NCBI GenBank assembly: GCA_003313425.1 | Contig: NHZP01000010.1 | Coordinates: 248,001 to 312,000, forward strand | DNA length: 64,000 nucleotides | Reading direction: 5' to 3' | From: Pseudopyrenochaeta lycopersici | Taxonomy: Eukaryota; Ascomycota; Dothideomycetes; Pleosporales; Pseudopyrenochaetaceae | In this document: positions 1 to 64,000 of the stretch, piece by piece | Position numbering within the stretch: the stretch's first letter is position 1 | Layout: each line of letters opens with the position of its first letter | Notes under the pieces: generated by a model | Databases searched by the model: none | What the model was told of the DNA's origin: nothing | What the model saw: only the letters and a program-made list of their open reading frames with translations | Translations under genes and position numbers: made by a program

Positions 1-836
1 TGAATTCCCACTTGACAAAGGCGTCCTCGGCACCGTTTCCGTGATATTTTGTGAGCATCTTCTTCGCATCGGAGTGCTTGTTCTTGCTAATCAGCCATCT
101 CGGCGATTCTGGGAGGAGATAGATGAAAAGTAATTGAATGCCGGGCATTGCGCATTGAAGCCCGGTTGGAAGGCGCCATGCCAGATCAGATGCGATGTGA
201 TTGAGAGTGCCGTAAGTCGTCCATGCTGCAAGGATTGCGCCTAGATACCAAAGTGTGTTGTAGATGGTGGTGATTTTGCCTCTGTGTCTTGGATGCGAGA
301 TCTCAGTGATGAGCAGTGGGCAAGTTGCGTTGGAAATGTTGCTTCCCATGCCTATGATCCATCGTCCGGCTAGGTACATGGGCTCCGGGTTGTCTCGAGG
401 TGGGAGAGCCTGAAGAATCGCACCCAATAGAACAAGGACGCAACCGACTGCAGTGCCCATACGACGACCCAACATGTCAGCGATATATGGTGTAACGAGG
501 AGGACAGCGAAGCCACCAAATCCTGGGAAAGCGCCGAGCAGGCCTAGACGGGAGCCGGTAGGGTGGTCGAAGACTGTAAAAGGAGTGGTTAGGAACTGGT
601 GATAGGGCTCAAGGACCGCTCAAGAACATACATTCCTGCCACGTTGGCATTGTCTGAAGACCATTAAGGAGGCTGCCGTCATAGCCCAGAGTCGTCGATC
701 CCAAGAAGAGAAAGGGCATCATGAAGTACAGCTTCCTCAACTCGGGCTGCTTGTACCATGGCCGTTCGTCTTCGCTCAAGTGGCCATGAACCATGGTGTC
801 CTCATGATGGACGACATCGCTGTCTTTCTTCTCCAT
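1..836 (-). CDS. MFS sugar transporter (lactose-permease-like), C-terminus beyond window edge
   Basis: Exons run 836..632 and 573..1 on the minus strand, joined by a 58-nt intron (631..574, GTATGT...ACAG) that splices cleanly in phase 1; about 259 residues are inside the window. The start at 836 (MEKKDSDVVHH) is preferred over an in-frame ATG 31 codons upstream because the hydrophilic N-terminus then matches fungal sugar porters. Visible hallmarks are the GYDGSLLNG first-helix motif, the loop ADMLGRR, AGRWIIGMGSN, RGKITTIYNT and the sugar-porter signature PESPRWLI. Such proteins are plasma-membrane proton symporters for hexoses, disaccharides or related sugars. The gene is divergent from a Zn2Cys6 regulator and near a beta-galactosidase-like gene, so a galactoside or its breakdown sugar is a reasonable guess for the substrate. 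The exact sugar cannot be read from sequence. Confidence 0.93.
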
Positions 837-1150
837 TTTGAATGCTGAAGCGATTAAGTCTTCGATGACAGATTGATTAAGGAGTAGGAGCAGGGCGAAT
901 TCCCAAGGGAAGCTTGATGCTGTGAACATGTGTCGATCCTCGCATGTTTATATATATTGGCAACGCCCAGCCTTGTGGCATACCCCATGTCATCGCCCGA
1001 GACATCGGGAGACCTCAAAACTACGCAATGGGAGCGAAGTCTGGGGAAGAATCGTTAGCGCGGAGGTGGCGGGTATACCCCGGATCCGTTAGCGTGGAAC
1101 TTATGTACGATTTCTCCGAGGTGTATGCGGCCAGCTTCCTCATCCTCGAC
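837..1150. promoter_or_regulatory. Shared divergent promoter, sugar transporter / Zn2Cys6 factor
   Basis: This 314-bp stretch separates the start codons of the transporter (leftward) and the regulator (rightward). Both flanking reading frames stay open into it, so either gene could start further upstream and the true promoter may be shorter. I see a TATA-like stretch (tatatatat, about 949-957) but no convincing CGG inverted repeat for a Zn2Cys6 factor. Confidence 0.5.
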
Positions 1151-2650
1151 ATGGATGGAAAATCTCCCAGTGACCATACTCGGCAGCGTAGTTCGGCTGC
1201 TTGTGACGCCTGTCGGGCGCGGAAAGTCAAGGTGAGCTTGTTAAGCTAGCAACAAGTGGAATCCACACTCGGCTGATTGACGTCTTCCGCTCAGTGCGTT
1301 TTCCCGGCTGATGGGCCACGATGCTCAACATGTGCCGAGTTAGATATAGACTGCACAACTGTGCAACCGCGTAAAAAGAGAGGCCCCAAGAACCGATACG
1401 TCCTGGCTTTGAAGGCGCAGCTCGATAGTCCCATGGCAGAAGAGAGTTGCCTCGACCGAAGGGGACTGGAACTAATCGCACCACTTGCTATCATCCACAC
1501 AATCATTAATGACTGGTTCGACTGGATCCATCCAGTGGCCCCTATCTTTCATCGGGGTCTGTTTTTTCAAAGAGTCGCAGAACTTCAGCAGCCCTCCAAC
1601 GGCGATAACTCATCTTTGCTATTGCTTGTCGCGTCCATTTGTGCTGCAACAGTGGCCAGTCTCCGGAGGCGGCGTTACCTCTATGCGACAGTCACTGTCG
1701 AGGGCTGTCTAGAACTGGCCGAGCAATTCAAACTGTGGAGCCCGAACAACACCATCACGTTAGAGAGAGCATTGACTGTCTATAATTTCTCTAGTGCGGT
1801 ACATCATGAGCACGGAATCGACTCTCCGCTCTCCCACCGCTTGAGCGGCGAAGCCTCGATCAGTGTCAAATTTCTTTTCCACCAGGCCATTGATGAGATG
1901 TCGTTCATGGAACAGCAGATCCTCAAACGACTCTACTGGTTGGTTTTCGCTGGGCAATGCACATACGATATGCACGGGCGCGCGCTGCTTATACTGCGTC
2001 ATGCACATGAGCCTGTGAACGTATTCCTTCCAATCGACGTAACAGACGAGCAATTGCTCCTCGGGAATGAGTCAAGTCCCAACGACTTGTCTATTGGGAG
2101 CTATTCGTACGTTCCGGGTTTGAATGCGCTCTCCCGGCTTTTTCTGGTCTGGCAGTCCAGCCAAACGATATCGATACAGACAATGGAAAATTTGTCGGAA
2201 CACATATCGCGCGCTCATCGGGTGCTGGATGATGTGTCACCGGAACTCCGTTGGCAAGGCGACACGAGCGAACTTGGCGATTTCGGTTTCAACGTGCAGA
2301 AAGTCAATCTTAAAATTACGCAATTGCACATCCGATCAAACCTGCTCGAGCAAATGAACACTCTTGCCCGGGACCAACATCTCCGCGTCACGCCAGACGT
2401 CATCATTGAGGAACGGCACCGCGTAGTGGATGAACTGTTAGATATCCTCTATCATACGCCGAACGAAGTTTTCGATGCGAACGGCTACAGCATTGTTCCC
2501 AAAATCAGAGACATTGGCAGCGCGTTGCTCGATGAGCTTCGAACAGGATCACATGGCCGTACACTGCAGGCTAGCCTGAGTTTGGACAGGTTACTAGCAA
2601 AGTTGGACGATCTAGATCTACGGAAAGTGGTGCAAACGCCATATTCATAA
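1151..2650 (+). CDS. Zn2Cys6 transcription factor
   Basis: Exons 1151..1231 and 1295..2650 flank a 63-nt intron and give about 478 residues. The zinc cluster lies near residues 16-45 and is split by the intron right before the third cysteine: ACDACRARKVK then CVFPADGPRCSTC...DC. A basic linker (RKKRGPKNRY) follows, then a helical region typical of the fungal-specific regulatory domain (IHPVAPIFH, LYWLVFAGQ). The start at 1151 is chosen because it lies just upstream of the cluster; in-frame ATGs at 944 and 1028 would add a non-conserved extension. Such factors bind CGG-containing sites in promoters. Its position between a sugar transporter and a beta-galactosidase-like enzyme suggests a pathway-specific activator of that locus, which is inference. 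Confidence 0.88.
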
Positions 2651-2795
2651 CTTATCCGCCCTGAGCGATGAGCATGCATACATTTGACACCTTTTTGACT
2701 ATCATACAAAGATTATGGAATTCGTTGAGGCTATTTAGGCTACGATATGCGATAATATATCTCTCAAACAACACGAAGCAACAGTTAGAATCATC

Positions 2796-4511
2796 TCAGC
2801 AGTCGCTGTCTTCTTCCTCAAGGCTGTAGGCCCAGCACTCAGCGATCGCTGTTCTTGCGGGAATCGTAACAGCAATCGGGAACCCGCCATAATCCGGATC
2901 CTCATTGGGCATGATCAAAAACTCGCCACTCCTCGTCTCATCACCACCTAGTATCTTGATAGTGGTCAATGCACCCGTCTCAGTATCGACCTCCTTCTCC
3001 TCTGCGTGCAGTATGCCCGTAAATGTCGACTTGGGGTTCGTGCTCTTGAAAAAGATGTTGAAGCCCCACCCTGCGCACAAGAACTTTCCATCTCCCTGAT
3101 GGATCACCATACCAGCACCAGGTCCAGGCTTGCCAAATACGAACGCGCGCTCGATGATAACTTCAAAGCCACCCATCGTCTTTGTCCATGGCTTCTCTTT
3201 GATCTTCAGGCCTTCAGTAAAGTCATCGAAGAAGAAGCCCAGCATATCCTCAGGCCGTTCAGCTTGGGCCTCAAGGATCTGCTTCCTCAGCGAGTGGATC
3301 AAGCCGTAGTGCTTTGTAAATGCGCACTCGGAAGCTTTTGCCGAGTCAATACCAAACGGAGAACATCCCAACGCCAGGTAGTTGGCATAAGCGCTCCAGA
3401 CTCGTCTGGCACCCTTCTCGTCCCGCTTCTGCTCAGGAATGAACAGCGGTTGCCCGCCGTGTCTGTAATTCTGGCACGTAGTTTCATAGTCATGGAAGTA
3501 TAGATCTGGACCGATAAAGTCCAGACTGGGGGCATTAAAGCCGTAGACATCCATTGTGTGTGGGCAAGGACCACCAGAAGGGTAGATGCCTGCTTTCTCG
3601 CCACCGCCTACTACAACTGGTATATCGGTGAGATCGAGGTCGGTAGGGTTGTCGAAGTTGAGCCAAACGTTGGCGTAGAGCGGGATGGGGTATTCGGCTT
3701 TGCCGGCGGACGCGACTTGATGGATGTAGCGGGAGAATGCATCAGCCATGAACATTTCGTTCGCATCGATAATGTCTTTTGTACCGAAAACTTCTTTCCA
3801 TGTTGATTGTCCGACTGTTGCTGTGCTAATTTCTGGATATCGCTTTTGGAACTCTGGATGTAGCTCTGACTTCTTCGACTGTAGCCACGCCAACAAGTCC
3901 TTGGGTACTGGTTCGTGGAACTTCTTCTCTGCGATCTTTGATCTGTCACGCGAATCGCCTAGTAGACCTGTCTCGTTTTCAACCTGTACCATCAATACTG
4001 TGCTGTGCTGAGCATCGAACTCTCGCAAATGCGCCATTAGCTTCGCGAAGGCTTTCGCATCCGCCGTCCACGCTGCTTCGCAAAAAGGGCTAATCAACTC
4101 CACTGTCTTCCTCTTTCCACCTGCCTCGAGCGCGTGCACTCGTGGAAATCGTTTGACATCCTTCTTCACCCACGCAGGAGCATAGGTAGAGAGTGCGTTC
4201 TTGAAGCTTCCAAACCACAACAACACCAACTTCATGCCATGTTCGCGCGCAGCTAAGATAACTGCATCAAGGTTTGAAAAGTCAAATTGGTCTTCCACAG
4301 GCTCAATTTGCTCCCACGATACTGAGCCCAGGAGGGTGTTTATGTGCATGTCGTTCATGTTTTGCCATATCTTGTCGTCGGCCATGTATTTCGCAGAGCT
4401 GAGTGTTGAGTTGTGCAGCTCAGCACTGAGCATGAGAAATGGTTCGCCATGGACGATAAGTTGACTCGATGTCTTCGTCTTGCGAAGGTGTGGAATGTCC
4501 ATTGCTGTCAT
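2796..4511 (-). CDS. GH35-type beta-galactosidase-like glycosidase with C-terminal DUF5597-like domain
   Basis: A single exon of about 571 residues. The N-terminal two thirds read as a clan GH-A (beta/alpha)8 barrel: ELHNSTLSSAKYM, NTLLGSVSWEQIEP, LVLLWFGSFKN, and the acid/base motif MVQVENETG near residue 178. A later LFIPEQ strand probably carries the nucleophile. The C-terminus (GFFFDDF, FEVIIERAFVFG, GWGFNIFF, GEFLIMPNEDPDYGG) resembles the DUF5597 beta-domain found behind such barrels, mainly in bacteria. There is no signal peptide, so a cytoplasmic enzyme acting on an imported galactoside is likely. The start at 4511 (MTAMDIPHLRKTK) is preferred; ATGs at 4502 and 4589 are alternatives. 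It lies tail-to-tail with the Zn2Cys6 gene. The bacterial-looking domain pairing makes old horizontal transfer worth testing. Confidence 0.85.
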   Translation of the reverse strand: MTAMDIPHLRKTKTSSQLIVHGEPFLMLSAELHNSTLSSAKYMADDKIWQNMNDMHINTLLGSVSWEQIEPVEDQFDFSNLDAVILAAREHGMKLVLLWFGSFKNALSTYAPAWVKKDVKRFPRVHALEAGGKRKTVELISPFCEAAWTADAKAFAKLMAHLREFDAQHSTVLMVQVENETGLLGDSRDRSKIAEKKFHEPVPKDLLAWLQSKKSELHPEFQKRYPEISTATVGQSTWKEVFGTKDIIDANEMFMADAFSRYIHQVASAGKAEYPIPLYANVWLNFDNPTDLDLTDIPVVVGGGEKAGIYPSGGPCPHTMDVYGFNAPSLDFIGPDLYFHDYETTCQNYRHGGQPLFIPEQKRDEKGARRVWSAYANYLALGCSPFGIDSAKASECAFTKHYGLIHSLRKQILEAQAERPEDMLGFFFDDFTEGLKIKEKPWTKTMGGFEVIIERAFVFGKPGPGAGMVIHQGDGKFLCAGWGFNIFFKSTNPKSTFTGILHAEEKEVDTETGALTTIKILGGDETRSGEFLIMPNEDPDYGGFPIAVTIPARTAIAECWAYSLEEEDSDC

Positions 4512-5811
4512 GGCGTGCAATTGAAAGTGGTGGCGCAATTGTTGCAAAATTGATGAATTTAAAATACGAAGAAGAAGTGGTTTGCACAACTGATTCAGTC
4601 AACGAGCGCAGCTTATATCAAGAGCCATAGAAGGCGAAAACTGCACCCCACATGTGTAGCCGTAGAAATCAGGGTTGCACAGACCCCGCAAAAGCCTCGG
4701 AACAATCATGCATGCGCTGAGGTCATTGGCTGACGAAAGCTACTTGGATCCCCACAGAGGATTGCGGAGAAAGTTAGGATAAACTAGGCGAGTCATTCTC
4801 CGGTCCGAAGTTTAGGCTTTACCAACGTTTCGGGCCAGAATAAGCCCAAAATCTGTGTCCAGGAGGCACAGCAGCCGAAGTTTTGGATCGCTTGTCCAAC
4901 CGATCTTAGATTTCCCTGCATATCGCAATACGATTCCGTCTATATATCATCATTCGAGACGGTGGAACCCCGCGGGGTACAAATGCGCGATATATCACGC
5001 TCTGACCATTTGGTGTCCCTTTGTTAACCCGAGACCACAACTCCTGTGTGGTTACATCCTCCATGTGTGGCGCAAGTCACAAACACCGCAATCCAGGAAC
5101 GAATTTCCTCTTTACGCACTAAAGCCTCCTCTCCACGATTCTATCAAGTTATCACCGTAGAGTTGATATCTTGTAAGTAGTTCACCCATGAACGCTAGCG
5201 TACAGCCGAAGAATACAATGATTTTGCCTACGCTGTCCATCCACCTCTTCGGTGTATCGAACCTCGCGTTCGCTCTAACTGCTTGCTGCACTATGACTGG
5301 CTAGGGGATTAAGTTTCAGAGTTTGGGGTTGGTAGAGCAATATGAGAGAAAATAATTTCAAGCTTTTAGAACGCTTTGAGCCTCATGTATATACAATGTG
5401 ACCCGATGAGGATTTAGCGCCTCTTACGAGCGCAGGATGCGATGCGATGCTTAGCACTAGCCATGTCGAATTGGGCCAAGTGTGGCATCCTTCGAGGAGC
5501 GCCTTGTGCACATCACTCAACCGGTAGGACCATGGGCGGTAAGCACATATACTTAGCAATTGAAGCGAAGAACATGCCTCTAAGGGCAACTGGCTCTTGT
5601 TTGCAGGAGCGACGTGAGGCGGCGCGAAACTGAGTTTCTGCGAGGCTTCGGTTGTCTGCCAAGCCAGCCGCACCAGGCTTAGTTGCGGAGAGACCGCGGC
5701 TGAAACCAAGTTTGGACGAACATGATACGTCCAGTCAATGACATCGTCAACAGTCAACATCCGAACGGTGTGAATTCCAGAAATATACGCTACCCAATGC
5801 GGGTTGATATC
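4512..5811. other. Intergenic, no gene recognised
   Basis: About 1.3 kb lying upstream of both the leftward glycosidase and the rightward NirA-like regulator, so it must hold both promoters. A 220-codon minus-strand open frame at 5383-6045 overlaps the regulator's zinc cluster exon and looks like a shadow. No repeat or RNA gene seen. Confidence 0.5.
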
Positions 5812-8070
5812 ATGGATTGCTCCAGAAATCGCAATCTCAGAGCTTTGCTTCCCGCAACGGGCCGAGTGCACAGTACTCCAGCGGAAGCGGCCCTGAAGCG
5901 ACCCCGAGCAGTCGTAGCCTGTGAGCCGTGCCGTATTAAAAAAGCCAAGGTAACTATCTCTAAAATCTACACTTACTGTACCTTGATCCTTAACACCGGT
6001 AAGTGCCCGGGCGAACGACCCATCTGTTCGCGATGTAAGAGCCAAGAAATTGAGTGCGGATATGCGGTCGACAGTGGCGATGAGAGTCGCAGAACAACAC
6101 TTAAAAGACGATATGACCGTGTTGAAAGAGAAAGAGATCAGCTGCGCGATCTATTCAATCTCATCCAAACCAAACCAGAACCGGAGGCTGAGGAATTATT
6201 CCGTCGCCTTCGAACGACCGCCGACCCACTTCAAGTTATGGAATCTGTAAGTCAGGCAAGTCTTCTGCTTTCAAATCCTGACTCTGTGTCACCATACACA
6301 CTGCATCCTTATCTTGAGACGCTGGACGCTCAGGCTCTGAGATGGAGTCCTTTGAAGCTGCGCGCACGACCGTGGACAATGGTAGCTGGCGATGGCATCG
6401 TGTCCACTCTTATCTCCTCCTTTTTTGCTTGGGATGGCAATTATCTTACGCCTTTCGTTGATCTGGTGTGCTTCACTAGAGACATGTCTTCTGGACACAT
6501 AACACACTCGGAGTTTTGCTCACCCTTTCTTGTCAATGCAATATGTTGTATATCGGTAAGTCAAAACATGGATACCAGCTTCCTTGGGTCCTCTAAGATC
6601 GTTTTGCAATGGTCACGCAGACTTTACTCTATCGTACCTTGTAATGCGCATTCTTTTTCCGCTTATTATAAGTCTGGCTGACTAACCCTGCGTTCGTGTA
6701 GTCTGTAAGACACGTCCATGTCGACACCCCGTCTTGCTTTGCTAATGGAAGACTTTAGTTTTTCTCAGACAAAGTCAAAAGAATTCTCACCGCTACAGGT
6801 TTCGATCTAGTGGAACTGTTCGAAGCAGAGGCGCGACGACATCTGCAGCACCAGAGTAAACAGCCTTCTTTACCTGCTGTTCAAGGTTTGCTCATCATGT
6901 TCATAATCAGTTGTTACTTAGGACAGGACAAAGCAGGAGCCATATATCGCCACCTTGGGTACGACATGTTTGACCGCCTTCACATTGAGGACCGCGTAGC
7001 AAATTATACAGACTTACCAGAGAAGGCTGCATACTGTAAGGCTGCATGGGGTGTTTACTGTTACGAGAGGTGAGTATCACGCTTGAAGGACAGACTTTCA
7101 AGGACCAAGGCCTGACACGCATAGTGTGCTCTCAAGCTTTCATAGCAGAATACCAGCGATTCGAAGGCCATCGGCCCCTCGCTTATTCCACGACCCGAAG
7201 TGGGACCTGGATGGTGTCGCCAATGTAGATATATTTGGCGAGCCATTCAGCAGCGCATCATATCGACCCCCTTTTTCGCCCGGTGTTTTCAATGCCCAAT
7301 GTGACCTGGTGGATCTAGAGTTCGAAGTTATAAAATACAACAAAGATGTTCTTGGTTCAGAACGTGAGGATAGTATATCGATGCGTATGCGACTGTACCA
7401 GAAATTGATTGATTTACGAAAGGCGCTGCCGAATCACTTGCGAAACGAATGGAATTCGATTCCGGGGACGGGTCTCATAAAGTAATTATCTATTCAAAAG
7501 TTCGGCATAATTGAAATCTTGCTAATTTGCGCAAGGCTACACTTTGACGAAATCGCTATGTTTATCCTTCGGCCCATATCACCAAAGAATATCTTTTTTG
7601 AGGGCTCCACGGCTCATGATCTATGTATCGTCCATAGCCAGAGTATCGTCGAAATCGTCGAGAATCACTTCCGAACACAGCTCCCGAGTGATTATACAAT
7701 CATGTTTCTGCATGGGGCCTTCCATGTTTGTCTGACATTAATACCCTTCTTGGACGAGACCATATGTCAAGACTTCTTCACCCGGGCCGCTGTCGCATTT
7801 CGTCGTGCACTAATAGATATTCCTGGCATGCAACTGGTTTTGAGCGCGGTTGAGGCTGTCGTTTGGACCATGGGTAAAAAAATCCCGCCAGCAGCGAAAG
7901 CTTCGTTCAAAGGGCAGGCCCCGATAGATGTCCAGGATGTATCGATGGAATGGGGCTTTCCTCAGCTGGAATACGTGCAGAGCCAGCCTGGATACGACCC
8001 TCCAGACCTAGGAGAGATCAGAGGAAGCCTGGGTGCGTTATTAAAGAAGTGGAATGCATTGACGCTGTAA
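5812..8070 (+). CDS. NirA-like Zn2Cys6 transcription factor
   Basis: Five exons: 5812..5949, 6004..6555, 6759..7069, 7125..7481, 7536..8070, giving about 630 residues with all phases agreeing. The first intron (54 nt) contains no stop, so the raw frame reads through it and hides the normal cysteine spacing; spliced, the cluster is ACEPCRIKKAK-CPGERPICSRC...ECGY. A coiled-coil linker (RRYDRVERERDQLRDLF) follows, then the fungal regulatory domain with WDGNYLTPFVD, FTRDMSSG and FCSPFLVNAICCIS, the pattern seen in proteins annotated as nitrogen-assimilation factor NirA. The third intron junction (6556..6758, 203 nt) is least certain and might hide a micro-exon. In-frame starts at 5722 and 5797 are alternatives. 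Its target is unknown; the downstream epoxide-hydrolase-like gene is a candidate by position only. Confidence 0.87.
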
Positions 8071-9016
8071 GGAGGCTGAAATTTCTGCTCAAAGTTAGTT
8101 GCAATGGAAAACGACGCATAAACACTGGGTTGCATCACTCTGAGCTAGCAAATGTAATTGCAGCGTAGCTGCTTTGAGGTTTTTAGTGCTGCAAGTCTAT
8201 CACTCCGTCCTCTGCTCCTCAGCAAGCCTAGCAAAGACTGGGACACTAGCTCCTTGGTCATTGCAGCATACTTTTGCCCCGAATCCCTAGTCTCAAACGT
8301 TGGAGCATGACCCCTGGTTTCTGTTGTTCTTTGGTATTTGTGGCGATCGTGCGTGAACTTGCGCACCACAGCAGACACAAGGCTTTTGGTATCTTTGCAG
8401 CTTCGCAGTAAACCTATGAGAGTCAGAGACGTCTTTTCATGGGTGTTATAGAATAGTAAGCGCTTACAGGGTTGCTCCAGAGAAGGGACATTATTGTGAC
8501 CGAAGACGAGGCGCTCTGCGCCCTGTACCCGAAGAGAATCAAGGGGTCCAACAATGGTAAACAGGCATTGGTAACAAGGGCGACAGACAAGATGTAATTC
8601 AGGCGTGAATTATTCAAGAATAAATGTTGTACCATAATATACATTGTCTTCTAAGAGGATGTGAGAAATTAGTCCCTGTCATGGCCAAAACCTACAATGC
8701 TCAATTGTGGCATCACCTGGAATGCACATGCACTACTAAACATAATCCACTTTCCCGCTTTGTAATGTATTTGATTATTTGTATGGAGGGGTTTTCCCGA
8801 AGAAGCCAGGAGCGCTTGCCATATCCGGAATCGCGTTCTTTACACGCGTGAATGCTTCCAATTACGCCGACACTTGTGTCTGAGCATTTGTAAGCCACTT
8901 AACAGGCTCCACAACGTCAGCAAGGATATAAACTGATTCTGAGGGCAACATACATTGGCGCAAAATCGCTGTTGAGGTACCAATTTCAAAACTTCTGCCA
9001 TTGAAGGTCACAATTC
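8071..9016. other. Intergenic, no gene recognised
   Basis: About 950 bp between the regulator and the alpha/beta hydrolase. Only short frames on both strands; no RNA gene or repeat seen. It includes the presumed promoter of the hydrolase gene just before 9017. Confidence 0.5.
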
Positions 9017-10283
9017 ATGGCGTCATCAAAACCCTTCTGCGCTGTTCCGGCACGCGTGCAGCAACAACCTGTACCATTCCAGTTGCATATCGATGAGCAG
9101 AAGCTGCAGGACTTCAAGACGCTCTTGAGGTTAAGTCCGATTGCAAAGGAAACCTACGAGAATCTTCTAAATGATGGGGGCTCTGGGGGGTTTGGGTTGA
9201 GCAGGAAGTGGATAATTGATGCGAAGAAGCACTGGGAGCACGAGTATGACTGGTGAGTGACTTCAGGGAGTCTGTTGGGGCCATTTATACGGAGTTTAGC
9301 TGATATTTTGAAGGCGAAAAGAAGAAGAAAAAATCAATTCCTACCCAAATTTCAAGACTAAGATCACCGACGATGATGGCAGTGTATTTGACGTCCATTT
9401 TGTCGCGCTGTTCTCTTCCGACCCTAACGCAATCCCAATTGCATTCTTCCATGGTTGGCCTGGTTCGTTTCTCGAGTTCCTGCCACTCATGGACATCTTG
9501 CGGAGCAAGTATACACCTGAGACTTTACCATACCACATCATCGTGCCATCTCTCCTTGGCTACACGCTATCGTCTGACCCTCCACTAGACAAGGACTGGA
9601 AAGTTGCGGATACATCGCGCGTAATGCACAAACTCATGATTTCACTCGGCTTCGGCCCTGGCTCCTCCGGCTATCTTGTTCAAGGGGGCGATGTTGGCAG
9701 CGGCGTCGCCCGTATATTAGCAGCGACGTACCCCGAGTGTAAAGGCATGCACTTGAACTTCATGTATTCACGAATGATCGAGGAAAATGCCAGCCCTGAC
9801 AATAATCTGACTGACGCGGAAACGAAGGGTGTAGATCGAATGAAGGATTTCGAAACTGTTGGCACTGCATACGCAAACGAACAGGGAACTCGACCGTCCA
9901 CAATCGGTCTCGTGCTCGCTAGCTCACCAATTGCACAGCTTGCTTGGATCGGGGAGAAATTCCTAGCTTGGAGTGACCCTAGATCCACGCCGTCACTCAA
10001 CACAATCCTCAGTGACATCACACTGTACTGGCTAACTGGCTGCTATCCCACATCAATTTATCCGTATCGCGAAATGATTCAGGCGCTCTATGTGGATAAG
10101 CCGGTTGGATATAGTTACTTTCCATACGAGCTGGCTCCCGTTCCAAAGGCTTGGGCAGCAAAGACAGGAAATCTTGTATTCTTCAGGAGCCACGAGAAGG
10201 GTGGGCATTTCGCAGCGTTGGAGCAGCCAGCAGAATTATGGAAAGATGTCGAAGAGTTCGTAAAGATCGCTTGGAAGAAATGA
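9017..10283 (+). CDS. Epoxide hydrolase-like alpha/beta hydrolase (EHN family)
   Basis: Exons 9017..9252 and 9314..10283 around a 61-nt intron give 401 residues. The N-terminal EHN domain is clear (FQLHIDEQKLQDFKTLL, then HEYDW-RKEEEKINSYPNF across the splice), followed by the alpha/beta hydrolase core with oxyanion motif HGWPG near residue 122, nucleophile Asp in QGGDVGSG near 203, and catalytic His in KGGHFAALEQP near 376. The family opens epoxides to diols through a covalent aspartyl ester. Usual EHN proteins carry GGDWGS at the nucleophile; here Val replaces Trp. No signal peptide, so cytosolic or microsomal. Possible roles are detoxification or a secondary-metabolite step; there is no biosynthetic cluster around it. 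Confidence 0.92.
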
Positions 10284-10999
10284 GTGAGAGTTCTCAAAAG
10301 AGGGAGATTGGAGTGGAACTGCAAATAGATATACAAAATCTTGGGGAAGTGTGGCTTTCCATTGATCAATATTCTCCCAAAAGGCGCCTAAAGACTAAAA
10401 TGTTAGCGATTTTATTTCCCTTTTTCTTGTTTATCTACAAGTCATGTTGCTATTTATCATATCCGCCTCTACAATTCTGATGAATAGAAGAATAAATGCC
10501 GTCAATTTGTTGTCGGCAAAAGTTATTCGGAGCTCCAAAATCACGCTCTAGATAAGTTACGACCAACCTAATCAAGTGCGCTGATCCTTGATTCCAGTCA
10601 TGCCACTTTCACAATATTCTCAAACATGCATATAACTTGTATGCACAGAGTTCCTGCTAGGCAGCGGAAAGAAAGCCGATGCCATGTTTTTCCCACTCAA
10701 ATTTTTACCAATAAATTGACGGAGATGACGATGAACCAGATGTGTAGCGCTGGCGTGGAGCTTAACAGAGTGTAAGAGGAGCTCGAATTTTGCATGCTGT
10801 GGAACGTGTATAACAGTACTGCTTTTGGAGCGCGATAAATCTCAACACGTCATAGCCGTTGATAAGACTCTTTCCACTGTAGCTCTCACAAAGGAATTCA
10901 CAGTAGCTCAAAAGCTTGATGGTTCCGGCTATCATGTATCCTTTGAGCTCCCTGGAGACGGGTAGACCGTCCCTCGTCGCTATGCAAAATGAGCATCAT
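10284..10999. other. Intergenic, convergent 3' ends
   Basis: About 715 bp between the hydrolase and the leftward 781-residue protein gene, so it contains two 3' untranslated regions. Mostly AT-rich; no gene, RNA or repeat seen. Confidence 0.5.
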
Positions 11000-13345
11000 T
11001 TAGGGTGGGCCGGTGGCGCTCATATCTGAAATATTCAAGTTTACAGGCCGGTTTCTCGGATGTAAATGAACCATGTCTTGCTGTAGCGCGTGGCCACTTC
11101 GATGGCTGGTCCCCAACGATGAAAAACTTACAGAGAAGTCCATAGGATGAATCATGTCCTCAATCTTGCTCTTTTCCGAGTCTATATGTGGCTCCTTTTG
11201 CAATTGCACGCCGTCGAGCTTCAGAGCAGCTGTCTTGGCAGAGCGCTCATTCACATGCCGGTATCCCGCATCCTTTGCTGTGTGGCTTTTCAGTTCAGAG
11301 ACTGAACCCTTCAGATTATCGACAGTGTCGGTCATTTCAGCCATAAACTCTGTTAACCTTTTAAGCTCCAGCTGGTAGAGCAATGGCACTGCTGTGTTCG
11401 ATATCTCGTCTGAAACTGATTGGCCCTCATTGACCATGTCGAGATCGCGGACTGCTTCTTCTTTGTAATCATCAAATGGCTTGAAAAGCATCTCTGTATG
11501 AAACGTATCATGGAAAGACTTCTGTTCCAATTCTAATGGCGGGAGTTGAGGAGCATGCCACAATCCAAGTGCATCCATAGCATCATGTGCCCAGCTCTCG
11601 GCGTCTCCCATCGGTTTGATATCGAGCAAATGAAGTTTCCCTTGATTTTTGATTACAGTAGACTTTATTTTGGTAGGCTCCTCGATAACATCGGATGGGA
11701 AGCGCATTTTGGCCACGACGTTGACGGCTTGAAAAGGCATTGATATACTCTCCAGTAGCCCAGTGTGAGGGAGAGTCTCGGTTGCACTCCTGAATAGAGT
11801 CTCATCAAACTTCCTCGCCTGTGGTAAGCAGCTCCCAGCCCTAAATTCAAAAAGCTTCGATACATATGCGACATTAGGCTCTTTGGACGCGAAGTCAAAA
11901 TCGGAGCCTAGACGATTGAGATCAGCCGGCGCAACGACGTTGTCGGCAACTGGACTATATGAACGTGTCTTGCGGTTACCGAAAGTTGGCAAAGTGCTAG
12001 ACAGAGCTGATAGAGCCCCTGCATTAGCAGCCTCATGAAGCGAGTTGAATTTAAAAACACCATCGCCAATGGAAGGAATTATCCGAGTCTTGACAACTGG
12101 CAACTTGGGTTTCTGATGCATACCTGAACCAGAGCTGTGCGGACAAAAGGGTAGCTTGGGGGCGGGCTTCAGCGCAGGTCTGATTTTAGACGGATCCTTA
12201 TCCACTCCTAGGTGATTGAATGGATTTCGCGTAGCTGCTTCTATAGCAGGGAGTGGCTGTTGAAGGACAGAAGTAGGGTAGACGGCGGTATTCGTGGCAG
12301 CAGGCAATGGCGCCGCCTTTACTGATTTTGGAATCAGCTTGAAGGACACCGCTGGAAGTGTTCCTAGCAGTGTCTGTGAAGACCCATATGACTTGGAGGA
12401 GGACTCTTGAATCTTTGTAGGAGCAGAAACATCAGGCACAGGCATCCTCATAGCCTCGCGCATTGCCACATCAAGCTCATCTACATCATTCGTAAACTCC
12501 TCGTACCCCTTTGAAACCTCGAGGAGAATAGGTGCCCATTTCTCTGGAACCAGCTTGCAGTGCAAGTTATATCTGAAATGGACGTATGAGGTCCACTTGG
12601 CAGCCCACGGCGTTGGATTAACTTCTGTGCCTTCGTGGTATTCCATGGCCAGCAGCCGCGCAGCACGCTCGTAAGGCGGCATTGAAGGAAAGAGTTCCAT
12701 AAAGGCGCGAATCCAGAAGTCCTTCTGAGTGGTGTAAACGTACGGACCGAGGTCACATGTAGCGATATTCTCGAGAATAGCTTTCTGCTTGTGCCAGTGC
12801 TGCTTCTCGGAAGTACCGTTTCGTTTTGTTGGACATTGAGTGACAAGCGGTGCTGGAGACTTTTGTAGAACGACCTTGTCTTTCTGCCTTGGCGTGGTCG
12901 TATTGTCAGGTAGGTTGTCTTTATGCTGAAGCCCCGAGACTTGGACGCAACTCTCAGTGGTGTACGCGCCATCTTCAGATGGTTCTTGGTTATAGTCATT
13001 AGGCAAGCGCATATAGGTACGCTCATGGCCTCCATAGAAACACGACAATTCATGAGAGCTCTCCATAGACTTCATGATAATATGTTTCTCAGGTGGCAAG
13101 TAGGCCATCGGAGCTTCCAACACTTTCTGTCCGAGTTTTCCGAAGAGAGCATTGAAGTGACCAGTGTGGTACCGTACCTCATCTCCGTAACTAACGGCTC
13201 CCTCTTTCATCAGATCGAATACGATATCGGCGACGTAGGCTTTAGCAGCGGGGCCATACTTGCGGAAGTTCGTGACCTTAAACCCTTCGTCAGCACCCTT
13301 ACCGGAGAAGATAGAGGAAAGAGGTATAGCCATTGTGGAAGACAT
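11000..13345 (-). CDS. Unrecognised protein, 781 residues
   Basis: A long single-exon frame that I do not recognise. The N-terminal 70 residues look folded (FRKYGPAAKAYVADIVFDLM, GDEVRYHTGHFNALFG), as does a block near residues 190-290 rich in aromatic and charged residues (WHKQKAILENIATCDLGP, FWIRAFMELFPSMPPYERA, PTPWAAKWTSYVHFRYN). The middle is proline- and serine-rich and probably disordered. A short coiled coil sits near residues 660-700 (LELKRLTEFMAEMTDTVDNL). No signal peptide or membrane segment. The start at 13345 (MSSTMAIPLSS) has a second in-frame ATG four codons later. The patterned conservation-like blocks and the length make a real gene very likely, perhaps lineage-restricted; I cannot give a function. 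Confidence 0.8.
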   Translation of the reverse strand: MSSTMAIPLSSIFSGKGADEGFKVTNFRKYGPAAKAYVADIVFDLMKEGAVSYGDEVRYHTGHFNALFGKLGQKVLEAPMAYLPPEKHIIMKSMESSHELSCFYGGHERTYMRLPNDYNQEPSEDGAYTTESCVQVSGLQHKDNLPDNTTTPRQKDKVVLQKSPAPLVTQCPTKRNGTSEKQHWHKQKAILENIATCDLGPYVYTTQKDFWIRAFMELFPSMPPYERAARLLAMEYHEGTEVNPTPWAAKWTSYVHFRYNLHCKLVPEKWAPILLEVSKGYEEFTNDVDELDVAMREAMRMPVPDVSAPTKIQESSSKSYGSSQTLLGTLPAVSFKLIPKSVKAAPLPAATNTAVYPTSVLQQPLPAIEAATRNPFNHLGVDKDPSKIRPALKPAPKLPFCPHSSGSGMHQKPKLPVVKTRIIPSIGDGVFKFNSLHEAANAGALSALSSTLPTFGNRKTRSYSPVADNVVAPADLNRLGSDFDFASKEPNVAYVSKLFEFRAGSCLPQARKFDETLFRSATETLPHTGLLESISMPFQAVNVVAKMRFPSDVIEEPTKIKSTVIKNQGKLHLLDIKPMGDAESWAHDAMDALGLWHAPQLPPLELEQKSFHDTFHTEMLFKPFDDYKEEAVRDLDMVNEGQSVSDEISNTAVPLLYQLELKRLTEFMAEMTDTVDNLKGSVSELKSHTAKDAGYRHVNERSAKTAALKLDGVQLQKEPHIDSEKSKIEDMIHPMDFSVSFSSLGTSHRSGHALQQDMVHLHPRNRPVNLNISDMSATGPP

Positions 13346-14211
13346 CCTGCTTATTTTGAGTGGCAGGTGGCCGAATTTGTGCTGTGTAAGTGTAAATAGG
13401 AGACTCCCAAAGCAGAAAGGTGTAATATGCTAAGAAGCAGTGCTCGTAGCAAGATTATAAAGAACAAACCCTTGTTCACTCTTAATGAAAGCTAATTTCA
13501 ATGGTAGCGTCAAAGTTGAGTGCTTGAAGATAGCAGTGTCGGTTGAAACAGGCACGAGACCGAAATCGAAATATTGAGTAAGCAGTTCAGTTGAGTTGTA
13601 TTGGAGAAGAGAATTTACCGAGAGGGAGTGGTGATGCCGGAGCAGAATAAAAGTACTCTGGGGACTGCGCGTACGCACAGTGAAAAGGAGATAGTAGGTG
13701 AAAAGAACCTCGCCTTGGCACAGTCTAGTGAATCGACAAGATGAGTGCCTCTCAATTTGGTAGTGCTTAGAGCTGCGAGCTAATGATAAAGAAGTGAATT
13801 TGCAAAGCAGGGTGTAAGTATAGCTGGGGTGTAGCTGTTAAATCACGGTCAGGAGTGCCAAGTCAGTAAAAGTCAACCGCACGTGTTTGCGTATTGCGGG
13901 CACTTTGTTGCTCAGGTTACGCCTTGTCGTAGGTTCTCTTTGCGTCGGTGAAACCTTTTCAGCACTCTATACCAGAACTTGAATCAAAGTAGAAGGACGG
14001 TCCCGCGGGGGCGGGAGAGGATTAATATTGAGAAGTCGGCATTCGTGGGTGATGCTAGGCGCAGTCGCCTGACAGATTCGTAGGTGAAGAGACATAGTTG
14101 GGGGTATATAAAGTATTAGTACTGGTAGGGGTATCAAAACAAGCAAAAGGCTGAAGTCTAGCCGTTGTACATATTCTGTCGTTCAACCCTCTTGCGGAAG
14201 CCTGAAGGTCC
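13346..14211. other. Intergenic, promoter of the 781-residue gene
   Basis: About 870 bp upstream of the leftward 781-residue gene and downstream of the next leftward gene. No gene or RNA seen; several short frames only. Confidence 0.45.
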
Positions 14212-15854
14212 TCATAATTCAATGTCCTCGAGTCCCACCATCCAAGTCCTGAAAGCTCTGGCTTTGCTTCCCGGTTCCACACTTGAATTCGCATCGATGT
14301 GGCTCGCTGCCGAAAATGCTTCTACTACACGCAGTGCTCCCACCTCGTCCTTCTCGTCAAATGGAATCAAGTCTAGGAATTGCCGCAAGGTGATCGATCC
14401 CAGTTTCACCTGTAGTTCGGCGATATAGTCTGCACCCGTGACATCTGGGATGGTTCGTGAGACTACATCCCACCCTTCAGGGCGTGTAGAGCACTGTCGG
14501 GCGTACATCTGCTCGGTTGCCGCGAGTAATATGAATGTCTTTGCGACGGCTTGTTTAGTCGTTTCGTGCATCATACTGACTTCAAGCAACTCGAGGAAGT
14601 CATCAAGACATGCTGTGCCAATAAATGTATGACGATGCTTGTACTCGAGCTCTACTTCTTGCTGTGTCAAAACTTTTGGGGCTAGTGTAGTCTTAGAACG
14701 TGCACGACAAGGTGATTCGAGCCATCTCGAGCTAAAGTTTCGGCGATGATATGAACTTTCAGGCGTGACGACGGATGCGTTGACTGGGAGATTCAAGGAA
14801 ATCTTGCGCCGGTGTCCAATGCGTGAAGCAAGCGAAGAGCTTGGCTCTTTGGAAGTCTTTGCCTTCAATTGAAGCATCCCGTCCTCCGTTTTGGCTCTTG
14901 CCTGAAGCGGCATCGAAAAGGTTCGTGCCGTGCTCAAAACAGCGTCTGTCGATGGCTCGCGCCGATGCCTTGCACGGCGCCTTGGCACAGGTGTTGGGAG
15001 AAATTCGTCGGTTCTACCACGCTTTTCAGTCCCTTTATATAGCATTTCAGCGTCGATACCATCCCCGCCAACCTTTAGTTCACTAAGGGAGTGCAAGATT
15101 GGCTCCTCATACAGTGTAATATCCGAGGCCGGCGATGTCAAGTCTTTTGGAACCTCAGAATATGGAGATAGGGCATCAAAATAGGGCTCGGTTTTGTAAT
15201 TGTTGTGCTCCCGAAGGCCCCCGTCTATTGCCGGGCTGCGAGACACCGTACGCGGAGAATCGCTGTCCTGCTCGTAATCTAGTCGTCGAGGTGTTGCAAC
15301 AGCTGTGTCTTGATTCCGTGATTCTTTCTCATTGTCTTCTTTGAAGCCTATCGATTTGGAACCTGTTGCTGTTTCTGCACATGTTAGCGGTCGGACACTT
15401 GTCTCCGCTTTCTGTCGCATGGCCACAAAGATAGTGCTGTCCCGTTCTTTGACGTTGAGTCCCTGTCTCCATGTTCTTGATTTACGAAAATGCGCTGTTC
15501 ATTATTGATCAGCTTTATACCAATCAAGTCGCACATGTAGATTACAACGCTTCACTACTTACATAACGCCATGTCGAAGTTGTCCAGTGTCCTTGCGTGA
15601 TTGTTAGCACAGCGTGCACTGCCTTCGTTTTCGACAACTGATAGTTCAGGTGACATCGTAGCAGCTCCTTCTTGCTTGTTGCTGTTCTCGGTTCGAACTG
15701 TTGAAGTCCGACGCTTTTCGAATGACACAGTTATAAGGGCGCCGCGACTCTCAGAACCACGGCGTGGACGAATCGTGGTATCAGACTCTGTGAGATTGTG
15801 GCGACGGAGAATTTCGTTGGCAACAGCGTAACGAGCAATGATCGATGACCTCAT
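14212..15854 (-). CDS. Unrecognised Ser-rich protein, about 524 residues
   Basis: Two exons, 15854..15563 and 15494..14212, joined by a 68-nt intron (GTAAGT...ACAG); the frame runs open across the junction, reading DMALS-HFRKSRTWRQGLN. I do not recognise the family. The N-terminal half is charged, Ser/Arg-rich and probably disordered (RRRARHRREPS, GHRRKISLNLP). The last about 150 residues look helical and folded (LEYKHRHTFIGTACLDDFLELLE, AVAKTFILLAATEQMYA, LRQFLDLIPFDEKDEVGALRVVEAF). The start at 15854 is the first good ATG before the conserved-looking part, but the frame stays open upstream to about 16340 without a convincing start, so another 5' exon is possible. It lies head-to-tail behind the ZNF511-like gene. 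Confidence 0.68.
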
Positions 15855-16451
15855 GGTCGCTACAAGCTGAGTGGGTGTCCGGAAGTGTATAACAGCCGTG
15901 CGCAAGCAATCGCTGGGCGGTTGTTTTGATGAGGTGAATATCAAACGTATCTCGACAACATGGCAACGGACAAATGTACACTCCACTTTGACCAACCTGA
16001 GCAGCTTCAGGTGGTCAAGCAATACCAGGAATTTCCGATATGCGCGGTGCAGGCGAGCGATGTATGCCATCGCAAGGGTGACAGTCGCATCGCCGGTAGT
16101 TCGAGCTGTGTCGACGAGCAGCGTTCTGCTGGCGATGTATCCGAATCCTACGTACCCTAGAAGTGATGAGAGAAGCGCGCGTGTAAGTAATTTGGTCAGA
16201 GGTGTTGTGTACAGACCTCGCGTCTGGAATGTTGATGCGATCCGAAAGCACGTGGTAGCAAGGGAAGGTACAAGGTAGCGGAACAAAGTAGTGCAACATT
16301 GCCTGCGCCTGTGAAAACACAAGAATGAATCTGAGGAACTCAAATATGACTGGGTAAATCATTTCTCCCTGTAACGCCGTTATGCAAGTCATGTGGCGTT
16401 CGTAATCTAAGTCATCTGAGCTGCTCTCCTACTTCATATGCCGGAGCCAGA

Positions 16452-17503
16452 TCAACCCCCTCGTCCTCGCCCTCCCCTCCCTCCTCCTCGTGCCGCTCGT
16501 ACGCTATGTGGAATGAACTGGAGCGCTGACATTCCAGATGTGAGGCTCTCCATCGGATCCTTAGACACTGAAGTCGTAGCTTGTGCCGGTTTAGAAGAAG
16601 TTGTGCCTACAGAAGACCCTTGGCTGCGTTCACTACTAACCCTGGCATGGCCGAAGCCTCCACGACCTCGAAGCTTAGTGGGATAACGCTTAGTTTCGCC
16701 GTCTTGTACTTCTTCCTCATCTTCGTCACCACCACGATACTCCTCTTGATCCTTGACAACATCCATGTTCTCCAGTGTCATGCTTGCAGAAGACTCACCT
16801 CTGCGTCTGCCAGTGGCTCCAACAATGCCACTCGCAGAGCTAAAGGCTGAGCTTCTCCGTCGGTGAGCAGGGCGAAGCATACTGCTGCGCCGGTCTATGC
16901 CGTCTTTTACAGTAATAAAATCGTAGTCACGAGGGAAATGGTGCTTGTCTATGCAGTGTAGGCGCCGCTTCTGCGGCGTGCTGCACAGACGATCACATGT
17001 TGGCAAGAGACATGCATACTGTGACATATCAGTCATACGATCCGAGAGACGGCCGTCAACATACCCGCACTTGATGGCAGCATCATACTCATGTAGCTAA
17101 GACTATTTTTTGTCTCGAGCAAGGAATGGAGGTGCAGGCGAAAGAGACATGGAAATGCATGACCTACTGTCTTTTCTCCTTGGTCCCGTTTGGAAGCAAT
17201 GATGGGGTCATGATATTCTGCGATATGCAACAACAGGAAATGCTCGTCTGGGAAGTTTTTGTGGCACTCAGCGCATCTATTCATGTGCGTCTTCTGGTAA
17301 TGGACATCGTACTCGTCAAAGGATGCAAAAGTAAGCGGCTCATGCGGGGGAAGCGAGCACCGCATCACAGCTGGCTGATCAGAAACCGCAGAGTCCTCGT
17401 CTAGAAGGACGACTTTGGCATCGACAGACTGCTCGCGAGAGACCGGGGTGCTAGGATGTTCTGATGACGACACGGAGTCCCGGTGTGAGCGCTTGACCCC
17501 CAT
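16452..17503 (-). CDS. ZNF511-like C2H2 zinc finger protein
   Basis: Exons 17503..17168 and 17018..16452 with a 149-nt intron give 300 residues. Three degenerate C2H2 fingers are visible: MRCSLPPHEPLTF..YDVHYQKTH, RCAECHKNFPDEHFLLLHIAEYHD, and across the splice EKT-YACLLPTCDRLCSTPQKRRLHCIDKH. The stretch after the last finger (FPRDYDFITVKDGIDRRSSML) is characteristic of the ZNF511 family. The tail is acidic and then Gly/Arg-rich (ARGGGRGGRGRGG), suggesting RNA binding. ZNF511 homologues are probably nuclear but their molecular role is not well defined. Start MGVKRSH at 17503 is the only ATG upstream of the fingers. The gene shares a 485-bp promoter region with the divergent SMG7/EST1-like gene. 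Confidence 0.85.
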
Positions 17504-17988
17504 TTGAAGTGATGAGTGAGTGCGATTTGACGGGCTGCGTAGTATGAAAGAGGGCAGTACCTTTGACCGGTCAATGTGCTGTCTCACAAGGCTGTCTCAA
17601 CACTGCATGCTCTCTGGAGGATTGGCAAGGGAGGCTCAGACGGGGTCTGACAGGTGAGTGGGGAGCGGCCCGAGAAGATGGTGTTTTATGTCTTGGCGGT
17701 GAAATCACCCGAGAAGTGCCCTGCTAGTTCGCGAGTGCTCGACCTGACTTTCTCCCACCTCACCACCCGCCGTATCGCCGCTCACTCTGACGCTGCACTC
17801 GCGTCCTGGACGCTGTTTGCTTCTGTGACCCTCCCGCTCACTGCTTGTCCTCCTCCCAGGGCAGAAAACCGCATCATAAATGGAGCACGCCAGCCACAAC
17901 GCTCGCCGACTGCTCCGTGCCTTCGTCTGACCTGCCGGCCGACCGTGGGGTCACATATGAACTTGGCCGGCCTACCCGTACAGCAGGC
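17504..17988. promoter_or_regulatory. Divergent promoter, ZNF511-like / SMG7-EST1-like
   Basis: These 485 bp separate the two divergent start codons. The sequence is GC-rich toward the SMG7 side, with CCCACC/CCGC blocks and CT-rich runs typical of TATA-less fungal housekeeping promoters. No TATA box seen. Confidence 0.5.
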
Positions 17989-20775
17989 ATGGCCGCCAAT
18001 ACTGCACAGCTCGACAGGTGCGCAGCCAGTCCGCCGCCGGTTTGCCAACACTGTGCTAATTCATTGCAGGCGGGCGAAGGCCATCGAGCAAGATTTCTAC
18101 AGGCGCGCCGATGACGGCTCCGCATGCGCCGAGCTGGCGGCCGTACTGCAAGAGTACGAACAGCTGCCACCCTGTGTGTGCGACCGCTAATTCTGTTCAG
18201 ATACCGCGCCGCCTGCGAGACGCTTATCTTCGCCAACTTCGAATACGCCTCGACCCACGAAATTGAACAAAAGTTATGGGCGGCGCACGTGAGGGCCAAC
18301 GCCATCTTCAGGCAGGAACACAAGATCGTGCGTCATGCTGCATGCATCACGAGGACTGGCAATGCTAATCGCGGGCAGTTCAAGCGCAATCTGGACCAAA
18401 TTGTGGAAGCCAGAAAGTTCCACAAGACGTACCTTCACTTCATAAAGGCCAGCCAGCGCTTCTACCGCCAGTACATACTGAACCTCGACGCTCAATTCGA
18501 CGGCATACCAGAGCTGCGCAGAATCGCTCAAAAGTGGAAGGACGATGGTAGGAAATCTCACCCCACCGACAGCCCCACTGCTTACCCTGTACCAGCTTCC
18601 AAAACGTCCCAACGCCAGCGCATCCCTGCCTCATTGAAGAACCAGGTCCTTCTCTCTTGCCACCAGACACTTATTCAGCTGGGCGACCTTTCCCGCTACC
18701 GCGAAACTGAGCTCGGCGAGAAGGACAAGGGGCGCAACTGGGGCCCTGCCAAAGGATATTATGGTCTGGCTGCCGAAATCTACCCAGACTCTGGACATGC
18801 ACAGAACCAACTCGCCGTCATCTCGCGCGAGGACGGCGACCACTTCCGCTCCGTTTATCACCTCTACCGCTCGCTTGCAAGCAAATTGCCACACCCGCAA
18901 GCCAGGGCGAATCTCGAGCTCGAATTCAAGCGGGTTATTTCTGCTTGGGATAAGGGCCAATTGATTAACAATCAAAAGTCCCCCGACAGCAACACTGCCG
19001 GCCGCGCTCTGATTGCCTGGTTCATTAGACTGCATAGCCGAATCTACAAGGGTGAGGAGTTCGCAGCCCATGATGAACTCGAGGGTGAGGTTCTCAGCCA
19101 CCTGGCCATTGAGCTCAAAGAGCGCCCATTGGACTCAATCTTAACCAAGATCATACTTATCAATCTGGCCTCAGAGTATTTCGCGACTGTCCAGATGCAA
19201 TGTACGTCAAACATGAGCACCCTCTGATCGCCGCAGCTAACAATAACAGCCTCCAGCCCACCTCCCAGCATTATGCGGACTTATTTCTACTATCTCCGAC
19301 TCAATGTTAAGACTTTTTTCATCCTCCTCCAGGTACTGCAGCCAGAACTTGATCGTCTCTCTGAAGGCGATGATGTGAAGCATCAGAATGGAGAGCGCTC
19401 GACACAGCTTTCCGACAAAATCACTGCCGTTGCCCGCCGCATCCTCCCCGGTCTCCGTCTCTACAGCACTTGGTTTGCGCGATACTGGCAGGTGCTGAAT
19501 GCCAATATTGCAGACACATTAACCACAGTCGATGTGCAAGAGCTTTGGAAGGCATATGCAGCGACATTAACTCTTTTAGCGTCAAGCTTCCCTGTTGAGA
19601 AACTCCCCCAGGAAAACTACATGCTTGAAGAGGATACAGAAACCATTGGATTCCAGCCATTGATCTCCCCAGACACAATGAAGGTCTGGTACATGGGGGA
19701 CACTATGAAGCAAAAATGGACCGACCTGGAGCGCAATCATCCAAACGTCGAGATGCTAATGCGGGTGAAGGACCTGCTTATCGACGGTCTTCTGCTGACG
19801 CAGAATGCAGAAGCTCCATTGGATTTAGACGGCTCTCGTTTCATCTATCGTGAAGAAGGTCTGCCATCAGAACTTCTCGCAAGTCCTAACAATCGTCCTG
19901 ATGGGTCTCCTGTCCTTTGTCAACAGACGGTCGACCTGCCACTGTTCCCCTCAGAGAAGCCAATCCCAGACGACCAAAAATCCTTCAGTGTGACTGCTGC
20001 CTCCGATTCTGCTTCAACCACCATGGCCAAAGATAACGCTATGCATCGCATGGTAGACGACCTTGTTGGAGACTTTGAGGGATTGGATCCGTTACCGGAA
20101 GAAGACGAGAATATCCCGCCCACGCCACCAGAGCAAACATTCGAGGACACTGCTGTCGTGAATGATAACACCTTCGCCCCTGCACCATTCTCAATCAGCG
20201 ACCTGGTCAACTCTGTTCAGAACTACAAGCCCTTGTCTCCTGCTGCTGGTCCGGCGATGCTTTCAACCCCAATGGGTCGGACCGCATCTACGTCGTCCAT
20301 TCGCCAGCCGGTACCCTTACCTTCGCTCCCCGATGGCCAGTGGAATCATAACTCCATCTGGAACCGCCAGCATAATGGCACACCCGGCCCATCCTCCCCT
20401 TCTATGCTGAACGGTAATAGTCTCGGCGCTGACCTTCGCATGTCCCCAAGAAACGGAATGAGCCCCAGTATGTCAGGTCATGTGCGAGGAGATTCCGCAA
20501 ACTCGCTACTGGGCTCCGACGTTACGGCAAATACAGCGCGTGCTCCACGGCCTATCAGTGGAGGCCTCGGTAGTGGCGCAGCTTGGGGTAACTCTAGTAC
20601 AAGCCAGTCGAACTGGAGTCCGGTCTACGGCGGCCAATACAACGGAAACCAGCAAAGCAATCACAATATTTACACCAACGGCGCAAATATGGCAAGCCCA
20701 CTTTTGTTCAGCTCCTACCAGAACAATGCTCCAAGCAGCTGGGGACGCAGTCCACCAAATGGTCAGGGTGGTTGA
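17989..20775 (+). CDS. SMG7/EST1-like protein (nonsense-mediated decay or telomerase-associated)
   Basis: Six exons: 17989..18017, 18070..18153, 18201..18327, 18379..18547, 18596..19201, 19250..20775, giving about 846 residues. Introns are 47-52 nt; two of them (51 and 48 nt) are stop-free multiples of three and are hidden in the raw frame. The fourth (18548..18595) is the least certain. Spliced, the N-terminus reads LQEYRAACETLIFANFEYAS...LWAAHVRANAIFRQEHKIFKRN, the EST1 14-3-3-like domain, followed by SCHQTLIQLGDLSRYRE and the EST1 DNA/RNA-binding-type helical repeats (GYYGLAAEIYPDSGHAQNQ, RSVYHLYRSLA). The last about 250 residues are Ser/Asn/Gly/Pro-rich and disordered. Family members recruit decay enzymes to phosphorylated UPF1, or in yeast support telomerase. 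Which role applies here cannot be told from sequence. Confidence 0.92.
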
Positions 20776-21691
20776 TTGACGATGATGCAGCCGTGGCTGG
20801 TTGCTTCTCATTACGCCTTCATCAATTGTTTTGACCGCCATAAGATAACTTCCAAACTTCAGAGCTGCCATAGAAGGCCCACCGGGTGTTATCACTGCCC
20901 TCAATTTGTCTTGGCTCGACGGCTTCCGGATAGGCAATCCTAGCTATGATGCGCGGCATCAAGATTGACCAAGCCCTATAGCGGGCGAAGAGGAGATGAA
21001 TCATTGGGCTGATGAAGTCGGCGCTCTTGCTATTCCACGCTGCTTTTGTTTGCGCACGGATGTTGTCCAACCCACAATGAAAGGTGGGACTGGGCAGGTT
21101 TGACGTCACAAATTGCAACATGAAGGAAACGGGAGCCTTTGACCTGGCTTCTCTGAGCTTGCTTCGGTATTCAATATAGATTATGAGCGCTGGCATGGCG
21201 AATCTGCCAACTCTGATTTAGTAGATCGCTGTCTCAGCATGGGCGCCTACAAGAGTGGTAGCGCTTCTGGCATATTCGGTTTCTCGTATTTCTCATAGGG
21301 TCTGATTTATCGTATTTAATTATGGAGTTCTGCGTTCATGATACAATCTGGCTAACATGACGTGTGATTCTCGACATGGCTATATCTGGGGTGACATGAG
21401 GTGGGGTGAGCCGAACCCTCAGCATTAGAAACTGGTATAGTATTGACTGGATTCATTTCTCTTTCAAGTCACATGTGAATCATAATTAGATACAGTATGT
21501 CAATCATTGCTCCTCTCTTCTTACGCTCGACACCCAGATGGCTCGCTCGGCTGCACCTGCCTTCCAACCCACCGCTTTGGGCTCCAATTAGCGTGAAGTC
21601 CGGTGCCCCTCGATGTTTGAATTTCTGCCCCACATGGAACATTTGCACTCCACTACGACATCAACACCGCAACTTGTCACATACACACACA
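20776..21691. other. Intergenic, adenosine kinase promoter at right
   Basis: About 915 bp. The right end contains the adenosine kinase 5' region, with the run catacacacacaatg leading to the start. A 124-codon minus-strand frame at 20822-21196 has no recognisable features and I do not call it. Confidence 0.45.
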
Positions 21692-22950
21692 ATGCCCGGC
21701 AAATACGAACTTCTGTGCTTGGAGAATCCGTTGCTGGATATCCAGGGTGTTGGGTGAGTTTCCTGCTTGTACTGCGCAATTTTAATACCGGCGGCCTCCG
21801 CGTTAGATAAAAAGCTTACGGTGCATAGAGACGAGAAGTTGCTCGAGAAGTATGGCTTGAAGGCCAACGATGCGATTCTCGCCGATCCGGAGAAGCATAT
21901 GGGATTGTACGACGACTTGATCCAGAACTACAATGCGGTTCTGATTGCTGGTGGAGCGGCGCAAAACACGGCGAGAGGTGCTCAGGTACATTGCCATCTT
22001 TTTCTAGACCTGTTTGCGGTATTAATAGGAGCCTGGAAGAAAATTTGGTTAACATATGACCACACAGTATATCCTCGAACCCGAGTCCGTTACCTACATC
22101 GGCTGCATTGGCAAGGATAAGTACGGTGAGACCTTGGAGAAGATTTGCACCGACGCCGGCGTCAAGGCCGAATACCTCTACGACGAAAAGACCCCCACTG
22201 GTCGTTGCGGTGTCGTCATTACTGGCCACAACCGTTCGCTGTGCACCGATCTCGCCGCCGCCAACAACTACAAAATTGAGCACTTGAAGCAAGAGCGAAT
22301 CTGGAAACAGGTCGAGAACGCGGAATTCTTGTATGTCGGCGGTTACCACTTGACTGTGTGCGTACCAGCCATTAAAGCGCTGGCTGAAGAGGCTGCTGCG
22401 AAGAACAAGGTATGCTATCTTGACGAATCGCCAATAATCATCCATAACTGACACCATAAAGACCTTCATCCTTAACCTGTCCGCCCCATTCATCGCCCAG
22501 TTCTTCAAAGACCCTCTTGATGAGATCCTACCTTATGTTGATATCTTGATCGGTAACGAGACTGAGGCTGCCGCATTCGCCGAGTCCCACAATATTGAGT
22601 CCAAGGATGTCAAGGAGATCGCAAAGGAGATCGCTAAGCTGCCCAAGAAGAACACCAAGAAGCAAAGGACCGTTGTTTTCACACAAGGCACTGACCCAAC
22701 GATTGCCGTTAGCGCAAAAGAAGATGGTTCTACCGAGGTGAAGGAAGTACCAGTGCACGCTATTGGAGAAGAGAAGATCAACGACACCAATGGTGCTGGT
22801 GATGCATTTGCTGGAGGGTTCGTCGCTGGTGTCGTCCAGGGCAAGCCTCTCGAGAAGGCCATTGATATGGGCCAGTGGCTCGCCAAGTTGAGCATCCAGG
22901 AGTTGGGACCTTCGTATCCTTCCCCTAAGCAGACTTACACCTCCAGCTAA
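21692..22950 (+). CDS. ADO1: Adenosine kinase
   Basis: Exons 21692..21753, 21829..21985, 22068..22409, 22462..22950 give 349 residues, the normal family length. The first intron (75 nt) must end at the second AG (21828): this gives the conserved DIQGVGDEKLLEKYGLK, whereas the first AG brings an immediate stop. The ribokinase/PfkB fold is clear: LLCLENPLLDI, GGAAQNTARGAQ, YIGCIGKDKYG, TPTGRCGVVITG, and the signature DTNGAGDAFAGGF near residue 294 with the catalytic base Asp. The enzyme phosphorylates adenosine to AMP with ATP in the cytosol. It salvages purines and removes adenosine made by S-adenosylhomocysteine hydrolysis, so it supports methylation reactions. Single-copy housekeeping role expected. 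Confidence 0.96.
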
Positions 22951-23400
22951 GCGCCGCAAAGTGTGAGCGCTGATGCTCGTGTATTTCAACAATCTACGAG
23001 AGAAAGAGTCGCGGAGACGGCGGCTTGCATTAGGCCTAGCAGCTTATAGCCTATGGCCACCCAGAGCATTCCAAGGTGTTTTGGTGTCTAGCAAAAGTAG
23101 GGACTTGGCCTCTCAACAGCCACGATATAGATACCCTCAGTTACTTCCTCCTGCAAAGCAACAGAAATAAAACAACGAATCTATGATTAAAGATTTAGCA
23201 ATATGCCTTGGTCCTGTGTGCTCCTTATCAAGTGCTTTTGGCTGATCTATGATGACTGAATTTCGTTGCTGCAGTTAACCAAGCGCACGAATCACTCCTT
23301 GCGACTTTCGCAAAGCTAATGCACACTAAGTTGTTATTCAAAAAAAGTCACATGTTTCTTAGAAACCGTCAAGTATAGCTGAGGGGACGCAGGAAAGAGC
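22951..23400. other. Intergenic between adenosine kinase and tRNA-Thr
   Basis: About 450 bp with the 3' untranslated region of adenosine kinase. Nothing else recognised. At its right end the motif gagcaaaaaa is repeated, forming the T-runs behind the tRNA-Thr gene. Confidence 0.45.
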
Positions 23401-23416
23401 AAAAAAGAGCAAAAAA
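23401..23416 (-). terminator. Pol III terminator of tRNA-Thr
   Basis: On the minus strand two T6 runs (23416..23411 and 23406..23401) start 11 nt behind the tRNA 3' end. T4 or longer is the normal Pol III stop signal, so the gene looks competent for Pol III transcription. Confidence 0.7.
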
Positions 23417-23463
23417 GAAGTGAAGTTTGCCAACTGCCCGAATCGAACGAGCGATCTTCGCAT

Positions 23464-23474
23464 TTCTAGACGTG
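23464..23474 (-). other. Canonical 11-nt tRNA intron (position 37/38)
   Basis: The 11 nt CACGTCTAGAA lie one base 3' of the TGT anticodon, the standard place for eukaryotic nuclear tRNA introns removed by the SEN endonuclease and ligase. Removing it restores a seven-base loop and a five-pair stem. Confidence 0.8.
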
Positions 23475-23488
23475 TACAAGTGCGACGC

Positions 23489-23546
23489 CTGAAGATATGT
23501 TAGGAACGTGATTTCAAGAATGTGTGTTCAGAGTGGTTAGACGTAC
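23489..23546 (-). other. 58-nt spliceosomal-intron-like insert in the D-arm of tRNA-Thr
   Basis: Read on the minus strand the insert begins GTACGT, contains TTCCTAACAT near its 3' end and finishes CTTCAG. GTACG-type 5' sites, CTAAC-type branch sites and a branch-to-AG distance of about 11 nt are exactly what the protein-coding introns of this window show, and 58 nt lies within their size range. Removing exactly these bases restores the D-stem. The first part can also pair with the tRNA D-loop (AGTGGT with ACCACT). It is not at the 37/38 site used by the tRNA splicing endonuclease. Confidence 0.75.
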
Positions 23547-23687
23547 GTTACCACTGCGCCAAGCTGGCTCGATCTGAATCTTGATGATGGCAATTTTGGG
23601 ATGGGTTTAATATATATTTGCAACGACAAGTGTGCGTGGGAAAAGGTGGAGCTCCTGAAACCGAAGCACCTTGCGGGAAACAGATTG

Positions 23688-23722
23688 GTGGTGTGTTTGT
23701 GTGTGTGCGTGTGTGTGCGTTT
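23688..23722. repeat. GT/GC simple repeat
   Basis: Alternating purine-pyrimidine run (gtgtgtgtgcgtgtgtgtgcg and neighbours). This kind of sequence can form Z-DNA and is prone to slippage. It lies about 120 bp upstream of the tRNA-Thr start. Confidence 0.7.
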
Positions 23723-25962
23723 GGGGGCGGAAGCGAGGTGGGGTAAGTGAGGGGCTGGACTGGCGCCTGCTTTGGTGGGGTTGGTTATTTGTAAACAAAC
23801 TTTCTCTTATGGCGACTGCGGCTTCGCGGCGTACTCTTTGACGACTTTGGTCTGTGCATGGTATTGCTTTGGCCACTAACAGTTCTATTCTCACTGATTT
23901 GCTCTGTGTCTTTTTGATTTAGTTGAATTCTACATTTACATTCCAGTCGGTGAATCTTCTGGCTGTTAGTCCAGCTGTGTAGGGTTATGTCCCGTCGCTG
24001 GTGAGGATTGGTCGTCGTACAAGAACCGATGCTTGCCGTCCTGCCCTATGCACACTATGTACGCGCCGCATTCAAGTGTACTTCACTTTTCCTGGTATCG
24101 ATTTTCCTAGCTGAGATTCAATACGCCCTCAAGAGCCTGAACCATCTCCTCAAAGCATCATAACTCTGGTTACCTTCAAGGCCTGGTATTTGCTCTTCAG
24201 TGATAGCTACAGCTATATCTGCATATGTTCTAGAAGTGCGCAGCTCACTCTTCCAGCACCTTTTACTCTTCTGGTCTCTGTCCTGCAGCTAACATCAATT
24301 AGTGCGCATAGACAATGCAGAGTGTCTCGTTTAGTCCTCGTAATCTCGTAACGGAAACTTTGCTCCAAAGTAGTCAATAAAGCACCGCTCCAGACATGCA
24401 CACGTGTATCCCTAGCTAGATTAACGGATACATGTCAGAGGGTAGACCGAATATTGCTGGGTGAAGACGTAGTAGAAGCCGCACAGTTACTTTACAATTA
24501 CATCCATCTCCGACTACGCTGAGTTGAGACCCATCGTCTTCAGCTACTCCTTGAGAGCTTATTCTATTAAATCACCTAAGACTTCACGAACACTTGGGTT
24601 TCTAGATATCTAATGCTGTCAGCAACGTCACAATCGCTATGTGAAAATGTAGCCACAATTCTAGCGTAGACCTAGAACTCTTACGACTTGCGCGTCCAAT
24701 TCGTATGTCTTGTCTCAAACCCACTTGCTTCTCAGCTCCTACCATATAGCGATGGTAGAATAAACTCTGTGCTACCCACCTAATACTGCGCATTGAATCG
24801 GCGCCGCCGAGGGGATGGCTTGTGGTGGAGACCATTGAGTCTGGCTCCTCGCTCGACAACATCGGCGTCGCGAATGAAAAGTAGCGCCTGTTTGGAGCTT
24901 TGCCAATTGCTTTAACTTGCCTCGACAACTTACCAAGGGAAGCCGGTACTTTCTTAAGGATAGTTCGAGTCCGAAAAGGAAAGCCGGGGCTTGTTAGGTC
25001 GGGTCGGGCCAGGCCTTAGCGTGCAGCTTGCGCTGCAGGGACGCGACGGTTTAGGTGATTGAAGCTGTGCTCTGCAGTAGGCGCCTCACAACGAAGTAGC
25101 TCATAATTTTTGTGAGTAATGCCTCAATAGAAGTTGCCCCTCTAGTCTCCAGCCATGTCGACACTACGATATAATCATTGTTCCTAGTGAACAGGACAGA
25201 GCATACACCAAGCATGATAAAGAGCAAACCAACAATATATTACACGTGAAGAAGATAAGTCGTTGTTCAATAATCGAGTATCATCAGATTGCATATATTA
25301 GAGCACCACTCAAAAGAACCAGAGCGACTCCGTGTTTGATCAGAGGTCCGTCGCCCAGTGGTTAGCTGAGCCATGTTATTAGATCGGCCGTGAACCCATG
25401 GAGAGGTGACTAGCGTCTACCGGATCGTCCCTTTAGCGTAGAGTGAAGTCTAGATGGACAGCTTCAGAAGTACTGGTTGTAGCTGCATACAGGCAAGTCT
25501 ACAAGATCTGCGCACATCCATTGGCTACTCGATGGCATGTGTTCTTTGACAATCCATATATTGTGATATTCTGGTACTGACGTAGTTTGTGATCGTGTGC
25601 ATAACTCTTCAAAGCAACAGATTTACATCTCTTCAAGATCTCGACCAGGCAGTTCGAGCAGGTAACCACGGGTTGAACGGTTCCAGAAGACCGTAGACTA
25701 GAGCGAACGCGCCTGATGAAGCGAGAACTGCAGCCAGCTGCATTAACTATCTGCGCAGCGATTGGTTAGTCACTGTGGCAGGCTGAATATCCAGTCGAGA
25801 CCTGCAACTGTAGGCCCATGGCCACCTGAACACGCATCTACCCAGGCTCCCTTGTGTTCACAAGCGCCCTGTATCTGCAGGGAAACATGCATCAGATGTT
25901 CTCGCTCAGTCCGAACATTCAGCTCATTCTTTGTCCTTCATATCATTGTCGTAATGAGAAGG

Positions 25963-25969
25963 TATAAAA
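25963..25969 (+). promoter_or_regulatory. TATA box of the 26154 gene
   Basis: TATAAAA followed by CT-rich sequence (ccctctccttcgcc) and then CA-rich leader, about 190 bp before the start codon. This is a classic strong, inducible type of fungal promoter and differs from the TATA-less housekeeping genes in the window. Confidence 0.6.
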
Positions 25970-26153
25970 AGCCCTCTCCTTCGCCATCAATCTGTTTTGT
26001 ACAGCACTTTCGGGTATCGAGAACATTACCACACACAAGGCATCACCACCAACGAATCCTCTACCACACCACACACAGTGAACCAATGTAGGAACTACTT
26101 GCTCGCTATGAAATGCCCTATTTTACTCACAAGACTAGCAGCAATCCGCAATT

Positions 26154-26672
26154 ATGGTTGGTACCGAATCAGCATCTGTACGCGCTGGAAACTGGATGTA
26201 TCTGTTCTTCAACAGAGGTGACACAGCTGAAATCGATTTCTGGAAGGTTGCGGAAAACTCTCGAGACCCGCAAGGTTATCAAATCAGCGTTGAGGGCAAA
26301 TCCGACCTGTCGCTCGGTGGTGCCATCACTGCCGTCTACCTCGATAAGAAGGACGAGCTCCATGTCTACTACATCGCTAAGCCTCCAGCCGGCAAGAAGA
26401 CTCCTCAGTTGAGGGAAGTATGCCTTAAGAATGCAGCTGCTGACGGCCCACCTGGAGCATGGGAGGACAAGAATATGGACTTGAACAAGAAGGGCGAGAA
26501 GATTGACCCAGAGTCCATGCTTTGTTCCGCCGTGGACTCGAAGGGCTACCCCCGCGTCTTCTACAACACACCCGAGGAACTCGACCATGTCCACTTTGCC
26601 GCTTATAAGGATGTCGAGAACAGTACAGGCAAGGATTGGGAGTTTACACGTTTCACCAAGCTCAGTTCTTAG
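26154..26672 (+). CDS. Unrecognised small protein, 172 residues, beta-rich
   Basis: A single-exon frame with a good start (caattATGGTTGG) and a TATA-driven promoter. The sequence alternates hydrophobic strands and turns: SVRAGNWMYLFFNRGDT, AITAVYLDKKDELHVYYI, LREVCLKNAA, MLCSAVDSKGYPRVFYNT, VHFAAYKDV. Phrases such as LHVYY and RVFYNT recall blades of fungal fucose-binding lectin propellers, but only about three blades would fit and I cannot confirm this. No signal peptide. Lys/Asp-rich and highly soluble. A bias to C-ending codons and the TATA box suggest strong expression, perhaps stress- or development-specific. Function unknown. Confidence 0.72.
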   Translation: MVGTESASVRAGNWMYLFFNRGDTAEIDFWKVAENSRDPQGYQISVEGKSDLSLGGAITAVYLDKKDELHVYYIAKPPAGKKTPQLREVCLKNAAADGPPGAWEDKNMDLNKKGEKIDPESMLCSAVDSKGYPRVFYNTPEELDHVHFAAYKDVENSTGKDWEFTRFTKLSS

Positions 26673-27357
26673 GTGGCATGAGGTTTGTGGTGACTGAAGC
26701 CCGAGGCGAGTCAAAGGCTTAGAAATGACTTGTTCAAAGGTTTAGTCTTAGGGCAGATTGACGGTTTGTTGGTGGTGAGACTTAAAAAAGACTGCTAGTA
26801 TAGAGCTCGATCAAGTCTCCAAAACCATATAAATTCAGATGACTTGAACAGTGCAAGTGAGAGTTTCTGTGGGTTTGCCGAATAGCTTTATATGCTTTGG
26901 TTCAAGTAACTGATGATCCAATCCTCTCCCATCAGTGTAGGAAGTCGTATCACTTCTTGTCCTACAAATAGTCCAATCACATTCTCGAGGCACCGGAGTA
27001 GCCCAATACTACACGAAACTAAGTCCGATGCTATCTTCTATATAATGAAAATTGGTTGCCCTGCTCAACTTGCGGTATTTCGAAATCTGCGAACATCTCA
27101 TGTGTCAATCCTCCAGAACGAACTACTCGTGTATACCTCCAGTATTGTGGCGTGCCAAGGATTAGCCTCACCTTGCCGATCCATGATGAGCTTCGACCAC
27201 CCTAGTACATCATCGCCGTTGAGGCCAGGCAACCCACAACTTTATATAACAGCCTCCGCCCACTCTGACCCCACAGTCCTTTCCGAGCCTCGCACGGCGA
27301 TATTCCACTATACAAACGGCCGAACCCTAATCTCGAACGACTATTTATTCCGTCAAG
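26673..27357. other. Intergenic, promoter of FAF2-like gene
   Basis: About 685 bp between two rightward genes: the 3' region of the 172-residue protein gene, then the promoter of the FAF2-like gene. A 178-codon frame at 26913-27449 overlaps the next gene and shows no features; not called. Confidence 0.45.
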
Positions 27358-28914
27358 ATGGCGGACGGCGGCGTCGACATAGCCGCGCTCACCGAAGACC
27401 AACAACTCGCCCTCCAAACATTCACTGCCGTAACCGACCAAGAAGTTGACAAAGCAATTCCGTTGCTGCAAAGATGTCAATGGAATGCGCAAATAGCAAT
27501 CACCCGTTTCTTCGACGGCGAGCCGGCCGAAGACCCTGTCGCGGCTGCCGCGGCCGCACAACCCGCACCGCAAGATGTCCGTAGGCAGGAGACACTCCTG
27601 AACGGCTTCTCATCGCCACGATCCTCAACGAGTAGTACGAGAAGAGTTCGCATAGAACCCGCGCCGAGGGTGGTACCGCAGCCAGAGAGCCAGGTCAGCA
27701 CGCAAGTTCCACTAGTACTCGCTTTGCTGTTCGCGCCCTTTTCACTCGTATACTCGCTGGTAGGGAAATGGTTCAGATTCATGGGCTGGCTATTTCCATT
27801 CCTTCCGCGGGCTTGGGGTCGCGTAACAGCGAGCAACATCAACACACCTGCCTCACGAAGATCGGCGAGTGGACGGCGACCGCTGAACCCGCGGGATACG
27901 GCGGCGAGGTTTATACGTGAATTTGAGGAGGAATATGGGAGTCAAGCCCAAGGACTGCCTTTCTTTGAGAGCGGGTATGCACAGGCATTTGATTTGGCGA
28001 AGAAGAATCTCCAGTTCTTGCTCGTGGTCTTGATAAGTCCTGAGCATGACGAAACCACCTCCTTCATAAGGGATACCCTACTCTCTCCCGAAGTCGTCGA
28101 GTTTGTACGCAATCCCACCAACAACATAATTCTATGGGCTGGCAATGTCCAGGACTCAGAGGCCTACCAAGTGTCCTCGGCGTTGAGCTGTACGAAATTC
28201 CCCTTCACCGGCCTCATTGTCCACACTCCACAAGTCTCCTCAACTGCTATGGGAATTGCCACTCGAGTTGCAGGCCCTACACCTCCGCAACAGTACATAT
28301 CAAAGCTGAGAGCGGCGATGCAACAACATTCCGCAGCATTGGACCGAGTTCGCACCCAGCGCGCAGAACAACAAACATCACGAAGTATAAGACAGCAGCA
28401 GGACAGCGCATACGAGCGTTCCCTCGCCACAGACCGCGAGCGCGCGCGGAAAAAGAAAGAGGAGGCTGAGCTCAAAGCCAGGGAAGAAAAGGAAGCCCTC
28501 GAGCGCGAACAAGCCATTGAACGATATGCACAGAACCTGGCGCAGTGGCGAAAATGGCGCGCCTCCTCCATACCCTCCGAGCCCAGTCCTGAAGAAAAGG
28601 ACGTTGTACGCATAAGTCTACGCATGCCGAATGCAGACCGCGTCATTCGCAAATTCTCCGCAGACGCGCACATTGAGGAACTCTACGCCTTTGTAGAATG
28701 TTACGACATTCTGCAAGCCAACGAGCCACTTGAAAAAGCCGACGAACCACACGACTTCGAGCACGAGTACAAATTCCAACTCGTCTCGCCCATTCCGCGC
28801 GAGGTCTTCGAGCTCAAGGCCGGCGGCACCATTAAACAGCGCATTGGCCGCAGTGGGAATCTCATCGTCGAGCGCACTGACGTCGCCGACGACGAGGAAG
28901 AGGACGATGAGTAG
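27358..28914 (+). CDS. FAF2/UBXD8-like UBX-domain protein (ER-associated degradation)
   Basis: A single exon of 518 residues with the full FAF2 layout: an N-terminal UBA-like domain (EVDKAIPLLQRCQWNAQIAITRFF, about residues 10-52), a Ser/Arg-rich linker, a hydrophobic hairpin (VPLVLALLFAPFSLVYSLVG.., about 117-152) that inserts into the ER or lipid-droplet surface, a thioredoxin-like UAS domain (NLQFLLVVLISPEHDETTSF, about 195-330), a long charged coiled coil (RARKKKEEAELKAREEKEAL), and a UBX domain (VRISLRMPNADRVIRKF...., about 415-510) ending in an acidic tail. The protein recruits Cdc48/p97 through UBX to ubiquitylated ER substrates. Start ATG at 27358 in caagATGGCGG context. Confidence 0.93.
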   Translation: MADGGVDIAALTEDQQLALQTFTAVTDQEVDKAIPLLQRCQWNAQIAITRFFDGEPAEDPVAAAAAAQPAPQDVRRQETLLNGFSSPRSSTSSTRRVRIEPAPRVVPQPESQVSTQVPLVLALLFAPFSLVYSLVGKWFRFMGWLFPFLPRAWGRVTASNINTPASRRSASGRRPLNPRDTAARFIREFEEEYGSQAQGLPFFESGYAQAFDLAKKNLQFLLVVLISPEHDETTSFIRDTLLSPEVVEFVRNPTNNIILWAGNVQDSEAYQVSSALSCTKFPFTGLIVHTPQVSSTAMGIATRVAGPTPPQQYISKLRAAMQQHSAALDRVRTQRAEQQTSRSIRQQQDSAYERSLATDRERARKKKEEAELKAREEKEALEREQAIERYAQNLAQWRKWRASSIPSEPSPEEKDVVRISLRMPNADRVIRKFSADAHIEELYAFVECYDILQANEPLEKADEPHDFEHEYKFQLVSPIPREVFELKAGGTIKQRIGRSGNLIVERTDVADDEEEDDE

Positions 28915-29631
28915 TGAAATGTAGGAAAACAGGAAAGCATAGGCTGGCGTTTTACCTTTTGTAGCGTTGTGAGGAAGGGTTTTCTTGTTTTTCGAAATTC
29001 AGAATCATAGCGCGGGATAGGCTGGGATGTGTGAACATGATATATATTTTTTTTTCGGTATAGACGAGTTCAGCGGATGAGACAAAATTTCGGTTGATAG
29101 TATGAAGATCTAGTCGTCGAAATCTACATTACGCAACATCTCCATTACAGAATATGCTCACGTTACGCCGAGACATGTTAGATACGCAGCGCTTGAAGTA
29201 CGCAAACGGTGATGATTGAATAGTAAAGCGTTGTTTCATTGCGATATGACTGTGTACATCTCCTTTACTTCTTTCCTTCTTCCGCTTTCCCCTGCTTCTC
29301 AATCAAACTTAAGTTCATTTTCAAACAACATAAGCAACTGTTGCGTCGGCTCAAATGATCAAAATTGTGAGACATACTCCGCCGTGTCCTCCACTACATA
29401 TTGTGTCTATTCTTACTGTCCGTGAGGCCCATGATTCTATGGCGCCTTCCATGTCTCCTCCCATGCTGTGCTATGCTCGTCTTATCTGCGATATCTTCTG
29501 TGATTTCTCCTGTGATGGCCATGTTCATGATCTTTGTGATGGTTTCCTTATGATATCTGTGTGGAGATGATCTCAAGTATCCTTTGAAGTGTCGTTTGAT
29601 GCTAACCGAACGGACTGGAATCTGAAGAATC
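28915..29631. other. Intergenic, convergent 3' ends
   Basis: About 715 bp between the converging FAF2-like and PAN3 genes. AT-rich, with a T8 run near 29048. No gene or RNA seen. Confidence 0.5.
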
Positions 29632-31914
29632 CTATTTCCCCGAAGCGCGTGCCGCTCTAAGTAAGTCCTGGAATGAAGACTCCAAAGCTCGCTTGACCTC
29701 ACGATAGCTGACTATCAACACGTTTTGTTCATCTCTGCTGATGAGGGCGATCTTCTCATCTGTACCAGCATCAAGCTTGTTGAGGCAGTCAAGAACGTGC
29801 GCCAAGTCCGTGACCGGATGCCCGTTCGCGTCCACTTGGTGGAAGACGTAGTCTCGGAAGAGTTTGAGGTAGTAGCGTTCCCCAGTCTCTGCCCATACAG
29901 ACGAAGGGTTCGTGGTGGCGCTTCCAGGGATGTTCTGCGATGCGTCCAGTTCGGGCCGTTCGTTAATCATATTGAGTTTGACTAGAAGGCGGACGATCCT
30001 AGAAGACTCCAACTCACGCCCCAGGGTGTTGGTAAGGGTGTCTTGGGCATGCAGCTCGCTGTCAAGAACGGATGCAAGCTGGTCTGCAATGCCGCCCAGG
30101 AAAGTATCAATGTCTTTTTGCATTGCACCAGATGTAGTAGGTGATGATGGCGTGCTAGACGGCGGCGGCTGGGGAGTCAGCAACCATTGCATGCATTCTT
30201 TAAGACGGGCTGTGTAACTCCTAGTCACATAATCCATCGACTTTTGCATCTGCAAATGAGCTGTAGGGTTATTGTTGGCAATGCAAAGTATTAGACGGCC
30301 AAGCTGAATAAAGTCGTCCGCTTGGAGCTCTGCCATAGGTCTTGCATTTTCGAATTGGACAATGTCCATGATACTGCAAGCGTTCAAGCGTATTCGGTTC
30401 TTGGACGTTAAAAGTATTTTAGAAGGGGTGATCAACCTCGCAGCGAGGCCAGACCCGTGAATGGCCTTTAGCGCAGATGCAACCTGCACAATATAGCCCC
30501 AGAGAACTTGTTCCGGTACGTGAGAAGAGGTAGGCTGTCGTCCATGAAAGCGCTGCATTGGCTTGAAGTGCTCATCTGCGAGTGACTTTGAGTTTGGGTA
30601 GTAGTCCGTGACCAGGATGAGCGAGCTGTCACCGAACGCTCGGGTGGTGAAGGCCTCATGAATCGTGACAACACTACCATTCAAGATCCGCTTCCAAGGT
30701 TGAGCCGAGCGAATGGCCGTCTCACTTGTTAGTCGAAAATTCTCCAGGCGGCGCAACGCATAGGTCTTGCCATCTTTGTTCGAGATGGCTTTGTATATCC
30801 AGCTAGCGTAGCCGAAAGGGGCGGTATTTTTTTGTGGTGAGGTATCTAGGCAGAACAAGGAATGAAACTGCTCGATGGCCGGCAAGGAGGTGTTAGGGAG
30901 GGTTTGGCGGGCGATTTCTGCCTTCTTTTGCAAGTCCTCCCTGATTGCGTCTGGAATGAAGAAGTCATGTGCAGTGCGCTGATAGGCGAGCAGACCGGTC
31001 GGCTGAGGACCCACCGGCCAGTACAAGTGGTATGCTGGGGTTGTTTGGAAGGCATTGTTTTGGTAGTAGGTTGCTGAGGCTTCCTGGCTGTAGGGGTTTA
31101 TCTGCGCGGCTTGGTGGTTCCCAGCAGCGATTGTAGAAATATTGGTGGATGTATTGAAAGGGTCGTAGCCAAGTGGGCCGCTGGGATCGACCTATGTTCG
31201 TGCTGTGAGTTGCAGTGCACTGAAGATGCTTGATTATCATTGCATAGGCAGGAATAAAGAAAGAGAGGTCTGTCAAAAGTAGGCTTTGGAGTGATGAGCG
31301 AGCAGTAAGAAACATGTGCACACACCATCTGACTCTCAAAAGTCTGCGGCACAAACTCTTGAAAGTCTTGTGCATGCCAGTCGACGGCAGGCTCCTTGTT
31401 GTGCAACTGCGGGGTGCTGACGGCTGAGGACATCAGCATGCTAATAGAGGGGCACAGATGACAGGCTCTCAAGACTCACTGGAGCGTTGGGATTTGGGGG
31501 TGAAGACGGCGGCATTGGCAGCCTTGGGCGAGATGGCAGCGCTGCGAGACGAGGGCGTCACCGATCCATTGGTGCTTGCCTGCAGCGGCGTAAAAGAGGG
31601 CGAGTCGACATTGAACCTCTTTTTGGCGTTCTCGTTCTGGTGCAGCTTGGACTGGTCGTGGATGTATGGGCAGGCTGGACAGGGTCAGCACAGCATTCGG
31701 CAGGCACGACGGCCACGCACTCACTGTTCTCGTAGCGGCAGTGGCCGTATATGGTGACATTGCGGCAAAACGTGTTCTTGGCTTCTGCGGCAGCTCAGTT
31801 AGACTCGACGTGGGCGGCAGAGACGTGCAGCATCTTCATACCGCGACCTTTTGGCCGAGGAGACACTACTCCTCGTCGCGCGTCACCCGAAGGAGCCCCA
31901 AAGGTTGTTGCCAT
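29632..31914 (-). CDS. PAN3: PAN2-PAN3 deadenylation complex subunit PAN3
   Basis: Five exons: 31914..31842, 31784..31725, 31674..31480, 31423..31326, 31191..29632, about 661 residues, all phases consistent. The N-terminal CCCH zinc finger is built across two splices: KNTFCRNVTIYGHCRYEN-TCPYIHD. A linker with a PAM2-like segment follows, then the pseudokinase (YALRRLENFRLTS, WKRILNGSVVTIHEAFTTRA, LILVTDYYP, LWGYIVQVASALKAIHGSGL), a coiled coil and the C-terminal knob domain (ERYYLKLFRDYVFHQVDANG). PAN3 dimers bind poly(A) and poly(A)-binding protein and bring in the PAN2 nuclease to start mRNA tail shortening in the cytoplasm. Start MATTFGAPSG is chosen by family resemblance; the frame continues open for about 190 codons upstream (see findings). 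Confidence 0.93.
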
Positions 31915-33490
31915 GAAGCGTGCCTGACTCGCCGGTGAGCGGTGGGGAGCAATGGTGGGTTGCGGGCGCTGCTTGGGCGCCGGCTGGGGGGATTGAGCAG
32001 CGCTCAGTGCGGGCTTCGGGGGCTGCGATGTAGGCGGCTTGCGGTCCGAGCCTGTGTCATCTGAAGAGCCGGCCCTATGCCATTTGGCATTCGCCTTGTT
32101 GGGCTTGCTGCGCCTGTTGTTCCGCGCTGGCTTCTGCGGCGTACTATCACCACCGCCTTGCGCCCGCGAGGCAGGTAGCGAGTCCCGTGACGACGACGAC
32201 GTCAACTCGGAGAGCGATTCCGTGGTCGAGGAGCCTGAGCTGGCAATCGCAATCGCATGTGCGTGTCCCTTGGGCAGCGGGAAGAAGATGGAGCGCGAGC
32301 GGATTGCAGCGTGCTGGGGCGCGCCTTTGTCTGGCGACGCAGGCTGAATGGTGGGCAGTCTGGCTCCGTGGTCCGGGGCAGATGTTCCTGGGAGCGCATT
32401 AGAGAGCGAGCCCATCAAAGGCGAACAATTGTATGGCGCTGACGGCTCCTGGTCCTGTCCAGCGCCGCCGTGGGACATGGCGGGCGGCACGTTCGCGACG
32501 ATAGCGGAGTGGCATGGAATAGCGGGACTGACAAGTACCTTGAGAACTACGGGCTATGAGCCACCCCCGGCAATTCCAGCTTCCTGTAACAGCAGCAGCC
32601 GCGCCTCCATCGGCAGGCACAATCCAAGAAATAAGGCGAACAAGACGAGCAGGAGCGCTGTTCTGCTGCCGTGCGATAGCTGAGATCTATCAGCGGGTCT
32701 TCGGCATCCCCTGCATGGCTGTGTTTGATGCGTTTGCATAAGCTTAGTCACGCCATCGTCACCGACAACCGCCTATGTTCAAGTCCGTCTTTGGCTACTT
32801 TTTTTGTGATTCCTCAGTAGACATACTTGCAAGCATTGATTTCTTGCACTGACACCATGATGCTCTACTACCATCGGACGAGCCACTATGTTTGAGTATT
32901 GTCAGCGTCGAATCTTTCGCGTATATCTAACACATACTGGGAAGAGAATGATTCCAGACGACAAATTTGGACAACTACTGTGCCGCATGTTGGGCGATTT
33001 TAGTCAGGCTATTGGTTATATCCCCACATACATCTGGACGATTCCTGCTGCTGGTAGTAGCTGTTCAATACGAATGGGTAATCACTACCCACCGGGTTAG
33101 CATACTAATTGCATCTTCAGCAGGCATCAAAGGAGTCATCCTGGTAGCTGCCATGACGGTTATCGACTATTGCGTTGTGTGTGTGCTGATAAGTGTGAGA
33201 TTTGCAGATGGTAGTCATCAGTTACGTGGATTTCAGTCCGAAGGAATTGTGGAAATGAGTTTGCCGTCGTACGTTTGTACGCAGTTGGATTTTCTTGCAC
33301 TTTCACCGTTTGAGATCACGAGTTGGCGAACAAACGGCGGCACAAATCAAATTCAAATGATCAAGATGTTCATCAGTGCATGTGTAAAGAGGCTGCTTCC
33401 CACCTTCACTGGGTCCACAAATAAGTACTCGTTAACTCTTACTTGTCTACATTTTCTCATCTACAGCAACTCTTTCCCTTCAAAGCTACC
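31915..33490. other. PAN3 upstream region and divergent promoter
   Basis: About 1.6 kb upstream of both PAN3 (leftward) and the Cys-rich protein gene (rightward). The PAN3-proximal part (31915-32490) is GC-rich and open in the PAN3 frame, coding for a Pro/Ser/Lys-rich, low-complexity stretch if translated. The remainder shows no gene. Confidence 0.5.
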
Positions 33491-34382
33491 ATGGACTCCA
33501 GCAATCAACTACTACCTCAAACAGACACAGATACTCTGCAACAGATCGACTACACTGGTTATCCTTTCCACGAATACGTACCGAACATAATCGAACCCTG
33601 CTCTAATCTCACCAACGGTTCAGGAATTGAGCTTAGTCTTTTTCACCTCCTCAGATGTGGCCACATTGTCGCTATTCACGGAGTTGATAAACGCTGTGGA
33701 CGGAACTGCCAACATGCTGTCGAATGGGTCGCCGATCATACTATGAGTAACCAAAATGCTGCACCAGAAGTGTACGTTCTTTCCCTCCGCTTAGACATAG
33801 AAACTAACAGCTCTCAGCACTCCCCTTCCACCAATCAGCGCAACACAGCTTCACGACGACCTGTACTGCGAGATATGCACAGGCATCCCTATCGATCGAT
33901 ACAATGTCATGTTCCCACCGGACAACCCACTCTACATGGGCCCTAACCCTCCTATCCACAACCGTACTGATGAACCAATCCGTCTCCGGCGTTGCCTCTC
34001 TCTCACCCGCCTGCTTCTCAAATCCACCTCGAACCTCTCCAATGATGACGTTGAAAATCTTCTATGCCATCCATTCCGCAACCCAGACCACGGGCCGTTT
34101 GATTGGAAGAATACGCATTTCCTGAGATGTGGACACGAGGTGTGGTGTGTGCCTACACGACCTTGTGCAAGTAACTGTATGACTAGTGGTCAGGACGTAG
34201 TCTGCCGAGGGACGATATTTCCCCGGAATGAGAGACAGGGCGATGTGATCATCTGTCACGAGTGTGTGTCGAGGGCAGAACTCGTATATGCAAGATATGC
34301 GAGCATAGAAAGTAGGTGGAGAGATGGGGAGGATGAGGGCGTTGAGAATGCTGAAGGGTCCATGTCTGGCTTTCCGAATTAG
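33491..34382 (+). CDS. Unrecognised Cys-rich protein with duplicated CGH...NC motif
   Basis: Exons 33491..33771 and 33818..34382, 46-nt intron, 281 residues. The intron must end at the AG at 33816-33817; the earlier AG puts the frame out. Two similar cysteine/histidine blocks stand out: LLRCGHIVAIHGVDKRCGRNC near residue 55 and FLRCGHEVWCVPTRPCASNC near residue 205. Between them lies LYCEICTGIPI and after them VVCRGT...IICHECVSRAEL. Spacing suggests two RING-like or treble-clef zinc sites, but no standard RING consensus fits. No signal peptide or membrane segment. The duplicated half suggests internal repetition. I do not recognise the family; a zinc-binding, possibly lineage-specific protein is the safest description. 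Confidence 0.72.
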
Positions 34383-35100
34383 AGGCTTTGTTCAGGCGTG
34401 TAGCCATTTGTAGGACAGCTCAAGCTAGGCACGGACCAGATATGACAATTTTATCTCCTGCAATTTCAAACAGCAAATGGTAAGCCCTAAAAAATCAATG
34501 GTAAAGCCGAGCGCGCTTTGAGAAGTATAGCTCGCCCAAGAATATAAAGATGATCTGTAGTCCTTTCACTGCTACGCTGCTAAATGCAGCCATGGTCGAT
34601 GCGTCATGTTTGATGTGTAGTATCGATGTTAGCAAAGTATGGTGATTGTTTCTAGATGCGAGATGTCAATAATAGTATGAGGTGAGATTTAGTTTTGCAT
34701 ATACGATTGGGTCCATAAAGAGCAATAGATCAGTGACATGCTCCAAGCGCACCCATGACAGTCCAAACACGAGCGCAAGGTAACCAATGGACTAAACTCA
34801 GTGACTTTCAGGAGGCTATGTAGAGATAGAAAAATGGATAGCTAGAGCGGGTACGCGGTTAGTGTTGCGACACTTGCCACACCCCTGAAGTCTTGTTACT
34901 CAGCCTCATCTCCCCCGCCCCTTATACGAAATTCATAATGATAAACAATTAAAAAATGATACAATCGTGTCAAGGCTACCATGAACCATGGTGTTACAGG
35001 CAAGTACTCGAGTCTGTGCGCAAGCCGCCAAAAAAATTCGTTGTCGCCTAGCAAGCCCGGTGGAGACGAACCACCACCACAACCACAACCACGAAACCAC
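34383..35100. other. Intergenic, no gene recognised
   Basis: About 720 bp of AT-rich sequence between the Cys-rich protein gene and tRNA-Asp. The right end has a CCA/CAA-rich stretch (about 35071-35100) next to the tRNA terminator. Nothing else seen. Confidence 0.45.
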
Positions 35101-35111
35101 AAAAAACAAAA
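35101..35111 (-). terminator. Pol III terminator of tRNA-Asp
   Basis: On the minus strand T4 (35111..35108) then T6 (35106..35101), starting 12 nt behind the tRNA 3' end. Confidence 0.7.
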
Positions 35112-35123
35112 GAATAAGACGTA

Positions 35124-35205
35124 CTCTCAGACGGGGAATCGAACCCCGGCCTCCGGCGAACTGTCTGATGACAAGCCGAAATACTGACCACTATACTATC
35201 TGAGA
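35124..35205 (-). tRNA. tRNA-Asp(GUC) with 10-nt intron
   Basis: The 82 nt fold as a complete tRNA: acceptor TCTCAGA/TCTGAGA (seven Watson-Crick pairs) with discriminator G; D-arm GTAT-AGTGGTCA-GTAT; anticodon stem TCGGC/GCCGG with loop TTGTCA-C, anticodon GTC and T33; variable AGGC; T-arm CGGGG-TTCGATT-CCCCG. A 10-nt intron (TCAGACAGTT) lies between positions 37 and 38, the standard site. The mature form is 72 nt. This ordinary gene is a useful control for the split tRNA-Thr. Confidence 0.95.
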
Positions 35206-37666
35206 TTGCCAACTCGTCGAGTTGAGATTTGGTGGTTTTGATGAAACATTTGGACACAGCATTCTATGTATTCCCATTTTAAAATTCAACGGCAGTGATG
35301 ACATTGTCGAAAAGAATAGAGGGGATCCACTTGGTTTGACTGAAAAAGATTGGTCGGTTGGGTGAGAAATTGGACGTGCATGGGCGAGTGTGGCGTTCGG
35401 TTAAGCCCGCGACCTTGGAACCAAACCAACACGATTTCCCTCATATACCGCGGGAAAACATTGGTCTACTCAATGTATGTGAGTGATACTGCTGTGTGGG
35501 AATACTACACCTCTTTTACAAAATTTCTGTTCTAATTCGGCCCTCATTTTATGTAAAGTAAATCAGGCTTCAGTGTCAACCACAAGCTTTCGCTTCAGGA
35601 TTTCGAAACCTGGGCATGTCTACCTGCATGCCGGCAGGTAAAAGGTTTCGGCAGTGCAAACGATGACTCCAGCGAGGCTAGGTATGGATCTCGAAGGAGA
35701 AGTAGGTGAGCAAATGATGAGTAAGGGAGATGTTGCTGCACGAAGGACAGGGGTACATGCAACGGTGCCTGCAGCAGGGTGAACCGAACCGGGTCCGTGG
35801 AATCGCGGGCGGCTTTTTGGGGGTTGAAATAGAAATTTGATTTCCGTGAAGGGGCATGACACGAGACGAGGACCGTGTTGAGGCGAGATGTTGGTTGTTT
35901 CAAACACTGCTCTCGACTATCAGAAAGGCTTCGATGTCGTCAGGCCCAGAGTTCATTTTGCAGGGATGATCACGGTCGCATCTTTGCCAAAGGACATATC
36001 GTCGGTGCACTGGAAAACCGCGTTTCGTGTCGATTGGACAGGTAGTACTACCCTGATCAGGGATACATAACTAATGGGTGTTAGAAAAATGGTGAGTGCA
36101 AAGACGTGTACACGGTAGATGCCAATTGATCGCGATATGCTAAATTGAGTTTGGTGAACGTCTACCTACATTAGAGGAACCCTTGCCATATCCTGCACTC
36201 TGCATATAGGGAATACCAAAAAAAAGGGACACGGCTATGTTTCTCCAGGACATCATCACATGGAAGGTCCTGGGAGGACGAGGCCGCGATAGAGCGCTTC
36301 GCGCGTCCCGGAATGGGGCGGTACCGCTAGCCTGCCGTGTTCAGATACACGTGGAGAGACAGAATAGGGTTGGCAATCAGTTTTTCCGCAGATCTGCAGG
36401 TCATTGGATACAAATGAGGAGTCGTTGTGGCAGTGAATGCTTCCGCGAGACAGTAATCTTCGGCCCGTTCCTATCCCAGATGCAATCAATACAAAATTGA
36501 CAATCTGCGTGTACCATATCTATCAGTGGACCAAGACAGACTACGGGGGTAAAACTTGTGTTCGCTTCATTATTTTGATAACAATAACAGGGCAGGAGTG
36601 AGTGCCTAGAGTAGAAGCTGTTCCTCAATGCCAGGGAGCTGAAGAGAGCCTTGAGGTCCCAAGAAAGATACGACGTCATGTGTCTCAGTGGCAGTGCTGG
36701 CAACTCTCACATCCGAATACGGTACATCAGCACAAGACTTGGCGTTGGCGATGCGGTGAACTTAAGCAATGGAGCGAGCAAGCGCTCTCGGTGAGGAGTG
36801 GTGGCTCATGGGGTAAGCCGCACGGCTGTTGGGTGCAGCGCGGTCAGCGCAAATGAGCACACATCGGAGAAAGGGTGGGCTAGGGTCTGACGAGCGAAAA
36901 GGCAGACCAGGCGCTGGGGATGCCCTGTTTAATGGGGAAGATGGGAGGGGGCCAGGATGCAATAGTGGCGAGACTCGATATTCGCGCAGTTTTGGTGTTT
37001 GAGTTTCGCCAGAGGGCGTCTCTGCAAGGAAAAAGCTAGCAGATGTCGACAGCGCAAATGAGCGCAATGAAAAGCGTTACAGTGGAGGGCGCTGAAAGCC
37101 GTCATAATTAGTCGATGGCCAGGTGTAGGCAGGGTTGCAGTAGCAGCTCTCAGCACTCGCAGCAGGTCGACTAGTGGCTGAGCTGGATGCAGGCAGGACC
37201 TCCGCCTCAGCGAAGTACGAGTACGTTGGCGCCTTTCCAACCTCCGCCGCTCCGCTCAGCCAGGACTTTGTTCGTTCCTTTGCTCTCCTCTTATTACATG
37301 CCCATTGACCTTCCAAAGCCGCAGACTCCCTCGTTGTTGCCGTTGTAACCGTTGGCAACCCCACTTGGTGCACCTGCCTCGGTCTGGCTTGCACTCGAGG
37401 TACCGAAACGATCTGCACCGCGTCAGGCTGAATCCAACGGCAAGGTGCAAGAGAGCCTCAGCCAACACTGCTTACAGCTGAGGGATCGTGCGACAAGCGC
37501 CCACGACAGTCACTCGTTTTATATCGATCGCGTCGCCCTCCGCGCTGCATGAGGAGTCGCCGCTTCCTGCTCGTTGGCACCGCGCGAGAGCTGAGGCCGA
37601 ATCCGCCAGGCACTACCTGAATCGCGAGGAAGCCACCTCCCCGCCACGGCAGGCGCGATCGATTCA
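35206..37666. other. Long intergenic stretch, no gene recognised
   Basis: About 2.5 kb. Many short frames (up to about 113 codons, both strands) without start context, domains or spliceable partners. The last about 900 bp are GC-rich and precede the membrane protein gene. No transposon ends or RNA genes seen. Confidence 0.45.
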
Positions 37667-38701
37667 ATGCGCTCGAGCAACACGAGCTACATCAACATTG
37701 GCGAAAATGGACAGGAGCAGCGCGAGGGCACCCCGTGGTATTGGCGCCTTATAGCACTTGTTGCTTCGTGGATGATACTGGGAGGGTGAGACAGGCCGCT
37801 GAAAGAGCTGAAGAAGGCAAGAAGCTGATGCTCTACAGATATCTTATACTACCAGGTCTCTATGCGAAAGATCCGCAGCTCAAGATCAGCCAAGCAGTAC
37901 TATCAGTCTTTGTTGTTGCACTCCTTACCGCCGGCTACTCGTTTACGGCGCTTCTATGCTTTGCGTGTCGCAATCGAGTATTTCAGGCTGAGGGAGTCTT
38001 CCTGTACGCTACACCACCATTACGACAAGCACTGTGCTAATTACTCCAGGCCTGCCCTCACCTCCTCTGCCTTCGGTATCCTGTCAATAGGATACAACTT
38101 CCTCCTCTCCCGCGCCAATGTCTGGGGAAACGCCGCCATATCAGGCACTGTAGTGGGCGTCCTATCGACTGCCATATATAGTGCCCTATTCTTTTGGACC
38201 CATCGCCGCATACACAAAACCAAGAGTCAGCCAGGACCACGCGCGAACCTCTGGTCAGAACAACCGTACTACTCCAACTTTTTACAAAACATGTATCCTA
38301 CCGCCACTCGCTCACCCTCACAACCGCCCGAAGCCACCATATCAGAAGACGATCGCGTAAACCAACAAATGGCCCTCTTACTCCAGAGGTCAGATGCGCG
38401 ACCGAGTCCAGATGCGAACAGCGCTACATTCAGGATAGACCTGCCTGAAGACAGGGAACAGCAGGAACGGCACGCACGCAGTCAAGAGCTAGTTGGCACG
38501 CCGGGACAAGCACATGGAGACTGGAACCGTAATCGAGCAGACAGCAGGCCAGATAGCCTGAGCGAGCAACAAGCCTGGCAACAATGGCAAGACCGCGGAC
38601 GATCGACAACGCGACCGGCGAGTCCCGGCGGTCATAGCAATCACTCGAGAAACCTCAGTCGGGAGGAACGGAGAAGAGAGATTGAACTCGGTCGTCCGTA
38701 A
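37667..38701 (+). CDS. Four-pass membrane protein, unrecognised family
   Basis: Exons 37667..37785, 37839..38003, 38050..38701 (introns 53 and 46 nt) give 311 residues. Spliced, four hydrophobic segments appear: WRLIALVASWMILGGYLILP, AVLSVFVVALLTAGYSFTAL, ALTSSAFGILSIGYNFLLS, and ISGTVVGVLSTAIYSALFFW. Short loops connect them. The last about 170 residues are a soluble, Arg/Gln/Ser-rich tail (HRRIHKTK.., PEDREQQERHARSQE, SREERRREIELGRP), probably cytoplasmic. The first exon was found by matching splice sites; it has a plausible start (ttcaATGCGCTCG). No catalytic or transport motifs. Its tetraspan topology with a long tail resembles uncharacterised membrane proteins common in moulds. Confidence 0.8.
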
Positions 38702-40099
38702 TTGCCTCCCGACTCCGATTGCGTCGTCCTTTCCTTTGCAAAGCATGCATTGTTTCGTCACACAAAACACATGGGCAGCGATGGTGTTCTTGGCTTGGTG
38801 TCTACGGAGTTCTCATACTTGATACCTTGGCATTGTTGGTCTGTTTTCCTGGGCATAAGTTGTCATACTTTACGAAAGTACATGTTGGACGATCTGTTGA
38901 TACTTATGGGATAACGCTAGTATATCTCAATGTGCTCGCTCGATTGAGTGCTGTAGTAGTATTAGTGAGTTGATAACTATTCAATCGCAAGTTTAGTTGA
39001 CCACATTTCTATTCTCCCAATTCTATTCACAACTGCTCTTGTGGAGTTACAAATATGCTTTTCTTCCTCAATCATCCAAATTCCCCTGCCACCGTGTCCC
39101 ATGCATGTCGGACTTCAACGCCCCATCTCGACTGTCCCAGGCCACTCTGCAATCCTCGCGTCATGTTCTTCCTTCCCGCATCCAAAGTCCTGCCGCCCCC
39201 ATCCCCAACACGATTCCCGTAACCGTCCGGCGCTCCCTCGGGCTTGGCCAAACTTCCATGAATGGAAACACCCCATGAACATGAAACAAATTTCGATATT
39301 CCCCACAGCACTTTTAGAACGTCAGAATTTTTTGGTCCAGCCTCGAATGGCGCATCCCACCGGGTGGCGTTCCAAGCTCGAAGTCCGAGTTTCCAACGTG
39401 CACCGCAGTGAAAGGGAAAGTGCGTGATGGTTGACATCATTATCTTTTCCCAACTCTTCCCAGCGCTCAAGGTCTTGGGTGGGAATAGTGTCCTAGCAGG
39501 GCCTAGATGCTAGGGATCTTACTCTTCGGATCCTGGCGTGACTCAGCAATCATTTCGGGGCAAAATTGGATGGACTGAGCACACAGCGCGTGCGTGCAGA
39601 TGTCAGCTGACAGTCCAAGCGAACGTTTGGAGCCGCATGGACCATGGAACGGAGACAACACGATCCACAAGTGCCACAAGTGGCTGTGGATCCGTACAGC
39701 AGTGCGTTCTACGGGATTGAGGATGTGGCGGTGTAGCATGGTCGATGTGACGTGGGGGCTATCATATGTGGCACAGCTCCAGGTCACATCCATTTCCATG
39801 ATCAAAGATTTATGATGCTTCACACCTAGACTCCTAAATACCTGAAAGATATGAAGAATGATTTCAAAATAAGACTTGATATGAATTTTCATAATGCCAC
39901 TTTTGAGCGATTGTTTGGTATCTTTTGGAGAGAAGATTTGGGACATGGAAAGGACCATGGCCCTTTATCACTGGCTTTTCACAGCCTACAGTGGTCTCTA
40001 AATCGTAGAATCGTAACATGGAGATAACGTCGCATAGTGTTTCTGATCGGCCTCTTTATTACCTTGGCCAATCGCTGACGAAGAAAAGCGAAAAGGCAG
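38702..40099. other. Intergenic, convergent 3' ends
   Basis: About 1.4 kb between the membrane protein gene and the leftward sulfotransferase-like gene. A 151-codon minus-strand frame with an ATG at 39958 (ending 39503) has no recognisable features and I do not call it. No RNA gene or repeat seen. Confidence 0.45.
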
Positions 40100-41758
40100 C
40101 TAAACCTTGATAGCAAACTGCTTCAGGTACTCGTAATGCTCAACGTTGGCGGCAACAGTATCCCGGATAACCGTCGCGCCCTTCTCACCATATTTCTCCT
40201 TCCACTCGGCAAAGAGCTGCTCGTCGCTCTTCGGTGCTTTTTTATGGGTTCTCGCCCTCAGCCTATCGCTGTCAAGTGCATCCTCATGGAAACCCTTCCA
40301 CTTTTCAAACGCCTCTTTGGCAACTGCCTGGTCCTCATCGCTGCTCCAAACTAGCATTCCAGGATCCCATTCAATACCCGTAGTCTTGCAATACGCCTCG
40401 ATAATGCCCGATGGGTTGTCCAGCAAATCATCTGCATCAATAACGCAAATCTCGACGGCACCGGTATGGCCATTGGCCCCAGCTTGGCCGTTGACTTGGG
40501 CATGTCCATTCACTTCAGCATGACCGTTAGGCTCGGCATGACCATTAGGCTCGGCATGACCATTGGAATTGGCATAGCCGTTGAGCTCAGTCTTGCCAGC
40601 AAACTTGGGTCCAATTTGACCTTCACTTCTGAGGTAATCGAACAAACGGCGAAGCTCATCGTAACCAGCCTCGTCAGGACGGAAGTAGTAAAATCCAGTC
40701 ATCTTGTCGAGTGGTGGGATCGTGCAACGGTAGTAGCTAGGAATGCTATACTTGGGGTGGCGGATAAGAAAAGTGAAATGGTAAGTGGCCAAGAGGTCTG
40801 CTGGAATGACGGTTGGATTGTTCGGCTCTCCCTTCGTGTCATAGGGAAAAGGTGGTCCTTCTTTGTCAGACCTCGTTTGCACTGGTGAAAGCGCAGTGGT
40901 ATCAGTTCCAACACCCCGCCTATAATTTGATAGTGACGGAGCAACAGTTGCGGATTGGCCATTCGGGGGGATCCAATATTGTGCCATGTCTTTGATGAAA
41001 GCGCGTTTGCCCTGGGTCAGTTAGCCTGCGCTCTTGCCCCAAAACTTGCATCTTGAAGCTGTAAAATGGTCAAGAAGTCCGATAATATTGCTTTCTGTAA
41101 AAAGGTAGTAAAGAAAACTTCGAGTAAATGTTAGGGACATGACCGATTAGTGTCAATGTTCATGTGATGTGGAGTTGCTCAAGCAACTCGATCTGCGATA
41201 ACCTAGCAAGACGCATACAACCATTTCATGAGGCATCATCTGACGAATTGAAAGGCTGCCATCTTGCGCAATGAAGCCACGAATAAACGTCAAGCAGTGG
41301 GGGTGACAGTCGAACGACACGCGACACGGACGCGCGACGAATGAGAGAAAAGTGTGGTAAGGAGATTGTGATTGGACGTCTCCGCATCATAGACGACAAA
41401 ATACAACGAAACAACGAAATGAAAAGAAAGGGAACTCCTGGGAAAATTAAGTGAACGAACCTCAGAGTTTTCTCTTGCGATATGGTCGAAGATGGTCCTG
41501 TACGTGCTCTCTGAGTAGCCGCTCTCTTTCCTCGCCTCCGGCTCGTCCTCATATCGCTCAGCGAGACGCTCAGGACCGAAGTAGTAGGCGTCGCCAAAAG
41601 GCTCATGTACGCACTGAAGCGTTTTATGGCGGGTCATGAAGACCTGGGATTTAGTCAGACTTCGGCTCGGATTCCAGCTAACGCAGTTCACGTACCCGTT
41701 CGAAAGCCGTCGAACAGGCCCTCGGATGAGTGACCATGAAGATGGGCTTTTGCGACAT
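40100..41758 (-). CDS. Sulfotransferase-like P-loop protein with tandem-repeat insert
   Basis: Exons 41758..41696, 41643..41461 and 41011..40100 give about 385 residues. The N-terminus KPIFMVTHPRACSTAFERVF has the Arg-Ser/Cys-Ser P-loop form used by sulfotransferases to hold PAPS; then HEPFGDAYYFGPERL and, after the second intron, GKRAFIKDMAQYW and TFLIRHPKYSIPSYYR, the region that normally binds the 3'-phosphate. The core continues past the insert with CVIDADDLLDNPSGIIEAYC and WKGFHEDALDS. A block of seven six-residue NGHAEP-type units (40457-40582) interrupts the domain. The first junction is firm; the second intron is long (449 nt) with an unusual GTTCGT 5' site, so its borders are doubtful. 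Substrate unknown. Confidence 0.8.
40457..40582 (-). repeat. 18-bp coding minisatellite (seven units)
   Basis: In-frame units read NGYANS, NGHAEP, NGHAEP, NGHAEV, NGHAQV, NGQAGA, NGHTGA. The two central units are nearly identical at DNA level, the outer ones diverged, as expected for slippage expansion from the middle. All units keep the 18-bp period, so copy-number change would not shift the frame. Confidence 0.9.
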
Positions 41759-44050
41759 CTTGGCGTATGTCTATGGTTATGTTCTAGAGTGGAAAGGATC
41801 TATATTCCAAGTATCCTGACGATGGGCTCTATGTAGGGAAGACTGGTTCAGATATATCTCAACTGAACGCGCAACTGGCCAGCGAAGAGACGGGCACTAT
41901 CAGACTTTTATAGATCTCAGGGCCAAAGAAAGATTGCTGATCGTAAGACAATCCACATTTCCTGTTGAACTTCCCGGTCCGAAACGCGGGTTAGGTGGTG
42001 ACTAGTGGATCTGGAACCATGCTGGAAGGTCTCATCATAGGGTCCGGATGGCTGAAGCGATGCAGAGGTGACAGCCGTGCCACCCATTCCTGCGAAGCGA
42101 GCGCGTAGCGTGGGAATGCAGGCAAACAATTTTTGGTTGCCTCGGCGCAAGGAACCGCATCGGCTTGTTAAAAGCGGGAATGCTGCAAACATTGCCGTGT
42201 GTGTTCCTGAAGAGTGGTTGTATTGGCTGGACTAGATGATGTCACAGCGGCTTTGAACAAGGGGAAGAGCGCCCCTCAGTGGGATGCGCCAGTACGCTAG
42301 TCCCTTTGCAGTTTTAGGCTGCCGATTGTCCGTCGGAGTATCGCACGCTATGCATCTGCCGCCCCTCTTGAATCGTTCGCCTCCCATCGTTTGGTGAATA
42401 TTCGCCCATGTTTGGTTCCAGACATCGATCATCAAAAGCACGACATCTGGTGGCTATTTTGAGCAATGCTTTGGAAAACAACGACGGAGGTACCCGGATG
42501 CTTGTAGCAAACGATCAGCCTCGTTCATTTCTGCTTGGATGGCAGTCCACCCTCAACTTCCAGGCGCATTTGCTCGTCCATGATGTTCTTGAATACGCGC
42601 ACGTTTCATGAGTAACTTGCGACCAAGCATGTGCAAAGGCTTCGTTTGGTGAATCAAGTCAAGCACAGCAGCTGGACGTGTACACTGCGCTTCCATATGC
42701 GTTCATCGTCTTAGGCACCATGTTCACGACACGCACCAGCCCGGTAATCGAGACACGCAAGAGCAAGGGGATACTCATTGATGATGAATAAAAGGCTTCA
42801 GTCTTTCTTTTTACCATCATTTATAAACGCGATAAGCTCAAAAGCCCGTCCAGGCTTCGCCATAATCGCCGTTCCTATTCATGTCTAGCTTTACGCCCCT
42901 TACCCAATGGCTCAAACGGTTACAAGTCTTGAGGCTCCAGCAGGTTCTCCAAATTCTACATGCGCGCCTTCGGACATTGTACACCAGCTCTCGTTAAGCA
43001 TGGACTGCAAAGCCCAAAAGACTGAACCAGCGCAGCGCGAGTTTGGTGAAAGTTATATCATGAGCTTGACAGTTGAAATTGATGCAAGACTAATTGTTCA
43101 ATTATGGTCACTTTTTGTGCTATCTCGCGCCGATTATTTGCATTCGCAAATCCACTAGAGTTCGACTCTGTCTGGTATATCCAACGGGGATTCGATGCTG
43201 TGAAAACAGAATCGCCCTTGGTAAAGTTGAGGAGTTCGAACGCTGCAAATGCCTCAAACTGAGGGTGCACATCCGGTCCATCACAAGCTTCAAAGCCCTG
43301 TCCTTATGATTTACTTATGGATATGAAATTTTCTGTGAACTTCAATCGAAAGATGATACTTTACGATGAGCAGCTGAGATGAGATTGCCTGGCCTGCTCT
43401 ATCCCTATACTACCTGTGTATTGCTACTGATCTTCTTTTGAAGAGAGAAATGTTTAATTTCATTTGAATTAATGCATGCTCAGCCCTACATGGATCTCGT
43501 TATTGTTGAACATTCTTCTTTCCAGCCATTCAAGGTTACAGTAGACTCAAGAAGAATGCATCACAGACCACTTTGGTGGGCGACTGGGTCTACAGCAGTC
43601 TGTACTAGGCTTGGCCCTCCACAACTTTCACTTCGAAACCTTTATCACGGCGAATACAATACTTTCTGGTTTCTCGACTGCCCCAGCACGACCAACTTAC
43701 TCCACATTGGCCGCACAACCGACGCGGCAAGGTCCCAGCACTCACATACACCCTGAGCATCCTTCCCATACTTGCTTCTCGCCTTGTGATTACAACTCGT
43801 GCCACAACCTGCATGCTGGTCAACGCTCCTCATTGTAAAGATCATATCTCTCAATCTCTTATACATATCCTCTTCGCTTCAAGCTATTACGAATTAACTC
43901 ACGGTTTCACCCAGCTACCTTCCAGGGCATTCAAATATTTAAATCTGATGATACTCCAGCTCGCTCCCCAGTGTGAACTGAAAAGCGTCAAAGTTTGCTC
44001 TCAAATCAATTGCCTGTAAGGGTACTATATATATTGATATTTACCCAGAT
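41759..44050. other. Gene-poor stretch, left part
   Basis: About 2.3 kb. Frames are short and featureless. An 83-codon frame at 42907 has an ATG but no recognisable content. No tRNA, repeat or transposon terminus seen. Confidence 0.4.
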
Positions 44051-44664
44051 ATGGTGAAGCGGCAACTACAACAGCACTCTACAGTTTGGACCGTGGATAT
44101 CGAAAAGTTAGCCTCGACAAAGACTGCCATCATTGATGATGATATTGTTTTTAATCCACCTGGCGCTCAACAATTTGGGACCGATCTGCGCCATATAACT
44201 TCATAGAGGTCTCATTGGAATTTCATGATAACTATGATGAGGTCGTAGAGTCTCCTGACATCAACAACACGCCTGTAAGTCCATGTGCATCTCCTTGATC
44301 CAACAGATTGCGCCTAAGCTTTTTAATGAGGGCGAAACTTCCATAGAGGATCCTTTCTGTGGCTTACCGAAGACGATAACTTGTTTGTCTCCGATGATCT
44401 CGGCCATTACGTGAATACTACCACTAACCTCGCAAACGTAACATAGCTAATATTCAGCAGAAATGGCCGAGAAATAGTAAAGAAGGCTATTGAGATCGAC
44501 TTTGGATGCCGGGCTTCCTTTCGCTCCCGAACCCAGTCGAACATGCTCTCAAGCCTCGCTGTTGGTGAAGGCATGGCTGAGATTGCTGCACATTTCAACC
44601 CTCCATCATTACCAGCTGTCAAACAGAAGTCTTCTAAGCATGGAAAAAGACTAGGAATATCCTG
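44051..44664 (+). pseudogene. Degraded protein-coding remnant, family unknown
   Basis: Protein-like phrases occur in shifting plus-strand frames in a consistent order: STVWTVDIEKLASTK and IIDDDIVFNPPGAQQFG, then FIEVSLEFHDNYDEVV, then FLWLTEDDNLFVSDDLGHYV, then KKAIEIDFGCRASFRS and VGEGMAEIAAHFNPPSLPAV. Stops and frame changes separate them and no set of normal introns repairs all of them. This is the pattern of a decayed gene. I do not recognise the family and give no reconstruction. Confidence 0.45.
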
Positions 44665-45148
44665 AGGATGTCGTCATCCACAATTTCTGTTGTTTTTCTT
44701 ACAGATAAGCTTGCGTCTCTAACTACCAAAATTGCTGTAAACCAGCGGGGGAGCAATCGAAAAGATGCCGCTTGATGATATAATTAAGTATACAGATATG
44801 ATTATGATGCTATATGACGAGCTTATGCCTGTAGGCAATATCGCAAAGAGTGTTATCACCGTCGACACTCTAATTGTTGTGGTCTCCAAGCTGAGATTGG
44901 ACCGATAATCTTGAGAACGAAGCAACGCTCGTTGGGGAATATTCCGCTATACCTTCCTCTGTTGAAGACAGCCAGTCTCGGAGCCGTCGCGGACCGTCCT
45001 CACATTCTACCCAGCTGTTTTTATACACCTAAAAATTATCTTCTACGCGCAGTAACAGCTTCACTAATAAGAATCTTCATCTGTCGAACTTGCCCACAGC
45101 TTTTATCAGCACCGTATCACAAGAGCATATGGACAATAAGCTGGATTT
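44665..45148. other. Between two coding remnants, nothing recognised
   Basis: About 480 bp. Short frames only on either strand; may include more decayed sequence of either neighbour. Confidence 0.35.
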
Positions 45149-45680
45149 TCATTGAGGTAATGGAACCACCTCAAAGCACGACATATGCAAGTCTTTCGCC
45201 ACCCTGCCCATTGACGATACAGAGAAGGTGTCTGGGAAGTGCTCAAACATGTTCCCATAGGCTTGGGTCACCGCTTGACTCTGTACCAAGTCCAATTGGG
45301 TAAGGCAGCGCTTGCTGCTTTAATACGCGCCATTCTGCTCGGCCACGAGGGTCTGACGTTTGTCAAGGGTGTTGTACATGCCGTCAAAAGATTTGGCAGA
45401 TGATAAGGAGGTGACGTGGAGCTCATCCAAGGCTGACAAAAACTTCGAAATTGTCTCCTCTTCGGCTTCATCACGGTCGAATTTCACTCGATAGAGTGCA
45501 TCTTTGCGCTCCGGTAGCTCAGACTAAGGTGGCTATCTTCCCTCAGAGGCTTGCTGTCCATGGAGGCAATGGACAGTATAGCAGCAGGATTTGGGCTGGT
45601 AAAAGAATAACATCTATCACGGTTAAGGCTTTCAATTAGCAACAAATTCATAGTTTCTCGAGCATCAGGGTTCATCACAG
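45149..45680 (-). pseudogene. Degraded protein-coding remnant, family unknown
   Basis: Read on the minus strand: MNPDARETMNLLLIESLNR and PAAILSIASMDSKPLRED in one frame, then KDALYRVKFDRDEAEEETIS and FLSALDELHVTSLSSAKSF in another, then after an in-frame stop VQSQAVTQAYGNMFEHF and FSVSSMGRVAKDLHM ending CFEVVPLPQ. The pieces are collinear and protein-like, but at least two frameshifts or stops break the frame. Family not recognised; the helical, acidic style could belong to a large accessory-gene product. Confidence 0.45.
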
Positions 45681-47218
45681 GCGTCTAGTTTATATCAGTG
45701 GATGGCACAATAGTCAAGCCATTAAGCACCTTCCTTCGCGAGTCATGGCATCATCACAATACTCCCAACGTACTAGCATGGCGACAACGGGACCTTGCAT
45801 CAGTCAGCTGAGACCTCGGCTTCCCCAGCCAGTGTTTTGAGTTTGAACTCGCTGCAAGCTGTGGTGCAGCTTTGCTTAGCGTTGCCGAAATGGTGGTAGT
45901 ACTTTGGGCTATGTCTATGCCAACTTAGATGGGTTTGAGGGCTTGGTTTTCATAATCCTAGGTAAAAGAAATTTATACAATTCAGCACGTCACGGTTCCT
46001 GTGCTTTCTTTGTTGATGTTACTAAGCCCAAGACTTCCTTCGTGTACTTTTCTCATACTCGATCACCTGGAGCATACACAGATGTTCTGCGTACTTAGTA
46101 CTACACATAACAACCCAAGCAATGGACGGACCGAAGGGCAAGGTTTGATGAAAGAGGTCGTCGGGCCATTCTTCAAGAACCAAAGGTATTGGTCAAATCT
46201 TTTTGAGTTGCAACCGCCATAAAACAAAATTTGCATATGCAGACCCACCCCAAGACAATCTCAAGCGCCCGTTGTCACCAAGCCTTCAGAATATTCTAGC
46301 GCCGTATCCGAAATGTGATACTTTTCGGCTGCCAGCCTTGCGCTTTCAAGGTAGGATGGCTGAAGTTCGGTACACCGGTCCGTATTCAATCTAACTTCAT
46401 TAATGCTCAGGCGAATGGCAGGCATCAAACTCGTGGAACACATGACGCAACCGCACATGGCTGGTTTGGACGCGGAGCTAAGAACGGCAATTGGAAGACG
46501 CTGCACGACTGATGACCCCGTGGGGTAGAGGTTGCACGGCATGCAAGAGCCGTGGTAGGGATTCAAGGTTGCCGCATCGCCGAGCTAACGACTTATAACT
46601 TCATCACAACTCGAACGATAAGTGGATACACACTCGATCCCAAAATTGAGTTTTCTTGTCAGAATGACTTCTTCACTAATCCATGTCATCTTTGTTTCTC
46701 GTGTAGACACTGGGAAATGAGAGGTCAGGACACTGAGATTTGGCTTGATCTTCCAAGCATTGGTGGCATTCTCATAGCCGACGATATATTACCCGGCATC
46801 CCCGTCGAAGCTTCGCGTGCTCTGCACCAGGCACACAACTTGACCTCGATATTAATCAAGTACCGTTTGCCTCGTCTTGACCTATCGCCTCCACTCCATC
46901 CTGTCACCCGACCGTTCAAGTGTCGACCCACCGACTGAGTCGTTGCGTGGCGAACAGTGAAATTGCCCTTAGTGGATAGCTTGCGACTCATGAACCGGGT
47001 CCAGTAAGTCGAGATAGATGACTTCTTTATTGCAAAGGAGGCGGAAGCGCTGTGCGTGGTGGTGGATGCGGGCATCGGAGTTTTGCGAGCAATGTCCAGG
47101 AAGTCTATATAGAGAGCTTGAAATCCGGGTAACAGACTTGCTCGTTAGGAAGTATCTCTGTACATCTTCGACGATCCCTCTCTTCAACCAATCTCATCTT
47201 GATATAACGTTCTTGCTC
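45681..47218. other. Gene-poor stretch, right part
   Basis: About 1.5 kb up to the AA9 gene. The minus strand at 46261-46566 has one protein-like run (ELQPSYLESARLAAEKYHIS) that may be a further decayed piece. The last about 150 bp are the AA9 promoter and leader; no TATA box close to the start. Confidence 0.4.
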
Positions 47219-48109
47219 ATGATGCTTTCCCTTTTGCTCGTACTCCCGGCCCTCGTTGCGGCCCACGGCCACGTCGAGAAGGTCGTTGCGGACGGCGTGA
47301 CATACCAAGGCTGGAACGCTGCCCTCAAGTACCAGAATCCCATCCCCGCTACTGTAGGATGGCAAGCCGACAACCTCGACAATGGCTTTGTCTCGCCCGA
47401 TAGGTTCGGATCAGTCGATATTGTGTGCCACAAGCTTGCCAAGAGCAATGGCGCGTATGTATCAGTTAAGCCTGGATCGAAGGTGACTTTTGTGTGGGAC
47501 ACATGGCCAACCAGCCACGTTGGGCCGGTACAGGAGTACATAGCAGCGTGTAACGGAGACTGCGGCGCCGTGGCACCAGAGAGCTTACTGTGGACGAAGA
47601 TCCAAAGTGGAGCATGGAAGTCTGGCAGCAATCCCGGTGCTTGGGTAACGGACGATCTTATCAAGAACGCTTTCTCTTGTGAGTCAGACCTCGTAACTTA
47701 ACTTCAATAAAGACACTTACTAACATAATACTTTCACTTTCAAGGGGGCCTAACTATCCCCAACCTTGCACCGGGAAACTATATCATCCGCCACGAAATC
47801 ATCGCTCTCCATGCTGCTGGCCAGACCAATGGCGCACAAGCATACCCGCAGTGTGTGAACTTCAAGGTTGGGGGCTCTGGCACGACCAAGTTGAGCGGCG
47901 GTGTACCAGCGACGAGCTTTTACAAGTGAGTACTCCTTGATGGATTACATGTGTGATTTGTACTGACTTAGTTCTTCTCTCCTAGGGCGACTGACCCTGG
48001 TATTCTTTTCAACTTGTATACCTCTTACACTGGATACACCACGCCAGGACCGGCGCTGGTTAAGCTGGCGAAGAGAGAGGAGAGGGAGCATGCTAGGGAT
48101 TTCGCATGA
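47219..48109 (+). CDS. AA9 lytic polysaccharide monooxygenase (former GH61)
   Basis: Exons 47219..47678, 47745..47925, 47986..48109 (introns 66 and 60 nt) give 254 residues. A signal peptide [15 protein letters not shown] ends before HGHVEKVV, so mature residue 1 is the histidine that, with a second histidine (SHVGPVQEY) and an axial tyrosine near the C-terminus ([11 protein letters not shown]), makes the copper brace. The pattern [27 protein letters not shown] is diagnostic of AA9. Such secreted enzymes cleave cellulose or related glucans oxidatively, using a reductant and H2O2 or O2. There is no cellulose-binding module; the protein ends shortly after the catalytic domain in a Lys/Arg/Glu-rich tail. 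The second ATG at 47222 is an alternative start. Confidence 0.95.
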
Positions 48110-49831
48110 TGGTATAACAAACCATTACGCAGGACGTTGCAATCATTAAAAATGTTCCTTTCAGCAGCACCTTTTAGGAAATTGCATTTTCATTACACAT
48201 CCACAAGGTGCATTGCCGTTTCTCAAGTCCATAGACTGGACATACATGATTGCCACTCGCTATGTGTTTCTTCCCTTCCTCGTGCAATCCTGAATGCCTC
48301 GGCTAATGCATCATATATTGATCGTGATTAGCGCGCATCTGCAAGGTCGTCCGACTCACGTGGTCTTCGTTTCGTCTTGCACTAACTTACGGTTCGGTTA
48401 ATTTTCCTTTTCTTCCTTAACCGTGTCGCCTCAATCGTCCCATCGTCCCATGGCCCTAACGCTTTCTCACTAATTCTTTTCCCAGCTTTCAATAATCGGC
48501 CCCCCTGGTATAAGACGAAACTTCTCCAGGCCTTTCGGCATTTCATGCTCGCTGACCCAGGCAGCCTCTAACACGAGTCTCTTAACACCTGTAAGGCGTC
48601 TGACAGTCATCATGTCATGCAAAAGCAACCATCAGTTACAGATATCCTCTTGCAACAAATCGCGATTACAGCCAATATGGTTGAGATTCGAAGACGCATT
48701 TTGAATAGGGCAAGTTCAAGTTAAGCTTGCGCAACCTGCTGTGATATTACTGGGTCGTCCACGGGATCTTCGAAGGTCTCCATATTCTGGCACCATGCTC
48801 CACCTTTTGTGGCCGACGAGTTCTGGCGATCGATTGGGACTGTACACCTTGTGGCGTGTAATGCAGCGACATGTGACCCTGTCATAGTAGCAGATAACCT
48901 TCTTTAGAACCCAGGGACTCCAGAACAGAGATGGAGCAGGCTGTATTCAGCATAGAAAGGTGCATCGTTTATGGATAAAAGAATTGATCCCATCTGTTCA
49001 ATCCTAGCTCTTGGAAAACGCCTAGGCTAACGGTGAACGCGTAATCCCGCGATAAGTTGGCTTACTCATCGTGCAACAACTTCCGTATTCCGATATCTTC
49101 CATCAACACTCTGCACGCAAACCCAAGGTTGTGACGACATATCCCCTGACAAGACGTTGATTGTGGGCATGCTAAGAATAAAGAGTGCCTGCCAAAACCC
49201 CAAGAACGGGACAAGCGTGGTTCCGAAACCGTTTTAGCATAGCCACACCGGATGATCCGACGAGTCCAGTAGGACCCGCGTAGAAGCATCTTTTAAGGTG
49301 ACGCGTTCCTGGAGCTAGTCCACGCGCAATTCGCGGACAAGAGCGGGTCTACGGAGTCTTGACTGGCCCGAGGCCTGAAACTCTTCACGTAAAATACGAT
49401 GCGACCAATTGTAGGTGAATGTAGCGATCGGCTAGTACTCATCGGGATAAGATACGATATTTCTAATCCATTCCCACCATGGAAGAGCGACTGGGAAGAC
49501 GCGGGGTGCTAGGCACGAGGTGAATACAAGTGGTCATTATTCCATTCCCAGACGCTGATTGCAAAATTCTGTTTCAAACTTGGCGTTTCTGCGTTCGGCC
49601 GTTCGATCTCATCGTTGGGGTCCCTGGTCGTCGTAAGCACGAAACTCACCATTCGCTCACCACACTCTGCAGCTTCCGGACATCCCGCGTCTACCAGCTC
49701 AAATAACCAAACTTCGACCTCCATCTCTATCACAAACATCCTCAATCAAATCTGCTCTCATACTTGACGCCATTATACTTACCCACACGCAACTGTTGCT
49801 GTAAGGCTACTCGACTTGCTATACCACAATC
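48110..49831. other. Intergenic, no gene recognised
   Basis: About 1.7 kb between the AA9 gene and the small membrane protein. Short frames only, none with a start, domain or spliceable neighbour. No RNA gene or repeat seen. Confidence 0.45.
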
Positions 49832-50197
49832 ATGATCCTCCAAAAACGAGACAACATGGGTTTCCAAATAGCCCCAGCCCTCATCATCTTCCTTGTCATT
49901 CTTGGAGCTGGTGGTTTAGTTGTTTGTGGGTTTGCGGTATTCCGATTCTATGGCGGGGACATTGAGGATGAATCCAGTTGGAACTCCCGAAGTCCAGAGC
50001 AGGACGCGTACATGAGGGAAGTCAGAGAGAGAAACTGGGGCAAGTTCCCGAAATTTGGAGTGCAAAACCTTCACGGTTCATCAAGTCGGAACCTAGCCCA
50101 TGCTCCGATGAGCCCGAGGTAAGTCTTCGCACTGCTGCCTTACGGACGAGCTCGGTCTGACTAGAACAGTGCCAACAGCAATACTACGTACGGATGA
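49832..50197 (+). CDS. Small single-pass membrane protein, 104 residues
   Basis: Exons 49832..50118 and 50170..50197 around a 51-nt intron with a good branch site (ctgact). One transmembrane helix (ALIIFLVILGAGGLVVCGFAVF, about residues 16-37) is followed by an acidic stretch and a polar tail (RERNWGKFPKFGVQNLHG) ending SPSANSNTTYG. The short N-terminus before the helix suggests N-out, C-in topology. I do not recognise a family; such small one-helix proteins are common and poorly studied. Splicing changes only the last few residues: unspliced, the frame ends four bases later in the intron. Confidence 0.65.
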
Positions 50198-50557
50198 AGT
50201 AGCATTCTGACACTCGCCACATTTTTGATATACGAACAATGAGAATCATGAACTGTACAAGTATGAGATACGAGCGAGCGGGAGAGACATCGGGTAACGA
50301 CATGCGGGGAAGAACCAGAAGTATGTTCTGTTGCTGTGCAATCGAAGACTATTGGAGGAAAGAAGAAGGAACTAGCGGTAGTCGTTTTGAAGGTCGATCA
50401 GTTCCGGGCAATGGGAGGATTGCTGGCGTCTAGTGTGTTCATATTTGGCATACAGAACTTGACCACTTGCTATCCTAGAGGTCGGCTGTCAAGCTTCGTC
50501 ATGTATGTGTCGCGGGAAGAGGCGATGTGAAGTGGTGAGGGAGTATACTTCGCTCTC
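50198..50557. other. Intergenic, convergent 3' ends
   Basis: About 360 bp between the small membrane protein gene and the leftward Upc2-like gene. Nothing recognised. Confidence 0.45.
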
Positions 50558-52054
50558 TCAGAAGGACAACGAATGAGACTGCGGAGAACCGCGTAGGAAC
50601 TGTCGTAGACTTTTTAAATCAACGTCGACTGCGGCAGCTGGCCATGAGATCCACTCCCAATTATCCTCGCCTATGACGAGTGCAGCCGTTGATATGAGAT
50701 TCTTTGCAAATCCTTCGAGCCACAAAACCCCTGCAACCCTTGCGGATAACATGCCGTAATGCGCTATGAGTACCCATGCTTCCATACTTCGTTGTTCAAG
50801 CAGTGTAATAAAGTCCACTCCCAATGAGACTAGCCAATGGATGACCGAAGTCCAGTCAAACGTCGATCCGCCCACTGACTTAGAGGACTCGGCAAGGCAC
50901 AGCAGCCTTGAGACAAGAGCGAACGTTTCCCGTAGATTCTTCAGTGTTTGTCGCAGGATGTCAAACGAGTATTCGTATGATCTTCCGGGGCGAGACCACA
51001 TCGTCTCCAACCGTTGAAGTCTTCGGTCTTCAGCGATCTCTTCGGGTGTAATGGGGATGCGGGGAGGCCACCATTCACGGTCGAGAATAGGCCGAAGAGG
51101 ACCTTCCTGAAGGTGGTCCCAGCAAGGAACGATGATAACCAGCACTCCGCGAATGGCGCGGAAAATTCTGAGAACGGCATCTGACAAGGTCGAAACCAGG
51201 GTGTGTCTGTCATCTGTCGAAACATAGTGACTCCTAATCGACCTAAGATCAGTCTCACATTCGGCGTTAACAGTGAGAAGGACGAATGATGTCAAATTTG
51301 TTGAGAAGGCAAACAAGGCCTCGGCGTTCTTTGTTGTCACATTCTGCACCTCAATGCGGTACTTTACCATTCCAGAGTTCATCTGGTTCGCAGCTATGTC
51401 TTTATAAGCCTCTCGCTCAATTTCTGTCTGAGCAAGCCGGGCAAGATGGAGCGAGCCTATGGCGAGGATACCATGCGCCACAAATCTGTGGCTGGCTGCG
51501 AGTGCTGGAAGAGCTTCTCGCCAGGCAGATTGAGCTGTGAGCCCAAAGCTCAACGTTGGTATGGTATCAACAGCGAAGTGCTGCACAATCTCCAGGAGGC
51601 GTGGCCGAACCGGCTCTGGAAATTGCTGCACTAGTGCATTCTGAACATTTGTATCCAAGAGCCCATGGCTTTTTGGGGGATTTGAAAAGCCATCAGGTCT
51701 TTGTGCAAAGGTATGTATATTCGATGCAATCCTCTCGGTCGTGGCCACAGACAATCTTGAAGACTTGAGAATCGGATCGAAGTTGTGGAAACTGCAAGTA
51801 CTCCCCCGTCGTCGACAGTTATTGCAATTTGGACGGCCTTCATCGCACTATCTGAGCTAGTTAGCGTTCTTCGACAGTGCTCTCTAAACCGTGATGAAGG
51901 GGCTAGATCAATGTCCGATCGGCCTTGGACGCAGAATTGGGTAGCATTGGCGAAGTGGCCACGAGACAAAGTATGGTGGGCGTACCTTGACCCGCCTGCG
52001 TTTGCACTCTGAACAGCCGAGTCGCGATTTAGGATGGGGCCTTCGAGCGGACAT
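50558..52054 (-). CDS. Upc2-like Zn2Cys6 transcription factor
   Basis: Exons 52054..51986 and 51847..50558 with a 138-nt intron give 452 residues. The first exon MSARRPHPKSRLGCSECKRRRVK and the second exon CDEGRPNCNNCRRRGSTCSF together form a complete zinc cluster, split by the intron directly before the third cysteine. The rest matches the regulatory domain of the Upc2/sterol-uptake type: LLEIVQHFAVDTIPTLSFG, WREALPALAASHRFVAHGIL, AIGSLHLARLAQTEIEREAY, and VLVIIVPCWDHLQEGPLRPI. Many moulds have dozens of such genes with varied targets, so a role in sterol uptake is not implied. It is divergent from a secreted GH125 mannosidase 735 bp away. Confidence 0.88.
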
Positions 52055-52789
52055 AATAAATTTTCAAAGCGGCCACTAGCCTTGTCGGTGGATGGTTATG
52101 GGACCGATGTTTGACCGGCAGCGAGTGAAGAACGCCATCCTCGTGCCGACGCACTAGCCTGTTATGGGTGCCATTTATCTGGCATCTCCTGCAGCGCAAC
52201 AACTGTCACGTACCCCCGTGATATCTCTGCCATACTCGTCGCCCAACTCCTCACAAATATGATCATGACGTCTTATGCATAGTTCGCCAACGGCCATATG
52301 TTCAAGGCGGGTGTTAAATCTTCTCATAGCTTAGTGCCTTCCACTTCGGGCGCGCGCGTGGAGCCACCCCGCAAATCGTGAAAGCTTGAATATTTTTCTC
52401 CGCTACCTATCAGTTCCCCTCTCTCGGTCATTTGACAATCGAACTGGATGACAGTTGACGCAAAATTATTATCACCTTCTTATTTTGAGGACTCTGCTGC
52501 ATCTGCTGACAGCTGCGTTCTCTTGGACAAACACGATGACGTCGAAAACTCAAAGCTCGATGCTCCACGTTGGATAACTTCGTCGAGCGTTACATCCGGT
52601 ATTGTGCATGGGATCAGCATGTGGGGTAAAGGCAATATGGAACGTAAAGCGTCGATTGGGTCATTTGAAACCACGACCCCGGCAGTCTTTTGCGCTGTTA
52701 CTACATAGCTCAAGGTCGCTGTTCATGTATTCCTGCCCAACAGTTTTTGTCCATCCTCACGATCATACTTAGGCATCTTATTGCTCAAA
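52055..52789. promoter_or_regulatory. Divergent promoter, Upc2-like factor / GH125
   Basis: These 735 bp separate the two divergent start codons. An 86-codon frame at 52448-52708 has an ATG but no features and a low-quality composition. No TATA box close to the GH125 start was seen. Confidence 0.45.
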
Positions 52790-54331
52790 ATGCGTCACTT
52801 TAAGGCTCTCGGTATACTATCCAACTTGCCAATATTAGTCTCAGCACAATGTCCAGAGTATATAGATTATGCGAAGCAAGTGCATGAGCCTCTGAGCTCG
52901 GGCAAATACAAGCTTGCGTACCAGCGACCGTCAGAAGAATGTCGAACTTTCAAGTCGCAAGGTATCGAAGACACGCTCACCCGTATGGAATCCGTCATCA
53001 AAGACCCAGATCTATATCGCCTGTTTCAGAACGCATACCCCAATACACTCGACACAGCTATCAAATGGAAAGGATATGCGGCAAACAATGCTGAAGAGGA
53101 GTTGACATTCATCATTACCGGAGATATCAACGCGATGTGGCTGCGCGACTCTTCAAACCAGATGCAAAGCTACCTACCATTACTGAATGCAAGCAGCAAT
53201 CCCAACTCGATCGCAAGTCTCTACCGTGGTGTCATCAACCTCCAGGCGCGATATCTGCTCACCTCGCCATACTGCAATTCCTTTCAACCACCAGTCGAGA
53301 GCGGTATTGGGATAGCAAAGAATGACGCCGCAAGCCAGGACAATGTCTTTCCAAGATACTCGAACGATTCTGTGTTTGAGTGCAAGTACGAACTTGACTC
53401 TCTCGCAGCCTTTTTGCAAATTTCTACCGAGTATTACAATGCAACAGGCGACTCCGAATTCTTTGGAAAGTTTCAATGGATTCAAGCCGTGGAGGCTGTC
53501 CTCAAGGTGGCGCAAGATATGACATTACCTACCTATGGATCAGATGGAGCGGTACTCCAAAGTCCATATACCTTTACCCGCTACACGACTCGTGCAACCG
53601 AGACGTTTGCGAACGACGGCATTGGAAATCCAGTTGCGAATGGCACAGGCCTCATCCGGAGCGGTTTTCGACCAAGCGACGATTCTACCATTTTCCAACT
53701 CTACATTCCAGCGAACATGATGTTCAGCTCTTACCTGGCAACCACCTCTGACATTATGAGCCAACTCAATACAGGGAACTCTGCGGCATTAGCACAGAGG
53801 ATGGCTGACCTTTCGAAGTCACTGCGGGACGCCATCGAGACTCATGGGACGGTCAATCACCCTACATTCGGCAAGATCTATGCCTTTGAAGTCGATGGCT
53901 TTGGCTCCAGCACCATCATGGATGATGCAAATATCCCGTCTCTGCTCTCCGCACCCTTCCTCGGTTATCCAGTTGATCCACAGACATACGCTAATACGCG
54001 CTCGCTAATCCTCAGCGCAGCGAATTCGTACTATATGCGCGGGCCCGTAATTAATGCTATAGGTGGTCCTCACCAAGGGCCCGGCATGGCATGGCCGATG
54101 GCGTCAATTGTGAGAATCCTGACGAGCGACGATGACAATGAGATTATCAATGAGTTGAGGCAGATTGTAAGCAGCACAGCTGGCCTGGGCCTGATCCACG
54201 AGAGTATCAATAGCTTTGATCAAAACCGTTGGACGAGGCAGTGGTTCTCGTGGGCAAATGGACTGTTTGGGCAGATGATTTTGGACCTGGAGGACCGCAA
54301 GCCGGCAATCCTGGAGACGAGCTTTCAATAA
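52790..54331 (+). CDS. Secreted GH125 exo-alpha-1,6-mannosidase
   Basis: A single exon of 513 residues. Start MRHFKALGIL at 52790 gives a signal peptide that ends near LVSAQC. The (alpha/alpha)6 fold of GH125 is recognisable from GDINAMWLRDSSNQM near residue 115, SVFECKYELDSLAAFLQ, GLIRSGFRPSDDST, PANMMFSSYL, MDDANIPSLLSAPFLGY and GLIHESINSFDQNRWTRQWFSWAN. The family (also DUF1237) removes alpha-1,6-linked mannose from non-reducing ends with inversion of configuration. Several Asn-X-Ser/Thr sites fit a secreted glycoprotein. Likely substrates are mannans or the glycans of fungal cell-wall proteins. The preferred start is in-frame with a TTG three codons upstream, not used. Confidence 0.93.
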   Translation: MRHFKALGILSNLPILVSAQCPEYIDYAKQVHEPLSSGKYKLAYQRPSEECRTFKSQGIEDTLTRMESVIKDPDLYRLFQNAYPNTLDTAIKWKGYAANNAEEELTFIITGDINAMWLRDSSNQMQSYLPLLNASSNPNSIASLYRGVINLQARYLLTSPYCNSFQPPVESGIGIAKNDAASQDNVFPRYSNDSVFECKYELDSLAAFLQISTEYYNATGDSEFFGKFQWIQAVEAVLKVAQDMTLPTYGSDGAVLQSPYTFTRYTTRATETFANDGIGNPVANGTGLIRSGFRPSDDSTIFQLYIPANMMFSSYLATTSDIMSQLNTGNSAALAQRMADLSKSLRDAIETHGTVNHPTFGKIYAFEVDGFGSSTIMDDANIPSLLSAPFLGYPVDPQTYANTRSLILSAANSYYMRGPVINAIGGPHQGPGMAWPMASIVRILTSDDDNEIINELRQIVSSTAGLGLIHESINSFDQNRWTRQWFSWANGLFGQMILDLEDRKPAILETSFQ

Positions 54332-56539
54332 GCCGGTGAGGTTAAGGACTGTTGATAATTCTTGGTCGATGGGTGACTGCAAAGTGTAATTAATTCTATG
54401 GTATTAACTAGCTTGAAGCATATCACCGCCCAGAAGAGACAACATGTGATGTGAAGGCTCACGACGATTTGCAGATGACGAGCATGCTACCAAAATCGGT
54501 CGTGGAGAGACACGACTGGTTGCATGGGTTGTACCTTCCGCAATATCGTGTTGTGTAACGAGCACCTCGGAAATTGAAATTGATTGTCTCACATTGAATG
54601 TCAGTACACTGGTCCACGCAAGACACGGGACACAGATATAGCAGGCTCGAGGACGGCTGCTTGTTATATCTGCTGTGTTACGTTACGGCTTTGAACGCGT
54701 GGTTAATGACCATGCATGCAGTGAAGTAAGCAGGGATTCGTTCGAGCGCAGCATCGAGGCCTAAAAATCCACCTGCAGAGAAACAGCAAGGCCGACATCC
54801 GGGCCAAGCATCTTGTCATCATTCAACGGATCTGCGAATGGTATCGCTGTGTCCACAAAAGCAAGCGTCTTCCGACTGCGATGTGGAGCCTGGTCTATGG
54901 ATCGACTCCCGGCGTCATCACTGCGTAACCGACGTCGCTCTTCCAAGAACTGCTCTGGTGTAATTCAAGGAGTCGCGATGTCTTTTGCTTGACCATAGTG
55001 GTTCACGATAGCCTTTCCGCTGCAGCTGTGCCGCGGGGCCGCAGTGGGCGCTTCGAGGCTGCTGAGCTGGCAATAATGACGGCTGGTAGTTTCAGGCCGA
55101 AAAGACGGTCCGGTTTGATGGCTTTTCTACGCCTGCGAAGCTTTCTTCCCCCGCTCTTTGCTACCTCGCACAGGTCTTTCATGAAAAGCGATATCGACGA
55201 GGACTGCGACGAGAAACGACAGGCGTCTGCAACAATGATGATTATGCGCAATGCACTTTTATTAGAGGCCTCGGCTCTTTAGCGCGAAATGCCTCGTGGA
55301 TGCCATTCGACTTGTGAGTGGGTCGCTTCTGCTTTGCCGATCGCGTCAGGGCAAGGGGGCTAATAAGCGGGCCGGTGGCTGTCAGTAACCGCGCGCTGAA
55401 CGCTGTCTAGGATGCTGTTGGCGAGCAATGACAGGGGAGAAGATGCACGCAGCGATCTGGTTAACTCCCGAGAACGAGGTTGCGGAATTGGTTGCTCGAT
55501 GCAACTGACCTCATGCGGGGACGACGATGCTGCGACGCCTCCAACCTGACATGGCCGCGTCAGATGAGAGTACAGAAGTCAGTCATGGTTCGTGCCCCTT
55601 TCCAAGCACAACGGGTCCCCCCTCACCCCCGCTGCAGCTGAGACCAATATCCTCATCCAGAGATTGACGGCCCAGGAAATGAGGAGATGGGGACCGGCAC
55701 TTCCCCTACCGAACTTTGTAGCCAACAGCGGCCCATCGTGACATAAGCTCCATAATGCGCGTCGGTTTTGGCGTGTTTGAGATGTGGCTTCCAATAAAAT
55801 CCCCACAGCTTCCATACCGTTTGTTCTTTCCCTCTCTGAGCACAAGAAGGCGCCATGTGGCTGTAGTTCCTGCTCGCCTAGAACAAGTTGACTTTTCTGA
55901 CTCTCGCCCCATCTCGTCTCATCTCATCTTTTCTTCTCTTCTACGCCCAGTTGCACAGCATGCAGCCCTTTTTGGACCCCACTCGATACCGTGTTTCATA
56001 GCATCTATACTCCAGCGATTTGGACGTCGATACTAAGCGCTCAGGCTGCATCCTCTTCAGCTCCATGCCAACATCATCCACAAGCGCCAATTCCACCAAT
56101 CTTGACCCGGAGCAACAGAGGCTCAGACTCCACAACCCAACATTATCTGGCTGCCGGTAACCACCTGCATTAAACAACCAGCATTTGTTCGCCGCAGAAA
56201 TTCGCCGACGCGGTCTGATTCCTCAGGCTTGCATCATCCTTGATCAGCCTCGCCATAATCGTACATGCAAACACAAGGGTCTTGTTTCATCATTCTCCCA
56301 AACGCCTGCTGCCACTTCCAATCACGAATCTGCTCTGCTTGCCTTGCAGCTTTGTTCTCTGACGAGACCAAACAGAAGAGAGGGGCTAAAATATCCAACT
56401 GACCGCTCTGCATGGAGATCTATATTTGACACTCGTGATTCTATGCGACACATCAGAGCAGACCAGGGCTTAGACGCGCACGCGCTTCAGAGTCGACTCT
56501 TTTTGCTGTTATCAGCTTAGCTGACCCGACATCGTGGCC
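54332..56539. other. Long intergenic stretch
   Basis: About 2.2 kb. The last about 800 bp are CT-rich and probably the promoter and leader of the following gene; a 111-codon frame at 56185-56520 ends just before its start and could at most be an upstream frame. Otherwise only short featureless frames; no RNA gene seen. Confidence 0.45.
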
Positions 56540-58594
56540 ATGGACAACACCACGCTCCACACTTTCCTCTTGTATGTTATCCTCTCTGTGCCACTTTCTC
56601 GGGGGCTGTTACTTACTTTCGCTACCAGTCACTGCCCGGCTGCACTTCGCAGTGTTGTCTTGCTTGGATCTTGGGACAACTTTTCGCGGCCATATCCACT
56701 TGAACTTGACGCACGGCGGGGGCGTAACTTCTGGAAAGGCTGCTTCACATTCAGCGACATTATTTGTGACGGAGATTTGAACAAACCCTCTGCCAAAAGA
56801 GACGGCCTTCTCAAGATGGGTGGCACTTATTGGTACTACGTAAGTCAAATAGTACTCTCGAACAGCTCATGTAATGACATCTTTCAGTACAAGGTAGATG
56901 AAGATGAGGAATGCCACAATCCTTCAGAAGAATCGACTACTTTATGTCCTCTTCTGCCCGGCCAGCGCCTCAATGTCCTTGACCTCCCTAGCGATGGGCA
57001 CAGCCGCAGCTATTCTGACATTTCGGACCCATTTACACGGAACCCCAAAGACAGGTATCTCACTCCAGTGCCGCCTGCGCCATTGCAGCTCTCTCCTTCT
57101 CCACAGCTCGGTGCTGCCACCATAAGGCCGCACGTCATGGCTCTGCCTTCACCTTGGGCTCCAAGGTCGGCGACCTACCCTCCAGCCAACGGTCTCCTCT
57201 CTCCCAATGTCGTGCGGCATGCTCGAAGCGCCTCTGCATCGCCTCGTATGCCTTCCACGCCTATTTTCCCAGACTTCAAAGTCTTGAGGGATAAGCTGGC
57301 GTCAAAGCGATCGGTATCTAGAAACCGTAGCTCATCAAAGTCCAAGGAGCTTGAGATTGGGTCCCCCGTACTCATCAGCACAACAAACGAGGAACTCAAA
57401 CTGATTCCATTGTCTGTATATCAATCTCCCCTGCCCTCATCTGTCAGAGAGCCACCTTCCGCAACTACTCTTACATCGCGTCCTGTACCAACGATACGAA
57501 AGGAGTTCTCACCTTTAGCATCGCATCCCGTGGACCCTGATAACGACTCAATCTTCAATTTCGCAGAGCTGCCGGCGATCAAAGAGACTGTCGTGAAGCG
57601 ACGACGATCTCATGTACCATCCACAGTTGTCACAAGCGAATTCAAGTTGGATGGAAGCCGGTGTCGTGCTAACTCGTCGGACACTCGGAGGACAAAGCAC
57701 TATTTGTTTTCTAATGACCCCTGGCTTTCGTCACCGAAGTATCAGCAGGAGTTCGAGGCTCCGGATCGTGTGGTGGAGGATGACACTCCCTCTGCACCTG
57801 TGCTAGAGCGGCCTTCATCTTGGCTTAGGACAGCTGCCGCCACTGAGCGTCCTACTTCGAGCCATGGCGGTGATAATAGCCCAAAAGTGCAACAAGTGCC
57901 GTCCAATAAGGAACTGCCAGAACTTCCTCGGTACCTAACGCCGGCACCATTGTTTGCCTGTATCAGCCCCTCAATCAGCGACACGCTTACCGAGGAGCCT
58001 CAGGAAGAGCTAGAGGAGGACGAAGATACGGAACGTCTGGAAGATTCGAGGATCCAATTCCAAGAGAAATCTCGCAGTCACTTCTCGACCTGGAGCAGCC
58101 ACTCCTTTGCCTACAGTTGCTCAACTTCGGACGACGAAGCCGCGGGGTCACCTACCTTCAGTTCGCTTACCAGCGACTGGAGTGATACAGGCTCACCGCA
58201 AAGGCAGTCAATACTGTATTCGTTCGTCGAAGAGACAGACGACGACAAACGCACACCCACGAGACTTGAACATGACGGAGATATCGAAGACGAAGACGTC
58301 CGCACAGTCTACCTCTCAGCTACACCACCACAACTTGAAGACCTCCGCATATCCACTTTTGGCTCTGATCTTTTCAATCTCGATATCCAACACGCAGATT
58401 CCGCCCCGCGCCGGCAGGCCGCATGTTTCGGTCTTGGCGTCTACACCTTGCCCAATACTGAGACTGCTTCAAAAATTACCATCACTGAGTCAAGCTTACA
58501 AGAACCGGCTTTTAACGTTCAGCGCGAGAGCTCCACAAGTCAGCTTAATGCGCTCATGGATGATTTTGCCTTCCTTGGCGAGTCCGTCATCTAA
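56540..58594 (+). CDS. Glycogen-binding (AMPK-beta/CBM48-like) domain protein with long disordered tail
   Basis: Exons 56540..56571, 56629..56839, 56888..58594 give about 649 residues. Both introns (57 and 48 nt) are stop-free multiples of three, so the raw frame reads through them. Spliced, the N-terminus reads ALRSVVLLGSWDNFSRPYPL, RRGRNFWKGCFTFSDIICDG and GLLKMGGTYWYYYKVDEDEE, the early-set carbohydrate-binding fold of the AMPK beta subunit and related proteins. The remaining 500 residues are Ser/Pro-rich and disordered, with many SPR/SP/TP sites and short acidic clusters. Such proteins are widespread in moulds without a defined role; a link to glycogen or cell-wall sensing is a guess. Start MDNTTLHTF at 56540. 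Confidence 0.85.
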   Translation: MDNTTLHTFLLYVILSVPLSRGLLLTFATSHCPAALRSVVLLGSWDNFSRPYPLELDARRGRNFWKGCFTFSDIICDGDLNKPSAKRDGLLKMGGTYWYYVSQIVLSNSSCNDIFQYKVDEDEECHNPSEESTTLCPLLPGQRLNVLDLPSDGHSRSYSDISDPFTRNPKDRYLTPVPPAPLQLSPSPQLGAATIRPHVMALPSPWAPRSATYPPANGLLSPNVVRHARSASASPRMPSTPIFPDFKVLRDKLASKRSVSRNRSSSKSKELEIGSPVLISTTNEELKLIPLSVYQSPLPSSVREPPSATTLTSRPVPTIRKEFSPLASHPVDPDNDSIFNFAELPAIKETVVKRRRSHVPSTVVTSEFKLDGSRCRANSSDTRRTKHYLFSNDPWLSSPKYQQEFEAPDRVVEDDTPSAPVLERPSSWLRTAAATERPTSSHGGDNSPKVQQVPSNKELPELPRYLTPAPLFACISPSISDTLTEEPQEELEEDEDTERLEDSRIQFQEKSRSHFSTWSSHSFAYSCSTSDDEAAGSPTFSSLTSDWSDTGSPQRQSILYSFVEETDDDKRTPTRLEHDGDIEDEDVRTVYLSATPPQLEDLRISTFGSDLFNLDIQHADSAPRRQAACFGLGVYTLPNTETASKITITESSLQEPAFNVQRESSTSQLNALMDDFAFLGESVI

Positions 58595-59419
58595 ATAAAC
58601 TTCGCGTTGCGTGTCTCCACGTCCGCAACACACATTGTTTCGATATTTACGTTTTTTTTTGCCTCATATTAACGGCCGCTCCTGTTTTAAAATTCCCTGT
58701 ACAGCATCTTTGATTCAGATTCGCTTGTATCTTCATTCTATTCATCATGAGCGTTTCGTTGAGCGGCATCGCTGTGTTACCTACTTTAACGAATTTAGAC
58801 AAGTCGCATACTGGTACAGCATTTGAGAGCAGTTGCGTGGAAAAATTATGAAGGCAACAAATGCATGTGCTTCATCACACAGATTGTATAGTGGAGATAC
58901 CCAGAGACATGAAGAAAGCTATATGATAGCGTCGCAGCATTTTTGCTTAATAGATAGCAGCGTCAAACGTCGCAATGCATATGATTAATGATTTCAAACT
59001 ACTTTCTCGTGCATGCATGAAGTTAAGACGCAATTTATTCCACATGGCAGACAGGATTAGACGGAAGCGAAAAGCAAAATCGTAGAGTGAACAGGGAGAG
59101 TGTCATGTTGAAGGGGACAGAGAGGGTGACGAGGTAGGGAAAAGAGGGGAAATAGACATGAAAGAAGACATCACGTATTTTCTGATAAACTGCGCGAGCA
59201 TGCCGAGGAGATATATAATATTGAACACACTGCTGTCTCGTGATGAGAAGGGAGGAGACTTTTTCATAAACAATAGAATTGAACGGCTGCGAGGCAAATC
59301 TTGCGTAGATCAAAGTAGTAGTCAGGTTTTGTTTAGATTTTGTCTACGCTAACAGTATTCTGGTAATGGCTAACACGTAAGCTACCCACTTGTCTTACTC
59401 TCCAAGGGAATCAGCTTGT
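58595..59419. other. Intergenic, convergent 3' ends
   Basis: About 825 bp of AT-rich sequence between the glycogen-binding-like gene and delta-COP, holding two 3' untranslated regions. A T10 run lies near 58651-58660. No gene seen. Confidence 0.5.
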
Positions 59420-61117
59420 CTATGCGATTTCATACACCTCGGCGACGGACTTGACGTCTTTGGAGAAGCTGATGTCTTGGTTCATGGAAAGCAAGGTTAC
59501 GGATGAGACCTGTTGGATGATTAGTGTACAGAAGGCATAGGGGTTTGAGGTCAGAAAGGTAGTGGCTTACATCGACGTCTACAAAAGGCGTGGTCTTGGC
59601 GAAGCGTACGCGCATAGGGAAGAACTCGGTATCATTATTAGCTTGTGCTTCGAATTCGAAGCTGCCGGAGCTGTTCGCCTCATCTACGGCACCAATGTTC
59701 CACTCGATACTGTCGCCGCTGACCTCGTATACGGCGTCGAAGGAGGAAACATTGGGCTCGTCTGTCTGGTAGGGAATGGTGACTGTGACATCCTTGAGTG
59801 AGTCTCCGCCAGTAAGCTCGTACTCAACGGTGATGTTAAACATGCCGCCCGCGTCCTCTACCCAGACCCGGAAGGTAATTGGCGGGTCCGATACATCATC
59901 AGGCCGTGGGGCAAGCTTCCACTTCATAACACCGATACCCATGTTCGACGGGAAACCTTTGCTCGTGTCCGCCAGCTGGATGACCTTGTCATTTCTGAAC
60001 ACCGTCTTGTCGACCTTGGGATGTGTCATTAACTGCGCGCCGCGAGTGTCTCCAGTTGCGAGGTCGAGCTTGACCTGTGTGAAGGACGGGTCGGTGATCT
60101 TGAGCTGCATCTCGCCCTTGACTTCAAAGGACTTGAGCAGGCCTTCGCGGTCTAGGCGGGCAGAAATTGACTCGTTGGTCGTGATGTGAACAGCCTCGCG
60201 GTCCGTAGAGGTGGACGGGCGAGCGCTTGCGGGAGCGGCGGCAGCAGGCGCAGATGGCTTCGGAGACACGAGTGGTTCTTCCTCCACAGGTAGTCCGCCA
60301 GTGACTTGCTCGTACATGTTGTTTGTCTTGTTCTTCTTGCCAAGCTGCATACCCTTCTTGCCCAGAGCCAGGGGCTTGGTTGTTGCCTTTTTCTTCGCTG
60401 CCTCATAGCTGTCGTAGGTGTCTGTGACATTGGTGGTCGGGACACTGGGGGTAAAGGCAGGATACGAAGGTGAGCGACCCATGCCGCCACCCATTCCTCC
60501 TCCACTGATTCCGCCACCGGCTCGCTGGGACCTTGACATTTCTTTCCGTTGCATTTCGAGCTGCTTCGCCCGGCGCTTGCGCTCCTCACTTGCCTCGAGT
60601 TCCTTGTTTCTCGCAATGATCTCCTGGATCCTCTCCTCATGAGACTCCATGTCCAAGAAGGTCTTGATCTGGCTCATGGTCAAGTTCTCCCGATAGCCCA
60701 ACGTGACAATCTCATCGAATGCGGTGAGCAGCTCAAAGGCATTTTTGAGAATCTCGCGCTCGTCGAGGGACTTGCATATCGAGGACACGACTTGGGCAAA
60801 CAGGTGCAGCGAGTTGATGTCCTGCAGGATATTGGATTGCAGGTTGGTGATCAGCACCATGTAAAGCTCGTCGAGGGGCTGGTAGACGTAGCGCACGTTG
60901 TCCTGTTCGCAGGTGGTGTGCTGAGTTCCGCTGTCGGCGAGCTTGGGGAAAGACGCGAGGAGGGCTTCGATGCGGGAGCGCTGCATTTCGCGGAATTGGC
61001 GCGAGAGCACGGCTTTGCCGCCTCTGGTACATATTGAAGCTGCGAGGACGACCTGGGTGTTTGGGTCAGCCTGTTATTGCACATGAGCCGTGTTGGATTC
61101 GACTGCGTTGGTACCAT
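59420..61117 (-). CDS. RET2: Coatomer subunit delta (delta-COP)
   Basis: Exons 61117..61115, 61052..59571 and 59509..59420 give 524 residues. The first exon is just the ATG, followed at once by a 62-nt intron; exon two opens VVLAASICTRGGKAVLSRQF, the highly conserved delta-COP N-terminus. The longin-like domain continues with EMQRSRIEALLASFPKL and YVYQPLDELYMVLIT; a charged helix and Gly-rich linker follow (RAGGGISGGGMGGGMGRS); the mu-homology domain fills the C-terminal half (FEVKGEMQLKITDPSFTQV, IGVMKWKLAPRPDD). The short last exon supplies VSSVTLLSMNQDISFSKDV and the end VYEIA. The protein is part of the F-subcomplex of the COPI coat, for Golgi-to-ER transport. Confidence 0.96.
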
Positions 61118-61979
61118 TGTGGCTAATGTTCAATTGCCCGTGACTGACCACGTGCAAGCGTCCAGGCTGGGGTTATGTAGGGGCCTTATGGCGGCGTGGA
61201 GGTGAAGCCGAGAGATGGAGGGGATATTATCGCGACTGGAAATTGCAGAGCAACGCAGCCACGGTCCCCAATGTGGAAATGGCGAGGAGAAAATGTCCGT
61301 TCGGGCGAAGAACAAGACGCAAGGAGCGATTTGGGCTTGGAAAATGCTACAGCGGTCCCAGTGAGCTCCTCTCAATACCGTTCCGCCAGTCGCAACACTT
61401 GGAGGTTCCATGTGGACACTTGTACGTCACGTGCAGCTTGCGTTTGCCTAGCGTCGGTTCTGCACTTAAGCAGCTCCCTCCCCTGCCAACAACTCCACCA
61501 CCTTGCAAAAACAGTAAAGACACCCAACACAGACTCCCGCTTGGAGGGCGCTTCTTTCGGACTGTAGACCCTCAACTTCGATTGCTTCACGTGCATTTCC
61601 CATTCTCTTCAAGCTCCTGTCTCCACGTCGGCCAGGATTGCATTCCTCTCCGCCACTTGCCGCTTTCGCAGGTGCACTTACCATTCTTGGCGTGGCACCA
61701 ACGAACCATTCTTTGTCTCATTTCCCGACTCTCGTCAATACTTCTCCCTTTACACATCGAATCCACTGTGAGAAGGCTTACCAGCGCGCGCCATGTGCCT
61801 GTAGCCTCCGAAACCGACACGCCATACTGACCAGAGCGCCTGCGCCTCTCGCCCCACGGTTGGCTCGTTCACCTGTAACTCGTACAGTCGCGACGCGCTC
61901 GACACGCTCCTTCACCTGCGCATCGTGACCAGCAAACGGCCCTGACCAACGCTTACTTCTCCATCACCTTGCACATAAC
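61118..61979. promoter_or_regulatory. Divergent promoter, delta-COP / acidic protein
   Basis: About 860 bp between the two start codons. The right half is CT-rich (cctcccctgcc, cattctcttcaagctcctg) as in many fungal leaders. A 195-codon frame at 61243-61830 falls here but is Ser/Leu/His/Cys-rich without features; it is judged non-coding. Confidence 0.5.
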
Positions 61980-64000
61980 ATGGCCACCACCGCGCACGCT
62001 ATACCCAACCTCGAACTATCGGTTCCTGACGATATGGATTTGCACTCTGATAGTGGTCTCGACTTCGGGGATGGTGATATCGAACTGGATCTGGAGCCTG
62101 CGAATCCCGCTCATCGCCAGGATGATGACGTTTCAATCAATGATGCTGCCTCAGTTAGCGCTTTGGATGCGCCGATCGCACCAGGCGACCAAGACGACTT
62201 CATGGCGGATCACGAGGACTTCATCGAGGAAGACTACGTCTACCAGGACGAGGACATTCAGGTGATACCAGAACAGCCTGCAACAGACCACACTGCTGCA
62301 GTGCAGGCACAGACGCTTGCGCCACCAGACGAAGACTTGCTCGACTATTCCGATGACGAGGGCCAGCAACCCCAGAAGACTCCCTACTCCCCGTCAGAAA
62401 ACGAGCGATCCGGGACACACAATAGTGAAGATGAAGCAGCAACTGCACATCAAGCTAGTAAACAACCGTTTGCGCCCGAGAACAACGAGTCGTCCGTGCA
62501 ACACATCCAACATGACCAGGATTACGAGCAAGACGAGCAAGCCAACCAAGGCGCTGATGTTGAAGGCGCCGATCTTCACAGTCAAGCGAGTAGTCATCAC
62601 GACCATCAGTCAGAAGCTCACCACGAAGAGAATGACCACACAGATGGCGAGGAGGGCGGGGTCCTGCTGCAAGAACATGAAAGCTTTGCTGACGATGATG
62701 AGAATGAGCATAGTGATCATGGCGTCTCCCACGAAGATCACGATGCTACCAACACCGCTGCTGATAATCAAGACCAAGAGCACCAGTCGTCGGACCTACA
62801 ACCCGTTACTGTCAACTATGCGGGTAATGAATTGTGGCTCTTCAAGCAGCACGACCCTGATGAAAGCGGTGACTGGCTTCTCGACGACTTATCACTAGCC
62901 AAATCGAGCATGTCTGATCTTTTTCAAGCATGCCGGGCCTCGCTTGGCGACGACGTGTCGAATGAACACGAGATCGGCTTTCGGTTTGATCATTTGCACA
63001 ACTTGGAGCTCTACGAGGACAACACAGCTTGCGTTGCTGTGTCTCTAGAGCGCTTGGTGAGCCTTTATCATCGCCTCCACGAACAGGACGGCAACAATGA
63101 GCCAGATTCGTTCTATTGTTCGCTCTTATTTCGACCGCGATTTGTGACACTGCTCTCTGATATTGCAAAGTATGCGGATCAGGGGAGCGGCTATTCCGGT
63201 CTCGATGCTGCTGTTGTTGCTGGCGAGACTCACTTTAGCAATGTCTTTTCCAGCGCATCAACTGAGCATGAAGCCACTGATTGGGACGATGGTGAGCAAG
63301 AAGACGCAGAGCATGACGACAGTGGGTCGGCAGATGATGATGATGTGGGTGAAGAGGTTGATCATAGCGACCATAAGAGTCAAGCACAGCAAGCCGCACA
63401 CACTGAGCATCACAGCATAGAAGATCGGGAAGAGTACGATATAGACGTGGTTGAGGGCGCATCTTCTGCAGGTGTGTCCCATCAGGAGCAGGATCCAAGC
63501 CATGTGGTTGATCTTGCGCCCGGTGAGAGTCCCTACGACAATGATACTCACGCAAACCAGCAGCAGGAGACCTTAGTATCTAATTCTCACAGTGAGGAGG
63601 ATGCTGAGTCCGTTGCACGACGCGAGCAGAAGGAAGATGACCTTCTTGATTATAGTGATGATGACGGCCAAGATGACGTTGAGAAAACAGAACAAGCAGA
63701 TGCCAACGAACCGTCACCGTCATCTATTACAGTGCAAGGTGATGAGACTGCAACTGGGGAAGAGAGTGCAGATGCCGAGGTCGTTCCAGGTGAAGATGAC
63801 CACGGCAATGGAAATAACAACGAAGATGATTTCCATGCTGAAGACGAGAACGACACTCAGTTCAACGATCAGCTATTAGATGGCATCGACGACACTGCAC
63901 AGTCGTACCAGAACTATGCCCAAGCCTTCAATCAGGAGGACCCATTCCAGGGTTTCCAGGCGGATGGCGATGCTAACCAAGAATACGCTGGGTTTGAGTA
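61980..64000 (+). CDS. Large acidic nuclear-type protein, cut by window edge
   Basis: From ATG at 61980 the frame stays open to the window end (about 673 residues), with no stop. The protein is extremely rich in Asp, Glu, His, Gln and Ser. A folded island lies near residues 278-420: VTVNYAGNELWLFKQHD, GDWLLDDLSLAKSSMSDLF, IGFRFDHLHNLELYEDN, ACVAVSLERLVSLYHRLHE, YCSLLFRPRFVTLLSDIAKY. The motif DLLDYSDDE occurs near residue 120 and again as DLLDYSDDD near residue 557, each before an acidic run. No signal peptide or membrane segment. I recognise it only as an uncharacterised fungal protein family; acidic low-complexity tails suggest a chromatin or histone-binding role, which is conjecture. Confidence 0.8.
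   Translation, partial: MATTAHAIPNLELSVPDDMDLHSDSGLDFGDGDIELDLEPANPAHRQDDDVSINDAASVSALDAPIAPGDQDDFMADHEDFIEEDYVYQDEDIQVIPEQPATDHTAAVQAQTLAPPDEDLLDYSDDEGQQPQKTPYSPSENERSGTHNSEDEAATAHQASKQPFAPENNESSVQHIQHDQDYEQDEQANQGADVEGADLHSQASSHHDHQSEAHHEENDHTDGEEGGVLLQEHESFADDDENEHSDHGVSHEDHDATNTAADNQDQEHQSSDLQPVTVNYAGNELWLFKQHDPDESGDWLLDDLSLAKSSMSDLFQACRASLGDDVSNEHEIGFRFDHLHNLELYEDNTACVAVSLERLVSLYHRLHEQDGNNEPDSFYCSLLFRPRFVTLLSDIAKYADQGSGYSGLDAAVVAGETHFSNVFSSASTEHEATDWDDGEQEDAEHDDSGSADDDDVGEEVDHSDHKSQAQQAAHTEHHSIEDREEYDIDVVEGASSAGVSHQEQDPSHVVDLAPGESPYDNDTHANQQQETLVSNSHSEEDAESVARREQKEDDLLDYSDDDGQDDVEKTEQADANEPSPSSITVQGDETATGEESADAEVVPGEDDHGNGNNNEDDFHAEDENDTQFNDQLLDGIDDTAQSYQNYAQAFNQEDPFQGFQADGDANQEYAGFE

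Follow-up and report, generated by a model that had tools for sequence, protein, structure and literature searches.

At least 19 inserts of spliceosomal type interrupt at least 15 nuclear tRNA genes, on 13 contigs, in the assembly to which the DNA analysed here belongs (62.7 Mb and 188 contigs searched). Judged from their sequence, these inserts are very probably spliceosomal introns of the U2 type, residing in Pol III tRNA genes and excised by the spliceosome in addition to the normal SEN splicing. In the textbook view, the SEN endonuclease excises tRNA introns and a ligase joins the ends, and the spliceosome is a machine for mRNA (and U6). In the window, the whole stretch of 64,000 nucleotides, the first-pass annotation had proposed an mRNA-type intron inside a live tRNA-Thr(UGU) gene; this is much the best reading, and it is presumably the spliceosome that takes the intron out. 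The anatomy of these genes, the recurrence of the inserts, their clean presence or absence between paralogues and the pairing kept in the joined exons are established.

The layout of the tRNA-Thr(UGU) gene is given in Table 1. Without the 58-nt insert and the 11-nt intron the gene comes to 72 nt, and 20 of its 21 stem pairs form, the sole unpaired stem position being the C.A at pair 13-22. The annotated length of 72 nt stands, and the word 'flawless' applied to the joined tRNA was slightly too strong because of that pair. The remaining features claimed for the gene are borne out by the sequence: the insert starts with GTACGT, has CTAAC with 11 nt following its branch A and finishes in CAG, and box A, box B and the downstream T-run are all intact. 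When possible removals were scanned for D-arm structure, the joint left by the GT-AG removal tied for best among 123 (2 ties), which is better than chance. The gene is undetected by ARAGORN and Rfam at default settings. Left unspliced, it folds no better than shuffled sequences (z -0.31), which is therefore uninformative in either direction.

Table 1. Features of the tRNA-Thr(UGU) gene (positions in the window) and of the two U6 genes (positions on their contigs).
Feature	Position	Strand	Basis or remark
tRNA-Thr(UGU) gene body, 141 nt	23428..23568	-	sequence and parsing
Exon 1, 22 nt: acceptor 5' strand, box A, D-arm to C23	23547..23568	-	
Box A TGGCGCAGTGG, unbroken	23551..23561	-	sequence
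Spliceosomal-type intron, 58 nt, GTACGT...CTAAC...CAG, between positions 23 and 24	23489..23546	-	
Branch-site motif CTAAC; branch A to intron end 11 nt	23499..23503	-	
Exon 2, 14 nt, positions 24-37, anticodon TGT	23475..23488	-	
Canonical 37/38 intron (SEN type), 11 nt	23464..23474	-	
Exon 3, 36 nt, positions 38-73	23428..23463	-	
Box B core GTTCGATTC	23440..23448	-	pattern match
T-run, Pol III terminator-like	23411..23416	-	downstream of the Thr-UGU gene
TATA-like element ATATATAT	23610..23617	-	upstream of the Thr-UGU gene
U6 L114 intron	G000:C19:201303-201354		comparison with the intronless copy
U6 L113, intronless	G000:C14:415719-415826		

The survey drew on box-B plus T-run patterns and on the Rfam tRNA model, and loci to fetch were chosen by eye as tRNA-like, among the 100 matches listed of 294 for the first mixed pattern and the 100 listed of 237 for an A57 box-B pattern. 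The Rfam model scored 61 hits, 36 of them nuclear and 25 on contig G000:C107 (45,414 bases). This contig is probably mitochondrial, and some of its tRNA hits recur at two places about 32.6 kb apart, as though it were partly duplicated. Box-B-like loci that proved to hold no tRNA were discarded (L057/L091, L063/L090, L065, L078, L087, L088, L092, L097/L130, L101/L131, L102/L132, L103, L106, L112 and L124-L129). Among 61 distinct tRNA-like sequences, our parser flagged 14 with a long insert ahead of the anticodon arm, and 12 of these inserts are of the GT-AG type. Three genes were added to reach 15, namely a third Gln-CUG gene, which the parser had merged with a near-identical copy, an Asp gene with three inserts and a second His gene. 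The other two flagged loci, L064 and L105, are tRNA-like with inserts that lack the donor, branch and acceptor signals, and they were left out of the count. At the first (L064/L162, G000:C7:283050-283500) a 79-nt insert lies in the anticodon loop, and ARAGORN reads Arg(CCT) with no U33; the second (G000:C71:158500-158940) has a long insert without a clear branch motif. A tRNA-like locus without a clear anticodon (L110/L161, G000:C3:1018650-1019200) was likewise left uncounted; it may have an insert in its T-arm, GTCACG...CCAG, whose GTCACG donor is unusual and in which no branch motif is clear.

The insert-bearing genes span ten amino acids: Thr-UGU, Gln-CUG (three genes), Gln-UUG, Leu-UAG, His-GUG (two genes), Pro-CGG, Pro-AGG (two inserts), Ala-CGC, Glu-UUC, Tyr-GUA, Ile-AAU and Asp-GUC (three inserts). 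Their inserts occupy 11 sites, of which 11/12 is used six times, 13/14 three times, 26/27 twice, and 10/11, 15/16, 19/20, 20b/21, 23/24, 30/31, 49/50 and 58/59 once each. The most heavily interrupted is the tRNA-Asp(GUC) gene L073 (G000:C5:1163200-1163700), in which three spliceosomal-type introns and a 17-nt 37/38 intron make up a total of 246 nt. The second His gene (His b; L160, G000:C3:1552350-1552720) has two inserts, and was reached only through a His junction pattern because the insert at 58/59 splits its box B. For the first (His a), the parser scored the anticodon GGC slightly above GTG; GTG was adopted because His b shares it and because, to our knowledge, no tRNA-Ala(GGC) is expected in any eukaryote.

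All 19 inserts carry the same set of mRNA-type signals: a GTRNG donor (GTAAGT in eight, GTACGT in four), a CTRAY branch motif (CTAAC in 12, CTAAT in five, CTGAC in two) with the branch A 10-12 nt from the intron end, and a YAG acceptor (CAG or TAG). A CTRAY motif 9-13 nt from the AG is found in 210 of 12,822 random AG-ended stretches (1.6%). Lengths run from 49 to 73 nt, with a median of 52 (n=19). Intron ends were placed with GT-AG expected beforehand; in a removal scan that scored D-arm structure only, a GT-AG removal was among the best in 10 of 12 genes. Some other removal scores higher in Gln-CUG a and Glu-UUC, and in Gln-CUG a the GT-AG removal is backed by identity to its two sister genes.

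A scan of the window that imposed splice motifs and a length of 42-89 nt gave 28 candidate coding-gene introns against 18 in a reversed-sequence control, and 11 against 4 when CTRAC was present; none of these candidates is proven to be an mRNA intron. The 11 include the Thr insert itself; the other ten are 46-63 nt long, two of them overlapping. The window also contains GH125, Pan3, Fungal_trans (below its cut-off) and, by eye, adenosine kinase, a gene content that suggests a filamentous ascomycete. A group I or II self-splicing intron was rejected: no Rfam intron family hit was obtained in the window at gathering scores, and 49-73 nt is far below the size of either group.

Among the tRNA genes examined, a TATA-like element precedes 7 of 12 that bear inserts and 22 of 46 that lack introns, compared with 2.6% of random stretches; the presence of T-runs is partly a matter of selection, because T-runs formed part of the box-B patterns. 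Inserts interrupt box A in several genes and, in His b, box B; Pol III transcription could be reduced as a result. The broken box A would also suit a scheme in which Pol II reads the loci too, within longer transcripts, and only those copies are spliced, Pol II transcripts being the usual place of mRNA-type splicing. This scheme overlaps with the preferred reading in assigning removal to the spliceosome, and we consider it unlikely: T-runs, box B (except in His b) and the TATA-like elements are placed as in intronless tRNA genes, and the Pol III-made U6 of S. pombe is spliced according to the available part of that report (PMC8917221).

It has to be asked whether the interrupted genes are alive. 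The Thr gene had been suggested to be inactivated by a recent intron gain, and for all of the genes one can imagine that they died in this way and that intact copies elsewhere provide the tRNAs. Intronless paralogues do exist for Pro-AGG, Ala-CGC, Tyr, Ile and Asp, and in all five the insert is cleanly present in one copy and absent from the other. Comparison of the copies speaks for function, however. Freed of their inserts, Pro-AGG and Ala-CGC are identical to their intronless paralogues (L066 and L072), the three Gln-CUG genes, interrupted at either 19/20 or 11/12, give one identical 72-nt tRNA, and joined His b is identical to joined His a. Ile, Tyr and Asp were each compared with one intronless paralogue (L119, L056 and the Asp gene of the window, respectively) for changes on both sides of a pair. 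Such changes, with pairing kept, occur at acceptor pair 6 in Ile, at acceptor pair 5 in Tyr, and at acceptor pair 5, D pair 3 and anticodon stem pair 3 in Asp. All five pairs span an insert. Pointing the other way, a further Asp pair is altered on a single side with its pairing intact, pair 13-22 of the joined Asp tRNA is T.T where the paralogue has T.G (a T.T that is also found there in Gln, Pro and Ala tRNAs of this genome), and joined His forms only 19 of 21 stem pairs.

From these comparisons the joined exons look selected, although the two-sided changes might predate the intron gains. The exons are intact, TATA-like elements occur no less often than in intronless genes, and the decayed exons or promoter of a tRNA pseudogene were not seen in the insert-bearing genes. 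Inactivation of the Thr gene is further weakened by the same kind of insert in 15 tRNA genes, by its presence in every Gln and His gene found, and by the two-sided changes in insert-spanning stems. With neither an intronless Gln or His gene nor a second Thr-UGU gene found by the patterns used, we regard dead genes as highly improbable.

A scan for other Thr-TGT genes revealed no second tRNA-Thr(UGU) within the patterns used. Neither the 160-nt Thr gene with its insert nor, at up to 3 mismatches, its 5' half matched anything in the assembly but itself. A CTTGTA...box-B pattern had 34 matches, the Thr-UGU gene and 33 others; 25 of the others were fetched, comprising 24 single places and a representative of a 9-member repeat, and they held no tRNA and no tRNA stems; Thr-UGU is therefore the sole tRNA-Thr(UGU) seen within those patterns. 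A supposed second gene at 35124-35205 (-) of the window was rejected, being a tRNA-Asp(GUC) with a 10-nt 37/38 intron that ARAGORN, when run without introns, miscalls as tRNA-Thr(TGT). Because the insert-bearing gene matches only itself, the idea of a recent introner copy is not borne out for Thr. Among 153 pairs of introns the most alike were those of Gln b and c (z 4.9), followed by Thr and His a (z 4.4), and the many near-identical copies of an introner-like element were not found among the inserts.

The Gln and His genes bear on whether intron removal is needed. No intronless Gln gene was found across the assembly with a 26-nt exon-junction pattern at up to 3 mismatches, the lone match being an intron end and second exon of Gln-CUG c. 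The corresponding His pattern likewise found no intronless gene in the assembly, and led to two genes, both interrupted at 11/12. Intronless copies could lie outside the assembly or carry more than 3 differences; provided that the assembly is complete for these genes and no diverged copy was missed, Gln and His codons could not be decoded without intron removal. Glu-UUC, Leu-UAG and Pro-CGG were seen in the survey, which included no dedicated search for intronless copies of them, only as insert-bearing copies. Thr-UGU alone is no proof of necessity, because Thr-AGU can read ACA through inosine under the wobble rules. Since many tRNA genes, including every Gln and His gene found, have mRNA-type introns, the making of tRNA probably needs the mRNA-splicing machinery. 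We think it likely that the spliceosome is an obligatory tRNA-processing machine here, for all Gln and His tRNAs and perhaps for Thr-UGU, Glu-UUC, Leu-UAG and Pro-CGG, with U2-type introns leaving Pol III pre-tRNAs before or alongside SEN splicing. If true, translation would depend directly on the spliceosome.

Removal by the SEN endonuclease and a ligase would be the more familiar route. In the red alga Cyanidioschyzon merolae, ectopic introns with a bulge-helix-bulge (BHB) occur in the D-, anticodon- and T-arms, as the accessible portions of two papers describe (PMC9602550, PMC4090602), and ordinary 37/38 introns exist in the present genome. We nevertheless find it scarcely credible that the inserts are introns of this sort. 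With a central helix of 4 bp and an outer helix of at least 2 bp, a BHB in the standard register was found in 0 of the 17 inserts outside His b, and central-helix pairing was close to that with shuffled partners (26 versus a mean of 25.4). With a register shift of at most 2 nt permitted, four central pairs were reached in 3 of the 17. All inserts have an mRNA-type donor, branch site and acceptor, whereas GT...AG ends occur in none of the 51 37/38 introns as parsed. Sequencing or assembly errors, or foreign DNA, can practically be dismissed as the source of the inserts, given that 19 differing inserts, spread over 11 sites and 13 contigs, share a single set of signals and lie cleanly in intact exons.

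Transcription, splicing and the order of steps in the insert-bearing genes are what we infer, as follows. Pol III would produce a pre-tRNA from box A, box B and the T-run. The spliceosome would then recognise the intron of about 52 nt from GTRNGT at the donor, CTRAY at the branch site and YAG at the acceptor, as in Pol III-made U6. The intron would leave as a lariat, freeing the D-arm to fold, and RNase P, RNase Z and the SEN endonuclease (acting on the 37/38 intron) would complete the tRNA. Because inserts in the D-arm hinder the tRNA fold, spliceosomal removal probably precedes the action of RNase P and SEN; Sen54 is reported to contact the D-arm in the part of PMC4090602 available to us.

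A single pre-tRNA would thus be processed by two splicing machines, and one gene of 246 nt has as many as four introns. Such genes would offer a natural test bed for the spliceosome on uncapped Pol III RNA, for the tolerance of box A to an intron, and for intron gain in structured non-coding genes, given the recurrent sites 11/12 and 13/14. Since the insert genes escape default tRNA finding, 'missing' tRNAs of other fungal genomes may share this cause. Titles and the first lines of abstracts yielded no prior report of spliceosomal introns in tRNA genes, and neither the wording 'spliceosomal introns in tRNA' nor any of four near variants occurs in the papers listed by one of the searches; the literature searched mostly excludes subscription journals, and absence from print cannot be asserted.

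Several known systems resemble this one in part. In S. pombe, U6 is a Pol III transcript with an mRNA-type intron that the spliceosome removes, as far as the consulted text of PMC8917221 goes. One of the two U6 copies here likewise has a 52-nt intron, GTTCGT...CTAAC...CAG, and the other has none; the assignment rests on comparison of L114 with L113, because the Rfam match to L114 ends inside the insert. U6, however, is a spliceosomal RNA, whereas the hosts here are tRNA genes for ten amino acids, and a gene can have as many as three such introns in addition to a SEN intron. Lichen ascomycetes have ectopic spliceosomal introns in another non-mRNA gene, the Pol I-transcribed rRNA gene, from which the spliceosome removes them; one is 57 bp long, and a lichen rDNA intron placed in yeast rDNA is spliced there as well (PMC8527467, in the part available). 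The lichen introns lie in Pol I rRNA genes and those described here in Pol III tRNA genes. The ectopic introns of C. merolae have a BHB, while the inserts here have none in the standard register and carry mRNA splice signals instead. Canonical 37/38 SEN introns co-occur with the inserts in the same genes (11 nt in tRNA-Thr), and differ from them in site, size and signals.
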